Part shown: piece by piece, positions 1-64,000 of the stretch | Layout: every line of letters starts with the position of its first letter | How positions within the stretch are numbered: the stretch's first letter is position 1 | Notes under the pieces: generated by a model | Seen by the model: only the letters and a program-made list of their open reading frames with translations | Told to the model about the DNA's origin: nothing | Databases searched by the model: none | Translations under genes and position numbers: made by a program | DNA from: Pseudomonadota bacterium | GTDB lineage: Bacteria > Pseudomonadota > Gammaproteobacteria > Burkholderiales > Thiobacillaceae | DNA length: 64,000 nt | NCBI GenBank assembly: GCA_029558905.1 | Contig: JAKQCX010000035.1 | Location: 124,001-188,000, forward strand | Direction: 5' to 3'

Positions 1-978
1 CTCGCGCCAGCGCGCCCCGGTGGCTAGGATGATGGTCTTGCCCTGCACCACCGCACCGTTGGCCAGGCGGATGGCGTGCGGCGCGTCCGCAGCGGCGGGG
101 ATGAGGGCTTCGGCCCTTTGCAGGTTCATGATGTCCACCTCATATTCCCTGACGTGCTCCTCCAGGGCACGGCCCAGCCTGGGCCCGTCGGTATGGGGTA
201 CGGAGATGAGGTTCTCGATGGCCAGGGTATCCATGACCTGACCGCCGAAGCGTTCGCTCAGCAACCCGGTGCGGATGCCCTTGCGCGCCGCGTAGATGGC
301 CGCTGCCACGCCGGCCGGGCCGCCGCCCACCACCAGCACGTCGAAGGGGTCCTTCTCTGCCAGCCGGGCGGCCTCGCGCGCGGCGGCGCCGGAATCCAGC
401 CGGCCCAGGATCTCTTCCAGGCTCATGCGGCCGTCGTCGAAGGGCTCACCATTGAGCCAGACACTGGGCACGGCCATGATCTGGCGCGCCTCCACCTCGG
501 CCTGGTTCAGGGCGCCGTCGATCATGACATGCCGAATGTTGGGATTCAGGGCCGCCAGGGTGTTGAGGGCCTGAACCACATCCGGGCAGTTGTGGCAGGA
601 CAGGGAGATGTAGGTCTCGAAGCGGAGTGGTCCGCTCAGGGATTTGATCTGCTCCGCCTGTGCGTCGCTGATCCTGGGGGCATGGCCGCTGGCCTGCAGC
701 AGGGCCAGGATCAGGGAACTGAATTCGTGGCCCATGGGCAGACCGGCGAAGGCGATGCGCGCCGGTTCGCCCACCCTGCCGACCGTAAAGGAGGGGCGCC
801 GGGCCTCGGCGCCGTCGTCCCGCAGCGACACCTTGCCGGACACCCCGGCGATGTCCTCCAGCAGAGCGCGCATCTCGGCAGACTTGGGACTGTCGTCCAG
901 GGAGGCCACCAGTTCGATGGGGGCCACCAGCTTTTCCAGATAGGCCCTGAGTTGGGCCTTGATGTTGGCGTCCAGCAT
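1..978 (-). CDS. ahpF: Alkyl hydroperoxide reductase subunit F (partial, C-terminus beyond window)
   Basis: Flavin-dependent disulfide reductase that recycles AhpC. The visible part has the N-terminal double thioredoxin-like module with a CHNC redox pair (about residue 130), followed by the FAD-binding Rossmann start [12 protein letters not shown] (about residue 215). The protein continues past the left edge, so the NAD-binding CxxC half is not seen. The ATG at 978 follows a GGAGAA ribosome site. It lies downstream of ahpC on the same strand, separated by about 100 bp that hold two strong hairpins. The family normally reduces AhpC using NADH. The assignment is confident; only completeness is unknown. 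Confidence 0.95.
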
Positions 979-1000
979 GACGGTTCTCCAGTGCAAGAAG

Positions 1001-1040
1001 GCAATAGCCAGGTCCCGCAAGACCAGGGCCTGGCTATTGC
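1001..1040 (-). terminator. Hairpin in the ahpC-ahpF intergenic region
   Basis: A perfect 12-bp inverted repeat (GCAATAGCCAGG at 1001-1012 and CCTGGCTATTGC at 1029-1040) encloses a 16-nt loop. A second hairpin, seven C then GCC then seven G (1053-1069), sits just behind the ahpC stop. Neither has a U-tract on the minus strand. Inference: they act as a partial terminator or 3' stabiliser that lets ahpC be made in excess of ahpF. Confidence 0.6.
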
Positions 1041-1077
1041 ATTCTGGGGGAGCCCCCCCGCCGGGGGGGAGGAAGGG

Positions 1078-1644
1078 TCAGATCTTGCCGACCAGATCCA
1101 GGGAGGGCGTCAGGGTGGCTTCACCTTCCTTCCAGCGCGCCGGACAGACCTCGTTGGGGTGCGAGGCCACATATTGGGCGGCCTTCAGCTTGCGCAGCGT
1201 CTCCTTCACATCGCGGGCGATGGCGTTGTCATGCACTTCCAGGGTCTTGATGATGCCCTCGGGGTTGATGACGAAGGTGCCGCGCAGGGCCAGGCCTTCC
1301 TCCGGGATGTGCACGCCGAAGGCATTGGTCAGCGCATGGGTGGGGTCGCCCACCAGGGGGAACCGTGCCTTGCCCACGGCCGGAGAGGTTTCGTGCCAGA
1401 CCTTGTGAGAGAAGTGGGTGTCGGTGGTGACGATATAGACCTCGGCACCGGCCTTCTGGAACTCGGCATAGTGATCGGCGGCGTCCTCGATCTCGGTGGG
1501 GCAGTTGAAGGTGAAGGCCGCCGGCATGAAGATCAGCACGGACCATTTGCCGAGCAGATTCCGCTCGGTCACTTCGATGAACTGACCGTTGTGAAAGGCC
1601 TGAGCCTTGAAGGGTTGAACCTGGGTATTGATCAAAGTCTGCAT
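1078..1644 (-). CDS. ahpC: Alkyl hydroperoxide reductase subunit C (peroxiredoxin)
   Basis: A 188-aa typical 2-Cys peroxiredoxin that reduces H2O2 and organic peroxides in the cytoplasm. The peroxidatic cysteine is in FNCPTE (about residue 48; the family usually reads FVCPTE) and the resolving cysteine is in EVCPA (about residue 167). Length equals the usual 187 aa. The ATG at 1644 is preceded by AAGGAG. ahpF follows on the same strand. An OxyR-like site lies about 90-125 bp upstream of the start codon, and an OxyR gene is encoded elsewhere in the window, so peroxide induction is expected. Confidence 0.96.
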   Translation of the reverse strand: MQTLINTQVQPFKAQAFHNGQFIEVTERNLLGKWSVLIFMPAAFTFNCPTEIEDAADHYAEFQKAGAEVYIVTTDTHFSHKVWHETSPAVGKARFPLVGDPTHALTNAFGVHIPEEGLALRGTFVINPEGIIKTLEVHDNAIARDVKETLRKLKAAQYVASHPNEVCPARWKEGEATLTPSLDLVGKI

Positions 1645-1731
1645 TTTCGCGATCTCCTTGTGGTGGGTAGTCGTGGGGGTCTGGGGTCAGGCCACGGGAC
1701 GTACTCTATGGCAATGCCATACATTTGCATA

Positions 1732-1768
1732 ATTGATTATTGTAATTACAATTATAGCTATATGCTAT
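1732..1768 (-). promoter_or_regulatory. Probable OxyR operator upstream of ahpC
   Basis: The right half, ATAG-N7-CTAT at 1754-1768, matches the OxyR half-site ATAGnTnnnAnCTAT at 9 of 10 fixed positions. A weaker left half (ATTG-N7-TAAT, 6 of 10) lies exactly 22 bp away at 1732-1746, the spacing known for OxyR tetramers. A possible -35 (TTACAA on the minus strand, 1745-1740) overlaps it. The site overlaps the last codons of the upstream dehydrogenase gene. A separate perfect palindrome, TATGGCA-A-TGCCATA, lies at 1707-1721. Confidence 0.6.
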
Positions 1769-2888
1769 CTTTTGGAAGATGCCCGCAGCCCCGGCTGGCG
1801 CGGATATCCGCCAGACTGGCACAGCCACACAGGGCCATGGTGGCTTCGAGCTCATCACGCAGCAGGCGCAGGACATGGGCCACGCCCAGGGCGCCGGCCC
1901 GGGCCAGCCCCCAGACATAGGGGCGCCCCAACAATACCGCCTCGGCACCCAGCGCCAGGGCACGGAAGACGTCCCGGCCATCGCGTATGCCGCTGTCCAG
2001 CAGCACCGGTACCCGGCCCGCCACCTGATGCACGAGACCGGGCAGCAGTTCCAGGCTGGCCGGCATGCCGTCCAGGACGCGGCCACCGTGGTTGCTCACC
2101 ACCAGGCCGTCGCAGCCCAGAGCCAGGGCGCGTTCCACGTCGTCCGCATGCAGCAGGCCCTTGACCAGCAAGGGCAAGCGCAGATGCTGCCGCAACCAGG
2201 CCAGATCTTCCCAGTCCGGGGCCCTGGCCATCCAGCCCTGGAACACCACGCTCTGCCCCGGCCCTATTGGGGCTGGGGTCAGGGGGGCCTCCAGATTCAC
2301 GGCCTCGATGCCGGCGGGCAGCACCAGGGTGGAGGGCTTCACCGGCGCGTCCAGGGTCAGCATGAGCACCGGGCATCCGGCGGCCTCGGCCCGTTGGGCC
2401 AGGCGCAGAGTGGTGGCGCGCTCCCCCTGCCAGTAGAGCTGGAACCAGGCTGTGCCGCCCGCCCCCCGCGCGGCGGCGGCGATCGACTCCAGGGGCTGGC
2501 TGGCCAGGCTGCTGACCGTCAGGCAGCTGCCCTGCGCGGCGGCGGCCATGGCGCTGGCCATCTCCCCTTCCGCATGGAAGAGGCGCTGGTAGGCGATGGG
2601 GGCCAGCAGGATGGGGTGCTCCAGCGCCTGTCCGAACAGGACGAGCCGGGTGTGGCCCCGGCTCATGTCCGTCAGGGGACGCGGCAGCAGGCCCTGGTGT
2701 TCGAAGGCTCGCCGATTCGCCGCCATGGTCAGGCCAGCGCCACTGCCTTCGCTCAGATAGCGCCAGACTTCCGGATCCAGGCATGCCCGGGCCAGGGCCT
2801 CGTAATCGCCGGCACCGCGCGCCGCGGGCGCCAGCCCGTCCAGCCTGGGTTCGAACGGCCCCGCCGGCCGGGCGGCAGGCCGGTTCAT
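1758..2888 (-). CDS. FMN-dependent 2-hydroxyacid dehydrogenase/oxidase (LldD/glycolate oxidase family)
   Basis: A 376-aa TIM-barrel flavoenzyme of the family that oxidises L-2-hydroxyacids (lactate, glycolate, mandelate). Visible signatures: LLVKG (active lysine region), SNHGGR with the catalytic His and substrate Arg (about residue 265), and DGRDVFRALALGA followed by LLGRP for FMN phosphate binding. No membrane segment is seen, so it resembles a soluble oxidase more than membrane LldD. Its ATG overlaps the piuC stop by 4 bp (ATGA), so the two are translationally coupled. Substrate is unknown; the iron-region context suggests a hydroxylated metabolite or siderophore product, which is inference. 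Confidence 0.85.
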   Translation of the reverse strand: MNRPAARPAGPFEPRLDGLAPAARGAGDYEALARACLDPEVWRYLSEGSGAGLTMAANRRAFEHQGLLPRPLTDMSRGHTRLVLFGQALEHPILLAPIAYQRLFHAEGEMASAMAAAAQGSCLTVSSLASQPLESIAAAARGAGGTAWFQLYWQGERATTLRLAQRAEAAGCPVLMLTLDAPVKPSTLVLPAGIEAVNLEAPLTPAPIGPGQSVVFQGWMARAPDWEDLAWLRQHLRLPLLVKGLLHADDVERALALGCDGLVVSNHGGRVLDGMPASLELLPGLVHQVAGRVPVLLDSGIRDGRDVFRALALGAEAVLLGRPYVWGLARAGALGVAHVLRLLRDELEATMALCGCASLADIRASRGCGHLPKDSI

Positions 2889-3565
2889 GAATCCGCCCAG
2901 CGCCGCAAGAGGTTGTGGTAGACGCCGGTCAGACGCACCACCGGACCCGTCTCGCCCAGTTGCGCGCGCAGCTCCAGCAGGGCCATGTCCAGGTCGAACA
3001 GCAGCCGGCGCTGGCCCGGGTCACGCACCATGCTCTGGATGAACATGAAGCAGGCGGTGCGCCGTCCGCGGGTGACGGGCGTGACACGGTGGATGGACGA
3101 CGCGGGATAGAGCACCATGCCACCAGCCCGCAGCTTGATGCCATGGCTGCCAAAGGTGTCCTCGATGGTCAATTCACCGCCGTCATATTCCTCCGGTTCG
3201 GACAGGAACAGGGTGGCGGACACGTCCGCCCGCACATGGCCGCCCCCGGGGGCCTGGCGCATGGCGTTGTCCGCATGCCAGTCATAGTGGCTGGCCTCTT
3301 CATCGTAGCGATTGAAGAAAGGGGGCAGGACCTTCAGCGGCAGGGCGGCGGTGATGAACAGGGCATTGCGCTGCAGGGCTTGCAGCACCAGGTGGCGCAG
3401 GGTGGGCAGGTGTTCGGCATCTTCCGGCAGCTGCCGGTTGTGCTTGGCCACGGCCGCCTGAGGCCCGGCGGTGATCCGTCCGCTGGCCCAGGTGGAGCGG
3501 TCCAGCAGCACACGGGCCTGGGCCAGCTCTGCCGGGGTCAGCACATCCTCGAGGGTGATCAACAT
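2885..3565 (-). CDS. piuC: PKHD-type Fe(II)/2-oxoglutarate hydroxylase, PiuC/YbiX family
   Basis: A 226-aa 2-oxoglutarate-dependent dioxygenase of the PiuC/YbiX family (usual length about 226). The iron facial triad is visible as HAD in YDWHADNA (about residues 97-99) and the distal His in SSIHRVTPV (about 158), with the 2-oxoglutarate Arg in RGRR just after. In E. coli ybiX is beside fiu, and in Pseudomonas piuC is beside piuA; here too a Fiu-type receptor lies upstream on the same strand. Probable role is in siderophore-linked iron use; the substrate of this family is not established. Start ATG at 3565 has only a weak ribosome site. Confidence 0.9.
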   Translation of the reverse strand: MLITLEDVLTPAELAQARVLLDRSTWASGRITAGPQAAVAKHNRQLPEDAEHLPTLRHLVLQALQRNALFITAALPLKVLPPFFNRYDEEASHYDWHADNAMRQAPGGGHVRADVSATLFLSEPEEYDGGELTIEDTFGSHGIKLRAGGMVLYPASSIHRVTPVTRGRRTACFMFIQSMVRDPGQRRLLFDLDMALLELRAQLGETGPVVRLTGVYHNLLRRWADS

Positions 3566-3723
3566 GGCGACTCGCCTGCGGCGATGTCATGCCGACCCGC
3601 GAGCGGGCCCGCCGGCACGCTCGGGGAGGACCCGGGCCGGACTTGCCGGGGGACATGGGCTGGACCCGACCCTGACGCCCAGCCTCATCCGCCTCCCGGA
3701 CACGCGCGGCATCGTGGGCAGGC

Positions 3724-4722
3724 TCACCGGGCGCGCAGCAGGATGCGGCGTGTATCCGGTGGTGTACCACGGGCACGCCACAGCCACAGGCCGATCAGGG
3801 TGAAGGCCAGCGCGCGGATCACCACCGTCGCCCCGCCGTGCAGGCCGAGATGGTCGGTGACGACCGCCCCCGCGAACCAGTAATAGATGCCGATGGCCAG
3901 GGCACCCAGCAGGTGGATGGCCGCCTCGGCGCCCAGCTGCAGGCCTCGCACCACGAGCTGCGTCAACAGATAGCTGGTGCCCGTGCAGGCGGCGATGGAG
4001 AGATAGATCTCGCCCGCCATTGCGATCGGGCCGTTGGCGGTGAGGTAGTAGCCCAGCACGAAGCCCGGGAACCCGGCGGCAAAGGCGCCGAATCCGGTCT
4101 GCAGCCAGGCATGCGACAGGCGCGCGCTGCCCAGGGTCTGGGGGATGGACTTGCCCGGCGCGACATCCAGGCATCCACGTGACACGCACTGCACACAGGT
4201 GGAACAGTGCGCATTGGCCACGTTCAGCAGGGGGCTCTGACCGTACAGCCGCTCGACCGGGAGCACCGGGCAGATTGCATTGCAGAAGCCCGCCTTGCGG
4301 CTGAACAGCGCGCCCAGCAACAAGGCCAGCAGCGCTACGGTCAGGATGGCGATGGCCAGGGCCGGGCCATTTTCGTTGAACAGGAAACGGCGCGCCGGCA
4401 CCATGAGCAGGAGCAGCACGATGCCCACCAGGCCCGCGCCGGGCAGCAGCCGCTCGGGCAGGCCGCCGACCCGCAAGCGACCATGCGCCAGCATGTTGAG
4501 TGTGCCCAGCGGACAGACATTGCGCCACAGTTTCGGATTGATGAGGAACACCGCGGGCAGCACGGGGATGGCCACGTCCCAGAGCAGACTCAGTGCGATC
4601 CCGGGCACGAGCAACAGCCCCGGGACGAGCAGGAGCGTCACGACGAGAACGCCGATTTGCGCGCCGCGCCACAGGCGGCCACACGCCGCCCCGCCCGGGC
4701 CTGGCATGGATTTCACCTGCAT
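3724..4722 (-). CDS. Membrane 4Fe-4S ferredoxin-type protein (NapH/MauN-like)
   Basis: A 332-aa integral membrane protein with several hydrophobic helices and cysteine motifs typical of NapH/MauN/NosR C-terminal electron carriers: NVCPLG (about residue 69), FCNAICPV (about 146-152), and the ferredoxin-like HCSTCVQC...GC cluster (about 171-183). Such proteins pass electrons between quinol or ferredoxin pools and periplasmic partners. The ATG at 4722 is chosen because it starts just behind the stop of the DUF1513 gene (4733); a longer reading frame to 4893 would overlap that gene by 160 bp. Its place between a siderophore receptor and PiuC suggests reductive iron handling (inference). Confidence 0.75.
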   Translation of the reverse strand: MQVKSMPGPGGAACGRLWRGAQIGVLVVTLLLVPGLLLVPGIALSLLWDVAIPVLPAVFLINPKLWRNVCPLGTLNMLAHGRLRVGGLPERLLPGAGLVGIVLLLLMVPARRFLFNENGPALAIAILTVALLALLLGALFSRKAGFCNAICPVLPVERLYGQSPLLNVANAHCSTCVQCVSRGCLDVAPGKSIPQTLGSARLSHAWLQTGFGAFAAGFPGFVLGYYLTANGPIAMAGEIYLSIAACTGTSYLLTQLVVRGLQLGAEAAIHLLGALAIGIYYWFAGAVVTDHLGLHGGATVVIRALAFTLIGLWLWRARGTPPDTRRILLRAR

Positions 4723-4732
4723 GCCGCCGCCC

Positions 4733-5860
4733 TCAGGCCTCTCCGACCAGTACCCAATGGTTGTCGAGGGCCATGGGCCGCGGCCAGGGCAGGATCTGGG
4801 CCTGGGCCTCCGGATGCCAACGCACCAGGCCCAGCGCCGTGGCAACCAGGGCACCGCCGCCCCGGCCCGGTCCGTGCCAGGGGGCAAGGGCATAGGCCTC
4901 CTTCATCTCCACGATGGTCTGCATCTTTTCCGGGATGCCGGGGTGCCAGAGCAAGGCCTTGTGCGCCGTGCTGGTGAGGGCGAAGCCACCGCGATGCGCG
5001 GGAGCGATGTTGCCGCAATAGCCCACGCCATCCCCCAAGGAGGTCGGCACGGACAGGGTTTCCCCGTCGAAGATGGCCAGCACGGGAGCCTCGCGGCGGC
5101 TCGCAGTGGAGGCGTGCTCGGCCTGCAGGGCAAGACCGAGCAGCGCGCCGGGTTCACCGGCTGGCCGGTTCCAGGCCATGTGGCGCAGGGAAAGGCGCGC
5201 ATCCTGCAACCGCCACTGACCGAGCAGCCGGCCGGTGCGTCCGTCCAGCCGGGCAAGGGAGGAATCCATGTCATCCAGGCTGAGCTTGCCATCGTCCTCG
5301 GGACGGCGCGCTACGCCGCCGTTGGCCACCAGCAGCGTGCCGTCATGGTCTACCTCGGCCTGATGAGGATCCTTCCCGTGGGTTTCCCACTCACCCAGCT
5401 TTTTCAGGCTGAGCGGATCGCGCGCGCTGATCCAGCCCCGACCCGTGCGCGTATCGCTCTCGGTGGTGTACAGCACCGAGCGGTCCGGGGCGTACACGGC
5501 ATGGCCGCAACACCGGCGGTTGCCCTCGTCCGCGAGGGAGATGCGCTGCACGGGCTTGCCCTGATCGTCGCAGCGCAGCAGCCAGTCGCCCCAGCGGTAG
5601 GCGACCACCAGCAATCCCCCCTGTGGCTCGGCCAGTATCTCGTGCGCGCGTCCCGGCAGGGGCACGGCATAGCGGACGCCGAGCCGTTGCGCCTCCCAGT
5701 CGGCCATCAGCTCGCCGGCGAAATAGGGATCGTTCCTGTTCGGCCCGCGCCAGGCGGCGCCCAGCGTGGCCTGGCGCGTGGAACCGGCCAGGGCCAGACG
5801 CGGCAGGGCCGCCAGGGTGGCCAGCCCGGAGAGGGTGAGCAGGGCTTGTCTTCTGTCCAT
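4733..5860 (-). CDS. DUF1513 family exported protein
   Basis: A 375-aa protein beginning MDRRQALLTLSG, a Tat-like twin-arginine start (DRRQ) with a hydrophobic stretch and an ALAG cleavage region near residue 27. The rest looks like repeated short beta-strands, consistent with the propeller-like DUF1513 family often found beside iron-regulated genes. Conserved-looking stretches include GRAHEI, CCGHAVY and ETHGKDPHQAE. The ATG at 5860 sits 17 bp behind the receptor stop, so it is probably in the same operon. Biochemical role is unknown; an iron or metal-related periplasmic role is inferred from context only. Confidence 0.8.
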   Translation of the reverse strand: MDRRQALLTLSGLATLAALPRLALAGSTRQATLGAAWRGPNRNDPYFAGELMADWEAQRLGVRYAVPLPGRAHEILAEPQGGLLVVAYRWGDWLLRCDDQGKPVQRISLADEGNRRCCGHAVYAPDRSVLYTTESDTRTGRGWISARDPLSLKKLGEWETHGKDPHQAEVDHDGTLLVANGGVARRPEDDGKLSLDDMDSSLARLDGRTGRLLGQWRLQDARLSLRHMAWNRPAGEPGALLGLALQAEHASTASRREAPVLAIFDGETLSVPTSLGDGVGYCGNIAPAHRGGFALTSTAHKALLWHPGIPEKMQTIVEMKEAYALAPWHGPGRGGGALVATALGLVRWHPEAQAQILPWPRPMALDNHWVLVGEA

Positions 5861-5877
5861 GTCGATGCCTTTCCTGA

Positions 5878-8133
5878 TCAGAACTTGTACTCGCCGGTAA
5901 GAATGTACTTGCGCTTCGTGCCCGGCACGGCAAAGGCGCCGTTGTCGTAGACCGCATCCCAATAAAGCTTGTCGAACAGGTTCTGCACGTTCAGGCGCAC
6001 CGCCCAGTTCTTGCGCTCATAGGACAGCATGGCGTCCCAGCGCGCATAGGCAGGCGCCGTATTGGGATGGAACGCGGTACCGCCCGGCAGGGTGGGAATG
6101 GGGCCCGCGCCACTGGGGACGTAGGCGTAGCGATCGCCCTTGGCCTCCACGCCGCCCCCGATCTTCCAACCGCCACCCAGCTTGTAGGTGGTCCACAGGT
6201 TGACGGTGTACTTGGGGGTGTTGCGCGCACGCTGGCCCTTGTAGGCGGGGTTGGCGGGTGTGATGACACCCGTGGTGGCGTTCACGTTCTCGGCCACTTC
6301 CAGGATCTTGGCATCCATCAGCGCCAGGCCGGCGAAGACCTCCCAGTCGTCGCTCACCCGGCCCGCCGCTTCCAGCTCCAGGCCATCGGTGCGGCGCTTC
6401 TTGGTGAGGATGGCGGCGGTGGCCTCCAGGTCCGTATTGCGCTCCCATTCCTTGTCGGCGCGGTAGAGGGCGGCGCGCAGGGCCAGGTCCCCCTCCATCA
6501 GGAGCCACTTGGCGCCCAGCTCCAGCACCTTGGAGCGCTCCGCCGGCATGGGCGCGACGGTGAGCTGGTACAGGTCGGCCGTGGGACTGAAGGAATCGGA
6601 GTAGCCCAGGTAGTAATGCGTCTCGTCGCTGGGGTGATAGGACAGCGCGGCGCGCGTACTGACCTCGTCGTACTTGAGCTTGGGCGAGGTGAGGCTGGAA
6701 TAGTCGGCATCCATCCAGTCCTTGCGCAGGCCGATGGTCGCCTTCCACTGCGGGATGAACTCCACCGTGTCCTGCGCGTACAGCGCATAGGAATCGGACT
6801 CGAACTTGGTCGCCAGACCCGTCGTCGACACCTGGTAGGGCCGGATGTCCGGTGGATTGAGGGCGGTGGTACCACCGAAGTTCTGCAGCCCCTTGCGGAA
6901 GCTGTCCTCGCGCAGGTATTCCACGCCGGCGAGGAATTCGTGCTGCATGTCCCAGGCGCGGAACTTGTTGTTGAAGTCCGACTGCAGGGTCAGGGTCTCG
7001 TAGTCCATGGCCCGGGTCGGTCCGACGTTGGTGCTGGGCAGATTCAGGCCCGTACTCCCCGGCGCCACCGTGCTGCTGGGCGTGCGCACCCAGTAGCTGC
7101 GTTCGTAGTCGGCGTAGCGCAGCTGGGTGCGCCACTCGCTCTTGGGCGAGAAGCGGTGCGTATAGGTGGCCGTGCTGATGTTGGTCGTGCCTTCGTCGAA
7201 GTTGGCGTGCACGCCCCAGTAGTAGTGGTCGGGAAACGCCGTGCTCGGCCGCCGCGTGTTGGCGTCGAAGCTGATGCCGTAGTCCAGTCGGCCATCCGTG
7301 GTGGTCACGATATGGCTCAGAAGGAACTCGTCGTCCGTGGCGAGCCCCATCCCCAGACTGACGGCCAGGCCCTCGCGGTGGATCTCCGGCTCCGCGCCTG
7401 TAGCGGGGTTGGAGCGCCAGCTCTCCTCGTCCCGATGCATGACGTTGACGCGCAGGGCCGTGCTCTCGCCCAGACGCTTGTTGAAATCGCCCGTGCCCTC
7501 CAGATAGGCGTAGCTGCCCACGCTGGCCGTGAGCTTGTGCCGATCCGTCAGCATGGGGGTCTTGCTCACCTGGTTGATGACGCCGCCGGCCTGGCCACGG
7601 CCGAAGAGCATGGCGCCGGCGCCGCGCAGCACGTCCACCTGCTCGAGGTTGAAGGTCTCCCGGTCGTACTGGGCGGTGTCGCGGATGCCATCCAGATAGA
7701 TGTCGCCGAAGGTGTAGAAGCCGCGCAGCATCATGTTGTCGCCCGAGCGCCCGCCCTCGGCGGCGTTGAAGCTGATGCCCGAGACGTTGCGCAGGGCCTC
7801 CCTCAGGCTGCCCACCTGCTGTTCCTCCATGATCTTGTTGGTCACCGTGGTGATGGCCTGGGGAATGTCGTGCGGATCCTGCAGCACCTTGCCGACCCGG
7901 GTGGCGCTGGCGCGATAGCCATCCTGGGGGATGTCCGCGTCGGCCTGGACATTGATCCTGGACAGGGTCTTCTCCTTGTCCGTCGGTGCGGGCTGCTGCG
8001 CGGCAGCATGCAGCGATGCCGCCATCAGCGCGGCTCCCAGGGGCAGCAGGCCGGGCCGCCTGGTCGGCATCGCGGCACAGGCGGTGGCGGATTCGGCCGT
8101 GGCCGAGGCGAGAGGGGATGTCTTGGGTTTCAC
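5878..8133 (-). CDS. fiu: TonB-dependent catecholate siderophore receptor (Fiu/PiuA type)
   Basis: A 751-aa outer-membrane receptor. The N-terminus holds a signal peptide ending near HAAAQQ, then the plug domain with IPQAITTV and MLRGFYTFGDIYLDG, a segment typical of Fiu/PiuA catecholate receptors, and the GRGQAGGVIN plug motif. The 22-strand barrel ends in an aromatic-terminated strand (EYKF). Start is read as GTG at 8133 because AAGGAG lies 6 nt upstream; the open frame extends further but into exbD. PiuC follows downstream, matching the fiu-ybiX and piuA-piuC pairs. Ferric-siderophore import powered by TonB-ExbBD is the known family role; the exact ligand is not determinable. Confidence 0.92.
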   Translation of the reverse strand: MKPKTSPLASATAESATACAAMPTRRPGLLPLGAALMAASLHAAAQQPAPTDKEKTLSRINVQADADIPQDGYRASATRVGKVLQDPHDIPQAITTVTNKIMEEQQVGSLREALRNVSGISFNAAEGGRSGDNMMLRGFYTFGDIYLDGIRDTAQYDRETFNLEQVDVLRGAGAMLFGRGQAGGVINQVSKTPMLTDRHKLTASVGSYAYLEGTGDFNKRLGESTALRVNVMHRDEESWRSNPATGAEPEIHREGLAVSLGMGLATDDEFLLSHIVTTTDGRLDYGISFDANTRRPSTAFPDHYYWGVHANFDEGTTNISTATYTHRFSPKSEWRTQLRYADYERSYWVRTPSSTVAPGSTGLNLPSTNVGPTRAMDYETLTLQSDFNNKFRAWDMQHEFLAGVEYLREDSFRKGLQNFGGTTALNPPDIRPYQVSTTGLATKFESDSYALYAQDTVEFIPQWKATIGLRKDWMDADYSSLTSPKLKYDEVSTRAALSYHPSDETHYYLGYSDSFSPTADLYQLTVAPMPAERSKVLELGAKWLLMEGDLALRAALYRADKEWERNTDLEATAAILTKKRRTDGLELEAAGRVSDDWEVFAGLALMDAKILEVAENVNATTGVITPANPAYKGQRARNTPKYTVNLWTTYKLGGGWKIGGGVEAKGDRYAYVPSGAGPIPTLPGGTAFHPNTAPAYARWDAMLSYERKNWAVRLNVQNLFDKLYWDAVYDNGAFAVPGTKRKYILTGEYKF

Positions 8134-8163
8134 CAGTAGCTCCTTGTTGGGATGGAAGACTTG

Positions 8164-8192
8164 GGCTGGCTGGCGAAAGTGGCTGGCTGGCG
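8164..8192 (-). repeat. 12-bp direct repeat between exbD and the receptor gene
   Basis: GGCTGGCTGGCG occurs twice (8164-8175 and 8181-8192) with a 5-bp spacer, inside the 80-bp leader between exbD and the receptor GTG. No function is established; it may simply be a local duplication. Confidence 0.5.
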
Positions 8193-8213
8193 CGCGGAAG
8201 GGTAGGGGTGGGA

Positions 8214-8635
<422 letters not shown>

Positions 8636-8636
<1 letters not shown>

Positions 8637-9373
8637 CACGCCGCCTCCGCCACGCGCCGGAACGTGGCCACCTGGCCCTTGGCCGCTCCGGCCTGGCTGC
8701 GATTGCCGGTGGACATGTAGGCGAACAGGTCGTGCGCAAAGCCATCCAGTTCCGTCAGTGTCAGGCGGTTGGCACGGGTGAAGGCGTTGTAGGCCAGCAC
8801 CGCCGGAATGGCCACGGCCAGGCCCAGGGCGGTCATGATCAGGGCCTCGCCGACCGGACCGGCCACCTTGTCGAGGGTGCCCTGGCCGCTCATGCCGATG
8901 GCCAGCAGGGCATGGTAGATACCCCATACGGTACCGAACAGACCCACGAAGGGAGCGGAGGAGGCCACTGAGGCCAGTACCGTATGACCGTACTCCAGGC
9001 GGGCGGTGTCCTGCTCGATGGCCCGGCGCAGGGCACGCGTGAGGAAATCTTCGGCACTGCCGGATTCCACCATGCGCTTGCCGGTCCGGGCAGCATACTG
9101 CTCGGCGGCACGCAGGCCATGGTGGGCCAGATGGGAGAACGGATCGTGCACTCCGTGCTGCCTGATGTGCGCAGCCACCGCCTCCATGTCCGGCGCCTGC
9201 CAGAACTCCTCCTGGAAGCGGCGCGCATGGCGACGCATGGCCTGATTGGACCAGGCCTTGGTGAAGATGAGATACCAGGTGGCCACGGACATCAGCCCCA
9301 GCACCAGCAGGATGAATTGCCCCACAGCGTCGGTCTGCGAAAGGAAGTGGGCGAAGCCCATGTTGGTATCCAT
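8636..9373 (-). CDS. exbB: ExbB, TonB energising proton channel protein
   Basis: A 245-aa MotA/TolQ/ExbB family protein. The N-terminal helix (FILLVLGLMSVATWYLIF) is followed by a cytoplasmic loop and two further helices containing ASVASSAPFVGLFGTVWGI and GPVGEALIMTALGLAVAIPAVL, both hallmark segments. Starts at 9373, 3 bp behind the tonB stop, in the order tonB-exbB-exbD. It forms the pentameric proton channel around ExbD. Confidence 0.95.
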
Positions 9374-9376
9374 GCA

Positions 9377-10051
9377 TCAACTCCGGATAGAAAAGGAAAT
9401 GGGCACCAGCACCCAGGCGGCGACACCCCGGTCGCCCTGCCTGGCGGGCACGAAACGCCAGCGGCGCACGGTGTTCAGGGCGGCCTTGTCGAGACGTTCG
9501 AAGCCGCTGGATTCACGTATCTCCACCTGCGCCGCGCCCCCCTCCGCGTTCACGTACACACGCAGCAATACCTGTCCCTGCTCGCCCAGGCGGCGGGACA
9601 GGGGCGGATACACGGGCGCGGGGTTGTCCAGGTAATCCGCGTCGAAGCGCGGCGGCACGACTGCGGGCGGTGCCACGGGTGCGGCCGCCTGCGGCACGGG
9701 CCGGACCGGCTCGGGTACGGGCGTGGGCTCGGGCAGCACCACGGGCAACGGCACCGGCTCGGGTGGTGGCGCGGGCGCAACCAGCGGGGTGGGCGCCTCT
9801 TCCCGGGCCACCAGCACGGGCGGCGGCTGCGGTGTACGGGGCTGGACCTGGGGCTTGGGCGGCAGGGGTTTGGGAATCTCCTCGGGCTCCGCCTCGGGAG
9901 CGGGCAACAGGCTCACCATGAGGGGCTGGGGCAGGCCCACCACCTCGGCCATGGGGGTCATGGTCAACAATACCGCCAGCACCACGCCATGCAGGACAAG
10001 CACGCCCAGCAGGGAGCGCCAGGTACCCGGCTGTCCGTACGTGGCACTCAT
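9377..10051 (-). CDS. tonB: TonB energy-transducing protein
   Basis: A 224-aa protein with an N-terminal membrane anchor (LLGVLVLHGVVLAVLL), a long proline-rich linker (about residues 45-130) and a C-terminal TonB domain with YPPLSRRLGEQGQVLLRVYV and the alpha/beta fold ending VPISFSI. It contacts the TonB box of receptors such as the Fiu-type protein encoded two genes later. The ATG overlaps the hemP stop by 4 bp. Confidence 0.95.
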   Translation of the reverse strand: MSATYGQPGTWRSLLGVLVLHGVVLAVLLTMTPMAEVVGLPQPLMVSLLPAPEAEPEEIPKPLPPKPQVQPRTPQPPPVLVAREEAPTPLVAPAPPPEPVPLPVVLPEPTPVPEPVRPVPQAAAPVAPPAVVPPRFDADYLDNPAPVYPPLSRRLGEQGQVLLRVYVNAEGGAAQVEIRESSGFERLDKAALNTVRRWRFVPARQGDRGVAAWVLVPISFSIRS

Positions 10052-10227
10052 TTGGTCAGGATCAGCTTGTTCTGGCGCGTGATGCGCAGGCGGTAGTCCT
10101 GACCGTCATGCCGGATCACGACCTCCTGGCGCGATTGGAACAATTCGCCGGAGTCGATCCATCTGGATTCCTGGTGGGCGGTCTGATCGGCCGCATCGGC
10201 CGCATCGGGAAAGACCACGGTGCGCAT
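10048..10227 (-). CDS. hemP: HemP/HmuP family small protein
   Basis: A 59-aa protein whose C-terminal half (IDSGELFQ, then HDGQDYRLRITRQNKLILTK-like end) is the HemP domain. Family members lie at the head of haem or iron uptake operons and some activate receptor expression. The ATG at 10227 is chosen because GAGG stands 6 nt upstream; a frame extending to 10368 would run through the promoter. It is the first gene of the hemP-tonB-exbB-exbD run and sits directly behind a Fur-box-like promoter. Confidence 0.88.
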   Translation of the reverse strand: MRTVVFPDAADAADQTAHQESRWIDSGELFQSRQEVVIRHDGQDYRLRITRQNKLILTK

Positions 10228-10328
10228 ACACCACCTCATTCTTGCTACAGGGGACACGCAGACCAGCACGCGACCGGCTCTTGCGAGGCAACCAGCCGCG
10301 TGTCGCGGCACCGGTTTACATGGTGAGG

Positions 10329-10358
10329 AATGATAATGATTCTTGCTTGTATGTTCAA
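10329..10358 (-). promoter_or_regulatory. Promoter with overlapping Fur box for hemP-tonB-exbBD
   Basis: On the minus strand TTGAAC (10358-10353) and TATCAT (10335-10330) are separated by exactly 17 bp, a good sigma-70 promoter. The -10 lies within AATGATAATGATTCT (10329-10343), which resembles the repeated hexamer GATAAT/AATGAT of Fur boxes. Binding of Fe-Fur here would block the polymerase. Position, about 105 bp before the hemP start, fits. Confidence 0.7.
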
Positions 10359-10633
10359 GCATTCGCATATTCTTTTATGCATGCGCGGCCGAGCCGTGGT
10401 CGCTGCCCCGCCAGACGCGGCACGACGCCCTTCCCGGATGAGCCAGTCTCCCGCTGACCTACCCAGCCGGATGGCCCGTGTGCCTGCGTGACGTGCGGCA
10501 TGCAAGGCGGCGGGGATCCGCGTGCCGCTGCCGGCGATCTGCGCGCGGTGCTCCCGTTCGGCATGCACTGCGCACCAGTGCGCCCGGATACAGGGGCGGC
10601 ATGCCGCGTGCGTCCGGGTCTGCCTCTGTGCCT
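10359..10633. other. Intergenic stretch between the hemP promoter and the DUF2325 stop
   Basis: No gene is supported in these 275 bp. The only open frames are antisense shadows without ribosome sites. AT content is raised near 10340-10385, next to the promoter, and falls back to background toward 10633. No clear terminator hairpin with a T-tract was seen. Confidence 0.5.
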
Positions 10634-11977
10634 TCATGTCTGTGCCCGGATCTGCACACGACCCTCGGCCAGGCGTGTCAGGGCCGCCGCGAAACCCGCC
10701 ACACCGGAGCTCTTGGTCAGCACGCAGGGCTTGCCGGTCTGTTTGCAGTATTTCTTCAGTTGGTAATAGGCCAGATGGCCCACACAGTCCGTCGGACAGA
10801 TCACCGCGTCGGACGCATGCAGGAGCTCGGGCAGGCGGGCCAGGGCCTCCTCCCTGCCGCCATCGTGGTGGATCAGGCGCGCACCCAGGCGTTCCGCCAG
10901 CTGCCGGTACTGGGGCAACAGAGGCACGCGCCCGCCTACACAAAGCACACAACGGCCCTGGAGGCGAGGATCGCAGTCCGCGCAGGCCCCGGGGCATGGG
11001 GTGTCCGGGGTCTTGGCCTCCTCTCCCCAGAGGCGTTCCAGGGCGTCCCGCTCGGCCACGGCATCCTCCAGCTCACGCGTGAGGTACACCTTTTCCGCGG
11101 CCAGCTGGCCCACCCTCCTCTCCAGGACCTGCATGCGCGCCTCCAGCGCCGTGGCCCGATCCGCCTGGGCCTGCGCCAGAAACAGGCGCCGTCCCATGGC
11201 CACCATGGCCTCGCCACTCTCGAAGTCCTGCAGGCGTGGGCGCAGCGTGGCCAGCGCGGCCTCGGCCGCGTGCAATTGCGCGCGCATGTCCTCCAGCTCG
11301 CGTCGCAGTGCCTGGTTGGCACAGGCCGTCTCGGCCTCGGACTCCTTCACGGCGGTGTGGGCCGCCCGCAACATGTCATGCTCTCTCCGCAGGTGGCTGG
11401 CACGCCGCAGATCCGCAGCCTGCCCCGCGCCCAGCTGATGCGACAGCATGTGCACGTCGGCATAGATCGCGTAGCGGGTCTCCTCTCCCGCCAGTTTGTG
11501 GGTCATTGCCCCCCACAGGGGACCGGCGACCTCGCCCCGCTCCAAGCGGTGCTTCCACAGGGCGAGCACCTCGGCATCGGTGCGCAGGCGGGAAAACTCA
11601 TGCACCACCAGGCTGTACTTGCGTTCCAGCAGTTTGTGCATGGCCTCGGAGGCCGCGTTGCGCTTGCCCGCCAGATGGACCGCCTCGACATGCAGGCGAT
11701 AGGCATCATGGTCCGGCTCGGCAAAGCCGTTCCGGCGGGCGATCCGCTTCAGCTCGTCCATGGACAGGCAGGTGCCGATCACCGGGCAGAGGTATTTTCC
11801 CTCCAGCTCCCAGAGCTTGAGGCGCCGCGCAGCCGTGGGCGGTTGCGCGGCAGCGCGCTCGCCACCCTGTTGCGGGGCTTGGCCGGCCGGCTTGCCTGGA
11901 ATGGGTGTGGCGGGAGTCAATCCGGCGTGGGCCAGCAGACCGTTCAGGATTCCCCTGCCAGTACGCTGCTCAGCCAC
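10634..11977 (-). CDS. DUF2325 domain protein with central coiled coil
   Basis: About 447 aa. The N-terminal third is helical with KYLCPVIGTCLS (about residues 60-71). A long coiled coil rich in Leu/Glu/Arg runs from about 190 to 320. A cysteine cluster follows (CPGACADCDPRLQGRC, about 335-350). The C-terminal DUF2325 domain has VLCVGGR, ASDAVICPTDCVGHLAYY and KPCVLTKSSG. Start is read as GTG at 11977, overlapping the preceding gene by 8 bp; an ATG at 12010 is possible. The family is uncharacterised. Its position downstream of a porin and between Fur-like sites suggests an iron-responsive role (inference). The cysteines could bind metal or a cluster. Confidence 0.8.
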   Translation of the reverse strand: MAEQRTGRGILNGLLAHAGLTPATPIPGKPAGQAPQQGGERAAAQPPTAARRLKLWELEGKYLCPVIGTCLSMDELKRIARRNGFAEPDHDAYRLHVEAVHLAGKRNAASEAMHKLLERKYSLVVHEFSRLRTDAEVLALWKHRLERGEVAGPLWGAMTHKLAGEETRYAIYADVHMLSHQLGAGQAADLRRASHLRREHDMLRAAHTAVKESEAETACANQALRRELEDMRAQLHAAEAALATLRPRLQDFESGEAMVAMGRRLFLAQAQADRATALEARMQVLERRVGQLAAEKVYLTRELEDAVAERDALERLWGEEAKTPDTPCPGACADCDPRLQGRCVLCVGGRVPLLPQYRQLAERLGARLIHHDGGREEALARLPELLHASDAVICPTDCVGHLAYYQLKKYCKQTGKPCVLTKSSGVAGFAAALTRLAEGRVQIRAQT

Positions 11978-12173
11978 GCGCCACCCCCATGCCCGCTTCC
12001 AGCTTGTCACACATGCGCACGCACAACCCGCGGGTGTCGTGGTCCAGGTCGGCGCATTCGGACAGACGCTCCAGCAGGCGCGCGGCCTGATGTGCGGCCT
12101 GCCCGCAACCGGTGAGACTGTGACGCATCAACTGATCCAACGCGCCGGCGAAGAGGGCGGTATTGCTGTCCAT
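11970..12173 (-). CDS. 67-aa helical protein of unknown function
   Basis: A small protein with four cysteines (GCGQ, SECAD, LCVRMC) in a predicted all-helical fold. The ATG at 12173 has a near-perfect AGGAGG ribosome site 5 nt upstream, so translation is likely. It lies between the porin and the DUF2325 gene, overlapping the latter, and all three share a strand. I do not recognise a family. Tight coupling suggests that it works with the DUF2325 protein. Confidence 0.65.
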   Translation of the reverse strand: MDSNTALFAGALDQLMRHSLTGCGQAAHQAARLLERLSECADLDHDTRGLCVRMCDKLEAGMGVARG

Positions 12174-12225
12174 GCGAACCTCCTGGAAATGGTTGAAATT
12201 ACAGGCAACGGACCCGCTGGCCTGT

Positions 12226-13608
12226 TCAGTACGAGGCCTTGGCGCGCAGCCCCCAGACCGTTACGTTTCCCTGCCCGCCCGCGGCGTGGCTGATGTACTG
12301 CACGCTGGGGCTGAGCTGCAGATAGTCATTGGGTCGCCAGGCATAGAACAGCTCGTAGATGCGCTCCCGCTGCGAACCGTTGCCAGCGGACTTGTACGCG
12401 GAGCCGGGCCGCAGGCTGCCGATGGCCAGGCCGAGCCGGTCATCCGCCCGCCCCCACAGGTCACCGGACAACTGTCCGCCCAGGGTCAGGCCGCGGTCAA
12501 AGGCCAGCACGCCGCGGGTGGAGTGCCCGTAACGTGCGAACAGGCCGACTTGTTCGCCGACCTGCTGGTCCAGGGAGAGACCCCAGCCGGCATGTCGCTC
12601 GCGCACGCCCTGATCGGCAATGCCGTCGCCATCCGTATCCAGCGTCAGGTTCACCTGGTCGTTGGCCCGGGAATTGTTCCAGGCATAGAGGCGATAGGCG
12701 CCCTCCCGGCCGTTCCAGGTCTTGCCCGCGTATTCCAGCTGGGCAATGGTGAACGGCCTGTTGAAGCTGTCCTGGAAGTCCGCGCCGGGGCCCGCGCCGA
12801 ACATGCCGAGGGAGGCGGTGAGGCGATGCCCGTCGCTGAGGCCGTGCACATAGGCCAGACGCAGGCCGGGACTGGCGCCGTGGGCACCCACCCCCACATC
12901 GCCACCGGCGTCCAGCAGAGGGTTGTGCACGAAGGCCAGATTGAGGAAGTCCTCCGATTCGTCGGCGGCCAGGGCATTGCCATCGAAGAAGACGAAGGGG
13001 TCGATCTTGCCCACGGTCAGCTCCAGCTGATCCTGCTGCCCTCCCGACCCACCCATGGGCAGATCCAGCTGATACCAGGCCTGCATGAGCACGGGCCTGG
13101 GTTCGTTGCCAAAGGCCGTGGCGTTGGAGGTGGCGAAGGCGTTATTCACCACCCCCCCGCCGTCCCCCGCGCGCAGATGCGCGAAGAGCCTGCCCTGGGC
13201 ATCGCCGATGGCACCACCGGGTAATTCCACTTCCAGATCCCCCCGCGATGTGAGCTCGCTGGCATGCACCCCGCCACCCCTGGCGCGCTGCGCCACCATG
13301 GTCAGGCTGGCCCCCACCTGGATGTCACGCAGTTTGTCCAGTGGCGCGGACTTCTGCCGCAGGGCCTCCAGTTCATGCGCCAACCCTTCCACCCGGGCCT
13401 GCAGGGGCGCCTCCCGGCCGGTGTTCGCCGCTTCCGCCAGGCGTCGCTCCAGCTCGGCGTTGCGCGCCTCCAGCCGATCGAGACGCGCCTGCATGTCCTG
13501 CAGGAGCCGGGCAACTTCGGGGTCCAGGGGTTGTGCCAGGGCTGGCAGGGCAGCCAGGCTCAACAACCAGGGCAGGACGCGCGGACGTAGCGCAAAGGCG
13601 GACGGCAT
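12226..13608 (-). CDS. Outer-membrane porin with N-terminal coiled coil (OprB-like)
   Basis: A 460-aa exported protein. A signal peptide ends at ALAQP (about residue 26), then a heptad-rich coiled coil (RLLQDMQARLDRLEARNAELERR region, about 35-60) resembling trimerising periplasmic coils of other porins. The remainder alternates short beta-strands and loops, with IYELFYAWRPNDYLQLSPSVQY near the C-terminus as in carbohydrate-selective OprB-type porins. It is divergent from the ferric ABC transporter across a Fur-like palindrome, so iron control is likely. The substrate is unknown; sugar selectivity should not be assumed from the fold. Confidence 0.75.
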   Translation of the reverse strand: MPSAFALRPRVLPWLLSLAALPALAQPLDPEVARLLQDMQARLDRLEARNAELERRLAEAANTGREAPLQARVEGLAHELEALRQKSAPLDKLRDIQVGASLTMVAQRARGGGVHASELTSRGDLEVELPGGAIGDAQGRLFAHLRAGDGGGVVNNAFATSNATAFGNEPRPVLMQAWYQLDLPMGGSGGQQDQLELTVGKIDPFVFFDGNALAADESEDFLNLAFVHNPLLDAGGDVGVGAHGASPGLRLAYVHGLSDGHRLTASLGMFGAGPGADFQDSFNRPFTIAQLEYAGKTWNGREGAYRLYAWNNSRANDQVNLTLDTDGDGIADQGVRERHAGWGLSLDQQVGEQVGLFARYGHSTRGVLAFDRGLTLGGQLSGDLWGRADDRLGLAIGSLRPGSAYKSAGNGSQRERIYELFYAWRPNDYLQLSPSVQYISHAAGGQGNVTVWGLRAKASY

Positions 13609-13753
13609 GAGTTTCTCCTATCGGTCAGGTTGGAAGTCACGGGTTTCGGATACGGCGGGCTGCCTGGGCATGCGTCTGCGCTGTTCCTCCGGCACGCGGA
13701 CCTGCGTATCGCACTGCGCCTGCTGCCCCCGGCGATGCCACGATGGCATGCGA

Positions 13754-13800
13754 TATTATTGAGAACCATTCTCATAAATACATATTGCGAATAATTCTCA
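13754..13800. promoter_or_regulatory. Divergent Fur-box-like operator between porin and fbpA
   Basis: TGAGAA-CCA-TTCTCA (13760-13774) is a perfect 6-bp palindrome resembling Fur sites (TGAtAAt-type arms). A second GAATAATTCTCAT element follows at 13789-13801. A plausible plus-strand -35 (TTGAGA, 13759-13764) with CATATT 16 bp later lies inside the first element. The region is much AT-richer than its surroundings. Confidence 0.65.
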
Positions 13801-13850
13801 TCTTTGCTGTAATGCCGGCACCTTCCCCCTGCAATCTCCTGGAGTTCCCC

Positions 13851-14855
13851 ATGCGCAAGCTTCTTCTGGCCTCCCTGGCCCTGCTCGTCACCGCCGCCAG
13901 CGCCTCCGCCGCCGAGGTGGTGGTCTATTCCGCCCGCATCGAGCAGCTCATCAAGCCCCTGTTCGATGCCTACACGAAGGAAACGGGCGTGCAGGTGAAG
14001 TTCGTCACTGACAAGGAGGGTCCCCTCATGGCCCGACTGAAGGCCGAGGGCAAGAACACCCCGGCCGACCTGCTGATCACCGTGGACGCGGGCAACCTGT
14101 GGCAGGCCAGCGACCAGGGCCTGCTGCGTCCGGTGGAATCCAGGATCCTGGAGGCCAACATCCCCGCCCACCTGCGTGACCCGGGCAAGGAATGGTTCGG
14201 TCTGTCCGTGCGGGCCCGCACCCTGGTCTACAACAAGAACCGGGTGAAGGCTGGGGAGTTGTCGACCTATGAAGACCTGGCCAGCCCCAAATGGAAGGAC
14301 AGGCTCTGCCTGCGCACCTCCAAGAAGGTCTACAACCAGTCCCTGGTGGCCATGCTGATCGGCGAACACGGCGAGCCCAAGACCGAGACCATGGTGCGCG
14401 GCTGGGTCGACAACCTGGCCACCGCGCCCTTCCCGGATGACACCAAGGCCCTGGAGGCGGTGGCCGCCGGCCTGTGCGACGTCACCCTGGTGAACACCTA
14501 TTACTTCGGCCGCCTCATGCAGAAGAAGCCCAACCTGCCTCTGGCCATCTTCTGGCCCAACCAGAACACCGGTGCCGGCAACGCGGGTGTGCACGTGAAC
14601 GTCTCCGGCGCCGGCGTCACCCGCTATGCCAAGCACCCGGAGGAAGCCATCCGGCTGCTCGAATGGCTGTCCTCCGACAAGGCGCAGAACCTGTATGCCG
14701 ACATGAACATGGAATACCCCGCCAACCCAGCCATCAAGCCCGACCCGCTGGTGGCGTCCTGGGGCAGCTTCAAACCCAACCTCATCAACGTGGCGGAGGC
14801 GGGCAGGCTGCAGGTGCGGGCGGTGAAGCTCATGGACCGGGCGGGCTACAAGTAA
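13851..14855 (+). CDS. fbpA: Ferric iron ABC transporter, periplasmic binding protein
   Basis: A 334-aa binding protein of the FbpA/FutA family. Signal peptide [13 protein letters not shown] to [12 protein letters not shown] begins the mature domain, SKKVYNQSL lies mid-protein, and VNTYYFGRL (about residue 215) has the adjacent tyrosines that ligate Fe(III). The ATG at 13851 follows GGAG; an upstream in-frame ATG at 13743 would add an unlikely 36 residues across the operator. First gene of fbpABC, behind a Fur-like site. Captures free or chelated Fe(III) in the periplasm. Confidence 0.93.
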
Positions 14856-14883
14856 GCCGACGTCCGTCCCGTTCTCCCCACGG

Positions 14884-16560
14884 GTGGTGGCCAGGCCGCC
14901 GCCCGTGTCCCGCATGCCCTGGCCCCTCATCGCTGCCGCCCCGCCCCGGGGCGGGTCGCGCCTTTCCGCTGCCCTGGCTCCCTGGCTGGCGGTATTGCCC
15001 ATCGCCCTGATCAGCGTCATCCCCGTGCTGGTGGTGGTGTCCTCCCTGGTGAACCCGGACCGGGAGACCTGGGATCACCTCTGGCAGTACGAATTGCCCG
15101 AGGTCCTCGGCAACAGCTTCTGGCTGGTGCTGGGGGTGGGCCTGGGAGTGACCGTGCTGGGGGTGTCCCTGGCCTGGCTCACCGCCACATGCCACTTTCC
15201 CGGCCGTGCCTTCTTCAACTGGGCCCTGCTGCTGCCGCTGGCCCTGCCGGCCTACGTCACGGCCTTTGTCTGGCTGGGCCTGCTGGATTTCAGCGGTCCG
15301 CTGGCCACCTGGCTGCGGGAGACCCACGGCATCCTTCGACTGCCCCCCATCCGCTCGCGGGGCGGCGTCATCCTGGTGATGAGCCTGGCCTTCTATCCCT
15401 ATGTCTACCTCACCGCCCGGGTCGCCTTCCAGGGCCAGGGCCGGCGCCTCATGGAGGCCGCCCAGTCCCTGGGGCTGTCGCGCCAGGCAGCCTTCTGGCG
15501 CGTGGCCCTGCCCATGGCACGCCCGGGCATCGTGGCGGGCCTGATGCTGGCACTCATGGAGACCCTGGCGGACTTCGGCACCGTGGCTGTGTTCAACTAC
15601 AACACCTTCACCACCTCCATCTACAAGGCCTGGTTCTCCCTCTTTTCCCTGCCCGCCGCCTCACAGCTGGCCTCTTTGCTGATCTTCTTCGTCCTCATCG
15701 TGGCCCTGTTGGAGTATCAGTCGCGGGCGCGGCGCAGCTATGCCGTCTCCACCCGGGCCGCCAGCACCCCCGGCCGCATCCGCCTGCGGGGCTGGCGCGC
15801 CGCTCTGGCCCTGGCCTGGTGCGGAGTCGTCTTCACCCTGGCCTTTGCCCTGCCGGCAGGGCAGATCCTGGCCTGGGCGGCCGGGGTCTGGGCCGCGGAC
15901 TTCGATGCGCGCTACCTGCAGTTTGCCTGGCATTCCCTCCTGCTCTCCGGTCTGGGGGCCCTGCTGGTGGGAGGCCTGGCGATGACCCTGGCCTATGCCC
16001 AGCGCCTGCACCCCACGCCGGCCATGCGGGTCACCGCGCGCCTGTCCACCCTGGGCTACGCCTTGCCCGGCGCGGTACTGGCGGTGGGTTTCTTCATCCC
16101 CGTGGCCTGGCTGGACAATCTGCTCATCGACCACCTGGGTTTCGCGGGCCAGACCCTGGGCGGCACCCTGGTGGTCATGCTGCTGGCCTACTGCACCCGC
16201 TTCCTGGCGGTGAGCTTCGGGCCGGTGGAATCCGGGCTGACCCGCGTCTCGCGCAGCGTGGACGAGGCCGCCCAGTCCCTGGGGGTAGTGGGTGCGCGGC
16301 GCCTGTGGCGCATTCACCTGCCCATGCTGCGGGTGTCCATGCTCAGTGCCGCCGCCCTCACCTTCGTGGACCTCATGAAGGAGCTGCCCATCACCCTCAT
16401 GACCCGCCCCTTCGGCTGGGACACCCTGGCGGTGCGGGTGTTCGAGATGACCTCGGAAGGGGAATGGGAGCGCGCCGCCCTGCCCGCCGCCGCCATCGCC
16501 CTGGTGGGCTTGCTGCCCGTCGTCTTCCTGATGCGCAATACCGAACATGCTCACACTTGA
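14884..16560 (+). CDS. fbpB: Ferric iron ABC transporter, fused permease
   Basis: A 558-aa permease with two homologous halves of about six helices each, as in FbpB/SfuB. EAA loops are visible in both halves: MEAAQSLGLSRQAAFWRVALP (about residue 190) and DEAAQSLGVVGARRLWRIHLP (about 460). The start is uncertain: GTG at 14884, or ATG at 14914, both lacking a clear ribosome site. The 3' end overlaps fbpC by 14 bp. Confidence 0.92.
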   Translation: MVARPPPVSRMPWPLIAAAPPRGGSRLSAALAPWLAVLPIALISVIPVLVVVSSLVNPDRETWDHLWQYELPEVLGNSFWLVLGVGLGVTVLGVSLAWLTATCHFPGRAFFNWALLLPLALPAYVTAFVWLGLLDFSGPLATWLRETHGILRLPPIRSRGGVILVMSLAFYPYVYLTARVAFQGQGRRLMEAAQSLGLSRQAAFWRVALPMARPGIVAGLMLALMETLADFGTVAVFNYNTFTTSIYKAWFSLFSLPAASQLASLLIFFVLIVALLEYQSRARRSYAVSTRAASTPGRIRLRGWRAALALAWCGVVFTLAFALPAGQILAWAAGVWAADFDARYLQFAWHSLLLSGLGALLVGGLAMTLAYAQRLHPTPAMRVTARLSTLGYALPGAVLAVGFFIPVAWLDNLLIDHLGFAGQTLGGTLVVMLLAYCTRFLAVSFGPVESGLTRVSRSVDEAAQSLGVVGARRLWRIHLPMLRVSMLSAAALTFVDLMKELPITLMTRPFGWDTLAVRVFEMTSEGEWERAALPAAAIALVGLLPVVFLMRNTEHAHT

Positions 16561-17635
16561 AAATGTCGCCCAGGCCTACGGCCGCAAGCAGGTCCTCCAG
16601 AACGTGAGCTTCGAGCTGGCCGCCGGTGAGATCGGCTGTCTGCTGGGCCCATCCGGCTGTGGCAAGACCACGGCCCTGCGGCTCGTCGCCGGCTTCGAGT
16701 CCCTGCAGTCCGGCCGCATCCTGCTGGACGGCGGGCAGGTGGCCGGTCCCGATCAGGCGCTGCCGCCGGAAAGACGCCGTCTGGGCCTGGTGTTCCAGGA
16801 CTACGCCCTGTTTCCCCATCTCAGCGTGACGGGCAACATCGGTTTTGGCCTGGGCAGTCTTCCCCGGCGGGAACGTGAAGCCCGGGTCGACGAGATGCTG
16901 CGGCTGGTGGGGCTGAGCCAGGAGGCTCGCCAGTATCCACACCAGCTCTCCGGCGGTCAGCAGCAACGCGTGGCCCTGGCGCGCGCCCTGGCGCCCCGGC
17001 CCAGGCTGCTGCTGCTGGACGAACCCTTCTCCAACCTGGACGTGGAACTGCGGGAAAAGCTGTCCATCGAGGTGCGGGACATCCTCAAGCACGAGGGCAT
17101 CACCGCCCTGCTGGTCACCCACGACCAGCACGAGGCCTTCGCCATGGCGGACCAGGTGGGGGTCATGCACGCGGGTGTGATCCAGCAATGGGGTACGCCC
17201 TATGACCTCTACCACCGGCCGCGCAACCGCTTCGTCGCCGGTTTCATCGGTCAGGGCGTGCTCCTGCCCGGCGTGGTGCGCAGTGCCCACCAGGTGCAGG
17301 TGGAACTGGGCATGCTGCAGGGCGTGGACGCGGCCGAATGTGATGGTGGCAGTTGCCTGACCTTCGGCATCGGCACCGAGGTGGAGGTCCTCATCCGTCC
17401 CGACGACATCCTGCATGACGACGACAGCCCCCTGCAGGCGGAGGTCGAGCGCCGCGCCTTCCGTGGCGCCGAATTCCTCTACACCCTGCGCCTGCCCAGC
17501 GGGGCCAGGGTGCTCACCCAGGTATCCTCGCACCACGACCACGCCATCGGCGAGAAGATCGGCATCCGCCTGGATGTGGGCCATGTGGTGGCCTTCCGCA
17601 GGCCACCACCGGATGCGCCCCGGGGCCGGGCCTGA
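16547..17635 (+). CDS. fbpC: Ferric iron ABC transporter, ATPase
   Basis: A 362-aa ABC ATPase. Walker A GPSGCGKTT (about residue 34), Q-loop VFQDYALFPHLSV, signature LSGGQQQR (about 132), Walker B LLLLDEPFSNLD, and H-loop VTHDQ. The C-terminal 120 residues form the regulatory TOBE-like extension seen in FbpC. It completes the fbpABC operon and powers Fe(III) import. Confidence 0.94.
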   Translation: MLTLENVAQAYGRKQVLQNVSFELAAGEIGCLLGPSGCGKTTALRLVAGFESLQSGRILLDGGQVAGPDQALPPERRRLGLVFQDYALFPHLSVTGNIGFGLGSLPRREREARVDEMLRLVGLSQEARQYPHQLSGGQQQRVALARALAPRPRLLLLDEPFSNLDVELREKLSIEVRDILKHEGITALLVTHDQHEAFAMADQVGVMHAGVIQQWGTPYDLYHRPRNRFVAGFIGQGVLLPGVVRSAHQVQVELGMLQGVDAAECDGGSCLTFGIGTEVEVLIRPDDILHDDDSPLQAEVERRAFRGAEFLYTLRLPSGARVLTQVSSHHDHAIGEKIGIRLDVGHVVAFRRPPPDAPRGRA

Positions 17636-17650
17636 GCCCCCTGCTCAGGC
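17630..17650. terminator. Convergent hairpin spanning both stop codons
   Basis: GCCTGAGC-CCCCT-GCTCAGGC forms a perfect 8-bp stem with a 5-nt loop. It covers the fbpC stop (17633-17635) and the sensor kinase stop (17645-17647) from opposite strands. No T-tract follows, so termination may be weak or Rho-assisted. Confidence 0.55.
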
Positions 17651-18982
17651 CGCCGGAAACTCCAGCCTCACCACCAGCCCCGGCCGGTTGTCCTCCAGCT
17701 CCAGCCTGGCCCGGTGCAGGGCCGCGACACGGGCGACGATGGACAGGCCCAGGCCGCTGCCCTCGACCTCCTGTCCGGCCAGGCGGTGGAAACGCCGTAG
17801 CACCTGGGCGCGGGCCTGGGCCGGGATGCCGGGCCCGTCGTCCGCGACGGACAGGCCGCGCCCCGATACCCGCACCACCACGCGCCCGCCCCGGGACGTA
17901 TGGCGCAGGGCATTGTCGAGCAGATTGCGCAGCAGGATGCGCAACATGTCGGCCTGGCCGGAGACCATGGCTTCCTCTTCCACCTCCAGTTCCAGGCTGA
18001 TGTCTCGCGCCAAGGCCGCGGCGCCGTGTTCCGCGCATTCATCGGCCGCCAGCCGGTCCAGGCGCAGGGGCGTCATGGGCAGGCCAGCGGCCGGATCCAG
18101 ACGCGCCAGGGTCAGCAGCTGTTCCACCAGGCGCCCGGCACGCCGCCCGCTGGTGGCGATCTGCCCCAGGGCATGTGCACGTTCGGCCGCATCCCGGGCG
18201 CGGCCCGCCACCTGGGCCTGGGCCACGATGGCCGCCAGGGGTGTGCGCAGTTCATGCGCGGCGTCGGCGGTGAAGCGGCGTTCCTGCTCCAGGGTCCGGC
18301 TCACACGCCCGAACAGGCTGTTCATGGCCAGAACCAGGGGCCGGATTTCCCGCGGGGCCACATCGGGCGTCACCGGTTCCAGGGTCTCCGGCGCACGCGC
18401 CGCGATCTCCCTGGCGATGTCGTCCAGCGGCGCCAGGCTGTGCCGGGCACTGAACCAGATCCAGACCCCCAGCAGAGGCAGGCCGAAGGAGGCCGGCAGC
18501 AGCAGGCGGCTGGCGATGTGTCCGCTGATTTCCTCGCGCACGTGGTGGTTCTCGGCCACCTGCACGCGCAGCCGGCCCTCACGGTCCCACAGGCTGTAGC
18601 AGCGCCAGCGTCCCGAGCCCAGGGCGTGCGTGTCCGAGAACCCGTCCCGCGCGGCCAGGGCATGGCGTGGCGCCCCGGGGGAGCGCGCCAGCAGCCGCCC
18701 CGACTCATCCCAGATCTGGAAGACGAAGCGCTTCTCCACCTTGTGCCCCCTGTCCGTGCGCCAAACGAGGTCCTCATCGTCGTCGTATTCCTCTGCCAGG
18801 GCCAGCATGACCCGGGCCACCTGGACAAGCTGGTCGTCGAACAGCTCGTCGATCTCGTGATGGGCATCGAAGTAGGTGAACACCAGGGCCGCCAGCCAGC
18901 CCAGGCTAAGTCCCCCCAGCAGCCATACCAGCAGCCGGCGGCGCAGGGAATACCAGCGGGTCGGCTCAGGGCGTGCGCTCAT
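17645..18982 (-). CDS. Sensor histidine kinase, QseC/PmrB type
   Basis: A 445-aa inner-membrane sensor. Two transmembrane helices (about residues 15-37 and 160-180) flank a periplasmic domain with an acidic patch (YDDDEDL). The HisKA motif is FTADAAHELRTPL (phospho-His about 243) and the ATPase domain has LLDNALRHT, DDGPGI and GSGLGLSI. The ATG overlaps the response regulator stop by 4 bp. It is co-transcribed with SHP, DHC and cytochrome b561 genes, as known for QseBC-like systems beside this cytochrome set. The periplasmic acidic patch could bind metal or cations (inference). Confidence 0.9.
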   Translation of the reverse strand: MSARPEPTRWYSLRRRLLVWLLGGLSLGWLAALVFTYFDAHHEIDELFDDQLVQVARVMLALAEEYDDDEDLVWRTDRGHKVEKRFVFQIWDESGRLLARSPGAPRHALAARDGFSDTHALGSGRWRCYSLWDREGRLRVQVAENHHVREEISGHIASRLLLPASFGLPLLGVWIWFSARHSLAPLDDIAREIAARAPETLEPVTPDVAPREIRPLVLAMNSLFGRVSRTLEQERRFTADAAHELRTPLAAIVAQAQVAGRARDAAERAHALGQIATSGRRAGRLVEQLLTLARLDPAAGLPMTPLRLDRLAADECAEHGAAALARDISLELEVEEEAMVSGQADMLRILLRNLLDNALRHTSRGGRVVVRVSGRGLSVADDGPGIPAQARAQVLRRFHRLAGQEVEGSGLGLSIVARVAALHRARLELEDNRPGLVVRLEFPAA

Positions 18983-19638
18983 TCACCCGGCATGGTGTAG
19001 CCGATGCCGCGCAGGGTGCGGATGCGCTCGACGCCCAGCTTTTTGCGCAGACGATGGATGTGCACTTCCAGGGCATTGCTGTCCGGTTCGTCCTTCCAGC
19101 CATAGACCGCGGCCTCCAGCTGGGCCCGGCTCATGACCCGGCCCGGGTGCCGCATCAGCACCTGTAACAGAGCAAACTCCCGCGCGGAAAGCTCGATCGG
19201 CTCACCCGCCAGGGTGACCTGGCGCATCGCCGGATCCAGCACCAGTTCTCCCAGCCGCAGACAGGGTCGGGCATGGCCCGCGGCCCGGCGCAGCAGGGCC
19301 CGCACCCGCGCGGAGAGCTCATCCAGGCTGACGGGCTTCACCAGATACTCGTCCGCGCCGCCGTCCAGACCGGCGATCTTGTCATGCACCGCATCCCGGG
19401 CCGTGAGGATGAGCACCGGCAGGGACTGCCCCCGCCCACGCAGGGCCCGCAGCACCGCCATGCCCTCCTGTCGCGGCAGACCCAGGTCGAGCAGCAGCAG
19501 GTCATAGTCCCCGCTCTTCAGGGCCAGGTCGGCGGCCTGGCCGTCCTTGACCCAGTCCACGGCATGACCGTCCTGGCGCAGCCAGATGGTGAGGCCATCT
19601 CCCAGTTGGGGGTCATCTTCGGCAATGAGCAGGCGCAT
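18979..19638 (-). CDS. OmpR-family response regulator, QseB/PmrA type
   Basis: A 219-aa two-domain regulator. Receiver domain with acidic pair EDD (residues 7-9), phospho-acceptor Asp in LLLLDLGLPR (about 51) and the switch Lys in YLVKPV. The C-terminal winged helix (ELSAREFALLQVLM to RKKLGVERIRTLRGIGYTM) is OmpR type. It begins 9 bp behind the cytochrome b561 stop and overlaps the kinase. Confidence 0.93.
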   Translation of the reverse strand: MRLLIAEDDPQLGDGLTIWLRQDGHAVDWVKDGQAADLALKSGDYDLLLLDLGLPRQEGMAVLRALRGRGQSLPVLILTARDAVHDKIAGLDGGADEYLVKPVSLDELSARVRALLRRAAGHARPCLRLGELVLDPAMRQVTLAGEPIELSAREFALLQVLMRHPGRVMSRAQLEAAVYGWKDEPDSNALEVHIHRLRKKLGVERIRTLRGIGYTMPGE

Positions 19639-19647
19639 GGCCCGATT

Positions 19648-20253
19648 CTATTGGGCGAACCACCAGGCGCACAGAACGGCGCAACCCAGGAGCACCAGGA
19701 CTGGCAGGGGCCGGGCCGTGGCGATGGCCGCATGCGCCGGGCCCTGCTTGAAGCCGCTGAACATGGCGTGCACCAGATTCTCCCTGTGCGCCAGACTGCC
19801 CAGCAGCACCCCGGCCACATGCAGCAGGACCATCCCCAGCAGCATCGAGGACAAGCCTTCATGCAGGTCTTCCGCCCACGTGCCGCCCGCATCCTGGTAG
19901 ACGAACCAGCCGCTGGCCGCGCTCAGCAGGGTCAGGCCCAGCAGGGCCAGGATGGCCCATCCCCCGGCCGGGTTGTGGCCCACTACATGTGGAGGGCTGT
20001 CCGTGGCCAGGCCGCGGACATAGGCCAGGGCAGCCCCCGGACCGCGCACGAAGCTGGCGAAGCGGGCATGCCGGGTACCCACCACACCCCAGAACAGACG
20101 GAAGATCACCACGCCCGCCATGGTGCCGCCGGCGCAGGCATGCACCAGCCGCCAGGCTTCGCTCTCGCTGCTCAGCCAGGCCAGGGCAAAGGCGCCGACG
20201 AGCATCCAGTGGCCAATGCGCACCGGCCAGTCCCATACCAATATCTTGTGCAT
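19648..20253 (-). CDS. Cytochrome b561-family membrane protein
   Basis: A 201-aa membrane protein with four predicted helices and histidines suited to two b haems: VRIGHWMLV (residue 15), VHACAGG (about 38), DLHEGLSS (about 134) and LLHVAGVL. The pattern matches the b561 proteins next to SHP/DHC. The ATG at 20253 follows the DHC stop by 2 bp, so coupling is strong. Likely passes electrons from quinol to the diheme cytochrome. Confidence 0.88.
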   Translation of the reverse strand: MHKILVWDWPVRIGHWMLVGAFALAWLSSESEAWRLVHACAGGTMAGVVIFRLFWGVVGTRHARFASFVRGPGAALAYVRGLATDSPPHVVGHNPAGGWAILALLGLTLLSAASGWFVYQDAGGTWAEDLHEGLSSMLLGMVLLHVAGVLLGSLAHRENLVHAMFSGFKQGPAHAAIATARPLPVLVLLGCAVLCAWWFAQ

Positions 20254-20255
20254 GC

Positions 20256-20762
20256 TCAGTCCTCCCAGCGCCGGCCGTCGGGCAGCACGATCTCCCGCTC
20301 GCGGTAGCTGCCCTGGGCCGCACGGGTATGGCACGCCCCACAGTTGGAGGGGGTCTTCACCTTCGGATGGGACCAGTCGGCACGGGGCACCTCGCGGTGC
20401 TTGCGCGTGAACCAGGGAGTGGCGGTCAACCGGGGCAATGCGCCCGGCCTGGCCGCCCCGCCGCCGGCCCCGACCTTGCTCGGGGGACCGGCATGCCCGA
20501 CAAGGAAATCCGCGATGGTTCGGCGCACAGCCTCATCCAGGCTGGCATTGTCGCCATAGTGCCGGTCGAGCGTGGCCATCACCTGCCGCCAGTCCCCGGC
20601 CCCCAGCAACTGGGGCGGGAATGCGATGTGGCAACTGCCGCACTCGGCCTGATAGGCGGGGGGCGCATTGGCGAACAGACACAGGTCGTCCGCCTTCACG
20701 GCAACGGACAAGGGCAGCAGGGAACAGACCAGCAGGATATTCAGCATGCGCGGGGTGTTCAT
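20256..20762 (-). CDS. Diheme cytochrome c (DHC)
   Basis: A 168-aa exported cytochrome. Signal peptide to VKADD, then two CxxCH haem sites: CGSCH (about residue 41) and CGACH (about 142). Size and arrangement match the DHC family that donates electrons to SHP. It lies 1 bp behind the SHP gene stop, in the known shp-dhc-b561 order. Confidence 0.9.
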   Translation of the reverse strand: MNTPRMLNILLVCSLLPLSVAVKADDLCLFANAPPAYQAECGSCHIAFPPQLLGAGDWRQVMATLDRHYGDNASLDEAVRRTIADFLVGHAGPPSKVGAGGGAARPGALPRLTATPWFTRKHREVPRADWSHPKVKTPSNCGACHTRAAQGSYREREIVLPDGRRWED

Positions 20763-20763
20763 G

Positions 20764-21168
20764 TCAGCGCCCTTCCATCACGAACGTCATGAAATCCGCC
20801 TTCTCGGCGGCGCTGCATTCCCGGCCCACCACCTCGGTGCAATTGCGGCGGAACCATTTCTCCACCTTGGCCGGATCGGTGAAGCGCTCGGCGTTGGCCG
20901 TGGGCGCCAGGGGCTTGATGGCCTTGTCCGTGACCACATGGCGGCCCGGCTGGGACGGCCTGGCGGTATGGCAGCCGCTACAGGCCGGCATCTTCTCCGA
21001 GACGCCGAACTGCCGGCCGTACAGGTGTGCACCCTGTGCCACGGAAGGCCGGTAGCCGGGCGAGACCCTGGTGGCCTCGGCCCGGTAGGACGCCAGGATT
21101 TCGCCGGGCGTGGCGGCCTGGACCAGGGGCGTGCCCAGGACCAGCAGGATGATGGCGGTGCCCTTCAT
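20764..21168 (-). CDS. SHP-type monohaem cytochrome c (DUF1924)
   Basis: A 134-aa secreted cytochrome. Signal peptide MKGTAIILLVLG to VQAA. A single CSGCH site (about residue 64) and conserved tail FTDPAKVEKWFRRNC...MTFV mark the DUF1924/SHP family, whose haem binds oxygen and small ligands. The ATG at 21168 has GGAGAAAAGG upstream. First gene of the five-gene operon with DHC, b561 and the two-component pair; divergent from nrdA. Confidence 0.88.
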   Translation of the reverse strand: MKGTAIILLVLGTPLVQAATPGEILASYRAEATRVSPGYRPSVAQGAHLYGRQFGVSEKMPACSGCHTARPSQPGRHVVTDKAIKPLAPTANAERFTDPAKVEKWFRRNCTEVVGRECSAAEKADFMTFVMEGR

Positions 21169-21300
21169 GACCTTTTCTCCTTCAGGGGTTGAACATGGCC
21201 TGAACTCTGGCAACCCAAACTTACCGCCGGCTTACCCCAACCTTAACCCTGCCTTACGGAGGCCCCGCACGAGGCGAAGGCTGTCATGCCACCCCACATC

Positions 21301-21410
21301 TGTGGATAACCCGATCCGCGCGCGGCGACTCGGCGGGCCATGCCTGGACTGCCACGCCATGCCCGCCTGTCGACAAGCCTGTGGACAGCCTGTGCGCAGA
21401 CTGTGCACAA
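21301..21410. promoter_or_regulatory. DnaA box and near-matches upstream of nrdA
   Basis: TGTGGATAA at 21301-21309 is an exact DnaA box (complement of TTATCCACA). Near-matches TGTGGACAG (21380-21388) and TGTGCACAA (21402-21410) follow, and AGTGGATAA (21479-21487) overlaps the second NrdR box. DnaA boxes in the nrdAB promoter link dNTP supply to initiation in E. coli; a parallel function is inferred. No origin-like AT-rich unwinding region or dnaA/dnaN gene is present. Confidence 0.6.
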
Positions 21411-21418
21411 AAAAGTGG

Positions 21419-21446
21419 TTGACGCACTCCGGTCGAACACTAGAAT
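21419..21446 (+). promoter_or_regulatory. Sigma-70 promoter of nrdA
   Basis: TTGACG (21419-21424) and TAGAAT (21441-21446) are spaced by 16 bp, giving a strong promoter with predicted start near 21453. The -10 overlaps NrdR box 1, so NrdR binding would occlude polymerase. The leader to the ATG at 21545 is about 90 nt. Confidence 0.7.
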
Positions 21447-21484
21447 TAGCGCAAAAAATCCTGATTCGACACTACATATAGTGG
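21437..21484 (+). promoter_or_regulatory. Tandem NrdR boxes
   Basis: Box 1 ACACTAGAATTAGCGC (21437-21452) and box 2 ACACTACATATAGTGG (21469-21484) match the 16-bp NrdR consensus (acaCwAtATaTwGtgt). Their starts are 32 bp apart, three helical turns, the spacing required for cooperative NrdR binding. Box 1 covers the -10 and box 2 lies just downstream of the predicted start. ATP/dATP-dependent repression of the nrd genes is therefore expected. Confidence 0.85.
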
Positions 21485-21544
21485 ATAAAAATGAGCCGTG
21501 CCTATCCGGGCGGACGGCCGTTTCGTTATCTAGGAGACACCAAG

Positions 21545-24493
21545 ATGCCCATTTCCGCCGCAATTTCGTCCGCCCGCTCGACGACGACCCGCCCCGACGC
21601 CCTCCCTGGTCTGCTGGACGCGCAGGCCGGCGGCCTGGACACTGGCGCGCCGGTCCCAGACCTGTCCGGCCACAAGCTCATCCGCCGCAATGGCGCGGTG
21701 GTGGCCTTTGTCCCCAACAAGATCGCCGTGGCCATCACCAAGGCCTTCATCGCCGTGCACGGCGGCCAGGCCGCCGGCTCCGCCCGTATCCGCGACACCG
21801 TGGAGACCCTGACCCAGGCCGTGGTGGAGAGCCTGCTGCGGCGCAAGCCCGCTGGAGGCACCTGCCACATCGAGGACGTACAGGACCAGGTGGAATTGGC
21901 CCTCATGCGTGCCGGCGAGCACGAAGTGGCCCGGGCCTACGTGCTCTACCGGGAGCGTCGCGCCGAGGAGCGGGCACGTCACAGGCAGGTCCAGGGCACG
22001 CAGGAAGCGTGGGCCCAGGCGCTGAACTGCGTCGAGGACGGCCAGACCCGGCCCCTGGACCTGGACGCCCTGGCCTCCGTGGCAGCCGCCGCCTGTGCAG
22101 GCCTGCCGGATACCCACCCACAGGCCATCCTGCAGGCCACGGTGCGGGACCTCTACGACGGCATCCCCATGGCCGAGGTGCGCAGGTCCCTCATCCTGTC
22201 CGCCCGCGCCCTCATCGAGCGGGACCCGGACTACTCGCTGGTCACCGCCCGTCTCCTGCTGCACGACATCCGCCGCGAGGTGCTGGGCGAGGAGGCGTCC
22301 CAGGCGGAAATGGCCACCCGCTACGCCGAATGTTTCCCACGGTGCATCAAGCGGGGCGTGGACGCCGGACTGCTGGACGAGAAGCTGCTCCAGTTCGACC
22401 TGACCCGTCTGGCCGCAGCCCTGGATGCCCGACGCGACCTGCAATTCCAGTACCTGGGCCTGCAAACCCTGTACGACCGCTACTTCCTGCACATCGACGC
22501 GCACCGCATCGAGCTGCCCCAGGTCTTCTTCATGCGCGTGGCCATGGGTCTGGCGCTCAACGAGATCGATCGGGAGGCCCGGGCCATCGAGTTCTACGAC
22601 GTGCTGTCCAGCTTCGACTACATGAGCAGCACACCCACGCTGTTCAACGCCGGTACCCGCCACAGCCAGCTGTCTTCCTGCTACCTCACCACCATCCCGG
22701 ACGACCTGGACGGCATCTACCAGGGCATCAAGGAAAACGCCCTCCTGCAGAAGTACGCCGGCGGTATCGGCAATGACTGGACCCGGGTGCGCGCCCTGGG
22801 CGCCCACATCAAGGGGACGAACGGAAAGTCCCAGGGCGTGGTGCCCTTCCTCAAGGTGGCCAGCGACACCGCCGTGGCGGTGAACCAGGGCGGCAAGCGC
22901 AAGGGCGCGGTATGCGCCTTCCTGGAAACCTGGCACCTGGACATCGAGGAGTTCCTGGAGCTGCGCAAGAATACCGGTGACGATCGCCGCCGCACCCACG
23001 ACATGAACACCGCCAACTGGGTGCCTGACCTGTTCATGAAGCGGGTCATGGACAACGCCGAGTGGACCCTGTTCTCCCCCTCCGACGTACCCGACCTGCA
23101 TGACAGGTTCGGCCAGGACTTCGAAGCCGCCTACCTGGCCTATGAGGACAAGGCTGCGCGCGGCGAGCTCAGGCACCACAAGAAGGTTGCCGCCGTGGGC
23201 CTGTGGCGCAAGATGCTGTCCATGCTGTTCGAGACCGGTCATCCCTGGATCACCTTCAAGGATGCCTGCAACGTGCGCTACACCAACCGGCACGCGGGCG
23301 TGGTGCACTCCAGCAACCTGTGCACCGAGATCACCCTGCACACCCACGACGACGAAATCGCCGTGTGCAACCTGGGCTCGGTCAACCTGGTGAACCACCT
23401 GAAAGACGGGGGTCTGGACATGGAGAAGCTGTCCCGCACCGTGCACACCGCCATGCGCATGCTGGACAACGTCATCGACCTCAACTACTACAGCGTCGGC
23501 AAGGCGCGCAACTCCAACCTGCGCCACCGACCCGTGGGCCTGGGCCTCATGGGCTTCCAGGACGCCCTGCACGCGCTGCGCATCCCCTATGCCTCGGCGG
23601 AGGCGGTGGAATTTGCCGATCGCAGCATGGAGGCGCTGGCCTATCACGCCTACCGGGCCAGCACGGACCTGGCCGAGGAGCGGGGCCGCTACTCCAGCTT
23701 CAACGGTTCCCTGTGGAGCAAGGGCATCCTGCCCCAGGACTCCCTCAGGCTCCTGGCCGAGGAGCGGGGCGGCTGGCTGGAGGCGGACCTGTCCGAGACC
23801 TTCGACTGGGCCGCCCTGCGCAGCCGCATCCAGGACGTGGGCATGCGCAACTCCAACTGTCTGGCCATCGCCCCCACGGCCACCATCGCCAACATCGTCG
23901 GCGTGTCCGCCTCCATCGAACCCACATACCAGAACCTGTTCGTCAAATCCAACCTGTCCGGGGAGTTCACCGTGGCGAACCGATATCTGGTGCGCGACCT
24001 GAAGGCCCTGAACCTGTGGGACGAAGTCATGCCGGGCGACATCAAATACTTCGATGGCTCCCTGGCCCCCATCGACCGCATCCCGGCCGAGCTGAGGAGT
24101 CTATATGCCACCGCCTTCGAGATCGACCCGGCCTGGCTGATCGAGGCCGCCGCCCGGCGCCAGAAATGGATCGACCAGGCCCAGAGCCTGAACCTCTACT
24201 TCCAGGGGGCCTCCGGTAAAAAACTGGATGAGACCTACAAGCTGGCATGGATCCGGGGCCTGAAGACCACCTACTACCTGCGCGCCCTGGGAGCGACCCA
24301 TGCGGAGAAATCCACCGGCAGGGGCGACGAGCTGAATGCCGTGCAGGCCGGGCATGGCAACGATTCCGGCGGCCGCTTCAACGCCGGCCCGACCCCGGCC
24401 ACCCAGCCCCTGGCGCGGACGGAATCCGCCGTCCCGGCCTGTATCCTGCGACCCGGCGATGCGGGTCACGAGGAATGCGAAGCCTGTCAGTAA
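21545..24493 (+). CDS. nrdA: Ribonucleoside-diphosphate reductase class Ia, alpha subunit
   Basis: A 982-aa catalytic subunit, much longer than E. coli NrdA (761 aa). An N-terminal ATP-cone (LIRRNGAVVAFVPNKI, about residues 42-57) gives dATP/ATP control. The core has TPTLFNAGTRHSQLSSCYL with the first active cysteine (about 378), SNLCTEI with the thiyl-radical cysteine (about 589), and LAIAPTATIANI. The C-terminal CEACQ tail holds the shuttle cysteines. The ATG at 21545 is chosen because AGGAGA stands 8 nt before it; an upstream in-frame ATG at 21491 overlaps the control region. Reduces NDPs to dNDPs with NrdB. Confidence 0.95.
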   Translation: MPISAAISSARSTTTRPDALPGLLDAQAGGLDTGAPVPDLSGHKLIRRNGAVVAFVPNKIAVAITKAFIAVHGGQAAGSARIRDTVETLTQAVVESLLRRKPAGGTCHIEDVQDQVELALMRAGEHEVARAYVLYRERRAEERARHRQVQGTQEAWAQALNCVEDGQTRPLDLDALASVAAAACAGLPDTHPQAILQATVRDLYDGIPMAEVRRSLILSARALIERDPDYSLVTARLLLHDIRREVLGEEASQAEMATRYAECFPRCIKRGVDAGLLDEKLLQFDLTRLAAALDARRDLQFQYLGLQTLYDRYFLHIDAHRIELPQVFFMRVAMGLALNEIDREARAIEFYDVLSSFDYMSSTPTLFNAGTRHSQLSSCYLTTIPDDLDGIYQGIKENALLQKYAGGIGNDWTRVRALGAHIKGTNGKSQGVVPFLKVASDTAVAVNQGGKRKGAVCAFLETWHLDIEEFLELRKNTGDDRRRTHDMNTANWVPDLFMKRVMDNAEWTLFSPSDVPDLHDRFGQDFEAAYLAYEDKAARGELRHHKKVAAVGLWRKMLSMLFETGHPWITFKDACNVRYTNRHAGVVHSSNLCTEITLHTHDDEIAVCNLGSVNLVNHLKDGGLDMEKLSRTVHTAMRMLDNVIDLNYYSVGKARNSNLRHRPVGLGLMGFQDALHALRIPYASAEAVEFADRSMEALAYHAYRASTDLAEERGRYSSFNGSLWSKGILPQDSLRLLAEERGGWLEADLSETFDWAALRSRIQDVGMRNSNCLAIAPTATIANIVGVSASIEPTYQNLFVKSNLSGEFTVANRYLVRDLKALNLWDEVMPGDIKYFDGSLAPIDRIPAELRSLYATAFEIDPAWLIEAAARRQKWIDQAQSLNLYFQGASGKKLDETYKLAWIRGLKTTYYLRALGATHAEKSTGRGDELNAVQAGHGNDSGGRFNAGPTPATQPLARTESAVPACILRPGDAGHEECEACQ

Positions 24494-24512
24494 GCCACGA
24501 AAGGCCCATGCC

Positions 24513-25376
24513 ATGCAGCCCCAAACCCTGGCCAGCGAAGTCTCCAGCCTCTACACCCTGCCGGAGCTGGCCCTGCGCGTGAATACCCTGCTGGATTCGC
24601 CCGACGCTTCGGCGCGTGAACTGGTGGAGGTCATCGAACTGGATACGGGCCTGGCGGCTACGGTCCTGCGCCTGGCCAACTCCGCCATGTATGGCCATGG
24701 TCGCGTCAACAGCCTGCCCCACGCCGTGGCCACGATCGGCCATCAGGCCCTGCGAGGACTGGTGCTGGCCGCCGCCGCGGTACGCGTGTTCCGCGACATC
24801 CCGGCGGAATTCGTCAACATGGACAGCTTCTGGGAAAACAGCATCACCTGTGCCGTGCTGGCCCAGCTGATCGGCCAGCGCGCCCACCTGCCGGAGAGCG
24901 AGGCCCTGTTCCTGGCCGGCCTGCTGCACGGCGTGGGCCGCCTGGTGTTCTATGCCCGCCGGCCCAGGGAATACCGCGAGGTGCTGCAACGGGTGCAGGA
25001 CAGCGACCTGGCGGTGGAAAGCGCCGAAACCCTGGTCTTCGGCTTCAACCACGCCCAGTTGGGGGCCGCCCTGCTGGGACAATGGGGTCTTCCCCGCAAG
25101 CTGCGCCAGGCGGTGGCGCAGCAGCTCACCCCCAGCTCCGCCTTTTCCCGGGAGGCCGCTGCCGTCCACCTCGCCGTGGACATGGCCAACCACATGGCCC
25201 CCTGCATCCGCCGCCCCCAGGAGGCCACCGTCTACAGCCCGGGTCCCAGCGCCAACACCGCCCTGCGCAGCCTGGATCTGCGCGCGGACGACCTGGCCGA
25301 CATCAGCCTGGAAGCCCTGGCCAGCAGTCTGGAGATCGTCGAGATCCTGCGCCCGGGTGCGGGCACCATCTTTTGA
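24513..25376 (+). CDS. HDOD domain protein
   Basis: A 287-aa protein with an HDOD domain over residues 10-210: [49 protein letters not shown] and [18 protein letters not shown] proteins are usually signalling adaptors and lack the intact HD metal site. It starts 20 bp behind nrdA and ends 20 bp before nrdB, so it is within the nrd operon. No link between HDOD and ribonucleotide reductase is established. A role in sensing dNTP or nucleotide second messengers is speculation. Confidence 0.85.
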
Positions 25377-25396
25377 ACCACAAGGAGACCCGCCCC

Positions 25397-26572
25397 ATGC
25401 TCGGCTTCGACGAGGACCGCACACCCGCCACCGCCCCCCTGCAACCACCCGACCCGGTCCCCGCCCCTGCACGGCACGCCTACGGGTACGCCACGGCCGC
25501 CCCGTCAAAGGCGGTGGCGAGCGGGATTTCACCCGCGGCGGCGGATAGCCGGCAGCGCCGTGTACGACTGGAAGACAAGCGCATCCTCAACGCCAGCGCC
25601 GACGTCAATCAACTCGTTCCCATCAAGTACAAGTGGGCCTGGGAAAAGTACATCGCCGCCTGCGCCAACCACTGGATGCCACAGGAAATCAACATGCACC
25701 GGGACATCGCTACCTGGAAGGACCCCAACGGCCTTTCCGAGGACGAGCGGCGCATCGTCAAGCGCAACCTGGGCTTCTTCGTCACCGCCGACTCCCTGGC
25801 CGCCAACAACATCGTGCTCGGCACCTACCGCCAGATCACCGCCCCGGAATGCCGCCAGTACCTGCTGCGTCAGGCCTTCGAGGAGGCCATCCACACCCAC
25901 GCCTACCAGTACATCGTCGAGTCCCTGGGCCTGGACGAGGGCGAGATCTTCAACGCCTACCACGAGATCCCCTCGATCCGCGCCAAGGACGAATTCCTGC
26001 TGCCCTACATCGACGTGCTCGCCGACCCCAATTTCCGCACCGGCACCCCCGATGCGGACCAGACCTTCCTCAAGAGCCTGATCGCCTTCGCCTGCATCAT
26101 GGAAGGACTGTTCTTCTACGTGGGCTTCGTGCAGATCCTGGCCATGGGCCGGCAGAACAAGATGACCGGCGCCGCCGAACAGTACCAATACATCCTGCGC
26201 GACGAGTCCATGCACTGCAACTTCGGCATCGACATGATCAACCAGATCAAGCTGGAAGAGCCCCGTCTGTGGACCAGCGCGTTCAAGGCCGAGCTCAAGG
26301 CCATGTTCATGCAGGCCGTGGAGCTGGAATACCAATACGCCGAGGACACCATGCCGCGCGGCGTGCTGGGTCTGAACGCCCCCATGTTCAAGGAGTACCT
26401 GCGCTTCATCGCCAACCGCCGCGCCACCCAGATCGGCCTGGACGCACTCTTCCCCGGCGCCAGCAACCCCTTCCCCTGGATGGCGGAGATGATCGACCTG
26501 AAGAAGGAAAAGAACTTCTTCGAGACCCGCGTCATCGAGTACCAGACCGGCGGCACCCTGAACTGGGACTGA
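25397..26572 (+). CDS. nrdB: Ribonucleoside-diphosphate reductase class Ia, beta subunit
   Basis: A 391-aa radical subunit. Carboxylate ligands and radical tyrosine fit the class Ia pattern: FVTADS (Asp ligand), [13 protein letters not shown] with Glu, His and the Tyr four residues after His, and the second pair in FACIMEGL and DESMHCNF. Tyrosine is present, so it is not class Ic. The first 60 residues are Pro/Ala-rich and probably flexible. The ATG at 25397 follows AAGGAGA. Partner of NrdA. Confidence 0.95.
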
Positions 26573-26615
26573 GCCCATCCACCCCTCCCCCAAGACTCCA
26601 AAGGAAAAAACCGCC

Positions 26616-26918
26616 ATGACTACCCCTCAAGTCCTGATGACCAAGGCCCGCATCGCCACATTCCTGGCCAGGGTCAAGGCCGGAAAGCACGTCAGGGCCC
26701 GATATCCCGCAGACATGGAACAGGCCATCGCCATACCGCGACATGGCTGCATGACGCGGATACCGGGCCCCGTCGCCGTCCACGGTCTGGGCATCGTCCA
26801 GGAGCATCCCGGCCAGGAGGCGGCGCAGGATTCGCCGGCTGTCATCCCGCGTGCCTCCTCCCCGCGACCCGGTCCTCCTGCCAGGCCGGCACACGACACA
26901 GGCGGCGCTTGCGGATAG
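26616..26918 (+). CDS. Possible small protein behind nrdB
   Basis: A 100-aa open frame with an AAAGGAAAAAA ribosome-like site before its ATG. It starts MTTPQVLMTKARIATFLARVKAG, a plausible helix, but the second half is low-complexity Pro/Ala/Gly. I recognise no family. It may be a diverged or non-coding remnant between nrdB and the next gene. Confidence 0.3.
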   Translation: MTTPQVLMTKARIATFLARVKAGKHVRARYPADMEQAIAIPRHGCMTRIPGPVAVHGLGIVQEHPGQEAAQDSPAVIPRASSPRPGPPARPAHDTGGACG

Positions 26919-26954
26919 ACTCGCCTCCACGTTCATTCCCCCAAAGACCAACCC

Positions 26955-27776
26955 ATGAAACGCGTTCTCGCTCTCCTGGCATCCGTTGTGTTTGGCTGGT
27001 CATCCGCCTGGGCGGCGCCCGTCCAGGGCAAACCGCATCGCGCCACTCACCTGGGCAATCCCGCCACACGTTTCGCCCCACCCCTGAAGACCCCGGAAGA
27101 CCTGCGCCGCACCCTGTCGAGCGAAGCCCTGCGGGAGGACGTGCAATCCGTGGCGCGCAAGACGGGCTACCTCGGCGACATGGCGGATTTCATCCAGGCC
27201 GTGCAGACCGCTCCCATCCAGGAAATGAGCATCGCGCCCAACACCCTGTTGCCGGCCATGTCCCGACGCAGGAACGGCAAGGCGGATGTCCTCTACAACG
27301 TCCTGTGGGCAGGCAAAAAGCCCATCGATGCCTACGTGTTCTCCTTCGTCTCCGGCGAGCGGCGCTACCGGGTGATCACACCCAAGTCCTGCGCCAACTT
27401 CTGGGTGGAAGAGCAACAGCCCCCTCCCAGGCCTGAACTGGCCCTGCGCTGCAGCGCGCCGACCCAGGCCGGCACGGATACGCTGGTGGAAGTGTGCTGT
27501 ACCCTGAAGAACGTGGGCGATCTGACGGAGCCCCAGGCCATTCTCGCGCTGCCCTTCCCTGCCGATGCACGGGTGCGCTGCGTGTCCGGTGGCCCGGATG
27601 TGAGCGACCCCAGCCGCGTAACCTGGCAATTCCAGCATCTGGAGCCTGGTGCCGAGCGCACAGTCTGTGCCAACTTCACGCCGCTGCGGCCGGGTACCGT
27701 CACCTTCGCGGCCACGGCCAGCGCGCAGCGCGCGGCGGGCGTCGCCAGCACCCGGGAAACCCGCGTTCAGGATTGA
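26955..27776 (+). CDS. Secreted protein with C-terminal DUF11-like domain, unknown function
   Basis: 273 aa. Signal peptide MKRVLALLASVVFGW to SAWAAP. The middle part (MSIAPNTLLPAMSRRRNGKADVLYN, YVFSFVSGERRYRVITPKSCANFWV) is unassigned. The C-terminal 110 residues (VEVCCTLKNVGDLTEP, VTWQFQHLEPGAERTV) look like an immunoglobulin-like DUF11 fold common in cell-surface proteins. No operon partner is evident; the gene stands alone, convergent with the exporter gene downstream. Confidence 0.65.
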   Translation: MKRVLALLASVVFGWSSAWAAPVQGKPHRATHLGNPATRFAPPLKTPEDLRRTLSSEALREDVQSVARKTGYLGDMADFIQAVQTAPIQEMSIAPNTLLPAMSRRRNGKADVLYNVLWAGKKPIDAYVFSFVSGERRYRVITPKSCANFWVEEQQPPPRPELALRCSAPTQAGTDTLVEVCCTLKNVGDLTEPQAILALPFPADARVRCVSGGPDVSDPSRVTWQFQHLEPGAERTVCANFTPLRPGTVTFAATASAQRAAGVASTRETRVQD

Positions 27777-27893
27777 ACACGGGGGAAAGTCTGATTTTCG
27801 AGGCGGCCGCGTCATCCACGAGCACAGCCACATCCGGGTGGTTTTGCAGGGCATATAGACCGCGTCGCGCGCGGACTCGGGGCCCAGCCCCCT

Positions 27894-29129
27894 TCAGCGT
27901 GCGTGTGGGGCCGTCACCGATTCCCGCCTTGCGCGCACGACGGTGCCGCCATGGGACCGCAAGTCCGGCAGGAATACGGTCAGCAGACCGATGAGAGGCA
28001 GGTAGGAGCACAGCACATAGACCCTTTCCATGCCCCAGTGGTCGGCCAGGCTGCCCAATACGGCGGCCCCGACACCTCCCAGGCCGAAGGCCAGACCAAA
28101 GAACAGGCCCGATATGGTGCCCACCCTTCCGGGAACCAGTTCCTGGGCGTAGACCACCATGGCGGGGAAGGCCGAGGCCAGTACGAAACCGATGATCAGG
28201 GTCAGCGCCGCCGAGGCGGTCAGGCCCACATGGGGCAGCGCCAGGGTGAAGGGTGCCACACCCAGGATGGACAGCCAGATCACCTGCCTGCGGCCGATGC
28301 GATCGCCGATGGGACCACCCAGCAAAGTGCCGGCCGCCACGGCGGAGAGGAAGATGAACAGGTGATATTGGGCCGTGCGCGTGTCGACACCATGGTGCTG
28401 CATCAGATAGAAGATGAGATAACTGCTGATGCTGGCCAGATAGAAGAACTTGGAAAACATCAGCGCCAGCAGCACGGCCAGGGTGCGCAGCACCAGAGCG
28501 CGCGGCAATACGGCCTGCACCCCGGCCTGGGTCGCCCCGGGTGTGCGGTGCCGGTGGCGATACCACACCCCCACGCCGCCCAGAACGATCATGCCCAGAA
28601 GGGCCACCAGGGCGAAACCGGCCAGACTGCCCTGACCATGGGGCAGGACGAACCAGGCCGCGAGCAGGGGTCCGAAGGCAGTCCCCGCGTTTCCTCCCAC
28701 CTGAAAGATGGACTGCGCCAGGCCGTGCCGCCCGCCCGAAGCCATGCGCGCCACCCGCGAGGCCTCCGGGTGGAATACGGACGAACCGCTGCCCACCAGG
28801 GCGGCAGCCAGCAGCAGCAAGGGGAAACTGCTGGCCTGGGAGAGCAGCAACAGACCGGCAAGCGTCAATCCCATGCCGGCCACCAGGGAGAAGGGTCGTG
28901 GATGCCGGTCGGTATAGGCCCCCACCAGGGGTTGCAGCAGGGAGGCCGTGCACTGGAAGGCCAGGGTGATCAGCCCGATCTGGGTGAAACTGAGATGCAA
29001 CCCATATTTGAACAATGGGTAGCTGGCCAGCATTACCGATTGCAGCGTGTCGTTGAGAAAGTGGGAAAAGCTGATGGCACCCAGCACCCTGAAGGCAGTG
29101 TGATCGGTGCCGGCATGCGGGGTGTTCAT
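27894..29129 (-). CDS. fsr: MFS exporter, fosmidomycin-resistance (Fsr) type
   Basis: A 411-aa twelve-helix transporter. The N-terminus (FSHFLNDTLQSVMLASYPLFK) and SVFHPEASRVARMASGGRHGLAQSIFQVGGNAGTA are characteristic of Fsr. MFS loop GDRIGRR is present mid-protein. The ATG at 29129 is preferred over a longer frame that would add 21 atypical residues. Family members export fosmidomycin and related compounds; the natural substrate here is unknown. Confidence 0.85.
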   Translation of the reverse strand: MNTPHAGTDHTAFRVLGAISFSHFLNDTLQSVMLASYPLFKYGLHLSFTQIGLITLAFQCTASLLQPLVGAYTDRHPRPFSLVAGMGLTLAGLLLLSQASSFPLLLLAAALVGSGSSVFHPEASRVARMASGGRHGLAQSIFQVGGNAGTAFGPLLAAWFVLPHGQGSLAGFALVALLGMIVLGGVGVWYRHRHRTPGATQAGVQAVLPRALVLRTLAVLLALMFSKFFYLASISSYLIFYLMQHHGVDTRTAQYHLFIFLSAVAAGTLLGGPIGDRIGRRQVIWLSILGVAPFTLALPHVGLTASAALTLIIGFVLASAFPAMVVYAQELVPGRVGTISGLFFGLAFGLGGVGAAVLGSLADHWGMERVYVLCSYLPLIGLLTVFLPDLRSHGGTVVRARRESVTAPHAR

Positions 29130-29343
29130 GAGGAAAGCTCGTGTATGGGCAGTGCCACTATAGGGGCACGCGCGTATTCTGTCTGCGGCCACGCGCGGCG
29201 CGTCTGTTCCGGGGACGGATCGGGGCCTGCCCGCAAGTCAGTCCTGTCAGCCGAGCCACGGCCTCCCGCGTTCCACAGGCGTCGGCCAGGCTGGGCCGGC
29301 CTCATGTGTACCGCACCCTGTTGCTTGACCAAGGAGAACTGCC

Positions 29344-30111
29344 ATGCGCACCACCCTGCTCTGCACCCTGACCCTGTGCGGCCTGATCGTCGCTCCCGCC
29401 CATGCCGGCTGGCTGGATGATCTGCAAAAGCGCCTGGGTGAGCTGCAGAAATCCCCATCCACCGCCAGCGCTGGCGTGGGCAGCACGGCGACTGGCGCCC
29501 TGACTGAAGAGGAGGTGGTGAAGGGTCTCAAGGAGGCCCTGTCCAAGGGTACCCGGCAGGCCATTGCCCAGCTTGGCAAGGACGGCGGGTTTCTCAACAA
29601 CCTGGATGTGAGGATTCCCCCGCCGGAAGAACTGCGGAAGGTGGAAAGGCTGCTGCGCACGCTGGGGCAGGACAAATACGCCGATCAGTTTATCGCCACC
29701 CTGAACCACGCCGCGGAGAAGGCCGTGCCGGAGGCCGCCAGCCTGTTCGGGGATGCCATCGCACGCATGAGCGTGAGTGATGCGCAGGCCATCCTGCGGG
29801 GCCCGGATGACGCCGCCACGCAATACTTCCGCAAGACCAGCGAGGCCAGCCTGAAGGAACGCTTTCTGCCCATCGTCCAGGCGGCCACTGATCAGGCCGG
29901 GGTCACCGCGGCCTACAAGGCCCTGCTACAGAAGGCCGGCCCCACGGTGCACCTGCTGGGGGTGGGCGGCACGGACCTGGACCGCTATGTGGACGACAAG
30001 GCCGTGGACGGCCTGTTCAAGATGGTGGCCGCCGAGGAAAAACGCATCCGCCAGGACCCTCTGGCGCGCACCACGGACTTGCTCAAGAAGGTGTTTGGCT
30101 CCCTGTTCTGA
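29344..30111 (+). CDS. DUF4197 family exported protein
   Basis: 255 aa with a signal peptide to AHAGW, then the helical DUF4197 domain: EEVVKGLKEALSKGTRQAIAQLG, VRIPPPEELRKVERLLR, and VDGLFKMVAAEEKRIRQDP near the end. An AAGGAGAA ribosome site precedes the ATG. The family is widespread in proteobacteria and uncharacterised. It is separated by 150 bp from the Spy-like gene downstream. Confidence 0.85.
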   Translation: MRTTLLCTLTLCGLIVAPAHAGWLDDLQKRLGELQKSPSTASAGVGSTATGALTEEEVVKGLKEALSKGTRQAIAQLGKDGGFLNNLDVRIPPPEELRKVERLLRTLGQDKYADQFIATLNHAAEKAVPEAASLFGDAIARMSVSDAQAILRGPDDAATQYFRKTSEASLKERFLPIVQAATDQAGVTAAYKALLQKAGPTVHLLGVGGTDLDRYVDDKAVDGLFKMVAAEEKRIRQDPLARTTDLLKKVFGSLF

Positions 30112-30209
30112 TAGGCGGGCGGACCCGGCATGCCCGCGGAAACAGGTTGTAACCCTCCGGCCCCGAGCGGAAATACAACGGATACAGGAACTCGCCAGAA
30201 TGGGCGCCA

Positions 30210-30233
30210 GGATCTCCTCCATCGGAGGGATCC
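30210..30233 (+). other. Short hairpin in the leader of the Spy-like gene
   Basis: GGATC-t-CCTCC and GGAGG-g-ATCC pair around the loop ATC with one bulge. It lies 28 bp before the ATG at 30262 and could shape the leader or end the upstream transcript. No T-tract. Confidence 0.4.
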
Positions 30234-30261
30234 GGGCCGCAAACCTTCAAAGGAGTTCACC

Positions 30262-30807
30262 ATGTCCAAGATCCAATCCATCTCCGGCAAGGGCCCGATA
30301 CTTGCGGGCCTGCTCGCGGGCGCGCTCGCCCTGGCCGCTCCTGCCTACGCCATGCCCGGTGCAGACGGAGCACGGGCCGACTGCAAGGCCAGACTAGCCT
30401 GTTCGATGGACAGGCAGGCACAATACCCTGGAGTGCGCCAGGTCAAGCGCGCGCAACGTCTGGCCGATCTGAAAGACAAGCTGCAACTGCGGCCTGAGCA
30501 GGAGGCCGCCTGGCAGGATTTCATCCGTGCCATGCCCGACAAGGATCGCACGCGGATCGGGCAACGACCGCCCGCACGCCAGGATTCCACTGGAATGAGC
30601 ACGCCCGAACGCCTGGATCACATGCTTGCCCGGGCCGAGTGGCGCAAAGCCTTCCTGGTGCGGCGTGCGCAGGTGGTGAAGGACTTCTATGCCCAACTCA
30701 GCCCCGCGCAGCAACAGGTGTTCGACAACCAGGCCCGCCTCTGGCGGGCCGGACGGGGTGGGCCTCACCGGCAATGCAATTTCGTCACATCGCGCGCCCA
30801 ATCCTGA
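30262..30807 (+). CDS. Spy/CpxP-family periplasmic protein
   Basis: 181 aa. Signal peptide to APAYAMPG, then a helical LTxxQ-like protein: DLKDKLQLRPEQEAAWQDFIRAM, RLDHMLARAEWRKAF and DFYAQLSPAQQQVFDNQ resemble the paired repeats of Spy/CpxP. The ATG has AAAGGAG upstream. Such proteins act as periplasmic chaperones or stress sensors; direct function here is not shown. Confidence 0.75.
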   Translation: MSKIQSISGKGPILAGLLAGALALAAPAYAMPGADGARADCKARLACSMDRQAQYPGVRQVKRAQRLADLKDKLQLRPEQEAAWQDFIRAMPDKDRTRIGQRPPARQDSTGMSTPERLDHMLARAEWRKAFLVRRAQVVKDFYAQLSPAQQQVFDNQARLWRAGRGGPHRQCNFVTSRAQS

Positions 30808-30819
30808 TCGTGCCGCAGG

Positions 30820-30850
30820 CCGGCACGGGTGGAACCTCCACCCGTGCCGG
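30820..30850 (+). terminator. Strong hairpin after the Spy-like gene
   Basis: A perfect 14-bp inverted repeat (30820-30833 and 30837-30850) encloses the 3-nt loop ACC, 12 bp behind the stop codon. It lacks a following T-run, so it may be a 3' stabiliser or a Rho-assisted end. Confidence 0.6.
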
Positions 30851-30952
30851 TGCCGTGCAGCCTATCCATCCATGCACCATCAATGCGGCGATGACCTGCC
30901 GCCCCCATGGATCCTTCGCTGCGTCCGGGGCGCCGATCATCAAATAGTCAAA

Positions 30953-31264
30953 TTATTCGGTGTCTCCCTGTCGTTCGCCCAAGGTACGCCGCATGATGGC
31001 TACCCAGCCCAAGGCCCACACCAGGTGCGTGTCCTTGTCATGACCATGCGTGGTGTCGTAGCCCAGCATGGCACACACACTCCAGCGCGCGCCTTGCAGG
31101 CATTTTTCCAGGCCCAGCCGGCGTGCCGCATCCTCCTCCTTCAGGGCATTGCACAGGGCCATGACGGCGCCGAAGAGCGTCGCCCGGTCGATATCCGATT
31201 CGGCCGTGGCGGCCAGCCAGACCAGTTGTTCAAATTTGGCAATCGCAAGGGAGGGATCGATCAT
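30953..31264 (-). CDS. Hypothetical protein
   Basis: 103 aa, soluble and helical (MIDPSLAIAKFEQLVWL, ATLFGAVMALCNAL, HLVWALGWVAIMRRTL). No family recognised. The ATG at 31264 is preferred to the in-frame TTG at 31285; neither has a strong ribosome site. It lies on the minus strand downstream of a small exported protein gene. Confidence 0.5.
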   Translation of the reverse strand: MIDPSLAIAKFEQLVWLAATAESDIDRATLFGAVMALCNALKEEDAARRLGLEKCLQGARWSVCAMLGYDTTHGHDKDTHLVWALGWVAIMRRTLGERQGDTE

Positions 31265-31399
31265 GCTGGCGCTCTCGGTCGGCAATATGGAATCGCGGGG
31301 ATCCCACCCGGCCTTTCCAGGCCCGGCCGCCAGTATCGTGCACTCCCGGCTGCTTGCCTACCCCCGTACGGAGGGACGGCATCCGTTCCGCCGTCCGAC

Positions 31400-31792
31400 C
31401 TAGAAACCGAGTCGCAGGGCCAAACCCCAAGGTCTGTCGCGTTGCAGACGCGGGTCTTCCTGCGCCCACGCCCCGGCGGGATTCTGCAGCAGTTCCACCC
31501 GCCAGCCGGACAGGCTCGCCGTTGGCTTTGCCGACACGGCAAAGTTCGTCCAGCCCAGCAGGGACTGGAGCCCGGAGAACCTCTCCCACGCGCGCTTCAT
31601 CGATACGCGCCCGCCCAACGCATCACCGTCCACGCGCGCGGCCGACTCCATCACCAGGTTGCTCTCCACGTCCGCCAACGCCGTAGCGGAATGTTTCTGA
31701 CCGGCGTGAACGGTCTTGCCTTCCTTGGCCAGACCCACCCCCGGCATACCCGTCATCACCGCCACACCCATGAGCATCGCCTTGCGCTTCAT
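31400..31792 (-). CDS. Small exported hypothetical protein
   Basis: 130 aa beginning MKRKAMLMGVAVMTGMPGVGLA, a signal peptide. The rest contains SGWRVELLQNP and ends GLALRLGF; the aromatic last residue and alternating hydrophobic pattern resemble an outer-membrane beta strand, although the protein is short for a barrel. No family recognised. Stands 131 bp downstream of the HPP gene stop on the same strand. Confidence 0.5.
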   Translation of the reverse strand: MKRKAMLMGVAVMTGMPGVGLAKEGKTVHAGQKHSATALADVESNLVMESAARVDGDALGGRVSMKRAWERFSGLQSLLGWTNFAVSAKPTASLSGWRVELLQNPAGAWAQEDPRLQRDRPWGLALRLGF

Positions 31793-31923
31793 GCCAGCCT
31801 CCGGAATCAGAACCGAGCACTTTGTATATAGTCCGCATAGATCGAAAGTGGAGTGTGGACCGGACCACGACAACGGGCGCGCGCAGGCTGGCGCCTGGTC
31901 CGATGGGTGCCCTCAGGCCGCAC

Positions 31924-32676
31924 TCAGGCCTGAGCCGCGGAGGCCGGCATGCCGACGGCCGACCCCCGCGCTTCCGGCACCCTGGCATGCAGGGTGGCCA
32001 GACGATAGATTTCCAGCAGATCCCGTTCGTCGATATCCATGTAGGTATCGATCTGCGACAGGGCATAGACCAAATCGCTGTGCGCGATGAGCAGCTTTTC
32101 CTGCTGACCGGCCACATGGCTGCCGTCCGCCGGCCCAAGCCTGGCCAGCCAGAGGGGATAGCGCCGGTGCTGGAAGGGCGCATTGAACAACATGCCCACA
32201 CTCAGCAAGACCAGCACATTGATCAACACCGGCATCACCAGAAAGATGTAACCCAGGGTCTGTACCGGTTCGCCACCCATGACCACAGCCAGGGCCGCGG
32301 CGCCACCGGGAGGGTGCAGGCAGCGGGCGTAATACATGACCACGATGGACAGGGCCACGGCCAGGGCGGCCGCACTCAGGGTGTCCTGGATGTACAGCGC
32401 GCAGGTAATGCCAATGGTGGAAGAGAGCAGATGCCCCCCCAGAATCGCCCAGGGCTGGGACAACGGGCTGTGCGGCGCGGCAAACAACAGGACGGCCGAT
32501 GCCCCCATGGAGGTCACCACCAGGGCTACGCCATGGGCGTCCAATACCCCCTGGCTGACGACCAGCAGACCCATGATCCCCAAAAAAGCCCCCAGGGCGG
32601 ACAGGAATTTTTCCCCATGGCTGGCCGGATGGGGATTGTCCCGGACCCAGCGTACCCACGCTTCCTTTAGGCCCAT
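31924..32676 (-). CDS. HPP family membrane protein
   Basis: 250 aa with four to five helices and the HPP signature in CLHPPGGAAAL (about residue 120). A preceding SMGASAVLLFAAPHSPLSQPWAILGGH segment is typical. The C-terminal 70 residues are soluble and helical. HPP proteins have been linked to nitrite transport in chloroplasts and cyanobacteria; the substrate here is open. Starts 3 bp behind the DsrC-like gene stop, so co-transcription is likely. Confidence 0.85.
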   Translation of the reverse strand: MGLKEAWVRWVRDNPHPASHGEKFLSALGAFLGIMGLLVVSQGVLDAHGVALVVTSMGASAVLLFAAPHSPLSQPWAILGGHLLSSTIGITCALYIQDTLSAAALAVALSIVVMYYARCLHPPGGAAALAVVMGGEPVQTLGYIFLVMPVLINVLVLLSVGMLFNAPFQHRRYPLWLARLGPADGSHVAGQQEKLLIAHSDLVYALSQIDTYMDIDERDLLEIYRLATLHARVPEARGSAVGMPASAAQA

Positions 32677-32679
32677 GCG

Positions 32680-33072
32680 TTATTTTCCTTCCTTGTGTGC
32701 GTGCCGGTGTGGAGCGCGGACACTTTGGCCCTTGAGCCCGGATGAGTCCCCTACGGCCCCGGAATTGGGCATGCCGGCAAGCCTGCAGACCTGTCCCAGG
32801 TAGCCCGACGGAAAGAGCTCGTGCAGTTTCCTGGCGGCCTGGTCACCCCAGCGATGCGCGAGATGGTCGACGACTTGGCGCGCATCCGGAATAACCCGGT
32901 GGGCCTCCTGGAACTCGCGCACGAAACGCAGCACCTCCCAGTGATCATGGCTGAGGAGGATGTTTTCCCTGCCTGCCAGGATCGTGGCCACGGCCACGTT
33001 CCAGTCCGCCGGATCCAGCAGGAAGCCCTCTTCATCCAGGGCAGGCAATGCTTGACGCGCAGTGTTTGCCAT
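32680..33072 (-). CDS. DsrC/TusE-family protein lacking the terminal cysteine
   Basis: About 130 aa (ATG 33072; an in-frame ATG at 33090 is possible). The DsrC fold is visible: LDEEGFLLDPADWN, LSHDHWEVLRFVREF, RKLHELFPSGYLGQVCRLAGMP. DsrC ends with two cysteines eleven residues apart. Here the first (QVCRLAGMP) is present, but the position of the catalytic penultimate cysteine is replaced (NSGAV). A 22-residue basic tail extends beyond. It therefore may be a regulatory or altered DsrC-like protein instead of a normal sulfur carrier. No dsr or tusBCD genes are nearby. Confidence 0.75.
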   Translation of the reverse strand: MANTARQALPALDEEGFLLDPADWNVAVATILAGRENILLSHDHWEVLRFVREFQEAHRVIPDARQVVDHLAHRWGDQAARKLHELFPSGYLGQVCRLAGMPNSGAVGDSSGLKGQSVRAPHRHAHKEGK

Positions 33073-33182
33073 GGCCAGAGGACGTTCCATCAGTCAGCAA
33101 GGCGCGTAGTGTATAGAAAATGCTTATATTCTTATAATGATTTAATTTGCTTAAATGTATCGTTGTTGTCGATATTATGGCC

Positions 33183-34046
33183 ATGGATACGGAACTTGCC
33201 CGAACCTTTCTGGCGGTGGCCGCCGCCGGCAATTTCGTGGGCGCGGCGGAACGCCTGCACGTCACCCAGTCGACCGTCAGTGTACGCATCCAGACCCTGG
33301 AAGCGCAGATGGGCGCGCGCCTTTTCCGGCGTGGCCGCGGCGGCGCCGAACTGACTTCCGCGGGACAACGATTCCTGCGCCACGCCAAGGCCCTGTTGCG
33401 CACCCTGGAACAGGCTCGTCACGAAGTGCGCCTGCCCAGCGGCTTCAGCGCCAGCCTGACCTTGAGCGGTCGCATCGCCCTGTGGGAGGGTTTCCTGCCG
33501 CAATGGGCCGACTGGATGCGTGCGAGCCAGCCGGACATCTCCCTGCGCCTGGAGAGCGGCTTCGAGGAAGACATCATGCTGGGGCTGTCCCAGGGCAGCG
33601 TCGACATCGGCGTGATGTATACCCCGGAGCACCGTCCGGCCCTGGCGGTGGAACGCCTGTTCGACGAATCCCTCGTCCTGGTGAGCAGCGATCCCTCCCG
33701 ACACTGGCCGGATCCAGGGTATATCCATGTGGACTGGGGTACGGAATTCCATATCCAGTTCGCCGCGCGCTTTCCCGAGTTGGATACCTCGGCCCGTACC
33801 GCCAACATCGGCTGGCTGGGCATGCAACTCATCCTCGCCCATGGCGGCTCTGGTTATTTTCCGGAACGCATGGCACGTCGCTTCATCAATCAGGGACGCC
33901 TGTGGCGCTTGGAGGAAAGCCCCCTCATCACCCTGTCGGCCTATATGGTCTTTCCTCTGGACCGGGATGACCCGGCCCTGCTGAAGGGCGTGGCCAGGCT
34001 TCGGGAATTGGGCGCAGAGGAACAGGTCCGACGCGGCGCGAGCTAG
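33183..34046 (+). CDS. LysR-family transcriptional regulator
   Basis: 287 aa. N-terminal winged helix: FLAVAAAGNFVGAAERLHVTQSTVSVRIQTLEAQ with LFRR following, then a substrate-binding domain (FSASLTLSGRIALWEGFLPQW, GSVDIGVMY). Divergent from the DsrC-like/HPP pair with about 110 bp of AT-rich DNA between, so that pair is its likely target. The ATG at 33183 is preferred; another at 33177 is in frame. The effector is unknown. The end overlaps the next convergent gene by 4 bp. Confidence 0.85.
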   Translation: MDTELARTFLAVAAAGNFVGAAERLHVTQSTVSVRIQTLEAQMGARLFRRGRGGAELTSAGQRFLRHAKALLRTLEQARHEVRLPSGFSASLTLSGRIALWEGFLPQWADWMRASQPDISLRLESGFEEDIMLGLSQGSVDIGVMYTPEHRPALAVERLFDESLVLVSSDPSRHWPDPGYIHVDWGTEFHIQFAARFPELDTSARTANIGWLGMQLILAHGGSGYFPERMARRFINQGRLWRLEESPLITLSAYMVFPLDRDDPALLKGVARLRELGAEEQVRRGAS

Positions 34047-35131
34047 GCCGCCGCCCACACCCCGGACCAGTCCAGCGCGGGAATCCGTTGGGGCAGGTGG
34101 GCATATTCCCGAATGGCGAACTCGGCACGTGAGGTATCTCGTATCCGATGTTCGTCCATCGGCGATCCCGTGGCCTGCAGGAGGCTGACCACATAATCGG
34201 GGCGGGCGTGGTGCTCGAACCAGCGCGTCACCAGGGCCACCTCCCGGTTCGCAAGGCGCACCACGGTACCCGGGGGGTAGTAGCCCATGCCGTGGCGCAG
34301 GGCCAGCAGGGTCGAGCCGTCCAGCTTGCCGCGCTCGCGCCGGAAGAGCTCGCGCAATGCCTGGCGGGGTGGACGCCCGCTGCGGTGATGGCGATGGCTC
34401 AGAAAGGCACACCATACATCCGCCGTGCGCAGAATGCGTGCCTCCAGGGTTATGGCGGGGTCGGAGATGCCGAAGGGGTATCCGCTGCCATCCAGATTCT
34501 CATGATGCTGCCCTACCGCCATGAGCCAGCGTGCATCGCGTACACCCAGACGCGCCAGGGTTTCGGCGGCGTGCCAGGCATGCATGCGCAGCCTCGCGCC
34601 GCTCGCGGCATCGGGCTTATTGCCCTGGCGGGAGAGTTGGTCCTGCAGTTCGTGGACGCTCGGATTCATGGTGAGGGCCGCGCACGCCAAGAGGTGTTGA
34701 TCCTCCAGCGTCAGCCCCATTTCCCGCGCCAGCAGTATGCCCACGGCCGCCACGTGCAGGCTGTGCCGACGCGCCAGGCTGGGCATGTCCAGCAGATTGG
34801 GCATGCCGATGCTCAGTTCAGGATGTCCCCGCGCCAGGTGGCAAAGCATGTCGGCCAGGCTAACGATGGCCCGGATGTCCAGATCAGCGTGGGCATCCAA
34901 CAGTGCATCATAGCGAAGGGCGATCTCCCACAGGGTGTGATAGGCGGATGCCCGGTCGCCGGCACCCGACGAGGCGGGGCTCGAGCGGATCGGGCCGCGT
35001 CCCGTACGCGGGGCGACCGATGCGTCCGCGACGTCATCACGGGCCACCCACGCCACCCACCGCCTGCCGACATCGGGCGCCGGGAATTCGTGCGGGTACG
35101 GTTCCGCTGCGTCGGGGGGACGGCTGCGCAT
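34043..35131 (-). CDS. Degenerate HD-GYP domain protein
   Basis: 362 aa. The HD-GYP signature is mostly present in the second half: HHENLDGSGYPFGI (about residues 210-223) and EARILRTADVWCAFLSHRHHR. The expected upstream HD pair is not recognised; the matching stretch reads TMNPSVHEL. One metal ligand set is thus missing or changed, so c-di-GMP hydrolysis is doubtful. The N-terminal 60 residues are low complexity. Convergent with the LysR gene. Confidence 0.7.
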   Translation of the reverse strand: MRSRPPDAAEPYPHEFPAPDVGRRWVAWVARDDVADASVAPRTGRGPIRSSPASSGAGDRASAYHTLWEIALRYDALLDAHADLDIRAIVSLADMLCHLARGHPELSIGMPNLLDMPSLARRHSLHVAAVGILLAREMGLTLEDQHLLACAALTMNPSVHELQDQLSRQGNKPDAASGARLRMHAWHAAETLARLGVRDARWLMAVGQHHENLDGSGYPFGISDPAITLEARILRTADVWCAFLSHRHHRSGRPPRQALRELFRRERGKLDGSTLLALRHGMGYYPPGTVVRLANREVALVTRWFEHHARPDYVVSLLQATGSPMDEHRIRDTSRAEFAIREYAHLPQRIPALDWSGVWAAA

Positions 35132-35309
35132 GCCCTGTCTCCGAAGAGATACGGAGCCATTCTAGGGAAGCGCTGATTTGCGGGTCAACTCTGTCATGAA
35201 GCGCCGTCCCCAGAGTTATCATGGCGCGCAGCATGACGGCCCTCGAACCACTCCGTGTATGCCTGGCGGCCCGCATGCCTCCCGCTGGACGGCAGGATTC
35301 AGGCGAAGC

Positions 35310-35969
35310 TCAGCGATTCAGGTAGCGATGGTCATCAAAGGTGGCCACCCACTCGGGGCGCCATACCACCATGATAGTGATGAGCATGCCGGTGAGAAAG
35401 GCCTCGCTCCAGGCGATGAGCAGGAAATAGGGCAGATACTCGCCGCGCAGATAATCCAGGCTGTAGGCCCCGGACAGGGCAATGAAGGCCGTGGAGAACA
35501 GCCCAACCATCAGGATGGCAACGGCGGCGCCAAAAAAGGCGTTGAGAAAGATGTAGATGAACAGGTGGTTGGGCAGCCGCCCGTCCACCAGGCGGAAGAT
35601 GGACCAGCTCACGCCCACGGGCAATGCCCCCAGCATCAGCCAGTTGACGGCAAAGGCCGCGAATTCACCCTGCCACACGCTCAGGGCCGCGGTGATGAGT
35701 CCCACGGACAGCAGCGCGAACAGGGGCCGGAACATGAGGGTCAAGGCCGTGGCTCCCAGCAAATGGAAGGCAAGTCCGGGTTTGATGCCCGTCTTGATGA
35801 GCCACAGCCCCAGCACCGCCACGGTCGCCCCGAGAAACACATTCAGGTTGGCGCGGTCCCGGAGCATGAACCAGGCCGCACGTCGGGCCACCAGCAACAT
35901 CAGAACCAGGGCCAGCAGCCAGCTGAGCTGGAGCCAGGGCGCGGGTATGTGGGCGGAGAGCAGCTGCAT
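35310..35969 (-). CDS. CbiM-like membrane protein
   Basis: 219 aa with about six helices. The segment HIPAPWLQLSWLLALVL, followed by GLAFHLLGATALTLMF and YLPYFLLIAWSEAFLTGMLITIMVVWRPEWV, matches the CbiM/energy-coupling-factor S-component-like membrane family. No CbiN, CbiQ or ATPase gene is near, so it is a solo version. A cobalt or nickel role should not be assumed. Confidence 0.7.
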   Translation of the reverse strand: MQLLSAHIPAPWLQLSWLLALVLMLLVARRAAWFMLRDRANLNVFLGATVAVLGLWLIKTGIKPGLAFHLLGATALTLMFRPLFALLSVGLITAALSVWQGEFAAFAVNWLMLGALPVGVSWSIFRLVDGRLPNHLFIYIFLNAFFGAAVAILMVGLFSTAFIALSGAYSLDYLRGEYLPYFLLIAWSEAFLTGMLITIMVVWRPEWVATFDDHRYLNR

Positions 35970-36027
35970 GCCGAAGAAGTGGGTTGCGTGACCTCGAGTA
36001 GAATACCGAATTAATTAGACATCACTA

Positions 36028-36702
36028 ATGGACTCCGTGATGCGGCTTGCCCTCTTCGATCTGGACAACACCCTGCTGGCCGGGGACTCGGACTTCGAAT
36101 GGGCCCAATACCTGATCGAACGCGGCGTGCTGGACGGCGAAGTCCATGCCGCGCGCAACCAGACCTTCTACGACCAATACAAGGCCGGCACCCTGGATAT
36201 CCACGAGTTCCTGGATTTCCAGCTCAAGCCCCTGGCGCGGCATGACCGCGCCCAGCTGGATGCCTGGCACACCGATTTCATGCAGCGCAAGGTGCTGCCC
36301 ATGGTGGCAGCCGGCACCCGAGCGCTGCTGGACAGGCACAGGGAACACATACGCATCATCATCACCGCCACCAACAGCTTCGTCACGGCGCCGATCGCCC
36401 ACCATCTGGGGGTGGAACACCTGATCGCCACCGAGCCGGAGCAGCATGCCGGACGGTTCACGGGGCGGGTCGCGGGTATCCCTGCCTTCAAGGATGGCAA
36501 AGTGGCACGCCTGGAACAGTGGCTGGCGAACCGGGGCAGTGCCTGGGCCATGGTGCAGGAAAGCTGGTTTTACAGCGACTCCATCAATGACCTCCCCCTG
36601 CTGGCGCTGGTGCACCATCCCGTGGCGGTCGATCCGGACACCGCCCTGCGGGCCCATGCCGCGCGGCACGCCTGGCCGGTCATCAGCCTGCGCGGAAGCT
36701 GA
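36028..36702 (+). CDS. HAD-superfamily phosphatase, subfamily IB
   Basis: 224 aa. Motif I LFDLDNTLLAGDSD (nucleophile Asp about residue 11), motif II IIITATNSF and the motif IV region YSDSINDLPLL are all intact, as in SerB-like HAD-IB phosphatases of the CicA/HisB-N-related type. The helical cap lies between. ATG at 36028, with a second in-frame ATG at 36040. Divergent from the CbiM-like gene. Substrate unknown. Confidence 0.85.
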   Translation: MDSVMRLALFDLDNTLLAGDSDFEWAQYLIERGVLDGEVHAARNQTFYDQYKAGTLDIHEFLDFQLKPLARHDRAQLDAWHTDFMQRKVLPMVAAGTRALLDRHREHIRIIITATNSFVTAPIAHHLGVEHLIATEPEQHAGRFTGRVAGIPAFKDGKVARLEQWLANRGSAWAMVQESWFYSDSINDLPLLALVHHPVAVDPDTALRAHAARHAWPVISLRGS

Positions 36703-36868
36703 GCCCACGCCACTGGCGCCTCGCTGCGCTGGAGGCAGCGGGCCTGGGCGGCACCCGCCCGGGGCCGGCGGGAATGAGGCCCACACCATGCAGGGGGTGT
36801 TTTCTTACTTGCCGGGATGCGCATATGATGAAACGCACCTTCCCCAAACCAAAGCAAGGAGACAGACC

Positions 36869-37891
36869 ATGAAAGTGCAGGCCTCACTTGTCGCGCTGAC
36901 GCTGATGCTGGGAACGGTGTTCGGGCCTCCTGCCCGCGCCGCCGATGCCATCGTCATCAAGTTCTCCCATGTGGTGGCCCCCAACACGCCCAAGGGCAAG
37001 GCCGCGGATTACTTCAAGAAACTTGCCGAGGAACGTACCAAGGGCCGGGTGAAGGTGGAGGTGTATCCCAACTCCCAGCTCTACAAGGACCGCGAGGAAA
37101 TCGAGGCCCTGCAGCTGGGAGCCGTACAGATGCTGGCCCCCAGCCTGTCCAAGTTCGGTCCCCTGGGCGTGCGTGCCTTTGAATTGTTCGACCTGCCCTA
37201 TATCTTCCCCAACAAGGAGACCCTGTACCGGGTCATGGACGGGGAGATCGGCAAGAAGCTGTTCAAACTGCTCGAACCCAAGGGCATCATCGGGCTGGAA
37301 TACTGGGACAACGGTTTCAAGCACATGAGCGCCAACAGGCCTTTGCGCAAGGTGGAGGACTTCAAGGGGCTGAAGATGCGCATCCAGTCCTCCAAGGTAC
37401 TGGAAGCCCAGATGAAGGCCCTGGGAGCCAATCCACAGGTGATGGCCTTCTCCGAGGTCTATTCCGCCCTGCAGCAGGGCGTGGTGGATGGTACGGAAAA
37501 CCCCATCTCCAACCTCTACACCCAGAAGATGCACGAGGTGCAGAAACACCTGACCCTGTCGCAGCATGGCTATCTGGGCTACGCCGTCATCGTCAACAAG
37601 AACTTCTGGAATGGCCTGCCCGACGACCTGCGCAAGACCCTGGAAAAGGCCATGCAGGACGCCACGCGCTACGAGCGCGAGATCGCCCAGAAGGAAAACG
37701 ACGATGCCCTGGCCGCGGTGCGCAAGGCCGGCACCACCGAGGTTTATCTGTTGCCCCTGCAGGAGCGCCTGAATTGGTGGAAGGTCCTGCTGCCGGTACA
37801 CAGGGAGTTCGAAGACAAGATCGGGCGTGACCTGATCCAGGCGGCCTATCGTGTGGCCGCGGATGTCGAAAGGGAGGGCAAGGACAAGTAG
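36869..37891 (+). CDS. dctP: TRAP transporter substrate-binding protein
   Basis: 340 aa DctP-type binding protein. Signal peptide to ARAADAI, then IKFSHVVAPNTPKGKAADYFK, and LKMRIQSS with the conserved Arg that grips a carboxylate (about residue 171), plus SEVYSALQQGVVDGTENP. ATG at 36869 behind AAGGAGA. It heads a dctPQM operon. C4-dicarboxylates are the classic ligands of this family but the true ligand is unverified. Confidence 0.93.
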   Translation: MKVQASLVALTLMLGTVFGPPARAADAIVIKFSHVVAPNTPKGKAADYFKKLAEERTKGRVKVEVYPNSQLYKDREEIEALQLGAVQMLAPSLSKFGPLGVRAFELFDLPYIFPNKETLYRVMDGEIGKKLFKLLEPKGIIGLEYWDNGFKHMSANRPLRKVEDFKGLKMRIQSSKVLEAQMKALGANPQVMAFSEVYSALQQGVVDGTENPISNLYTQKMHEVQKHLTLSQHGYLGYAVIVNKNFWNGLPDDLRKTLEKAMQDATRYEREIAQKENDDALAAVRKAGTTEVYLLPLQERLNWWKVLLPVHREFEDKIGRDLIQAAYRVAADVEREGKDK

Positions 37892-37908
37892 ACCCGCGGG
37901 GGATCGAC

Positions 37909-38433
37909 ATGATCAACCGTGTGCTGGACCGCCTGGAGGAGTGGCTGATCCTCTCCTTCATGGCGGTGGCCACCCTCACCACCTTCGTGTCCGTGGCCCT
38001 GCGCTATGTCATGGGCACGGGCTTCACCTGGGCCACGGAACTCACCATCTACCTGTTCATCTGGATGGCCAAGTTCGGCGCCGCCTATGGCGTGCGCACC
38101 GGCATCCATGTGGGCGTGGACTATGTGGTGGAACGCGCGAAAGGCAGGACACGCACCGCCCTGATCAGTACCGGCCTGGGACTGGGGATCCTGTTCACGG
38201 GTGTGGTGGCCTTTCTGGGGGGGCGCTGGGTAGTGTTCGTCCACGGCACGGGACAGGTGTCGCCGGACCTGGAATGGCCCATGTGGATCATCTATCTGGC
38301 CATCCCCCTGGGCTCCGGCCTCATGTGCTACCGCTTCATCCAGGCCCTGGCAGGATTCCTGCGTACCGGCGATACCGTCAACGCCGGTCCGAGCCATGAA
38401 TATCGCGAGGCCACGGGCAAGGAGCCGCCATGA
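37909..38433 (+). CDS. dctQ: TRAP transporter small permease
   Basis: 174 aa with four helices; WATELTIYLFIWMAKFGAAYGVRTGIHVGVD is the hallmark DctQ segment. Starts 17 bp behind dctP and overlaps dctM by 4 bp. Confidence 0.93.
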   Translation: MINRVLDRLEEWLILSFMAVATLTTFVSVALRYVMGTGFTWATELTIYLFIWMAKFGAAYGVRTGIHVGVDYVVERAKGRTRTALISTGLGLGILFTGVVAFLGGRWVVFVHGTGQVSPDLEWPMWIIYLAIPLGSGLMCYRFIQALAGFLRTGDTVNAGPSHEYREATGKEPP

Positions 38434-39764
38434 CCGCACTCATCATCATGATCATCCTGATGCTGCTGCTCATCACCGGCACCCCCATCTCCATTGCCCT
38501 GGGCATGACGGTGCTGGCCTTCCTGGTGTTCTTCTCGTCCTTCGACATGGTGACGGTGAACATCATCTCCCAGCGCCTGTTCACCGGCCTGGAAAGCTTC
38601 GCCATCATGGCCGTACCCTTCTTCGTGCTGGCCGGCGCCTTCCTCACCGATGGCGGCGTGGCCCGCCGCATCATCAATTTTGCCGTGAACCTGGTGGGCT
38701 GGATGCCGGGCGGCTTGGCCATGGCCTCGGTGCTGGCCTGTGCCTTTTTCGCCACCATGTCGGGTTCCAGTCCCGCCACCGTCATGGCCATCGGCTCCAT
38801 CATGCTGCCGGCCATGATGCAACAGGGCTACCCCAAGGGGTTCAGCACCGCCGTCATCGCCAGCTCCGGCAGCCTGGGCATTCTCATCCCGCCCTCCATC
38901 GTGCTCATCATCTACGCCGTGGCCACTTCCGAGTCCGCCGGCAAGCTGTTCGTGGCCGGGGTGGTGCCGGGTATCCTGCTGGCCATGGTGCTCATGGGCA
39001 CGACCTTGTTCTACGCCAAGAAGCACAACTTTCCCACCGTGCCCCGCGCCAGCTTCAAGGAGGTGGTCAAATCCTTTGTGGATTCCTTCTGGGGCCTGAT
39101 GCTGGTGGTCATCGTCCTGGGCGGCATCTACGGTGGCATCTTCACCCCCACGGAGGCGGCGGCGGTATCGGCGGTCTATGCCTTTGTGTGCGCCGTCTTC
39201 ATCTACCGCAGCCTGCCTCCGCGGGATATCGGCAAGGTGCTTTTGCACGCGGCCAATACTTCGGCCATGCTGATGTACATCATCACCAACGCCATATTGT
39301 TCAACTTTCTCCTCACCTCGGAGCAGATCCCCCAGACCCTGGCCCAGTGGGTGACGGACCAGAACCTGGTGGCCTGGCAATTCCTCATCGTGGTGAACCT
39401 GGTCCTGCTGCTGGCGGGCCAGTTCATGGAACCCAGTTCCATCATCCTCATCCTCGCGCCCCTGTTCCTGCCCATTGCCCACCATCTGGGCATCGATCCC
39501 ATCCACCTGGGCATCATCATGACCGTCAACATGGAAATCGGCATGCTCACGCCGCCGGTTGGCCTCAATCTCTATGTCGCCAGCCACCTGTCCAAGATGG
39601 GCCTGACCGCGGTGAGTCGCGCAGCCCTGCCCTTCGTGGGCGTGATGCTGATCTACCTCATGCTCATCACCTACGTGCCGGAAATCAGCCTATGGCTGGT
39701 GGACCTGCTCTATCCGGACGCGGTCTCCACCGCCCCTGCGACAGCCGGGCAGGTGTTCGACTGA
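38430..39764 (+). CDS. dctM: TRAP transporter large permease
   Basis: 444 aa with about twelve helices. Family segments are visible: GLESFAIMAVPFFVLAGAF, FATMSGSSPATVMAIG, IASSGSLGILIPPSIVLIIYAV, and MEIGMLTPPVGLNLYV near the end. Uses the sodium gradient with DctQ to import ligands delivered by DctP. Small hairpin TTGCCG-TTT-CGGCAA (39782-39796) follows the stop. Confidence 0.94.
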   Translation: MTALIIMIILMLLLITGTPISIALGMTVLAFLVFFSSFDMVTVNIISQRLFTGLESFAIMAVPFFVLAGAFLTDGGVARRIINFAVNLVGWMPGGLAMASVLACAFFATMSGSSPATVMAIGSIMLPAMMQQGYPKGFSTAVIASSGSLGILIPPSIVLIIYAVATSESAGKLFVAGVVPGILLAMVLMGTTLFYAKKHNFPTVPRASFKEVVKSFVDSFWGLMLVVIVLGGIYGGIFTPTEAAAVSAVYAFVCAVFIYRSLPPRDIGKVLLHAANTSAMLMYIITNAILFNFLLTSEQIPQTLAQWVTDQNLVAWQFLIVVNLVLLLAGQFMEPSSIILILAPLFLPIAHHLGIDPIHLGIIMTVNMEIGMLTPPVGLNLYVASHLSKMGLTAVSRAALPFVGVMLIYLMLITYVPEISLWLVDLLYPDAVSTAPATAGQVFD

Positions 39765-39827
39765 CCGCCCGGTCTCCCTTGTTGCCGTTTCGGCAATAAA
39801 TGGTAAGTTGTGAAGACGCTCACTGTC

Positions 39828-39849
39828 TTATCCAGGGATAGTGGGATAA
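39828..39849 (+). promoter_or_regulatory. Inverted repeat upstream of the repeat-protein gene
   Basis: TTATCC (39828-39833) and GGATAA (39844-39849) form a 6-bp palindrome with a 10-bp spacer, within an AT-richer leader about 90 bp before the start. Candidate operator; the cognate regulator is unknown. Confidence 0.4.
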
Positions 39850-39940
39850 AGTGCGGGAGCTGATGCAATTTCGATCATTTCGTACCTCTGTCACAGCATT
39901 TCGTGCCCATTTCTTCATAACCCATCATCAGGAGTCCATG

Positions 39941-41374
39941 ATGCGTAAAACCCTTGTTTCCCTGAGCGCCGTGAGCGCTGCCCTCATGTGCGCGGGCCTG
40001 ATCAACGCCCATGCCGCGGGAACCTTCTACGACCCCACCAATGAGGCCAGCGGATCCGGCAAGACCGTCGGCTACGAGTTGTACAAGACCATCGGCTGCC
40101 CGGGCCAGGGTCTGCTGGACAGGGGTTGCCAGGTTCAGCAGCCCGTTGCCAAGCCCACCCCACCCGTCAAGCCGGCGCCGGTCGTCGAAAAGGCCGCGCC
40201 TGCCTGCCCGCTGCCCCCTGGGGCCGTCTCGGGCGACAAGATCCCTTCCAATGCCAAGGCGGGTGAGTGCTTCGCCAAGGTGGTGCGACCTGCCACGTTC
40301 CGTACCGAGACCGTGCGCAAGCTCGTGAAGGAAGCCAGCGAGCGTATCGAAACCGTGCCGGCCCAATATGAAACCGTGAAGGAAAAGGTGGTGGTGAAGG
40401 AGGCGGGCGAGCGCATCGAGATCCTGCCTCCCGTCTACAAGGCCGTGAAGGTGCGCGTGCAGAGCGAAGAGGTCCAGGAAGTGGTGCCCGCCGTCTACGG
40501 CATGGTCAAGGAACGCGTGCTGGTGAAAGAAGCCAGCACCCGTCTGGAAGAAGTACCCGCGGTATATGAGGAAGTGCAGGAAAAGGTCATGGTGAAGCCG
40601 GCCAGCCGCAACGCCATCGAGGTGCCGGCCGTGTATGAGACCGTGACCGAGCGCAAACTGGTGCGGGAGGCCTACACCACCTGGAAGCCCGGCACGCAGA
40701 CCGCCATCCAGCGCCTCGATCCGACCACGGGCGAGATCATGTGTCTGGTGGAGGTACCTGCCGAATATCAGGATGTGACCCGTCAGGTACTGAAGACACC
40801 GGCCTCCGTGCGCTACGAGGACATTCCGGCGGAATACCAGACCGTGACCAAGACCGTGCTGAAGACCCCGGCCACCACCCGTACCGTGGAGATCCCCGCG
40901 GAGTATGCCGAGCGTGAGGTCGAGAAACTGATCACACCGGCCACGACCGTCACCAAGGTGGTGCCCGTGGATTACGAGCGCGAAATCATGACCATGGTGC
41001 AGCCCGCCACCGAGAAGCGCATCCCCGTGCCAGCCGAGTACACCGAGCGGGAGGTGACCAAGCTGGTGGCACCCGCCAAGGAAGTGCGTGTCGCCATCCC
41101 CGCCGAGTATGCCGACGTGCCCCAGGAGGTCCTGGTATGCCCGGTGCAGGAGTACTGGACCCAGGTGTTGTGCGACGTGAACGCCACACCCGCCAAGATC
41201 ACGGAAATCCAGAAGGCCCTCAAGGCCGCCGGTTTCGACCCCGGCGGCGAGACGGGTAACCTGGATGCCGCCACCATGCGTGCGGTGGGTGAATTCCAGA
41301 AGTCCAAGGGTCTGCCCGTGGATGGCTACCTGGGCATCGAAACCGTCAAGGCCCTGGGGGTATCTCCCAACTGA
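39941..41374 (+). CDS. Periplasmic tandem-repeat protein with peptidoglycan-binding domain
   Basis: 477 aa. Signal peptide to INAHAAG, a Pro-rich segment (residues 65-85), then about twelve copies of a 22-24 residue repeat over residues 113-403 with the core [VI]PAxYxxV...VLVKxAS.R.E. Copies include VPAVYGMVKERVLVKEAST and IPAEYQTVTKTVLKTPATT. The C-terminal 60 residues form a PG_binding_1 domain (IQKALKAAGFDPGG, TMRAVGEFQKSKGLPVDGYLG). ATG at 39941 is favoured over 39938 by GGAG spacing. Probably a wall-bound fibrous protein; the repeat family is not one I can name. Confidence 0.8.
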   Translation: MRKTLVSLSAVSAALMCAGLINAHAAGTFYDPTNEASGSGKTVGYELYKTIGCPGQGLLDRGCQVQQPVAKPTPPVKPAPVVEKAAPACPLPPGAVSGDKIPSNAKAGECFAKVVRPATFRTETVRKLVKEASERIETVPAQYETVKEKVVVKEAGERIEILPPVYKAVKVRVQSEEVQEVVPAVYGMVKERVLVKEASTRLEEVPAVYEEVQEKVMVKPASRNAIEVPAVYETVTERKLVREAYTTWKPGTQTAIQRLDPTTGEIMCLVEVPAEYQDVTRQVLKTPASVRYEDIPAEYQTVTKTVLKTPATTRTVEIPAEYAEREVEKLITPATTVTKVVPVDYEREIMTMVQPATEKRIPVPAEYTEREVTKLVAPAKEVRVAIPAEYADVPQEVLVCPVQEYWTQVLCDVNATPAKITEIQKALKAAGFDPGGETGNLDAATMRAVGEFQKSKGLPVDGYLGIETVKALGVSPN

Positions 41375-41413
41375 CTCCTGACCGGGACCCCAGCCCCGTG
41401 AACCGGGGGAAAA

Positions 41414-41442
41414 ACGGCGCGGCATCTGCCGCGCCGTTTTTT
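41414..41442. terminator. Rho-independent terminator (bidirectional)
   Basis: ACGGCGCGGC-ATCT-GCCGCGCCGT is a perfect 10-bp stem with a T6 run behind it on the plus strand and, as A-run GAAAAA in front, a T5 run on the minus strand. It ends the repeat-protein gene and also the opposing manC transcript. Confidence 0.9.
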
Positions 41443-41464
41443 ATTCTTCTGTCCTGCAAGCCCA

Positions 41465-41665
41465 TCAAGCTTCGGCAGCGTCCTCCCTCGTCTCGCACAT
41501 GCCGGCCTCCGGCACGGAGGAGGCGTGTGGATCTTCCGGTCCGACCCGTTCCCGCCGGCGCTTTTCCCGCTCCACCCTGGACCGGAATTGGGGTGTGCGC
41601 ACCGCCTTGGCTACCGGGTCGCGAGGCCGACGGGGCGGGCCCGAAGCACGTTTCGATCCCCGCAC
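41465..41665 (-). CDS. Small basic protein resembling ArfA (ribosome rescue factor A)
   Basis: 66 aa from GTG at 41665, 3 bp behind the manC stop and thus translationally coupled. Residues 15-40 (DPVAKAVRTPQFRSRVEREK then basic) parallel the E. coli ArfA core, where [21 protein letters not shown] is known: the pattern F-R-x-R-V-E-basic is shared. As in arfA, the 3' coding part folds into a hairpin (41496-41529). Known arfA mRNA is cut by RNase III in such a hairpin, so the product is made without a stop codon and is sensitive to tmRNA. This is a candidate, not proven; it has no other gene in the same region for comparison. Confidence 0.5.
   Translation of the reverse strand: MRGSKRASGPPRRPRDPVAKAVRTPQFRSRVEREKRRRERVGPEDPHASSVPEAGMCETREDAAEA
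41496..41529 (-). other. Imperfect hairpin inside the ArfA-like reading frame
   Basis: CACA-t-GCC-gg-CCTCC-GGCAC-GGAGG-a-GGC-g-TGTG: twelve base pairs with small bulges and a 5-nt loop. It covers roughly codons 46-56 of the small ORF. Position matches the RNase III site known in arfA messages; the role here is inferred. Confidence 0.5.
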
Positions 41666-41668
41666 GGC

Positions 41669-43084
41669 CTAATCCCGTTTGTAGATGTCTTCAAAGCGCA
41701 CGATATCGTCTTCGCCCAGATAGCTGCCAGACTGTACCTCGATGAGGTGCAGAGGCAGCTTGCCCGGGTTGTCCAGACGGTGGGTGGAACCCAGGGGAAT
41801 GTAGGTGGACTGGTTCTCCGACAGGATCATGACCCGGTCGTCGCAGGTGACCCGGGCGGTACCGGACACCACCACCCAGTGCTCGGCACGATGATGGTGC
41901 ATCTGCAGAGAGAGCTTTTCACCGGGCTTGACCATGATGCGCTTGACCTGGAATCGCTCACCCGCATCGATGCCCTCGTACCAGCCCCAAGGGCGGTAGA
42001 CGCGGGTATGGAACTCATGCTCGCTGCGCCCGCTGCGCTTCAGGTGTTCCACCACCTGCTTCACTTCCTGGGTCCGGTTGCGATCCGCCACCAGGACCGC
42101 ATCCGGCGTTTCCACGACGATGAGGTCGTGCACACCGATGGCGGCCACCATGCGGGATTCGGCGCGCACCAGGCTGTTGTGCACGTCCACCAGATGGACA
42201 TCACCCCGTGCCACATTGCCGGCGGCATCCTTGCCGCCCACGTCCCACAGCGCGGACCAGGCACCGATGTCGTTCCAGCCCATGCTGACGGGTACCACGG
42301 CGGCCCGTTTGGTGCGCTCCATGATCGCGTAGTCGATGGAGTCGGTGGGGCAGGCCGCGAACGTGTCCCTGTCCAGGCGACAGAAATCCAGGTCGTGCAC
42401 ACCGGCACGGAGGGACGCCTCGCAGGCACCGAGGATGTCCGGGCGGTGCTGCCGCAGCTCCTGGATGAACTGACTGCAACGGAACAGAAACATGCCGCTG
42501 TTCCAGAAATAGCCGCCCTCCGCCAGGAAGGTCTCCGCCTTGTCCCGTGACGGCTTTTCCACGAAGCGGGCCACACGATAGGCCCCGCCAACCTCCAGGG
42601 TCTCGCCCTGCTGGATGTAGCCATAGCCGGTCTCCGGCGCATCGGGCACGATGCCGAAGGTGGCAAGGCAGCCCGCCTCCACCGCCCGCAGGGCCGTGGC
42701 GATGGCGTTGTGGAAGGCGGCCACGTCACGGATCAGATGATCGGCTGGCAGCAGCAGCATCGTCGCCTCCGGGTCCTGCTGCAGCAGGTGCAGGGCGGCC
42801 ACGGCGGCGGCGGGCGCGGTATTGCGGCCCACGGGTTCCAGGAAGATGCCCGTGGCTTGCATGCCGATCTCCCGCAACTGCTCGGCGATGAGGAAACGGT
42901 GGTCGTCGTTGCAGATCACCAGAGGGGCGCCCATATCCGGCACACCGGACAGACGCAGCAGCGTCTCCTGCACCATGGTGCGCTCCCCGGCCAGGGGCAG
43001 GAGCTGTTTGGGCAGGGCGGCCCGCGACATGGGCCACAGGCGGGTACCGGAACCACCGGAAAGAATGACGGGATAGAGGCTCAT
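41669..43084 (-). CDS. manC: Mannose-1-phosphate guanylyltransferase / mannose-6-phosphate isomerase
   Basis: 471 aa bifunctional enzyme of the AlgA/XanB/CpsB type. The nucleotidyltransferase start SGGSGTRLWPMSRAALPKQLLPL is intact, FVEKPS lies mid-protein, and the C-terminal cupin isomerase has RPWGWYEGI and QMHHHRAEHWVVVSGTA. Makes GDP-mannose for surface polysaccharide. The ATG at 43084 begins SLYPVILSGG. First gene upstream of the small ArfA-like ORF; separated by 115 bp from rmlD. Confidence 0.95.
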   Translation of the reverse strand: MSLYPVILSGGSGTRLWPMSRAALPKQLLPLAGERTMVQETLLRLSGVPDMGAPLVICNDDHRFLIAEQLREIGMQATGIFLEPVGRNTAPAAAVAALHLLQQDPEATMLLLPADHLIRDVAAFHNAIATALRAVEAGCLATFGIVPDAPETGYGYIQQGETLEVGGAYRVARFVEKPSRDKAETFLAEGGYFWNSGMFLFRCSQFIQELRQHRPDILGACEASLRAGVHDLDFCRLDRDTFAACPTDSIDYAIMERTKRAAVVPVSMGWNDIGAWSALWDVGGKDAAGNVARGDVHLVDVHNSLVRAESRMVAAIGVHDLIVVETPDAVLVADRNRTQEVKQVVEHLKRSGRSEHEFHTRVYRPWGWYEGIDAGERFQVKRIMVKPGEKLSLQMHHHRAEHWVVVSGTARVTCDDRVMILSENQSTYIPLGSTHRLDNPGKLPLHLIEVQSGSYLGEDDIVRFEDIYKRD

Positions 43085-43198
43085 AGGGCTTTCTCTTGCA
43101 GGGTTCTGCTCCGTTGTTCCGGCGAATACCAGAAATCCATGGCATCCCGGTATACCGGCCCGCATCGGCGTGACATGCGACGGGATTCCATACCGGTC

Positions 43199-44092
43199 TT
43201 ATTCGGCCTTATCCAGACAAAGCTTGAGGGCGTCGCGCCAGGGCGGCAGGCGCAGGCCGAACACCCGTGCCAGCTTGCCGTTGTCCAGACGTGAATTCAG
43301 GGGACGGTGGGCCGGCGTGGGGTAGTCGGTGCTGGGAATGGGCAGCAAGCGCGGTGGTGCCGCCAAGCCCTCCCAATCCAGGATGGCCTGCGCGAAGCCA
43401 TACCAGGAGGTCTCGCCGGCATTGGTCATGTGATACACACCCCAGGGCTCCGGCCGGTCGGCGCCCCGCAAGGGCGAGGCCAACTGGGCCAGCACCTGGG
43501 CAGTGGCTTCCGCCAGGCCGCGGCACCAGGTGGGCGCGCCCACCTGGTCGTCGACGATCTTCAATTCCGGCCTCTCCCGCACCAGCCGGCGCATGGTGAG
43601 CAGGAAGTTGGTGCCCCGGGCACCGTACACCCAGGAAGTGCGAAAGATGAGATGGTGACAGCCGCTGGCGATGATGGCCTGCTCGCCGGCCAGCTTGGTG
43701 GCGCCGTAGACATTGACGGGAGCGGTGGGGTCATTCTCCTTCCAAGGCGAGATGCCGCCACCACCGAAAACGTAGTCCGTGGAGTAGTGCACCAGCAGGG
43801 CGCCGGATTTCGCCGCCGCCTCCGCCAGGATGCCGGGGGCCTCGGCATTCACCTTGCGGGCCAGATCCGGCTCGCGCTCCGCCTGGTCCACGGCGGTGTA
43901 GGCGGCCGGGTTGACGATGAGGCGGGGCCGGACCTCCGCCAGTGCGCGGCGGATGGCGTCCGGGTCCGCCAGATCCATGGCCCGGGAATCCATGGCCACC
44001 ACCTGGCCCAGGGTGGCCAGGGTACGGTGCAGTTCCCAGCCCACCTGACCGTTGGCGCCGGTGAGCAGGATGCGGGTCGGCGGGGCGTTCAC
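43199..44092 (-). CDS. rmlD: dTDP-4-dehydrorhamnose reductase
   Basis: 297 aa short-chain reductase: LLTGANGQVGWEL (NADPH site), YSTDYVFGG, and YGATKLAGE with the YxxxK pair. The GTG start at 44092 overlaps the rmlC stop by 3 bp (GTGA). Last step of dTDP-L-rhamnose synthesis. Confidence 0.95.
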   Translation of the reverse strand: MNAPPTRILLTGANGQVGWELHRTLATLGQVVAMDSRAMDLADPDAIRRALAEVRPRLIVNPAAYTAVDQAEREPDLARKVNAEAPGILAEAAAKSGALLVHYSTDYVFGGGGISPWKENDPTAPVNVYGATKLAGEQAIIASGCHHLIFRTSWVYGARGTNFLLTMRRLVRERPELKIVDDQVGAPTWCRGLAEATAQVLAQLASPLRGADRPEPWGVYHMTNAGETSWYGFAQAILDWEGLAAPPRLLPIPSTDYPTPAHRPLNSRLDNGKLARVFGLRLPPWRDALKLCLDKAE

Positions 44093-44631
44093 GGATAGAC
44101 CTCCGCATCCTTGAGGCAGGGTTGGCCCTGGTCCTTGGCAGAAAGTGTGGGCACGCCCTGCAGGGGCCATTGCACGCCGATGTCCGGGTCGTCCCAGCGG
44201 ATGCCCCGGTCCCATTCCGGCGCATAGTAGGCGCTGGCCTTGTAGAGGAAATCGGCTGTGTCCGACAGCACCAGGAAGCCATGGCCGAAGCCCGGGGGGA
44301 TCCACAGCATGCGATGGTTGTCGGCGGAGAGTTCATAACCTACCCACTTGCCGAAACGAGGAGAGGACCGCCGCAGGTCCACGGCCACGTCGAACACCGC
44401 GCCGCTCACCACGCGCACCAGCTTGCCCTGGGGCTGATGGAGTTGGTAATGCAGGCCCCTCAACACCCCCTGGGCGGAGCGGGAGTGGTTGTCCTGCACG
44501 AAGTCCAGGTCCAGGCCCAGGCTGGCAAAACTGTTCCGGTTCCAGCTTTCCAGGAAGAAGCCCCGGGCATCGCCGAACACCTTGGGTTCCAGCAACAGCA
44601 CGTCGGGGAGCCCGGTCTCGATGACCCGCAT
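44089..44631 (-). CDS. rmlC: dTDP-4-dehydrorhamnose 3,5-epimerase
   Basis: 180 aa cupin. RGFFLESWN, VLRGLHYQLHQPQGKLVRV with the catalytic His, and IPPGFGHGFLVLS mark RmlC; size is typical (about 180). Overlaps rmlA by 1 bp and rmlD by 3-4 bp, in the order rmlB-A-C-D on this strand. Confidence 0.96.
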   Translation of the reverse strand: MRVIETGLPDVLLLEPKVFGDARGFFLESWNRNSFASLGLDLDFVQDNHSRSAQGVLRGLHYQLHQPQGKLVRVVSGAVFDVAVDLRRSSPRFGKWVGYELSADNHRMLWIPPGFGHGFLVLSDTADFLYKASAYYAPEWDRGIRWDDPDIGVQWPLQGVPTLSAKDQGQPCLKDAEVYP

Positions 44632-45512
44632 CAGAACACCTTCTCGTCGAGCATGGACAGCAGGTACTGGCCATAGCCGTTCTTCTTCAGGGGCTCGGCC
44701 AGGCGGAGCATCTGCTCCGCCGTGATGTAGCCCTGGCGGTAGGCGATCTCCTCCGGGCAGGCCACCTTGAGGCCCTGGCGCTTCTCGATGGTCTGGATGA
44801 ACAGCCCGGCCTCCAGCAGGGATTCGTGGGTGCCGGTATCCAGCCAGGCGTGGCCCCGGCCCATGATGGAGACGTTGAGCTCGCCCCAGGCCAGATACTG
44901 GCGGTTGACGTCGGTGATCTCCAGTTCGCCCCGGGGGGAGGGTTTCAGGGTGCGGACGATATCCACCACGCGGGTGTCGTAGAAATACAGGCCGGTGACG
45001 GCGTAATGGGACTTGGGTCGGACGGGCTTCTCCTCCAGGCTCACGGCCCGGCCCTGGGGACCGAATTCCACTACGCCGTAGCGTTCCGGGTCATGCACCC
45101 GATAGGCGAAAACGGTGGCGCCCTGCCCGCCTTCACCGGCCGCCTTCAGGTCCTTGGCCAAGTCGTGGCCGTAGAAAATGTTGTCACCCAGCACCAGGGC
45201 ACTGGGGTGGCCACCGATGAAATCTGCGCCGATGACGAAGGCCTGGGCCAGGCCGTCCGGGCTGGGCTGCACCGCGTAGCTCAGGTGGATGCCCCACTGA
45301 CCCCCATCGCCCAAGAGCTGGGCAAAACGCGGCGTATCCTGCGGCGTGGAGATGATCAGGATGTCCCGCATGCCCGCCAGCATCAGTGTGGTGAGCGGGT
45401 GGTAGATCATGGGCTTGTCGTAGATGGGCAGCAGTTGCTTGGACACCGCCAGGGTGGCGGGGTACAGACGGGTGCCACTGCCACCGGCGAGGATGATTCC
45501 CCGGCGCTGCAT
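44631..45512 (-). CDS. rmlA: Glucose-1-phosphate thymidylyltransferase
   Basis: 293 aa. [31 protein letters not shown] is the RmlA start signature; EEKP and [11 protein letters not shown] follow. ATG at 45512, 2 bp behind the rmlB stop. First enzyme of dTDP-rhamnose synthesis. Confidence 0.96.
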
Positions 45513-45514
45513 GC

Positions 45515-46576
45515 TCAATTCCTCCCCGCGTAGTTGGTGTCGAGCCACTTGCGGTATTCGCCGCTCGCCACGTCTTCCACCCAGTCCATGTGCTCCAGAT
45601 ACCACTGCACCGTCTTGCGGATGCCGGTCGCGAAGGTCTCCGCCGGCCTCCAGCCCAGCTCGCGATGGATCCTGGTGGCATCGATGGCGTAGCGGCGGTC
45701 GTGGCCCGGGCGGTCCGTGACGTAGGTGACGAGCCGCTGGTAGGGACCGGCCGGGTCAGGGCGCATCTCGTCCAGCAGGGTGCACACCCTTTCGACGATC
45801 TCGATATTGGGCATCTCGTTCCAGCCCCCCACGTTGTAGACCTCTCCCGGTCTGCCCTTGTCCAGCACCTCCAGGATGGCCGTGCAGTGGTCACTCACAT
45901 ACAGCCAATCACGCACGTTCATGCCGTCACCATAGATGGGCAGGGGCTTGCCCCGGGTGGCGTTGAGGATGATGAGCGGAATGAGCTTCTCGGGAAACTG
46001 GTAGGGGCCGTAGTTGTTGGAGCAGTTGGTGGTAAGGGTGGGCAGACCGTAGGTGTGGTGGTAGGCACGCACCAGGTGGTCGGAGGCGGCCTTGCTGGCC
46101 GAGTAGGGGCTGTTGGGGGCGAAGGGGGTGTCCTCGGTGAAGGGGGCATCTTCCTGGCCCAGGGAGCCGTAGACCTCATCGGTGGACACATGCAGGAAGC
46201 GGAAGGTGGTCTTCTCCGCCTCGGGCAGATTCATCCAATGGCCCCGTGCCTCCTCCAGCAGGTGAAAGGTGCCCACCACATTGGTCTGGATGAAGTCCTC
46301 CGGACCATGGATGGAACGGTCCACATGGGATTCGGCGGCGAAGTTGACGATGGCCCGGGGCCGGTGCAGGGCCAACAGCTTGCCCACCAGCTCCCGCTCG
46401 CCGATATCCCCCTTGATGAATATGTGGCGCGGATCATCCCTGAGACTGTCCAGGTTGCGCGGGTTCCCCGCGTAGGTGAGCTTGTCCAGGTTGAGGACCG
46501 GTTCATCATGCTGCCGCAGCCAGTCCAGGACGAAGTTGGCGCCGATGAAACCCGCGCCGCCGGTGACCAGAATCAT
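45515..46576 (-). CDS. rmlB: dTDP-glucose 4,6-dehydratase
   Basis: 353 aa. [10 protein letters not shown] (NAD site), [17 protein letters not shown] and the YSASK catalytic pair are visible. ATG at 46576 overlaps the galE stop by 4 bp. Confidence 0.96.
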
Positions 46577-47601
46577 GTCGTACCTCGTGTATAGCCATGG
46601 GGGTTCATGGACTGCCAGCGCCAGGCATCGGCGCACATGGCCTGCAAGCCCCGTTCGGCACGCCAGCCCAGCTCTTGCAGCGCCTTGTCCGCATCGGCCC
46701 AGCACTGGGCCACATCCCCTGCCCGCCGGGGTGCGAAGCGGTACGCCACGGGCCGGCCCGATGCCTGTTCCATGGCATGTACCATGTCCAGCACGCTATA
46801 GCCCCGACCAGTGCCCAGGTTCCAGACGCCCACCCCCGGGCCCTCGGCCAGTTTCTCCAGCGCCTTCACATGGCCCCGGGCCAGGTCCACCACGTGGATG
46901 TAGTCCCGCACTCCGGTACCGTCCGGCGTGGGGTAGTCGTTGCCGAAGACGCTCAGGAATTCCCGCCGGCCCACCGCCACCTGGGTGATGTAGGGCATGA
47001 GGTTATTGGGGATGCCCTGGGGGTCCTCGCCGATCCGACCGCTCTCGTGCGCGCCAACCGGGTTGAAGTAGCGCAGCAGGGCCACGCGCCACGCGGGGTC
47101 GGCAATGGCCAGGTCCTGGAGGATCTTCTCGATGAACAGTTTGCTGGTGCCGTAGGGGTTGGTGGTGCCGCCCACGGGAAAGTCCTCGCGGATGGGTACG
47201 CTGGCCGGATCGCCATACACCGTGGCGGAGGAGCTGAAGACGATGCTCTTCACCCCGGCGGACTGCATGGCCTCGAACAGGGTGAGGCTGCCGCGGATGT
47301 TGTTGTCGTAGTACAGCAGGGGCTTGGCCACCGACTCGCCCACCGCCTTGAGACCGGCGAAGTGGATCACCGCGTCGATGTCGTGCCGGCGGAACAGAGT
47401 ATCCAGCCCTGAACGGTCACGGATGTCGCCTTCGATGAAGATCAGGTCCCGGCCGGTGAGGGCCTGCACCCGCGCCAGGGCCTCCGGGCTGCTGTTGCAA
47501 AGGTTGTCCAGCACTACCACGTCGTAGCCGGCCTGCAGGAATTCCAGACAGGCATGGGAACCGATATAGCCCGCGCCGCCGGTGACCAGGATGGTTTTCA
47601 T
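46573..47601 (-). CDS. galE: UDP-glucose 4-epimerase
   Basis: 342 aa. [38 protein letters not shown] (YxxxK) and [20 protein letters not shown] are GalE motifs. ATG at 47601. It heads the block galE-rmlB-rmlA-rmlC-rmlD; purU lies 81 bp upstream on the same strand. Interconverts UDP-glucose and UDP-galactose for polysaccharide. Confidence 0.95.
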
Positions 47602-47682
47602 GCTCGTTGTCTCCCAAAACTGATGGAATGCCGCGCTCACCCATTGGCTGGCCGGATTCCGGTCCGATGGCAGCTGTCTGCC

Positions 47683-48537
47683 TCAGTCGAATACTACCGT
47701 CTTGTTGCCGTACACCAGGATACGGTTGTCGATGTGCCACTTCACTGCCCGGGAGAGCACCACCTTCTCCAGGTCCGCCCCCTTCTGCACCAGGTCCTCC
47801 AGATCGTCGCGGTGGCTGATGCGGGTCACGTCCTGCTCGATGATGGGGCCGTCATCCAGCACCTCCGTGACATAGTGACTGGTGGCGCCGATGAGCTTCA
47901 CGCCCCGCTCGAAGGCCCGCTGGTAAGGCTTGGCGCCGTGGAAGGCGGGCAGGAAGGAATGGTGGATGTTGATGATGCGGTTGGGATAGTGGCTGATGAA
48001 ATCGCGGGAAAGCACCTGCATGTAACGGGCCAGGACGATGAAGTCCACGTGGTGGGCCGCCAGCAGTGCCTGCTGCTGGGCTTCGGCATCCGGCTTGATG
48101 GCCTTGTTCACCGGGATGTGCCGGAAAGGGATGCGATAGGCCTCCGCCAGCCAGTGGGTATCCGGGTGGTTGCTGATGATGAGGGGGATGTCGCAGTACA
48201 GCTCCCCGGCATGCTGGCGGTAGAGCAGGTCCGCCAGGCAGTGATCGAACCTGGACACGAAGATGGCCATGCGCGGCCTGACGCTGGCCAGGGCAAGACG
48301 CCAGTCCATCTGGTGCGCGGCGGCCACGGGCGCGAAGGTCTCGGCGAACCGGTGCAATCCCAGGGTAAAGCCCTCCAGGGCCCACTCCACCCGCATGAGA
48401 AACAGACCCGCCTCGCTGTCCTGGTGCTGGTCCGCGTGCAGGATGTTGGCGTCGTGCGCCAGCAGGAAGTTGGCGATGGCAGCCACCAGTCCCTTCTTGT
48501 CGGGACAGGCGATGAGCAGGACGGCGGTGTTGCGCAT
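47683..48537 (-). CDS. purU: Formyltetrahydrofolate deformylase
   Basis: 284 aa. N-terminal ACT domain (VLLIACPDKKGLVAAIANFLL) and C-terminal formyl-hydrolase domain with LARYMQVLS, NIHHSFLPAFHGAKPY and the catalytic Asp near DDGPIIEQD. Releases formate from 10-formyl-THF for PurT-type purine synthesis and C1 balance. Upstream of galE; the relation to the sugar genes is probably chance. Confidence 0.94.
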   Translation of the reverse strand: MRNTAVLLIACPDKKGLVAAIANFLLAHDANILHADQHQDSEAGLFLMRVEWALEGFTLGLHRFAETFAPVAAAHQMDWRLALASVRPRMAIFVSRFDHCLADLLYRQHAGELYCDIPLIISNHPDTHWLAEAYRIPFRHIPVNKAIKPDAEAQQQALLAAHHVDFIVLARYMQVLSRDFISHYPNRIINIHHSFLPAFHGAKPYQRAFERGVKLIGATSHYVTEVLDDGPIIEQDVTRISHRDDLEDLVQKGADLEKVVLSRAVKWHIDNRILVYGNKTVVFD

Positions 48538-48827
48538 GGCATGAGCGGTATGGCAAAGCTGCCATCATAGCAAGGCCGGGCTACCCGGCCCGCGCCGGCT
48601 ATCTGCGCCCGGCACATGGCCTGCCGACAGGGCGGCCAGGCCTTGGACAGCATCGCGGCTTGCACCCACCGGTACCGACGAGCCCCCATACAGTGTGAAT
48701 ATTCCATGTGTGCTGATACAAAGTTACCAAGACGGCATACGGGGCAACATGAAATAACTCTTGAGTCGCACGTTCGGTATCCAGACGGCTTCACCCGAAA
48801 TTCCTTCATCCATTTGAGGAGACAGTC

Positions 48828-49292
48828 ATGTCTATCCAGACTTCCAGAACCATCCTATCCTCCCTGATCACCGCCGTAGTGCTGGCCACGACTCTGCCCG
48901 CCATGGCTGCCGAGCCGCAGCAAGGCGCCACGGCCACGCAAACCCGGGTCAAGACGGTCTACCACATCAACGATTCCACCCGCGCCCGTATTCTCATGCG
49001 CAACATGGAGAACCACCTCGACGCCGATCCGAGCGCCAAGCTCGTGCTGGTGGCCCATGGCAAGGGCATCGACTTCCTGCTGGACGGTGCCAAGGACGAC
49101 AAGGGCAAGTACGCGCCGCAGGTGGCGGGTCTCGTGGAGCGGGGCGTGGAGTTCCGGGTCTGCCGCAACACCCTCAAAGGCCGCAATCTGGGCGATGACG
49201 CGGTGACCATGGAAGCCAGCGTGGTGCCCTCCGGTGTGGCCGAGATCGGCCGGCTGCAGAGTGTGGAAGGCTATGGCTATCTGAAACCCTGA
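48828..49292 (+). CDS. Exported DsrE-family protein
   Basis: 154 aa. Signal peptide to AMAAEP; the mature part has a DsrE/F fold: YHINDSTRARILMRNMENHL, LVLVAHGKGIDFLLDGAKD, LVERGVEFRVCRNTLKGRNL, with one cysteine in VCRNTL. Ribosome site TGAGGAG before the ATG. Periplasmic DsrE proteins may bind sulfur or thiols. The 3' end overlaps the convergent oxyR gene by 16 bp. Confidence 0.8.
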   Translation: MSIQTSRTILSSLITAVVLATTLPAMAAEPQQGATATQTRVKTVYHINDSTRARILMRNMENHLDADPSAKLVLVAHGKGIDFLLDGAKDDKGKYAPQVAGLVERGVEFRVCRNTLKGRNLGDDAVTMEASVVPSGVAEIGRLQSVEGYGYLKP

Positions 49293-50242
49293 TCATCCGC
49301 TCGTCCCCGGTCTCCAGGTCGGGGACGTATCTTGCGTACACAGGGCAGATCGCTGGCAAGCACCGCCTGACGCACGGCCTCGATGGCCCGCGGCCGGGGA
49401 AAGTTCTTGCGCCAGACTATCGCCACCTGGCGACTGGGTGGTGCACCCTTGAAGGGTCGCGTGGTGATCAGTTCATCGCTGGCGTCGTGGGCACGTGTTG
49501 CGGTGCAGGGTAAGACCGTCAGGCCCACGCCGCTGGCCACCATCTGACGGATGGTCTCCAGGGAACTGCTTTCCAGCGTCTTGGCCAGCCCCCGGGCGGA
49601 ACGACCGAGGGCCGGACAGACGTGCAACACCTGGTCACGAAAGCAGTGGCCACTGCCCAGGAGCAGCAGGCTTTCCTGTTCCAGTTCCACGGGGGCGATG
49701 TGCTTCTTTTTCCGCCAGGGGTGCCCGGCGGGCAATGCCACCAGGAAAGGCTCATCGTACAGGGGCAGGGCCAGCAAGCCGGGCTCCCCCAGCGGCGTGG
49801 CGATGATCATGGCATCCAGCTCACCCCGACGCAGTTTCTCGGTCAGCACGCGGGTGTAGTTCTCTTCCAGCAGCAAGGGCATCTGAGGTGCCATGGCATG
49901 CAGGGCGGAGATGAGCCGGGGCAGCAGGTAGGGGGCGATGGTGTAGATGGCCCCCAGGCGCAGTGGGCCCTGCAGATCATCGCGGGCACCGGCCGCCAGG
50001 TCCTTGATGCCATCCACCAGTTCGAAGATGTGCGCCGCCTGCTCCGCCACCCGCTCGCCCGCCGGTGTCACGGTCACCTCGCCCCCGCCTCCCCGCTCGA
50101 ACAGCAAAACCCCCAGTTCATCTTCCAGCTTCTTGATGGCCACGGAAAGCGTGGGCTGGGCCACATGGCAGGCCTCGGCAGCGCGGCCGAAATGACGGCG
50201 ACGTGCCACGGCCAGGACATAGCGCAGCTCGGTGAGGGTCAT
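49277..50242 (-). CDS. oxyR: Peroxide-sensing regulator OxyR
   Basis: 321 aa LysR-type regulator. Helix-turn-helix: YVLAVARRRHFGRAAEACHVAQPTLSVAIKKLEDELG. The redox pair is present as GHCFRDQVLHVC, two cysteines nine residues apart (about 199 and 208), exactly as in E. coli OxyR. ATG at 50242. Known to activate ahpC and similar genes; the ahpC promoter at the other end of the window has a matching site. Cysteine geometry makes OxyR clearly better than CysB. Confidence 0.92.
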   Translation of the reverse strand: MTLTELRYVLAVARRRHFGRAAEACHVAQPTLSVAIKKLEDELGVLLFERGGGGEVTVTPAGERVAEQAAHIFELVDGIKDLAAGARDDLQGPLRLGAIYTIAPYLLPRLISALHAMAPQMPLLLEENYTRVLTEKLRRGELDAMIIATPLGEPGLLALPLYDEPFLVALPAGHPWRKKKHIAPVELEQESLLLLGSGHCFRDQVLHVCPALGRSARGLAKTLESSSLETIRQMVASGVGLTVLPCTATRAHDASDELITTRPFKGAPPSRQVAIVWRKNFPRPRAIEAVRQAVLASDLPCVRKIRPRPGDRGRADDQGFR

Positions 50243-50529
50243 GAATAGCCCAAATCCATGAATAGGGTTTCATGTATATATCACGCTGATTGCATGCCAT
50301 TCCATCTCGTGGCGAGACCCTCTCCCGGCAGACACCGGTGCGGGCAGTTCCGCCGGCAGCAGCGATGCGGGGAGAGCCCCGAAAGCGGACAGAGGTTGTC
50401 AGCCCATGGCATGACGTTTATGGTTGCCCCCTTCGGCACGACATCGCTATCCGACATTGCGTGATGGCCATGTCTCTGTTCCTTTGTCTGTGCCACCCGC
50501 GTCCTGGACACGGGTGGGAGGAATGGCCC

Positions 50530-51702
50530 ATGCAGCAACTGACCCGGCAAGACGACGACCTCCTGCAGCCCAACACCCGGCCGCCGGCCCCCCCCCCTGT
50601 GTTGCGTGAACTGGCAGCCCTGGCCGGCCTGCGATTCAACGGTAGCGCCCCCTGGGACATCCAGGTACGGGATCCCGCCGTATATCGCCAGATCCTGGCC
50701 CGGGGTTCTCTGGGCTTTGGCGAGAGTTACATGGATGGCCTGTGGGACAGTCCCCAGCTGGACGAGCTGTTCCACCGTCTGCTGCGCAGCGACATCGACC
50801 GGAAGCTGGTGGGCATGGCCCGGGTGCGCCTGCTCATGGAGGGCATGCGCCACCGTGTGCTCAATCTCCAATCCGAAGCCAGGGCCTTCCACGTGGGGGA
50901 GCGGCATTACGACATCGGCAACGACGTATTCGTGGCCATGCTGGATTCCAGCATGAGCTATTCCTGCGGCTATTGGGCCCAGGCCGATACCCTGGAGCAG
51001 GCGCAGCAGGCGAAATTGGATCTGATCTGCCGCAAACTGGAGCTCAAGCCCGGGGAGCATCTGCTGGAAATCGGCTGTGGATGGGGCGGGCTGGCCCGCC
51101 ACGCCGCCATCCATCATGGCGTACGGGTTACCGGCGTCACCGTGTCCAGGGAACAGCGCAACCTGGCTCTGGAGCGCTGTCAAGGACTGCCCATCGACAT
51201 CGAGCTCATGGACTACCGCGCCATTCAGGGACGTTATGACAAGGTCGTGTCCGTGGGCATGTTCGAGCATGTGGGCCGCAAGAACTACCCGGTCTATTTC
51301 GATACCGTGCGACGGGTCCTGAAAGAAGATGGCCTGTTCCTGCTGCACACCATCGGCAGTTATCGCACCACCCGCCAGGTGGACCCCTGGATCGACCGCT
51401 ACATCTTTCCGAACGGAAAGCTCCCTTCCGCCCTGGAACTGACGGACAGCCTGGAAGACCGCTTCCTGATCGAAGACTGGCACAACTTCGGTCCGGACTA
51501 CGACCGCACCCTCATGGCTTGGTGGGCCAACTTCGAAGCCGCCTGGCCGCACCTGTCACGAGCCTACGACGCGCGCTTCTACCGCATGTGGAAGTACTAT
51601 CTGCACGCCTGCGCCGGTTTTTTCCGAGCCCGTCAGGGGCAGCTCTGGCAACTGGTACTGAGCAAACGGCAACGCCCAGGACCCTATCGCTCACTGCGTT
51701 GA
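50530..51702 (+). CDS. cfa: Cyclopropane-fatty-acyl-phospholipid synthase family methyltransferase
   Basis: 390 aa. SAM-binding LEIGCGWGGLARHAA (about residue 178), VGERHYDIGNDVFVAMLDSSMSYSCGYW, SVGMFEHVG and IEDWHNFGPDYDRTLMAWWANF are CFA motifs. ATG at 50530 behind GGGAGG. Modifies membrane lipids, often in stationary phase. Stands alone, divergent from oxyR. Confidence 0.93.
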   Translation: MQQLTRQDDDLLQPNTRPPAPPPVLRELAALAGLRFNGSAPWDIQVRDPAVYRQILARGSLGFGESYMDGLWDSPQLDELFHRLLRSDIDRKLVGMARVRLLMEGMRHRVLNLQSEARAFHVGERHYDIGNDVFVAMLDSSMSYSCGYWAQADTLEQAQQAKLDLICRKLELKPGEHLLEIGCGWGGLARHAAIHHGVRVTGVTVSREQRNLALERCQGLPIDIELMDYRAIQGRYDKVVSVGMFEHVGRKNYPVYFDTVRRVLKEDGLFLLHTIGSYRTTRQVDPWIDRYIFPNGKLPSALELTDSLEDRFLIEDWHNFGPDYDRTLMAWWANFEAAWPHLSRAYDARFYRMWKYYLHACAGFFRARQGQLWQLVLSKRQRPGPYRSLR

Positions 51703-51781
51703 TGGGCCGAAGGCCGCCCACGATCCGCGCGGGCGTGATGCGCATTCCCTTTGTATGCTGAGGACGTGGCCGGCCTGCGGG

Positions 51782-52091
51782 CTAGTCCGCTGAAACAGAT
51801 GAATTGCACCGGATGCGACGGGAAGAATCGGCGTACTTCCACTTCAGCGGTTTGGCATCCTGGTTGTAGTGGCGGATGTAGCGCATGATCTTCTTGTCCA
51901 GGTCCCTGGTGCTGGTGAAGAGGCCGCGAGCGATGGCGTCGCGCTGGCTGGATGCCGCCGAACCAGTTTGGAGTTGGACTCCACTCCAGTCGATCAACTA
52001 GGCCAGGCAAACCAGTTCGTGCCGGGCAGTTGACCAGTTCCAGCCGGAACAGGCCGTGCTCACTCAGTGCCGGTCGCTGCTTCGGGCCCAT
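51782..52091 (-). pseudogene. Chimeric decayed transposase remnant (IS5-like N-part, IS630-like C-part)
   Basis: Minus strand. From 52091, MGPKQRPALSEHGLFRLELVN resembles an IS5-type transposase start, then continues only after a frame change as HELVCLA-stop-LIDWSGVQ, where the stop reads TAG. From about 51955 the frame reads RGLFTSTRDLDKKIMRYIRHY to KWKYADSSRRI, typical of an IS630-family C-terminus, ending at 51782. No terminal repeats or intact catalytic core are seen. Two partial IS genes appear fused and degraded. Confidence 0.65.
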
Positions 52092-52406
52092 CCGTCCTCC
52101 TTCACAATTTGCAAGGTTTCGGCACCATTCCAATCGATTCCGGCAATATCCGCCAGCACTTTGTAGGCACAAAATCCAATGTTCATGCGGCTTGGCGGGG
52201 TTGTTCAGGGCCGACTATTTCGCTTCCCGTGGGATTCATGTGCCCGATTTCGCCCGTCCCTTCACCCATGCGGTATTTGGCAGTTTTGCAGGGCAACCGC
52301 CAATCCCGGATCGGGCCTGCAAACCGGGTAACACCCGGTACGCAGGGCTGGACCCCACTCGGGATACGAGACTCGCGGTGCGCCTCGGCCCCCCGGCCGC
52401 CGCCCT
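52092..52406. other. Gene-free stretch next to the IS remnant
   Basis: About 315 bp of lower GC than the neighbourhood with no supported gene, RNA or repeat. Its base composition resembles the adjoining transposase scar, so it is probably part of the same old insertion. Confidence 0.5.
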
Positions 52407-53270
52407 TCAGGCATGCAGGCTCGCCAGGGCGCCCCGGTACTGGCGCGTGAGCGGATGCTCGCTGCCCAGCATGCCGAACAGTGCCAGCATGGCACGGCGG
52501 CCCAGATCGCCGCGGTAATCCGGTGCCGTGCGGGCCAGGATGAGCAGATGCTCCATGGCCTGCGCCGTCGCGTCGTCGAACAGGGCCCGGGCGGCCAGGG
52601 CCAGGCGGGCGTCGTGGTCGGCCGGATCGTCACGCAGGCGGGCGTCGGCATCACTCGGGCCGTTACGCGCCGCGTCGATGAGTTCCAGGTGCGCCAGCAG
52701 TGGCGCGATGTCCGGGCCCTGTCTGGCCTCGGCCGACAGGGCGGCCAGCAGGCTCAGCGCCTCCTCCGGTCGGCCCGCCAGGGTGAGCAGCTTGGCCAGG
52801 TCGGTACTCACCGCCAGGTCCCCAGGGTGCTCCACGGCGATGCAGGCCAACTGCTCGATGGCCGCCGCCGTATCACCCTGCTGGTGCAGGGCCAGGGCGG
52901 CCATGCGGGCCCCGTCCCGTGGTGTGGCGAGATAGCGCTGCAGGGCCTCGTGGAAGGTGCCATCGGGCTCTGCACCATGCACGGTGTGCACCACCTGGCC
53001 GTGCAGGAAGAACTTCACCGTAGGCACGCTGGTGACTCCCAGGCTCCTGGCCTGACGGGAGAGCACATCGGTATCGGCCATCACCAGCAGGAAGCGGCCG
53101 CCATAGGCCGCCGCCAAGCGCACCAGACGGGGCATGAGGAGCATGCAGGGCCCGGCCTTGGGGGTCCAGAAGTGCACCAGTACCAGGCCTTTCATGGAGT
53201 TGCCCTGGACCAGGGACTCGAAGTTGTCGGGTGAGGCATCGAACACCCAGGGTGAAAGCGTCTCGCGCAT
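52407..53270 (-). CDS. Thioredoxin-like co-chaperone (CnoX/YbbN type)
   Basis: 287 aa (ATG 53270; 53300 possible). N-terminal thioredoxin fold: LVLVHFWTPKAGPCMLLMPRL with only one cysteine where thioredoxin has CGPC, then VTSVPTVKFFLHGQ. The C-terminal 170 residues are TPR-like helices (ALALHQQGDTAAAIEQL, LAKLLTLAGRPEEALSLL) as in YbbN. YbbN/CnoX holds unfolded proteins for GroEL/DnaK; the altered active site also fits this family. Confidence 0.85.
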   Translation of the reverse strand: MRETLSPWVFDASPDNFESLVQGNSMKGLVLVHFWTPKAGPCMLLMPRLVRLAAAYGGRFLLVMADTDVLSRQARSLGVTSVPTVKFFLHGQVVHTVHGAEPDGTFHEALQRYLATPRDGARMAALALHQQGDTAAAIEQLACIAVEHPGDLAVSTDLAKLLTLAGRPEEALSLLAALSAEARQGPDIAPLLAHLELIDAARNGPSDADARLRDDPADHDARLALAARALFDDATAQAMEHLLILARTAPDYRGDLGRRAMLALFGMLGSEHPLTRQYRGALASLHA

Positions 53271-53432
53271 CGGCAGTTCTACAGGGTTTTCTTCGCGCAT
53301 CCCCGCGTGCGGGCGGTGCGTTGGATGGGGTGGACAGACCGCTGGGCGCTGCATGGGCGGGAAGCACGGCCGGGGGATTTCACGCGTATCATTTCATGCA
53401 TCAGTGGCAAGCTCGGTGGAGGGAGGATGAAC

Positions 53433-53729
53433 ATGCGCAACCAGGCCATGAACAACGAGGAAGTCCAGCTCCTGCGGGAAGAGATGGAACTGCTCATGGG
53501 GGAAAGGCAGCGCCTGCTGCAGGTGGTGGGGGCCGCGGCCGTGCTGGTGGCCAATCTGGACGAGGATGACCTGCCACGGGACCAGGACACCATCGATGCC
53601 GCCGAGGTCCTGGCGGAAAACCTCAATGCCCTGCCGGAAGAAACCCTCAAGGACGCGCTGGAGTCGGTGGCGGCGGAGCTCGACCCCGAGGCGCAGGTGC
53701 GGCAGCCACGTCCGTCCCCGGCAGTCTGA
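53433..53729 (+). CDS. Small acidic coiled-coil protein
   Basis: 98 aa. ATG at 53433 has GGGAGG 6 nt upstream (an ATG at 53427 is too close). Residues 8-40 (NEEVQLLREEMELLMGERQRLLQVV) form a likely coiled coil; the rest is acidic and helical (DTIDAAEVLAENLNALPEETLKDAL). No family recognised. Confidence 0.6.
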   Translation: MRNQAMNNEEVQLLREEMELLMGERQRLLQVVGAAAVLVANLDEDDLPRDQDTIDAAEVLAENLNALPEETLKDALESVAAELDPEAQVRQPRPSPAV

Positions 53730-53755
53730 AGCACCGACGCGCGCCACATCCCGGC

Positions 53756-54349
53756 TCACGCCCCCCAGCGCGGCAGCAAGGCATGCTCCATGCCCAACTG
53801 ATCGAGGATGCGCGCCACAACGAAATCCACCACCGCCGCCACATCGCCGGGCCGATGGTAGAAGCCCGGGTTGGCCGGCAGGATCGTTGCCCCGGCCTCG
53901 GCCAGGGTGGTCATGTTGCGCAGGTGGATGAGGGAGAATGGGGTCTCGCGCGGCACCAGGATGAGCGGACGGCGCTCCTTCAGCATCACATCCGCAGCAC
54001 GCTGCAGCAGGTTTTCCGCCAGACCCTGGGCAATGGCCGCCAGGCTGCCCATGCTGCAGGGGCATACCACCATGGCCTGGGCCGGATTGGAGCCGGAAGC
54101 CGCGGGAGCGAACCATTCCTTGTCAGCGTAGGCCCGCAGCATGCCGCCGGCGAAGCGCAGGCGCAGCGCCTCCACCAGGGCGGCATTGTCCGCCGGCAGG
54201 ATCAGGTCCAGTTCCTGCCGGGCGACGACACGCGCGGCCTGGGAGACCAGCAGATCCACTTCGCGGTCGGCGTCCAGTAGGCATTCCAGCAGGCGTAAGC
54301 CATAGGCCATGCCGGAGGCGCCGGTCAGGGCGAGGGTGATGCGTTTCAT
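53756..54349 (-). CDS. ubiX: Flavin prenyltransferase UbiX
   Basis: 197 aa. [32 protein letters not shown] and [16 protein letters not shown] are UbiX/Pad1 motifs. Makes prenylated FMN for UbiD decarboxylase (ubiquinone synthesis). ATG at 54349, 4 bp overlap with the Gx transporter gene. Confidence 0.94.
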
Positions 54350-54909
54350 GGGTGGCTTCCCTCCTGGCCGGGTGCATCATGTCTGAGCAGATGCGCGGTG
54401 GCCAGGCCATTGCCCAGGCCGGTGATGAGCGCGGCGGTAAGAAACAGGGGCATGAGGGCCATGAGGCTGCCACCCGGCATGAGCCACAGATCCACCACCA
54501 GAAGCTGGGTCCCGATGTGGGCCAGGGCCGCCAGCACCGACAGGCCCACAGGTCCGAACCAGCGTCGGGGCAGGTGCATGGCCCAGGCCAGGGTGAGCAG
54601 GCTCATGACGCCGCCGGACAGGGACAGCACGAAGGCCGGGGTAAGGAACTGGCCCAGGGCCAGGGCACCGGCAACGATGCGCAGGCCCGCCACCCAGGCC
54701 GCCATCCTCCATCCATGACGATAGAGCACCAGCAGGGTGACGATATTGGCCAGGCCCGGCTTCACCCCGGGGATGGGCAGGGGGATGGCCGCTTCCGCCA
54801 GGGTGAGGCCGAGGGCGGCGGCGGCCAGGCCGGCCACCCGCCGGTCCTCCGGGCTGGCCGGCATTATGCGGGCGACTCCGGACCCAGGCTCAGTAGTTGA
54901 GGGAGTCAT
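54346..54909 (-). CDS. Gx transporter family membrane protein
   Basis: 187 aa with about five helices; [22 protein letters not shown] and [18 protein letters not shown] match the Gx transporter (heptaprenyl diphosphate synthase component I) family. ATG 54909 overlaps the NusG-II gene by 20 bp; 54864 is the alternative start. Often found with NusG-II proteins, as here. Function unverified. Confidence 0.8.
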
Positions 54910-55243
54910 AGCCTGAGGCAGCGTTTTCCACGGCCACCCGGTTGGGCAGGCACACGGCCGCGCCCCCCGGGGGAATCCAACCCTGCCGCACGCAGAGCTG
55001 GCGTGGACTGGGGTCGGCCGCCACCCTTACGCGCCCATCCCGGATCTCCACCTGGCTCTCCCCCAGGGGACCGGGCACTTGGATGACCCGGTTCAGACGC
55101 AGGCTGGCTTCGGCGAAGGGCCGACCCTCCAGGCGGATGATCACCCGCCCGTCCAGGCTGTCGGTCCGTTGCAGCCAAAGTCCCGTCACCAGGGCCAGAC
55201 CCGCGGCCAGGATGAGCCAGTCGCCGGGCAGGAGGGACCGCAC
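54890..55243 (-). CDS. NusG domain II-containing membrane-anchored protein
   Basis: About 117 aa. One N-terminal helix (DWLILAAGLALVTGLWL) and a small beta domain (VIIRLEGRPFAEASLRLNRV, SPRQLCVRQGWIPPGGAAVCLPNRVAVE) typical of NusG-II (DUF1312). Start uncertain: GTG at 55243, 55255 or 55267. Not a transcription factor in this family; usually paired with Gx transporters. Confidence 0.75.
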   Translation of the reverse strand: MRSLLPGDWLILAAGLALVTGLWLQRTDSLDGRVIIRLEGRPFAEASLRLNRVIQVPGPLGESQVEIRDGRVRVAADPSPRQLCVRQGWIPPGGAAVCLPNRVAVENAASGYDSLNY

Positions 55244-55274
55244 ATGCGGTTTCACCTGGGACGGCACCCCGGAC

Positions 55275-56108
55275 TCACCCCAGTTGCCGGTGGCGCACCA
55301 GGACCTGCCGGCTTTGGCGGAAATGGGTCGCCAGGGTCTCCGCGAAATACACGGAGCGGTGCTGCCCACCGGTGCAGCCCAGGCCCACGGTGAAGTAGTG
55401 GCGGTTGTCGCGGATGTAGGCCGGCAGCCACTTGCCCACATAATCACGGATATCCGTCAGCATCTCCCTGACCTGGGGATCGGCCTCCAGGAAGGCGATG
55501 ACCGGGCGGTCCCGGCCGGTGAGGGGGCGCAGTTCCGGGTCGTAATGCGGGTTGGGCAGGCAGCGCACGTCGAACACCAGATCCGCGTCCATGGGAATGC
55601 CGTGCTTGAAGCCGAAGGACTCGAATACCAGGGTGAAGGCCGCGCTCTCCAGAGCGAGCAGGTCCTTGATCTGGGCGCGCAGGGCATTGGCCGACAGATC
55701 GCTGGTATCGATGAGGTGGGCACTGGCGGCCAGGGCCGCCAGCATCTCCCGTTCCTCGTGGATGCACTCTTTCAGGGAGCGCTCGCCAAACGACAGGGGA
55801 TGGCGGCGGCGGGTCTCCGAAAAGCGCCGCACCAGGGTGTCATCCCGCGCCGTGAGAAACAGGATGCGCACCTCCATGTGGCGACGCAGCTCGTCCAGTT
55901 CCTGTCCCAGATCCACCAGATTGGCACCACTGCGGGAATCGATGCTGAGGGCCGTGTCCCGCACGCCATACAGGCGCATGTGCTCCATGGTGGCCGGCAG
56001 CAGGGGCGCGGGCAGGTTGTCGATGCAGTAGAAACCCGCGTCCTCCATGGCCTTGAGAGCCACGCTCTTGCCCGAGCCGGACAGCCCGCTGATGAGCACC
56101 AGTCTCAT
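55275..56108 (-). CDS. rapZ: RNase adapter RapZ
   Basis: 277 aa. Walker A GLSGSGKSVALKAMEDAGFYCIDNLP and the C-terminal GCTGGQHRSVY motif identify RapZ. Guides GlmS-related small RNAs to RNase E in enterobacteria. Overlaps hprK by 4 bp. Confidence 0.95.
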   Translation of the reverse strand: MRLVLISGLSGSGKSVALKAMEDAGFYCIDNLPAPLLPATMEHMRLYGVRDTALSIDSRSGANLVDLGQELDELRRHMEVRILFLTARDDTLVRRFSETRRRHPLSFGERSLKECIHEEREMLAALAASAHLIDTSDLSANALRAQIKDLLALESAAFTLVFESFGFKHGIPMDADLVFDVRCLPNPHYDPELRPLTGRDRPVIAFLEADPQVREMLTDIRDYVGKWLPAYIRDNRHYFTVGLGCTGGQHRSVYFAETLATHFRQSRQVLVRHRQLG

Positions 56109-57082
56109 GGCTCCCCCGCTTCCGGGTCTGCCTGCGCGAGGGCCAGACGCTGGCGTTCGACGAATTGCGCCGTGGGGTCATTGCCGCGCAGCTTGAGGAT
56201 GTGGTTGCGTACCGCCACCTCCACCAGTACGGCCAGATTGCGGCCTGCGGCCACGGGAATCTGCACCTCCGGCACGGCCACCCCCAGAATCACGCGCCTG
56301 CCGGCACTCATGTCCAGCCGATCCACCTCCTCCCCCTGGGTCGCCGGGGTGAGGTGGATGATGAGCTTGATGTGCTTCTGGTACTTGACCGCGGTTTCGC
56401 CGAACAGGCTGCGGATGTCGAGCAGGCCCAGACCGCGCACTTCCATGTAGTCCCGCAGCAATACGGGACAACGGCCTTCCAGGGCATCCGGGGAGACGGC
56501 CCGCACCTCCAGCACATCGTCCGCCACCAGCCGGTGGCCACGCGTGATGAGTGCCAGGGCCAGTTCGCTCTTGCCGATGGCCGGATCCCCGGTCAGCAGC
56601 ACCCCCAGCCCCAGGACCTCCAGAAACACGCCGTGCAGTACCGTGGTGGGGGCCAGCGACTGGCCTGCGATGTGGGACAGGATGCGAATGAGGCTTGGGC
56701 CGGACTCCGGCGAGCTGAACAGGGGAAGGTTGCCGCGATCCGCGGCCGTCACGAGATAGGGTGGGACCACGGTACCGCCGGCCACCACCACGGCGGCGAC
56801 CTGGCGGGAAAAGAGCCTGCCCACCGCCCGGGCCTGATCCGCAGGCGGCAGGCGGCGCAGATGCTCCAGTTCGGCCGTGCCCAGCACCAGCACCCGATCG
56901 GGATGGCCTTCTTCCGGCTGATCACCGGCGACCAGGGGCGGCGTCTGGATGAGGTCCGTGGTCAGCAGGCGCTGTCCACCCTCGCGCCCGGCCACCCAGG
57001 TGAGCCGCAGGCGTCCCTCGGCCTGGCGGAACAGCTCCGCGACCGGGATGGGATGACTGACGGCGACGGACTGCGTGGACAT
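56105..57082 (-). CDS. hprK: HPr kinase/phosphorylase
   Basis: 325 aa. P-loop LLTGDPAIGKSELALALI (about residue 160), HRLVADD and the C-terminal signature AAGRNLAVLVEVAVRNHILK are intact. Phosphorylates HPr on serine. Presence of hprK in the rpoN cluster is typical of betaproteobacteria and some gammaproteobacteria, not enterobacteria. Confidence 0.95.
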   Translation of the reverse strand: MSTQSVAVSHPIPVAELFRQAEGRLRLTWVAGREGGQRLLTTDLIQTPPLVAGDQPEEGHPDRVLVLGTAELEHLRRLPPADQARAVGRLFSRQVAAVVVAGGTVVPPYLVTAADRGNLPLFSSPESGPSLIRILSHIAGQSLAPTTVLHGVFLEVLGLGVLLTGDPAIGKSELALALITRGHRLVADDVLEVRAVSPDALEGRCPVLLRDYMEVRGLGLLDIRSLFGETAVKYQKHIKLIIHLTPATQGEEVDRLDMSAGRRVILGVAVPEVQIPVAAGRNLAVLVEVAVRNHILKLRGNDPTAQFVERQRLALAQADPEAGEP

Positions 57083-57095
57083 GGGCCGGCTTGCT

Positions 57096-57551
57096 TCAGG
57101 GAGTCCACTCGGTCAGCAGACGATGCAGAGCGGCGGCGTCCGGGGCCGCGCGCAGACGGGCGCGGAAGGCCTCGTCGGAGAACATAGCGGCCAGCTCGCC
57201 CAGGATCCGCAGGTGCAGATCGGTAGCCGCCGCGGGGGCCAGCAGCGCGAACACCAGATCCACGGGCTGATGGTCCGGCGCGTCGAAGTCGATAGCCGTC
57301 CCGAGCCGCAGAAAGGCACAGGCCGTGTCCCGCAGTTGCTTGATGCGCCCATGCGGAATGGCGATGCCATAACCCAGACCGGTGGACCCCAGCCTTTCCC
57401 GGGAAAACAGGCTGTCGAAGACTTCCTGGGCCTCCACCTTGTGGCTGGCCTGGATCAGCTGGGCCACCTGCTCGAACAGGCGCTTCTTGCCGGAGACATC
57501 CAGGTTCGCCAGGACATTGGCGGGCTGGAGCAAGGGGGTGATGAGGTTCAT
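57096..57551 (-). CDS. ptsN: PTS IIA-like nitrogen regulatory protein PtsN
   Basis: 151 aa. Active-site His in GYGIAIPHGRI (about residue 66), with FDAPDHQPVDLVFALLAP following. Accepts phosphate from PTSNtr and modulates nitrogen and potassium control. Thirteen bp upstream of hprK. Confidence 0.95.
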   Translation of the reverse strand: MNLITPLLQPANVLANLDVSGKKRLFEQVAQLIQASHKVEAQEVFDSLFSRERLGSTGLGYGIAIPHGRIKQLRDTACAFLRLGTAIDFDAPDHQPVDLVFALLAPAAATDLHLRILGELAAMFSDEAFRARLRAAPDAAALHRLLTEWTP

Positions 57552-57619
57552 GTTGCGATCCCTTGGCGGCCGTCCGCGCCACTTGTGGCGGCACGGGCCG
57601 CGTTACGCGCGCTGCGGGT

Positions 57620-57949
57620 CTATTCCGCGCCGCTCTGATGCTTCAAGCCGCCGGATTCCCGACGCGCATCCGTGGTCTTTTCCTTGTGCTTGATCACCTG
57701 GCGGTCCAGCTTGTCGGCCAGGGCGTCGATGGCAGCGTACATATCCTCCTCGATGGCCTCCACATAGATGTCCTTGCCGCGCACGCGTACGTTCACGTCT
57801 GCCTTGTGCTTGAGCTTTTCCACCGCCAGCATGACGGACACGTCGATGACCTGGTCGAAGTGGCGCGCGATACGGCCGACCTTCTCTTCCACATACGCGC
57901 GGATGGCGGGGGTCACATCCAGGTGGTGGCCGGTGATGGTGAGATTCAT
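57620..57949 (-). CDS. hpf: Ribosome hibernation promoting factor, short form
   Basis: 109 aa. MNLTITGHHLDVTPAIRAYVEEKVGRI is the HPF start; YVEAIEEDMYAAIDALADKLDRQ follows. Short HPF size. ATG at 57949 with AAGGAG; lies just after rpoN on the same strand. Confidence 0.95.
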   Translation of the reverse strand: MNLTITGHHLDVTPAIRAYVEEKVGRIARHFDQVIDVSVMLAVEKLKHKADVNVRVRGKDIYVEAIEEDMYAAIDALADKLDRQVIKHKEKTTDARRESGGLKHQSGAE

Positions 57950-57971
57950 GGAAGCTCCTTGTGAGACGCGC

Positions 57972-59390
57972 TTAACAGGACTTGCGCTGGTTGGCGGGAG
58001 GGATGTTCATGAGTTCGCGGTACTTCGCCACGGTACGGCGCGCCACCACGAAACCCTGCTTGCCCAGGTATTCGGACAGGGCCTGATCCGACATGGGCCT
58101 GAGGGGGTTCTCTGCCTCGATGACCTGTTTGATCAGGGCCCGGATGGCGGTGCTGGAGGTGGCCCCGCCCTCTTCCGTGGCCAGGGCGCTGCCGAAGAAG
58201 TACTTGAATTCAAACAGCCCCCGCGGGGTCATCATGTATTTCTGGGTGGTGACGCGGGAGATGGTGGACTCATGCAGCTCCACGGTCTCGGCGATCTCCT
58301 TCAGGGTCAGTGGGCGCATGGCCACCTCGCCGTGCTCGAAAAACATGCGCTGGCGGTCGACAATGGCCTGGGACACCCGGAGTATGGTTTCGAAGCGCTG
58401 CTGCACATTCTTGATGAGCCAGCGGGCTTCCTGCAGCTGCGCGGACAGGCCGCTGCCTCCGCCCCGGTTGGCACGCAGAATGCCGGCATACATCTCGTTG
58501 ATGCGCAGCTTGGGGACCGCATCGGGATTGAGGCTGGCGATCCACAGGCCCTTGACCTTCTTCACCAGCACGTCGGGCACCACATAACGCGTGTCCAGGG
58601 GCGAGAAGGCCGCGCCGGGACGCGGGTTCAGGGAGGTGATGAGCTGGCGGATCTGGATGAACTGCGGGTCCGTCAGGCCCATGAGTTTCTTGATCTTGCC
58701 GTATTCGCGCTCGGCCAGCAGGGGCAGGTGCGCCTGCACCATGGTCTTGGCCAGCTCCAGGTTGGGCGTGCCCGGCGGCAAGGCATTGAGCTGCAGCCAC
58801 AGGCACTCACCCAGGCCCCGCGCGCCCACGCCGGCTGGCTCGAAGCTTTGCAGCAGTTTCAGGGCGGTGGACAGCTCCAGCGGCTCGATCCCCCGATCTT
58901 CCAGAGGCAGATCCGCGAGCAGTTCCGCGATTTCCTCCAGGCTGCTGCCGAGATAGCCGTCGTCATTCAGCGTTTCGATGAGCAGGCTCACCAGCCGACG
59001 ATCCCGTTCTCCTAGTGGAGTCAGGCTGAGCTGGCTGAATAGGTGCTGATGCAGGCTGGTCTGGTGGGTATCGGCATGCTGAAAATCGTGATCCTCGTCG
59101 TCGTCATGCGCGCTGGCATGGGAAGAGCCCACGTTGCGATCGCCCCAGGCCATTTCGTCGTAGATCTCGTCCCGCTCCGCATGCGGTGTTGTCTCCTCCC
59201 CGGCGGCCTCGCCACCGCCCTCGAAGCGGTCGATACCGTCCATGCGTTCCAGCATGGGGTTCTCCTGCAGCATCTGGGAGATCTCCTGGCTCAATTCCAG
59301 CGTCGACAGCTGCAGCAGACGGATGGACTGCTGCAGCTGGGGGGTGAGGGTAAGCTGCTGATGCAGCTTGAGTTGTAGGCTCTGCTTCAT
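57972..59390 (-). CDS. rpoN: RNA polymerase sigma-54 factor
   Basis: 472 aa. N-terminal activator region QLKLHQQLTLTPQLQQSIRLLQLS and the C-terminal RpoN box ARRTVAKYRE (about residue 455) are present. ATG at 59390; a longer frame to 59495 is unlikely because it runs into lptB's stop. Directs nitrogen and other specialised promoters. Confidence 0.96.
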   Translation of the reverse strand: MKQSLQLKLHQQLTLTPQLQQSIRLLQLSTLELSQEISQMLQENPMLERMDGIDRFEGGGEAAGEETTPHAERDEIYDEMAWGDRNVGSSHASAHDDDEDHDFQHADTHQTSLHQHLFSQLSLTPLGERDRRLVSLLIETLNDDGYLGSSLEEIAELLADLPLEDRGIEPLELSTALKLLQSFEPAGVGARGLGECLWLQLNALPPGTPNLELAKTMVQAHLPLLAEREYGKIKKLMGLTDPQFIQIRQLITSLNPRPGAAFSPLDTRYVVPDVLVKKVKGLWIASLNPDAVPKLRINEMYAGILRANRGGGSGLSAQLQEARWLIKNVQQRFETILRVSQAIVDRQRMFFEHGEVAMRPLTLKEIAETVELHESTISRVTTQKYMMTPRGLFEFKYFFGSALATEEGGATSSTAIRALIKQVIEAENPLRPMSDQALSEYLGKQGFVVARRTVAKYRELMNIPPANQRKSC

Positions 59391-59400
59391 CGCACACCAT

Positions 59401-60192
59401 CTAGAGCTTGAAGTGCTCCCCGAGGTAGACCCTGCGAACGCTTTCATTGTAAATGATCTCGTCCGGCGTCCCAGCCGCCAGCACCCGGCCTTCATTGAGA
59501 ATGTAGGCCCGGTGGCAGATGCCCAGGGTTTCCCGCACGTTGTGATCGGTGATGAGTACGCCGATCCCGCGCTGGGTCAGGAAGCCCACGATTTTCTGGA
59601 TGTCTATGACCGAGATGGGGTCGATGCCGGCGAAGGGTTCGTCCAGCAGTACGAAGCGGGGCGAGGTGGCCAGGGCGCGGGCAATCTCCGCCCGGCGCCG
59701 TTCGCCGCCGGACAGGGCGGTGGCCGGCGCATCCCGCAGATGGGAGATGTGCAGATCGGCCAGCAGGTCTTCCAGGCGCTGCTCCAGCTCATCCCCCCGA
59801 CAGCCTTTCAGTTCCAGCATGGCGGCGATGTTGTCCGCCACGGACAGGCGCCGGAAGATGGACGGTTCCTGGGGCAGATAGGAAAGACCCAGGCGGGAGC
59901 GCCGGTAGACCGGCAGGTCGGTCAGCCGTGTGCGCCGCCCGTCCGCTTCCAGCAGGATGTGACCCGCATCGGCCCGGATCAGGCCCACCACCATATAAAA
60001 GCAGGTGGTCTTGCCCGCGCCATTGGGACCCAGCAAGCCCACCACTTCGCCACTACCCACCTGGAACGAGGCGCCGCTGACCACCTGGCGCGCCTTGTAA
60101 CGCTTGGCCAGATTCTCCGCGATCAGCGCCACACCAGCCGGTGGGCGGGCATCCTCCGGGGCTTCCGGCACATTTTCCAGACAGGCGCTCAC
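59401..60192 (-). CDS. lptB: LPS transport ATPase LptB
   Basis: 263 aa. Walker [26 protein letters not shown] and [14 protein letters not shown] start at 60192 overlaps the lptA stop (GTGA). An N-terminal 22-residue extension before the usual start is unusual. Energises LPS extraction by LptFGC. Confidence 0.95.
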
Positions 60193-60719
60193 GGCTGGGC
60201 CTGGGCGCGGGGACGGATCACGGCCCGGACACGTCCCGGGACACCATCGCCCCCGCCCTTGGCCTGGAAGAGCCCGGTAGCGCTGTCATAGGTGATCAGA
60301 CTGCCCCGCAGCTCCTCGATACCGCGCTTGAGCCGGGCCTGGCCCAGAAGCCGGATCTTGTCGCCCTGGCCGTCGTACTCGATACGCTGGGCCCAGCCTT
60401 CCGCGAATTCGCTGCTGGCATCCATCTTCTGACGGAAATACACCGGGTTGCCGATCGCCAGGCCGGAGATCACCCCCTTGCCGTCCTGGCGCACTTCGAT
60501 GCGCTCCGCGTTGATCATCAGTGTGCCCTGGGTCATCACCACATGGCCTTCGTAGACCGCCACCCGTTTCACGTCGTCCATCCGGACGCTGTCCGCCTCC
60601 ACGTTGATGGGCTTGTCGCGGTCGGCCTTCTCCGCCCATGCCGGGTTGCCCTGGAAAAGTGCCAGCGCAAGCAGACAGGGCAGCCATCGTCTTACGGCGG
60701 TCTCATTCATAACGCGCAT
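60189..60719 (-). CDS. lptA: LPS periplasmic bridge protein LptA
   Basis: 176 aa. Signal peptide to PAWAEK, then OstA-like strands: [28 protein letters not shown]. Links LptC to LptD. Overlaps lptC by 17 bp. Confidence 0.93.
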
Positions 60720-61272
60720 GCACCCTCCCGGACAGGGTGATTTCCTTGCCTTGTTCGTTCATCAGCAGCCGGTTGGCGTGCATGGCGGCACGCCCCTGTT
60801 TCAGGGTCACCGGCCTGTCCGTCCGCATGATGCCCGCATCCGGCGTGATCCAGAGATATTCCGTCTCCAGCGTGATGGGCGGTTTGCCCGCCGCGCTGCG
60901 CGTCAGCCGCACGTCCCCGAGGAAATGCACGTGCTGGCCATTGCTAGACACCTGCCCGCGTCGTGCGCGGACCTCGGAGCGGTTCCCGGATGGCTCCTGC
61001 ACACTGAAGCGGGGGTCCAGCAGTTCGGTGGTATCGTCATCCATATAGTGCACCAGGCGCGTAGCATGCAGGGCGTGCAGGGGCTGGCCCTGCTGGTTGA
61101 AGGCCAGGGCGTTGAAGTTCTCGACGATGGTGTCCGGCTCGTGCGCGAAACCGCCCAGGTCCTCGACCACCGGACGGTGGATCAACTGGTTCAACCAGAA
61201 GGCGGGCAAGGCCAGCAGGCCCGCCAGGCCGAGCGGCAGCCAATGGATCTGGTGTCCGCCTGTCATGGGCAC
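60703..61272 (-). CDS. lptC: LPS export protein LptC
   Basis: 189 aa. Single N-terminal helix (WLPLGLAGLLALPAFWLNQ) and an OstA-like periplasmic domain ([25 protein letters not shown] end). ATG 61272, with ATG 61266 also possible. Follows kdsC directly. Confidence 0.9.
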   Translation of the reverse strand: MPMTGGHQIHWLPLGLAGLLALPAFWLNQLIHRPVVEDLGGFAHEPDTIVENFNALAFNQQGQPLHALHATRLVHYMDDDTTELLDPRFSVQEPSGNRSEVRARRGQVSSNGQHVHFLGDVRLTRSAAGKPPITLETEYLWITPDAGIMRTDRPVTLKQGRAAMHANRLLMNEQGKEITLSGRVHARYE

Positions 61273-61809
61273 TCAGCGGTCATACAGGGCCAGTTGCGCC
61301 GCCCAGGTGCCCTGTGCGCGCATGATTGCCTCGCATGCCTCCCGTGCAGCCCCCCTGCCCGCGGCCGCGCGGGTGATCATGTGGCAACACGCCTTCACCT
61401 CGTCCGGTGCATCCGGCACCGTGACGGCCAGGCCGCAGCGGCGCAACACCGGCAGATCGACGATGTCGTCGCCCATGTAGGCAATGTTCTCGGGAGCCAG
61501 GGCCTGGTTCCGCAGCAGGGCCTCGAAGGCATCCAGCTTGTCATGCGCGCCCTGGAAGATGTGCTGGATCCCCAGGTTGCGCGCCCGGTGCAGCACCACC
61601 TGGGACGTGCGGCCGGTGATGATGCCCGCCTCCACGCCCGCGGCGGCCAGCATCCTGATGCCGTGGCCATCGCGGGAATTGAAGGCCTTGTACTCCTGGC
61701 CATCGTCACCGTAGAACAGACTGCCATCCGTGAGCACACCATCGATGTCGAACACGATCATGCGCACCTGGCGGATACGTTCCTGCAGGGAAACTCCTTC
61801 ACCACTCAT
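61273..61809 (-). CDS. kdsC: KDO 8-phosphate phosphatase KdsC
   Basis: 178 aa HAD phosphatase. FDIDGVLTDGSLFY (nucleophile Asp), GIITGRTS and YMGDDIVDLPVL. Removes phosphate from Kdo-8-P. ATG 61809. Confidence 0.95.
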   Translation of the reverse strand: MSGEGVSLQERIRQVRMIVFDIDGVLTDGSLFYGDDGQEYKAFNSRDGHGIRMLAAAGVEAGIITGRTSQVVLHRARNLGIQHIFQGAHDKLDAFEALLRNQALAPENIAYMGDDIVDLPVLRRCGLAVTVPDAPDEVKACCHMITRAAAGRGAAREACEAIMRAQGTWAAQLALYDR

Positions 61810-61962
61810 ACGATATCCCGTCGTCTCACACCCGCCCGCACGCGCACCTCCGGCGGATGGCCCATCATCGGCAGGTCGCCGGAAAAATGTACCCAGTCAC
61901 CCGGAGGCCACGTGTCGCGATACGGCACCCATGCCGGGCGCGCCGGTGGACGGGCGGGGCCT
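61810..61962 (-). other. Short intergenic gap between kdsD and kdsC
   Basis: A 153-bp gap. A 61-codon frame (61806-61991) overlaps both neighbours with ATGA joints, but its protein (RDTWPPGDWVHFSGDLPMMG) matches nothing I know, and it is probably not a gene. No hairpin terminator. Confidence 0.4.
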
Positions 61963-62949
61963 TCATACCACGCCTGCCCGCAACAGGTCATGCATGTTCA
62001 GGGCACCCGTCAGGCGACCCGCCGCATCCACCACCAGCAGTCCGTTCACCTTGGTCTGCTCCATGACGCGCGCCGCCTCCACGGCCAGCACATCCTGGGA
62101 GATGGTGAGTGGACCGTTTTTCATCACCTCGGCGATCTTCACGTCACGCAGATCCACGTCCCGGTCGAACAGGCGGCGCAGATCGCCATCGGTGAAGATG
62201 CCGGCCAGACGCCCGTCGGCCCGGGTCACGGCGGTCATGCCCAGGCCCTTGTGGGTCATCTCCATGAGCGCGTCCCGGAGGCTGGCGGTGTCCGCCACCA
62301 CCGGCAGGTCGGCGCCGGCATGCATCAGGTCGCGTACGTGCACCAGCAGGCGGCGCCCCAGGGCGCCGCCTGGATGGGTGCGGGCGAAGTCCTCGGCGGT
62401 GAAGCCCCGCGCGAACAGGGTGGCCACCACCAGGGCATCCCCCAGGGCCAGGGCCGCGGTCGTGCTGGCGGTAGGGGCCAGGTTGTGGGGACAGGCCTCC
62501 TGCTCCACCCGGGCCTCCAGGTGGATGTCCGACTGGCGCGCGAGGGTGGATGCGGAATTACCGGTCATGCCGATCAGGCGGGCTCCGCGCCGCTTGATGA
62601 GGGGCACGATGCTGGCGATCTCCGGACTTTCGCCGGAGTTGGACAGGGCGATGACCACATCCTCGCCGGTGATCATGCCCAGGTCGCCATGGCTGGCCTC
62701 CGCCGGATGCATGAAGAAGGCGGGGGTGCCGGTACTGGCCAGGGAAGCGGCGATCTTGCTGCCGATATGGCCCGACTTGCCCATGCCGGAAACCACTACC
62801 CTGCCCCGGCAGGCCAGCAGCGTCTCCACGGCGCGCAGGAAGGCATCTCCCAGATGGGCGCCGAGCTTGAGCACCGCCGCCGATTCGATTTCCAGCGTGC
62901 GGCGGGCGATGTCGAGGATCGCATCGGAGGTGGGGAGGGTCGATGTCAT
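61963..62949 (-). CDS. kdsD: Arabinose-5-phosphate isomerase KdsD
   Basis: 328 aa. SIS domain (VVVSGMGKSGHIGSKIAASLASTGTPAFFMHPAEA and SNSGESPEI) and two C-terminal CBS domains. Converts Ru5P to A5P, first step of Kdo. ATG at 62949. Divergent from the antiporter gene. Confidence 0.95.
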   Translation of the reverse strand: MTSTLPTSDAILDIARRTLEIESAAVLKLGAHLGDAFLRAVETLLACRGRVVVSGMGKSGHIGSKIAASLASTGTPAFFMHPAEASHGDLGMITGEDVVIALSNSGESPEIASIVPLIKRRGARLIGMTGNSASTLARQSDIHLEARVEQEACPHNLAPTASTTAALALGDALVVATLFARGFTAEDFARTHPGGALGRRLLVHVRDLMHAGADLPVVADTASLRDALMEMTHKGLGMTAVTRADGRLAGIFTDGDLRRLFDRDVDLRDVKIAEVMKNGPLTISQDVLAVEAARVMEQTKVNGLLVVDAAGRLTGALNMHDLLRAGVV

Positions 62950-63047
62950 AATGGGCCGAGAGTATAGCGTTTGCGCGAACGGTAGGCAGCGCGCGGCAAG
63001 CGTATAACATGGCCCCGCTGCTTGCCGTTCACCGCGCACACCCGCCC

Positions 63048-64000
63048 ATGCCCACCACACTGGAACTGACCCTGATCCTGTTGAGCGCCGGCGTATTCGT
63101 CGTTGCCGGGCTGAAGGCCGCCGGCCTGCCGGCCCTGCTGGGATATGTACTCATCGGCATCGGCCTGGGCCCTTTTCTGCCACACGTGGAGCATGAATCC
63201 CCCACTGCCCGTCTGGCAGAGTTCGGGGTGGTCTTCCTCATGTTCTCCATCGGCCTGGAATTTTCCCTCTCCCGTCTGCGGTCCATGCGCCAGGCGGTGT
63301 TCGGTCTGGGGGGGCTGCAGGTGGGTGTCACCATGTTCGTGGTCATGGCGCTGGGGCTGCTGCTGGGCCTGCCCTGGGAGGCAGGCCTGGCCCTGGGCGG
63401 GGTGCTGGCCATGTCCTCCACCGCCGTGGTCAGCAAGCTCCTGGCCGAACGCGACGAGCTGGGCAGCGATCACGGGCGTCTCATCCTCGGGATACTGTTG
63501 TTCCAGGACCTGGCCGTGGCCCCCCTCATCATCTTCGTGCCGGCCCTGGCAAAAAGCGGCGGCATGGGGGAAGCCATGCTGCTGGCCACGCTCAAGGCCA
63601 GCCTGGCCCTGGTCTTGATCCTGGCCCTGGGGCAGCGTCTCATGCGGCCCTGGTTCCAGTGGGTAGCCCAGGCCAAGTCCGGCGAGCTGTTCATGCTCAA
63701 CGTGCTGCTGGTCACCCTGGGCCTGGCCTATATCACCGACCAGGCCGGCCTGTCCCTGGCCCTGGGCGCCTTCCTGGCGGGCGTGCTCATCGCCGAGACC
63801 GAATACCGCTATCAGGTGGAATCGGACATCCGTCCCTTCCGCGACGTGCTCATGGGACTCTTCTTCGTGACCGTCGGCCTGATGCTGGACCTGCGCGTGG
63901 TGGCCGGCAACTGGATGGAGGTATTCGGCGTCCTGGCGCTGCTTATCCTGGGCAAGGGCCTGGTGATCGGTCTGCTGACCGGTCTGTTCACCCATTCCTG
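63048..64000 (+). CDS. Monovalent cation:proton antiporter-2 (KefB/CPA2), partial
   Basis: At least 317 aa, running off the right edge. GLPALLGYVLIGIGLGPF, LMFSIGLEFSLSRLRSMRQAVFG, MSSTAVVSKLLAERDELGSDHGRLILGILLFQDLAVAPL and AGVLIAETEYRYQVESDIRPFRDVLMGLFFVTVGL are CPA2 hallmarks. Start read as ATG 63048 (MPTTLE); an in-frame ATG at 63009 is possible. The C-terminal RCK/TrkA-N domain is not visible, so KefB/KefC versus other CPA2 members cannot be decided. Confidence 0.88.
   Translation, partial: MPTTLELTLILLSAGVFVVAGLKAAGLPALLGYVLIGIGLGPFLPHVEHESPTARLAEFGVVFLMFSIGLEFSLSRLRSMRQAVFGLGGLQVGVTMFVVMALGLLLGLPWEAGLALGGVLAMSSTAVVSKLLAERDELGSDHGRLILGILLFQDLAVAPLIIFVPALAKSGGMGEAMLLATLKASLALVLILALGQRLMRPWFQWVAQAKSGELFMLNVLLVTLGLAYITDQAGLSLALGAFLAGVLIAETEYRYQVESDIRPFRDVLMGLFFVTVGLMLDLRVVAGNWMEVFGVLALLILGKGLVIGLLTGLFTHS

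Follow-up and report, generated by a model that had tools for sequence, protein, structure and literature searches.

Organization of the locus

The window (the whole 64,000-nucleotide stretch of DNA that was analysed) carries on its minus strand a 66-codon open reading frame (ORF) with a GTG start codon, located 3 bp past the stop codon of manC; this arrangement had been proposed in the initial annotation and was confirmed here at positions 41465–41665. The 66-amino-acid product carries VRTPQFRSRVEREKRRRER. As rmlD, rmlC, a nucleotidyltransferase gene and two epimerase/dehydratase genes lie upstream of manC, the 66-codon ORF terminates a nucleotide-sugar gene run. The features of the locus are as follows:

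39851–41374, plus strand: convergent gene with a peptidoglycan-binding domain, facing the 66-codon ORF
41409–41442, both strands: intrinsic-terminator-like hairpin between the two convergent genes, 3' of the ORF stop codon
41465–41665, minus strand: 66-codon ORF, GTG start, very probably encoding a DUF7230-like small basic protein; conserved core at residues 4–36
41496–41529, minus strand: imperfect hairpin of the initial annotation, at chance level and without conservation
41570–41620, minus strand: codons 16–32 (DPVAKAVRTPQFRSRVE), counterpart, as placed via the family alignment, of residues 14–30 of E. coli ArfA (RF2-docking segment)
41669–43165, minus strand: manC, mannose-1-phosphate guanylyltransferase/mannose-6-phosphate isomerase (TIGR01479, E 3.7e-216), directly upstream of the ORF
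43199–47640, minus strand: rest of the nucleotide-sugar run, upstream of manC, made up of the next four lines
43199–44305, minus strand: rmlD
44089–44631, minus strand: rmlC
44631–45605, minus strand: nucleotidyltransferase gene, probably rmlA
45515–46705 and 46573–47640, minus strand: two epimerase/dehydratase genes

The product of the convergent gene shows, by eye, many degenerate 'VPAxYxxV' repeats in addition to its C-terminal peptidoglycan-binding domain. No Rfam family reached threshold within positions 38000–48000.

The 66-codon ORF is a conserved gene

A search at E≤1e-3 detected relatives of the product in 25 of the 36 other genomes examined from the host's bacterial family and in none of 24 genomes outside that family. 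The absence of the ORF from close relatives, which the initial annotation had named as evidence against its proposal, was not observed: a profile built from 23 members gave matches at E≤1e-3 in 40 of the 117 family genomes, the host genome being counted. When the same profile was run over 399 genomes of the host's order, 8 matched at E<1e-4, all of them in the host's family, and the best match beyond this family had an E-value of 9.5e-4. The alignment (A1) comprises 23 of the 27 likely members, four copies (L023, L025, L026 and L027) being excluded for insertions or degeneracy, and gives the core consensus [SNGA]KRxSGPPRRPRNPVAKAVRTPxFKxRVVPDKRW. The tests on 35 loci reported below include the 66-codon ORF as well as these four copies. 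Over the 28-codon core (595 pairs, 35 loci), the mean pN was 0.19 versus a pS of 0.50. In 31 of the 35 loci, the gene overlaps the upstream gene or starts at most 13 nt from its stop codon (for one of the loci, L019, the start was reassigned and the distance computed by hand). These data indicate that the 66-codon ORF is a real gene under purifying selection on the protein.

Several copies depart from this pattern. L026 and L027 have degenerate cores (pN 0.42 and 0.40, respectively, versus the 66-codon ORF), and the genomes that host them, G007 and G004, both have ArfB. L023 and L025 share, inside the ORF, 19 extra residues inserted in frame (SEVVGGSAALRIRRAPGGY); the DNA of L023 contains a palindromic stretch, and the insertion resembles a small palindromic element inserted into a coding region. 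In four other copies (L002, L013, L016 and L021), REP-like palindromes start, by eye, at or just past the TAG stop codon, which suggests that the stop is provided by the element or borders on it.

The protein is of the DUF7230 kind

The 66-amino-acid product itself matched no Pfam family, neither ArfA nor DUF7230, and no NCBIfam family, the latter collection being uninformative here, as it is silent even on one true Neisseriaceae ArfA. Among its relatives, DUF7230 (PF23876) was matched by 19 of the 23 aligned members at E≤10, with a best E-value of 2.1e-10. Among 14 relatives scanned singly, four exceeded the curated DUF7230 cut-off of 27 bits (L003, 29.9; L005, 36.6; L007, 32.7; L010, 41.0); the remaining ten were below it, one of them without any match. 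By contrast with these values, the ArfA profile (PF03889) was matched by one of the 23 members, at an E-value of 0.11 and with 12.5 bits, less than half of the 25.5-bit cut-off. The Pfam ArfA search that had been suggested with the initial annotation thus returned no match for the product, and none in its own genome.

Profile-profile comparisons using hhalign gave 24.5 for the family profile versus DUF7230 and 19.7 versus ArfA, both above 500 of 500 column shuffles; the corresponding hhalign probabilities are modest (51% and 10%). The family of the ORF therefore scores higher against DUF7230 than against ArfA. A direct comparison between DUF7230 and ArfA gave 14.8, a score that was equalled by 10 of 500 shuffles and is thus weak.

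Like DUF7230 proteins, members of the ORF's family are short and basic and have R-N-P-V-A-K around position 14, followed 17–18 residues further on by a D-K motif; the 66-amino-acid product differs in having no profile match of its own. The Thiobacillaceae branch is set apart from DUF7230 by the addition of SGPPRRP ahead of the motif and of PxFRxRVVPDKRW behind it, as well as by a C-terminus that varies and is mostly acidic. Taken together, these comparisons make it very probable that the 66-codon ORF specifies a real protein, conserved, small and basic, of the Pfam DUF7230 type.

A limited literature search on the term DUF7230 retrieved no paper. A plasmid search with two DUF7230 proteins returned no match, and a profile of 13 DUF7230 proteins run against the PDB recovered no ArfA and two unrelated matches with E-values of about 1. 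The sole match on a viral contig (L140) was discarded as a false positive because its frame reads as an HNH-type endonuclease.

A segment resembles the RF2-docking segment of ArfA

In the initial annotation, residues 15–40 of the product had been said to follow the ArfA pattern. The resemblance around FRxRV goes beyond composition, as the hhalign score quoted above demonstrates, but it does not amount to membership in the ArfA family. The N..P-x-F-R-x-R-V stretch aligns without gaps and in the same register as the segment of E. coli ArfA that docks RF2. The ArfA alignment on which this placement is based is that of one relative, L012 (gapless over N14–K36, z 6.8), and the 66-amino-acid product was positioned through the 23-row family alignment. 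Pairwise comparison with E. coli ArfA gave a z-score of 5.2 for the product and of 3.3–7.3 for five relatives, the highest being that of L022 (7.3). Against four other ArfA proteins the z-scores ranged from -0.2 to 7.5, and DUF7230 proteins compared with ArfA gave -0.9 to 3.0. In passages of a review, F25 and residues 27–30 of ArfA are described as docking RF2 (PMC8012679). The positions of the family that match ArfA include F25 and the strand 27–30 and, by resemblance, may constitute a docking segment. A PDB search with the family profile returned 15 matches, of which four were ArfA sequences with non-significant E-values (0.75–1.1), ranked behind unrelated proteins.

Outside this segment the two families differ. 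The product is similar to ArfA in size and in the gapless match over E. coli ArfA residues 14–36, but the GKG[SA]YxR tail, which all 13 aligned ArfA rows have, was found in none of the 35 loci of the ORF's family, in 31 of which the residues beyond position 36 are net acidic or neutral. A tail of the KGKGS type binds the mRNA channel in ArfA, according to the sections consulted of PMC6299226, and ArfA shortened to 40 residues loses activity, as summarized in part of the review PMC8012679. The same passages state that replacement of A18 by Thr blocks RF2 activation (PMC8012679); at the position of A18, the family has Lys in 20 and Arg in 3 of the 23 aligned rows. A KH motif, said there to be common to ArfA and BrfA (PMC8012679), occurs at residues 31–50 in 6 of the 35 loci, and also in the DUF7230 genes L079 and L080. 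The ORF was therefore rejected as a member of the ArfA family: it has no Pfam match, the GKGSY motif is missing in all 35 loci and the C-terminus is mostly acidic.

Two other proteins were considered. ArfT of Francisella, likened here from passages of PMC6299226 rather than from its full sequence, is likewise a basic rescue factor, of 40 residues, and in these passages is apparently not under the control of an ArfA-like non-stop message; its tail reads KKGGSTNKK and its F25 position lacks a hydrophobic residue, whereas nearly all rows of the ORF's family have F or Y at this position and none has a tail of the KKGGSTNKK type. A connection with SmpB, whose tail carries a DKR motif (as described in part of PMC8012679), was considered and abandoned: 26 of the 35 loci have DKR but the 66-amino-acid product does not, and no SmpB was among the 15 PDB matches.

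The hairpin inside the ORF is at chance level

The initial annotation had also described a twelve-pair imperfect hairpin at 41496–41529. Such a hairpin can be drawn, of 12 pairs when the whole ORF is folded and of 13 pairs when 41496–41529 is folded alone, but it is no better than expected by chance: the whole-ORF fold had a z-score of +0.74 relative to dinucleotide shuffles, 155 of 200 of which were at least as stable.

For comparison between genes, the 3' part of each ORF was scanned for its most stable fold of 40 nt, which was scored relative to dinucleotide shuffles; with the 50–60 shuffles made in each case, single z values shift by about 1 between runs. Two stretches were used, a short one (codon 31 to the stop codon) and a wide one (codon 26 to 20 nt past the stop codon), on three sets: the 35 family loci, 18 of 24 extracted arfA genes (after removal of near-identical ones) and 28 DUF7230 genes (after removal of those that were near-identical or below threshold). 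The 66-codon ORF had a z of -0.44 in the short stretch, 19 of 60 shuffles being as good, and repeats gave -0.88 (wide stretch) and -0.87 (short stretch). In the first run on the short stretch, 3 of 35 family loci were below -1.5 (mean 0.05), versus 16 of 18 arfA genes (mean -2.91). With the wide stretch the counts were 5 of 35 (mean -0.12) and 18 of 18 (mean -3.59), respectively, and 3 of 28 for the DUF7230 genes (mean -0.08). A repeat on the short stretch gave 5 of 35 for the family, 16 of 18 for arfA and 2 of the 13 DUF7230 genes of sufficient length; L079 was missing from these positives because its stem extends past the stop codon. As the arfA controls were positive in nearly all cases and the ORF's family in 3–5 of 35, the hairpin of the initial annotation is ordinary for G+C-rich DNA, and it is not conserved in relatives. 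A terminator scan of positions 41300–41800 identified a sole terminator-like element, the one at 41409–41442, after the stop codon and outside the ORF. A conserved RNase III site within the ORF was thus discarded, as the fold is at chance level and is not conserved.

Three DUF7230 genes carry strong hairpins

Unexpectedly, 3 of the 28 DUF7230 genes (L079, L080 and L083) have a strong hairpin or terminator that lies within the ORF or crosses its end (z -3.6, -5.0 and -6.0, respectively; -5.3, -4.0 and -5.2 in the repeat). Their ORFs, on the strand as read, are located at:

L079: 1477–1638
L080: 1477–1644
L083: 1489–1665

In L079 and L080, a long hairpin spans the end of the ORF, the stop codon being within the 3' arm soon after an NKHRG/NKHKG motif. 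When the 22 pairs of this hairpin were compared between the two genes, 18 were identical, 1 showed a compensatory change, 2 had one-sided changes and 1 was lost (21 of 22 kept). L083 has a perfect terminator-like stem followed by a T-run, which ends 31 nt ahead of the stop codon. Neither the L079 nor the L083 hairpin was found as a repeat in the searched parts of the two genomes (370,577 and 319,337 bases). Perfect stems of at least 13 pairs with loops of 3–10 numbered 0 and 5 in these parts, and the five include the L083 stem; that of L079 has mismatches and falls outside this count. Of the other 25 DUF7230 genes, all without such a hairpin, 23 come from one AT-rich order and two (L082 and L084) from elsewhere.

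A hairpin or terminator located before the stop codon has been described for arfA and brfA in passages of PMC8012679, and the arrangement predicted in L079, L080 and L083 matches it. BrfA of Bacillus subtilis, which we liken by this description and not by sequence, is a small rescue factor with a terminator ahead of the stop codon (same source), as in the DUF7230 gene L083; the 66-codon ORF, in contrast, has no terminator within the ORF.

Ribosome-rescue factors in the host and its relatives

According to the parts consulted of PMC11633108, the Proteobacteria studied require trans-translation or an Arf factor, and among 1,000 betaproteobacterial genomes arfA was found in 37 and arfB in 709. 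Our searches detected ArfA in 4 of 300 genomes of the host's order, all in one genus, and in 19 of 61 genomes of the family to which this genus belongs. One genome of a Neisseria-like family (G765) has two arfA genes (L070 and L078) on the same strand, separated by about 2 kb. ArfB was missing in 23 of 61 genomes searched, the host genome among these. Neither ArfA nor ArfB was detected in the host genome, an absence that is uncertain because the assembly is 89.8% complete. Three genomes of the host's family show neither the gene described here nor ArfB. Intact copies were commoner where ArfB is missing (13/12 versus 3/9; Fisher p 0.11; p 0.38 when any trace of the gene is counted), a tendency that is suggestive but not significant among these 37 family genomes, which include several incomplete ones (e.g., G012, 58%; G018, 71%), are not independent and were labelled as intact or decayed by the analyst (G004, G007 and G008 as decayed).

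Discussion

The reading that we favour, with a probability of about 0.4, is that the 66-codon ORF encodes a small protein of the DUF7230 type that is possibly a release-factor-recruiting rescue factor or the descendant of one. The protein would be made via translational coupling, its message being an ordinary one that retains the stop codon, and its Arg/Pro-rich N-terminus and PxFRxRV segment would bind the ribosome and probably also a release factor; by such binding it would work like a rescue factor of the ArfA/BrfA type, or would derive from one. Unlike ArfA, it would escape tmRNA control, and it would be without the conserved basic tail of the mRNA channel, some relatives having a KH motif. 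On the basis of these sequence comparisons, a rescue-factor role for the 66-amino-acid product appears plausible.

A realistic alternative, to which we also give considerable weight, is that the product is a small basic DUF7230 protein associated with RNA or the ribosome and without a rescue role, the ArfA-like stretch being a common short motif or the result of convergence between basic peptides. That DUF7230 is matched more strongly than ArfA, that the GKGSY tail is missing and the C-terminus mostly acidic, that 30 of 35 loci (32 of 35 in the first run) give no hairpin signal and that the ArfA matches in the PDB are insignificant (E 0.75–1.1) all agree with such a protein; it accounts less well for an ArfA-like alignment that is gapless, in register and above all column shuffles, and for three DUF7230 genes with hairpins of the ArfA/BrfA type.

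It is improbable that the product regulates nucleotide-sugar synthesis or assists it as an accessory peptide, functionally tied to ManC or RmlD by translational coupling. Judged by eye from the C-termini, the upstream gene in the 35 loci is manC in 13, rmlD in 14, ispD in 4, a nitroreductase-like gene in 2 and apparently rmlB in 1; in L017, no gene immediately precedes the ORF. For manC, rmlD, ispD and the nitroreductase-like gene, a profile match confirmed the assignment in one locus each. The manC and rmlD contexts are what such a peptide would predict, but the ispD, nitroreductase-like and unpreceded loci are not, nor are the DUF7230 genes of another order, which by eye adjoin cysteine-synthase-like and other genes. 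With upstream genes this varied, a special link to GDP-mannose synthesis, raised in the initial annotation, is unsupported: manC is one of several contexts, and a dedicated GDP-mannose function was set aside.

The proposal put forward there, that of a true ArfA with an mRNA cleaved at a hairpin inside the ORF to yield a non-stop message under tmRNA control, is very improbable. It drew on the FRSRVE segment and on a hairpin that can indeed be drawn; it is opposed by the lack of an ArfA profile match in the product or the genome, by a hairpin that is at chance level and unconserved in a test that was positive in 16 or 18 of 18 arfA genes, by the position of the terminator-like element past the stop codon and by the missing GKGSY tail. 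Finally, a chance ORF without a product can be dismissed: open frames are many in high G+C DNA and the product itself matches no family, but the protein is conserved with a low pN/pS in 35 loci, 31 of which start at most 13 nt from or overlap the preceding gene.

Returning to the reading of a DUF7230-type protein related to rescue factors, it may be extended to the whole family, in a form that we regard as speculative and rather unlikely: DUF7230, including its Thiobacillaceae branch, would be an unrecognised family of release-factor-recruiting rescue factors, of which L079, L080 and L083 would be produced from non-stop messages, whereas the branch described here would have kept the RF2-docking segment, moved behind housekeeping genes and come to be made from ordinary messages. 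If true, an overlooked family of tiny rescue factors would help to explain how these bacteria cope when trans-translation fails, and DUF7230 would acquire its first testable function.
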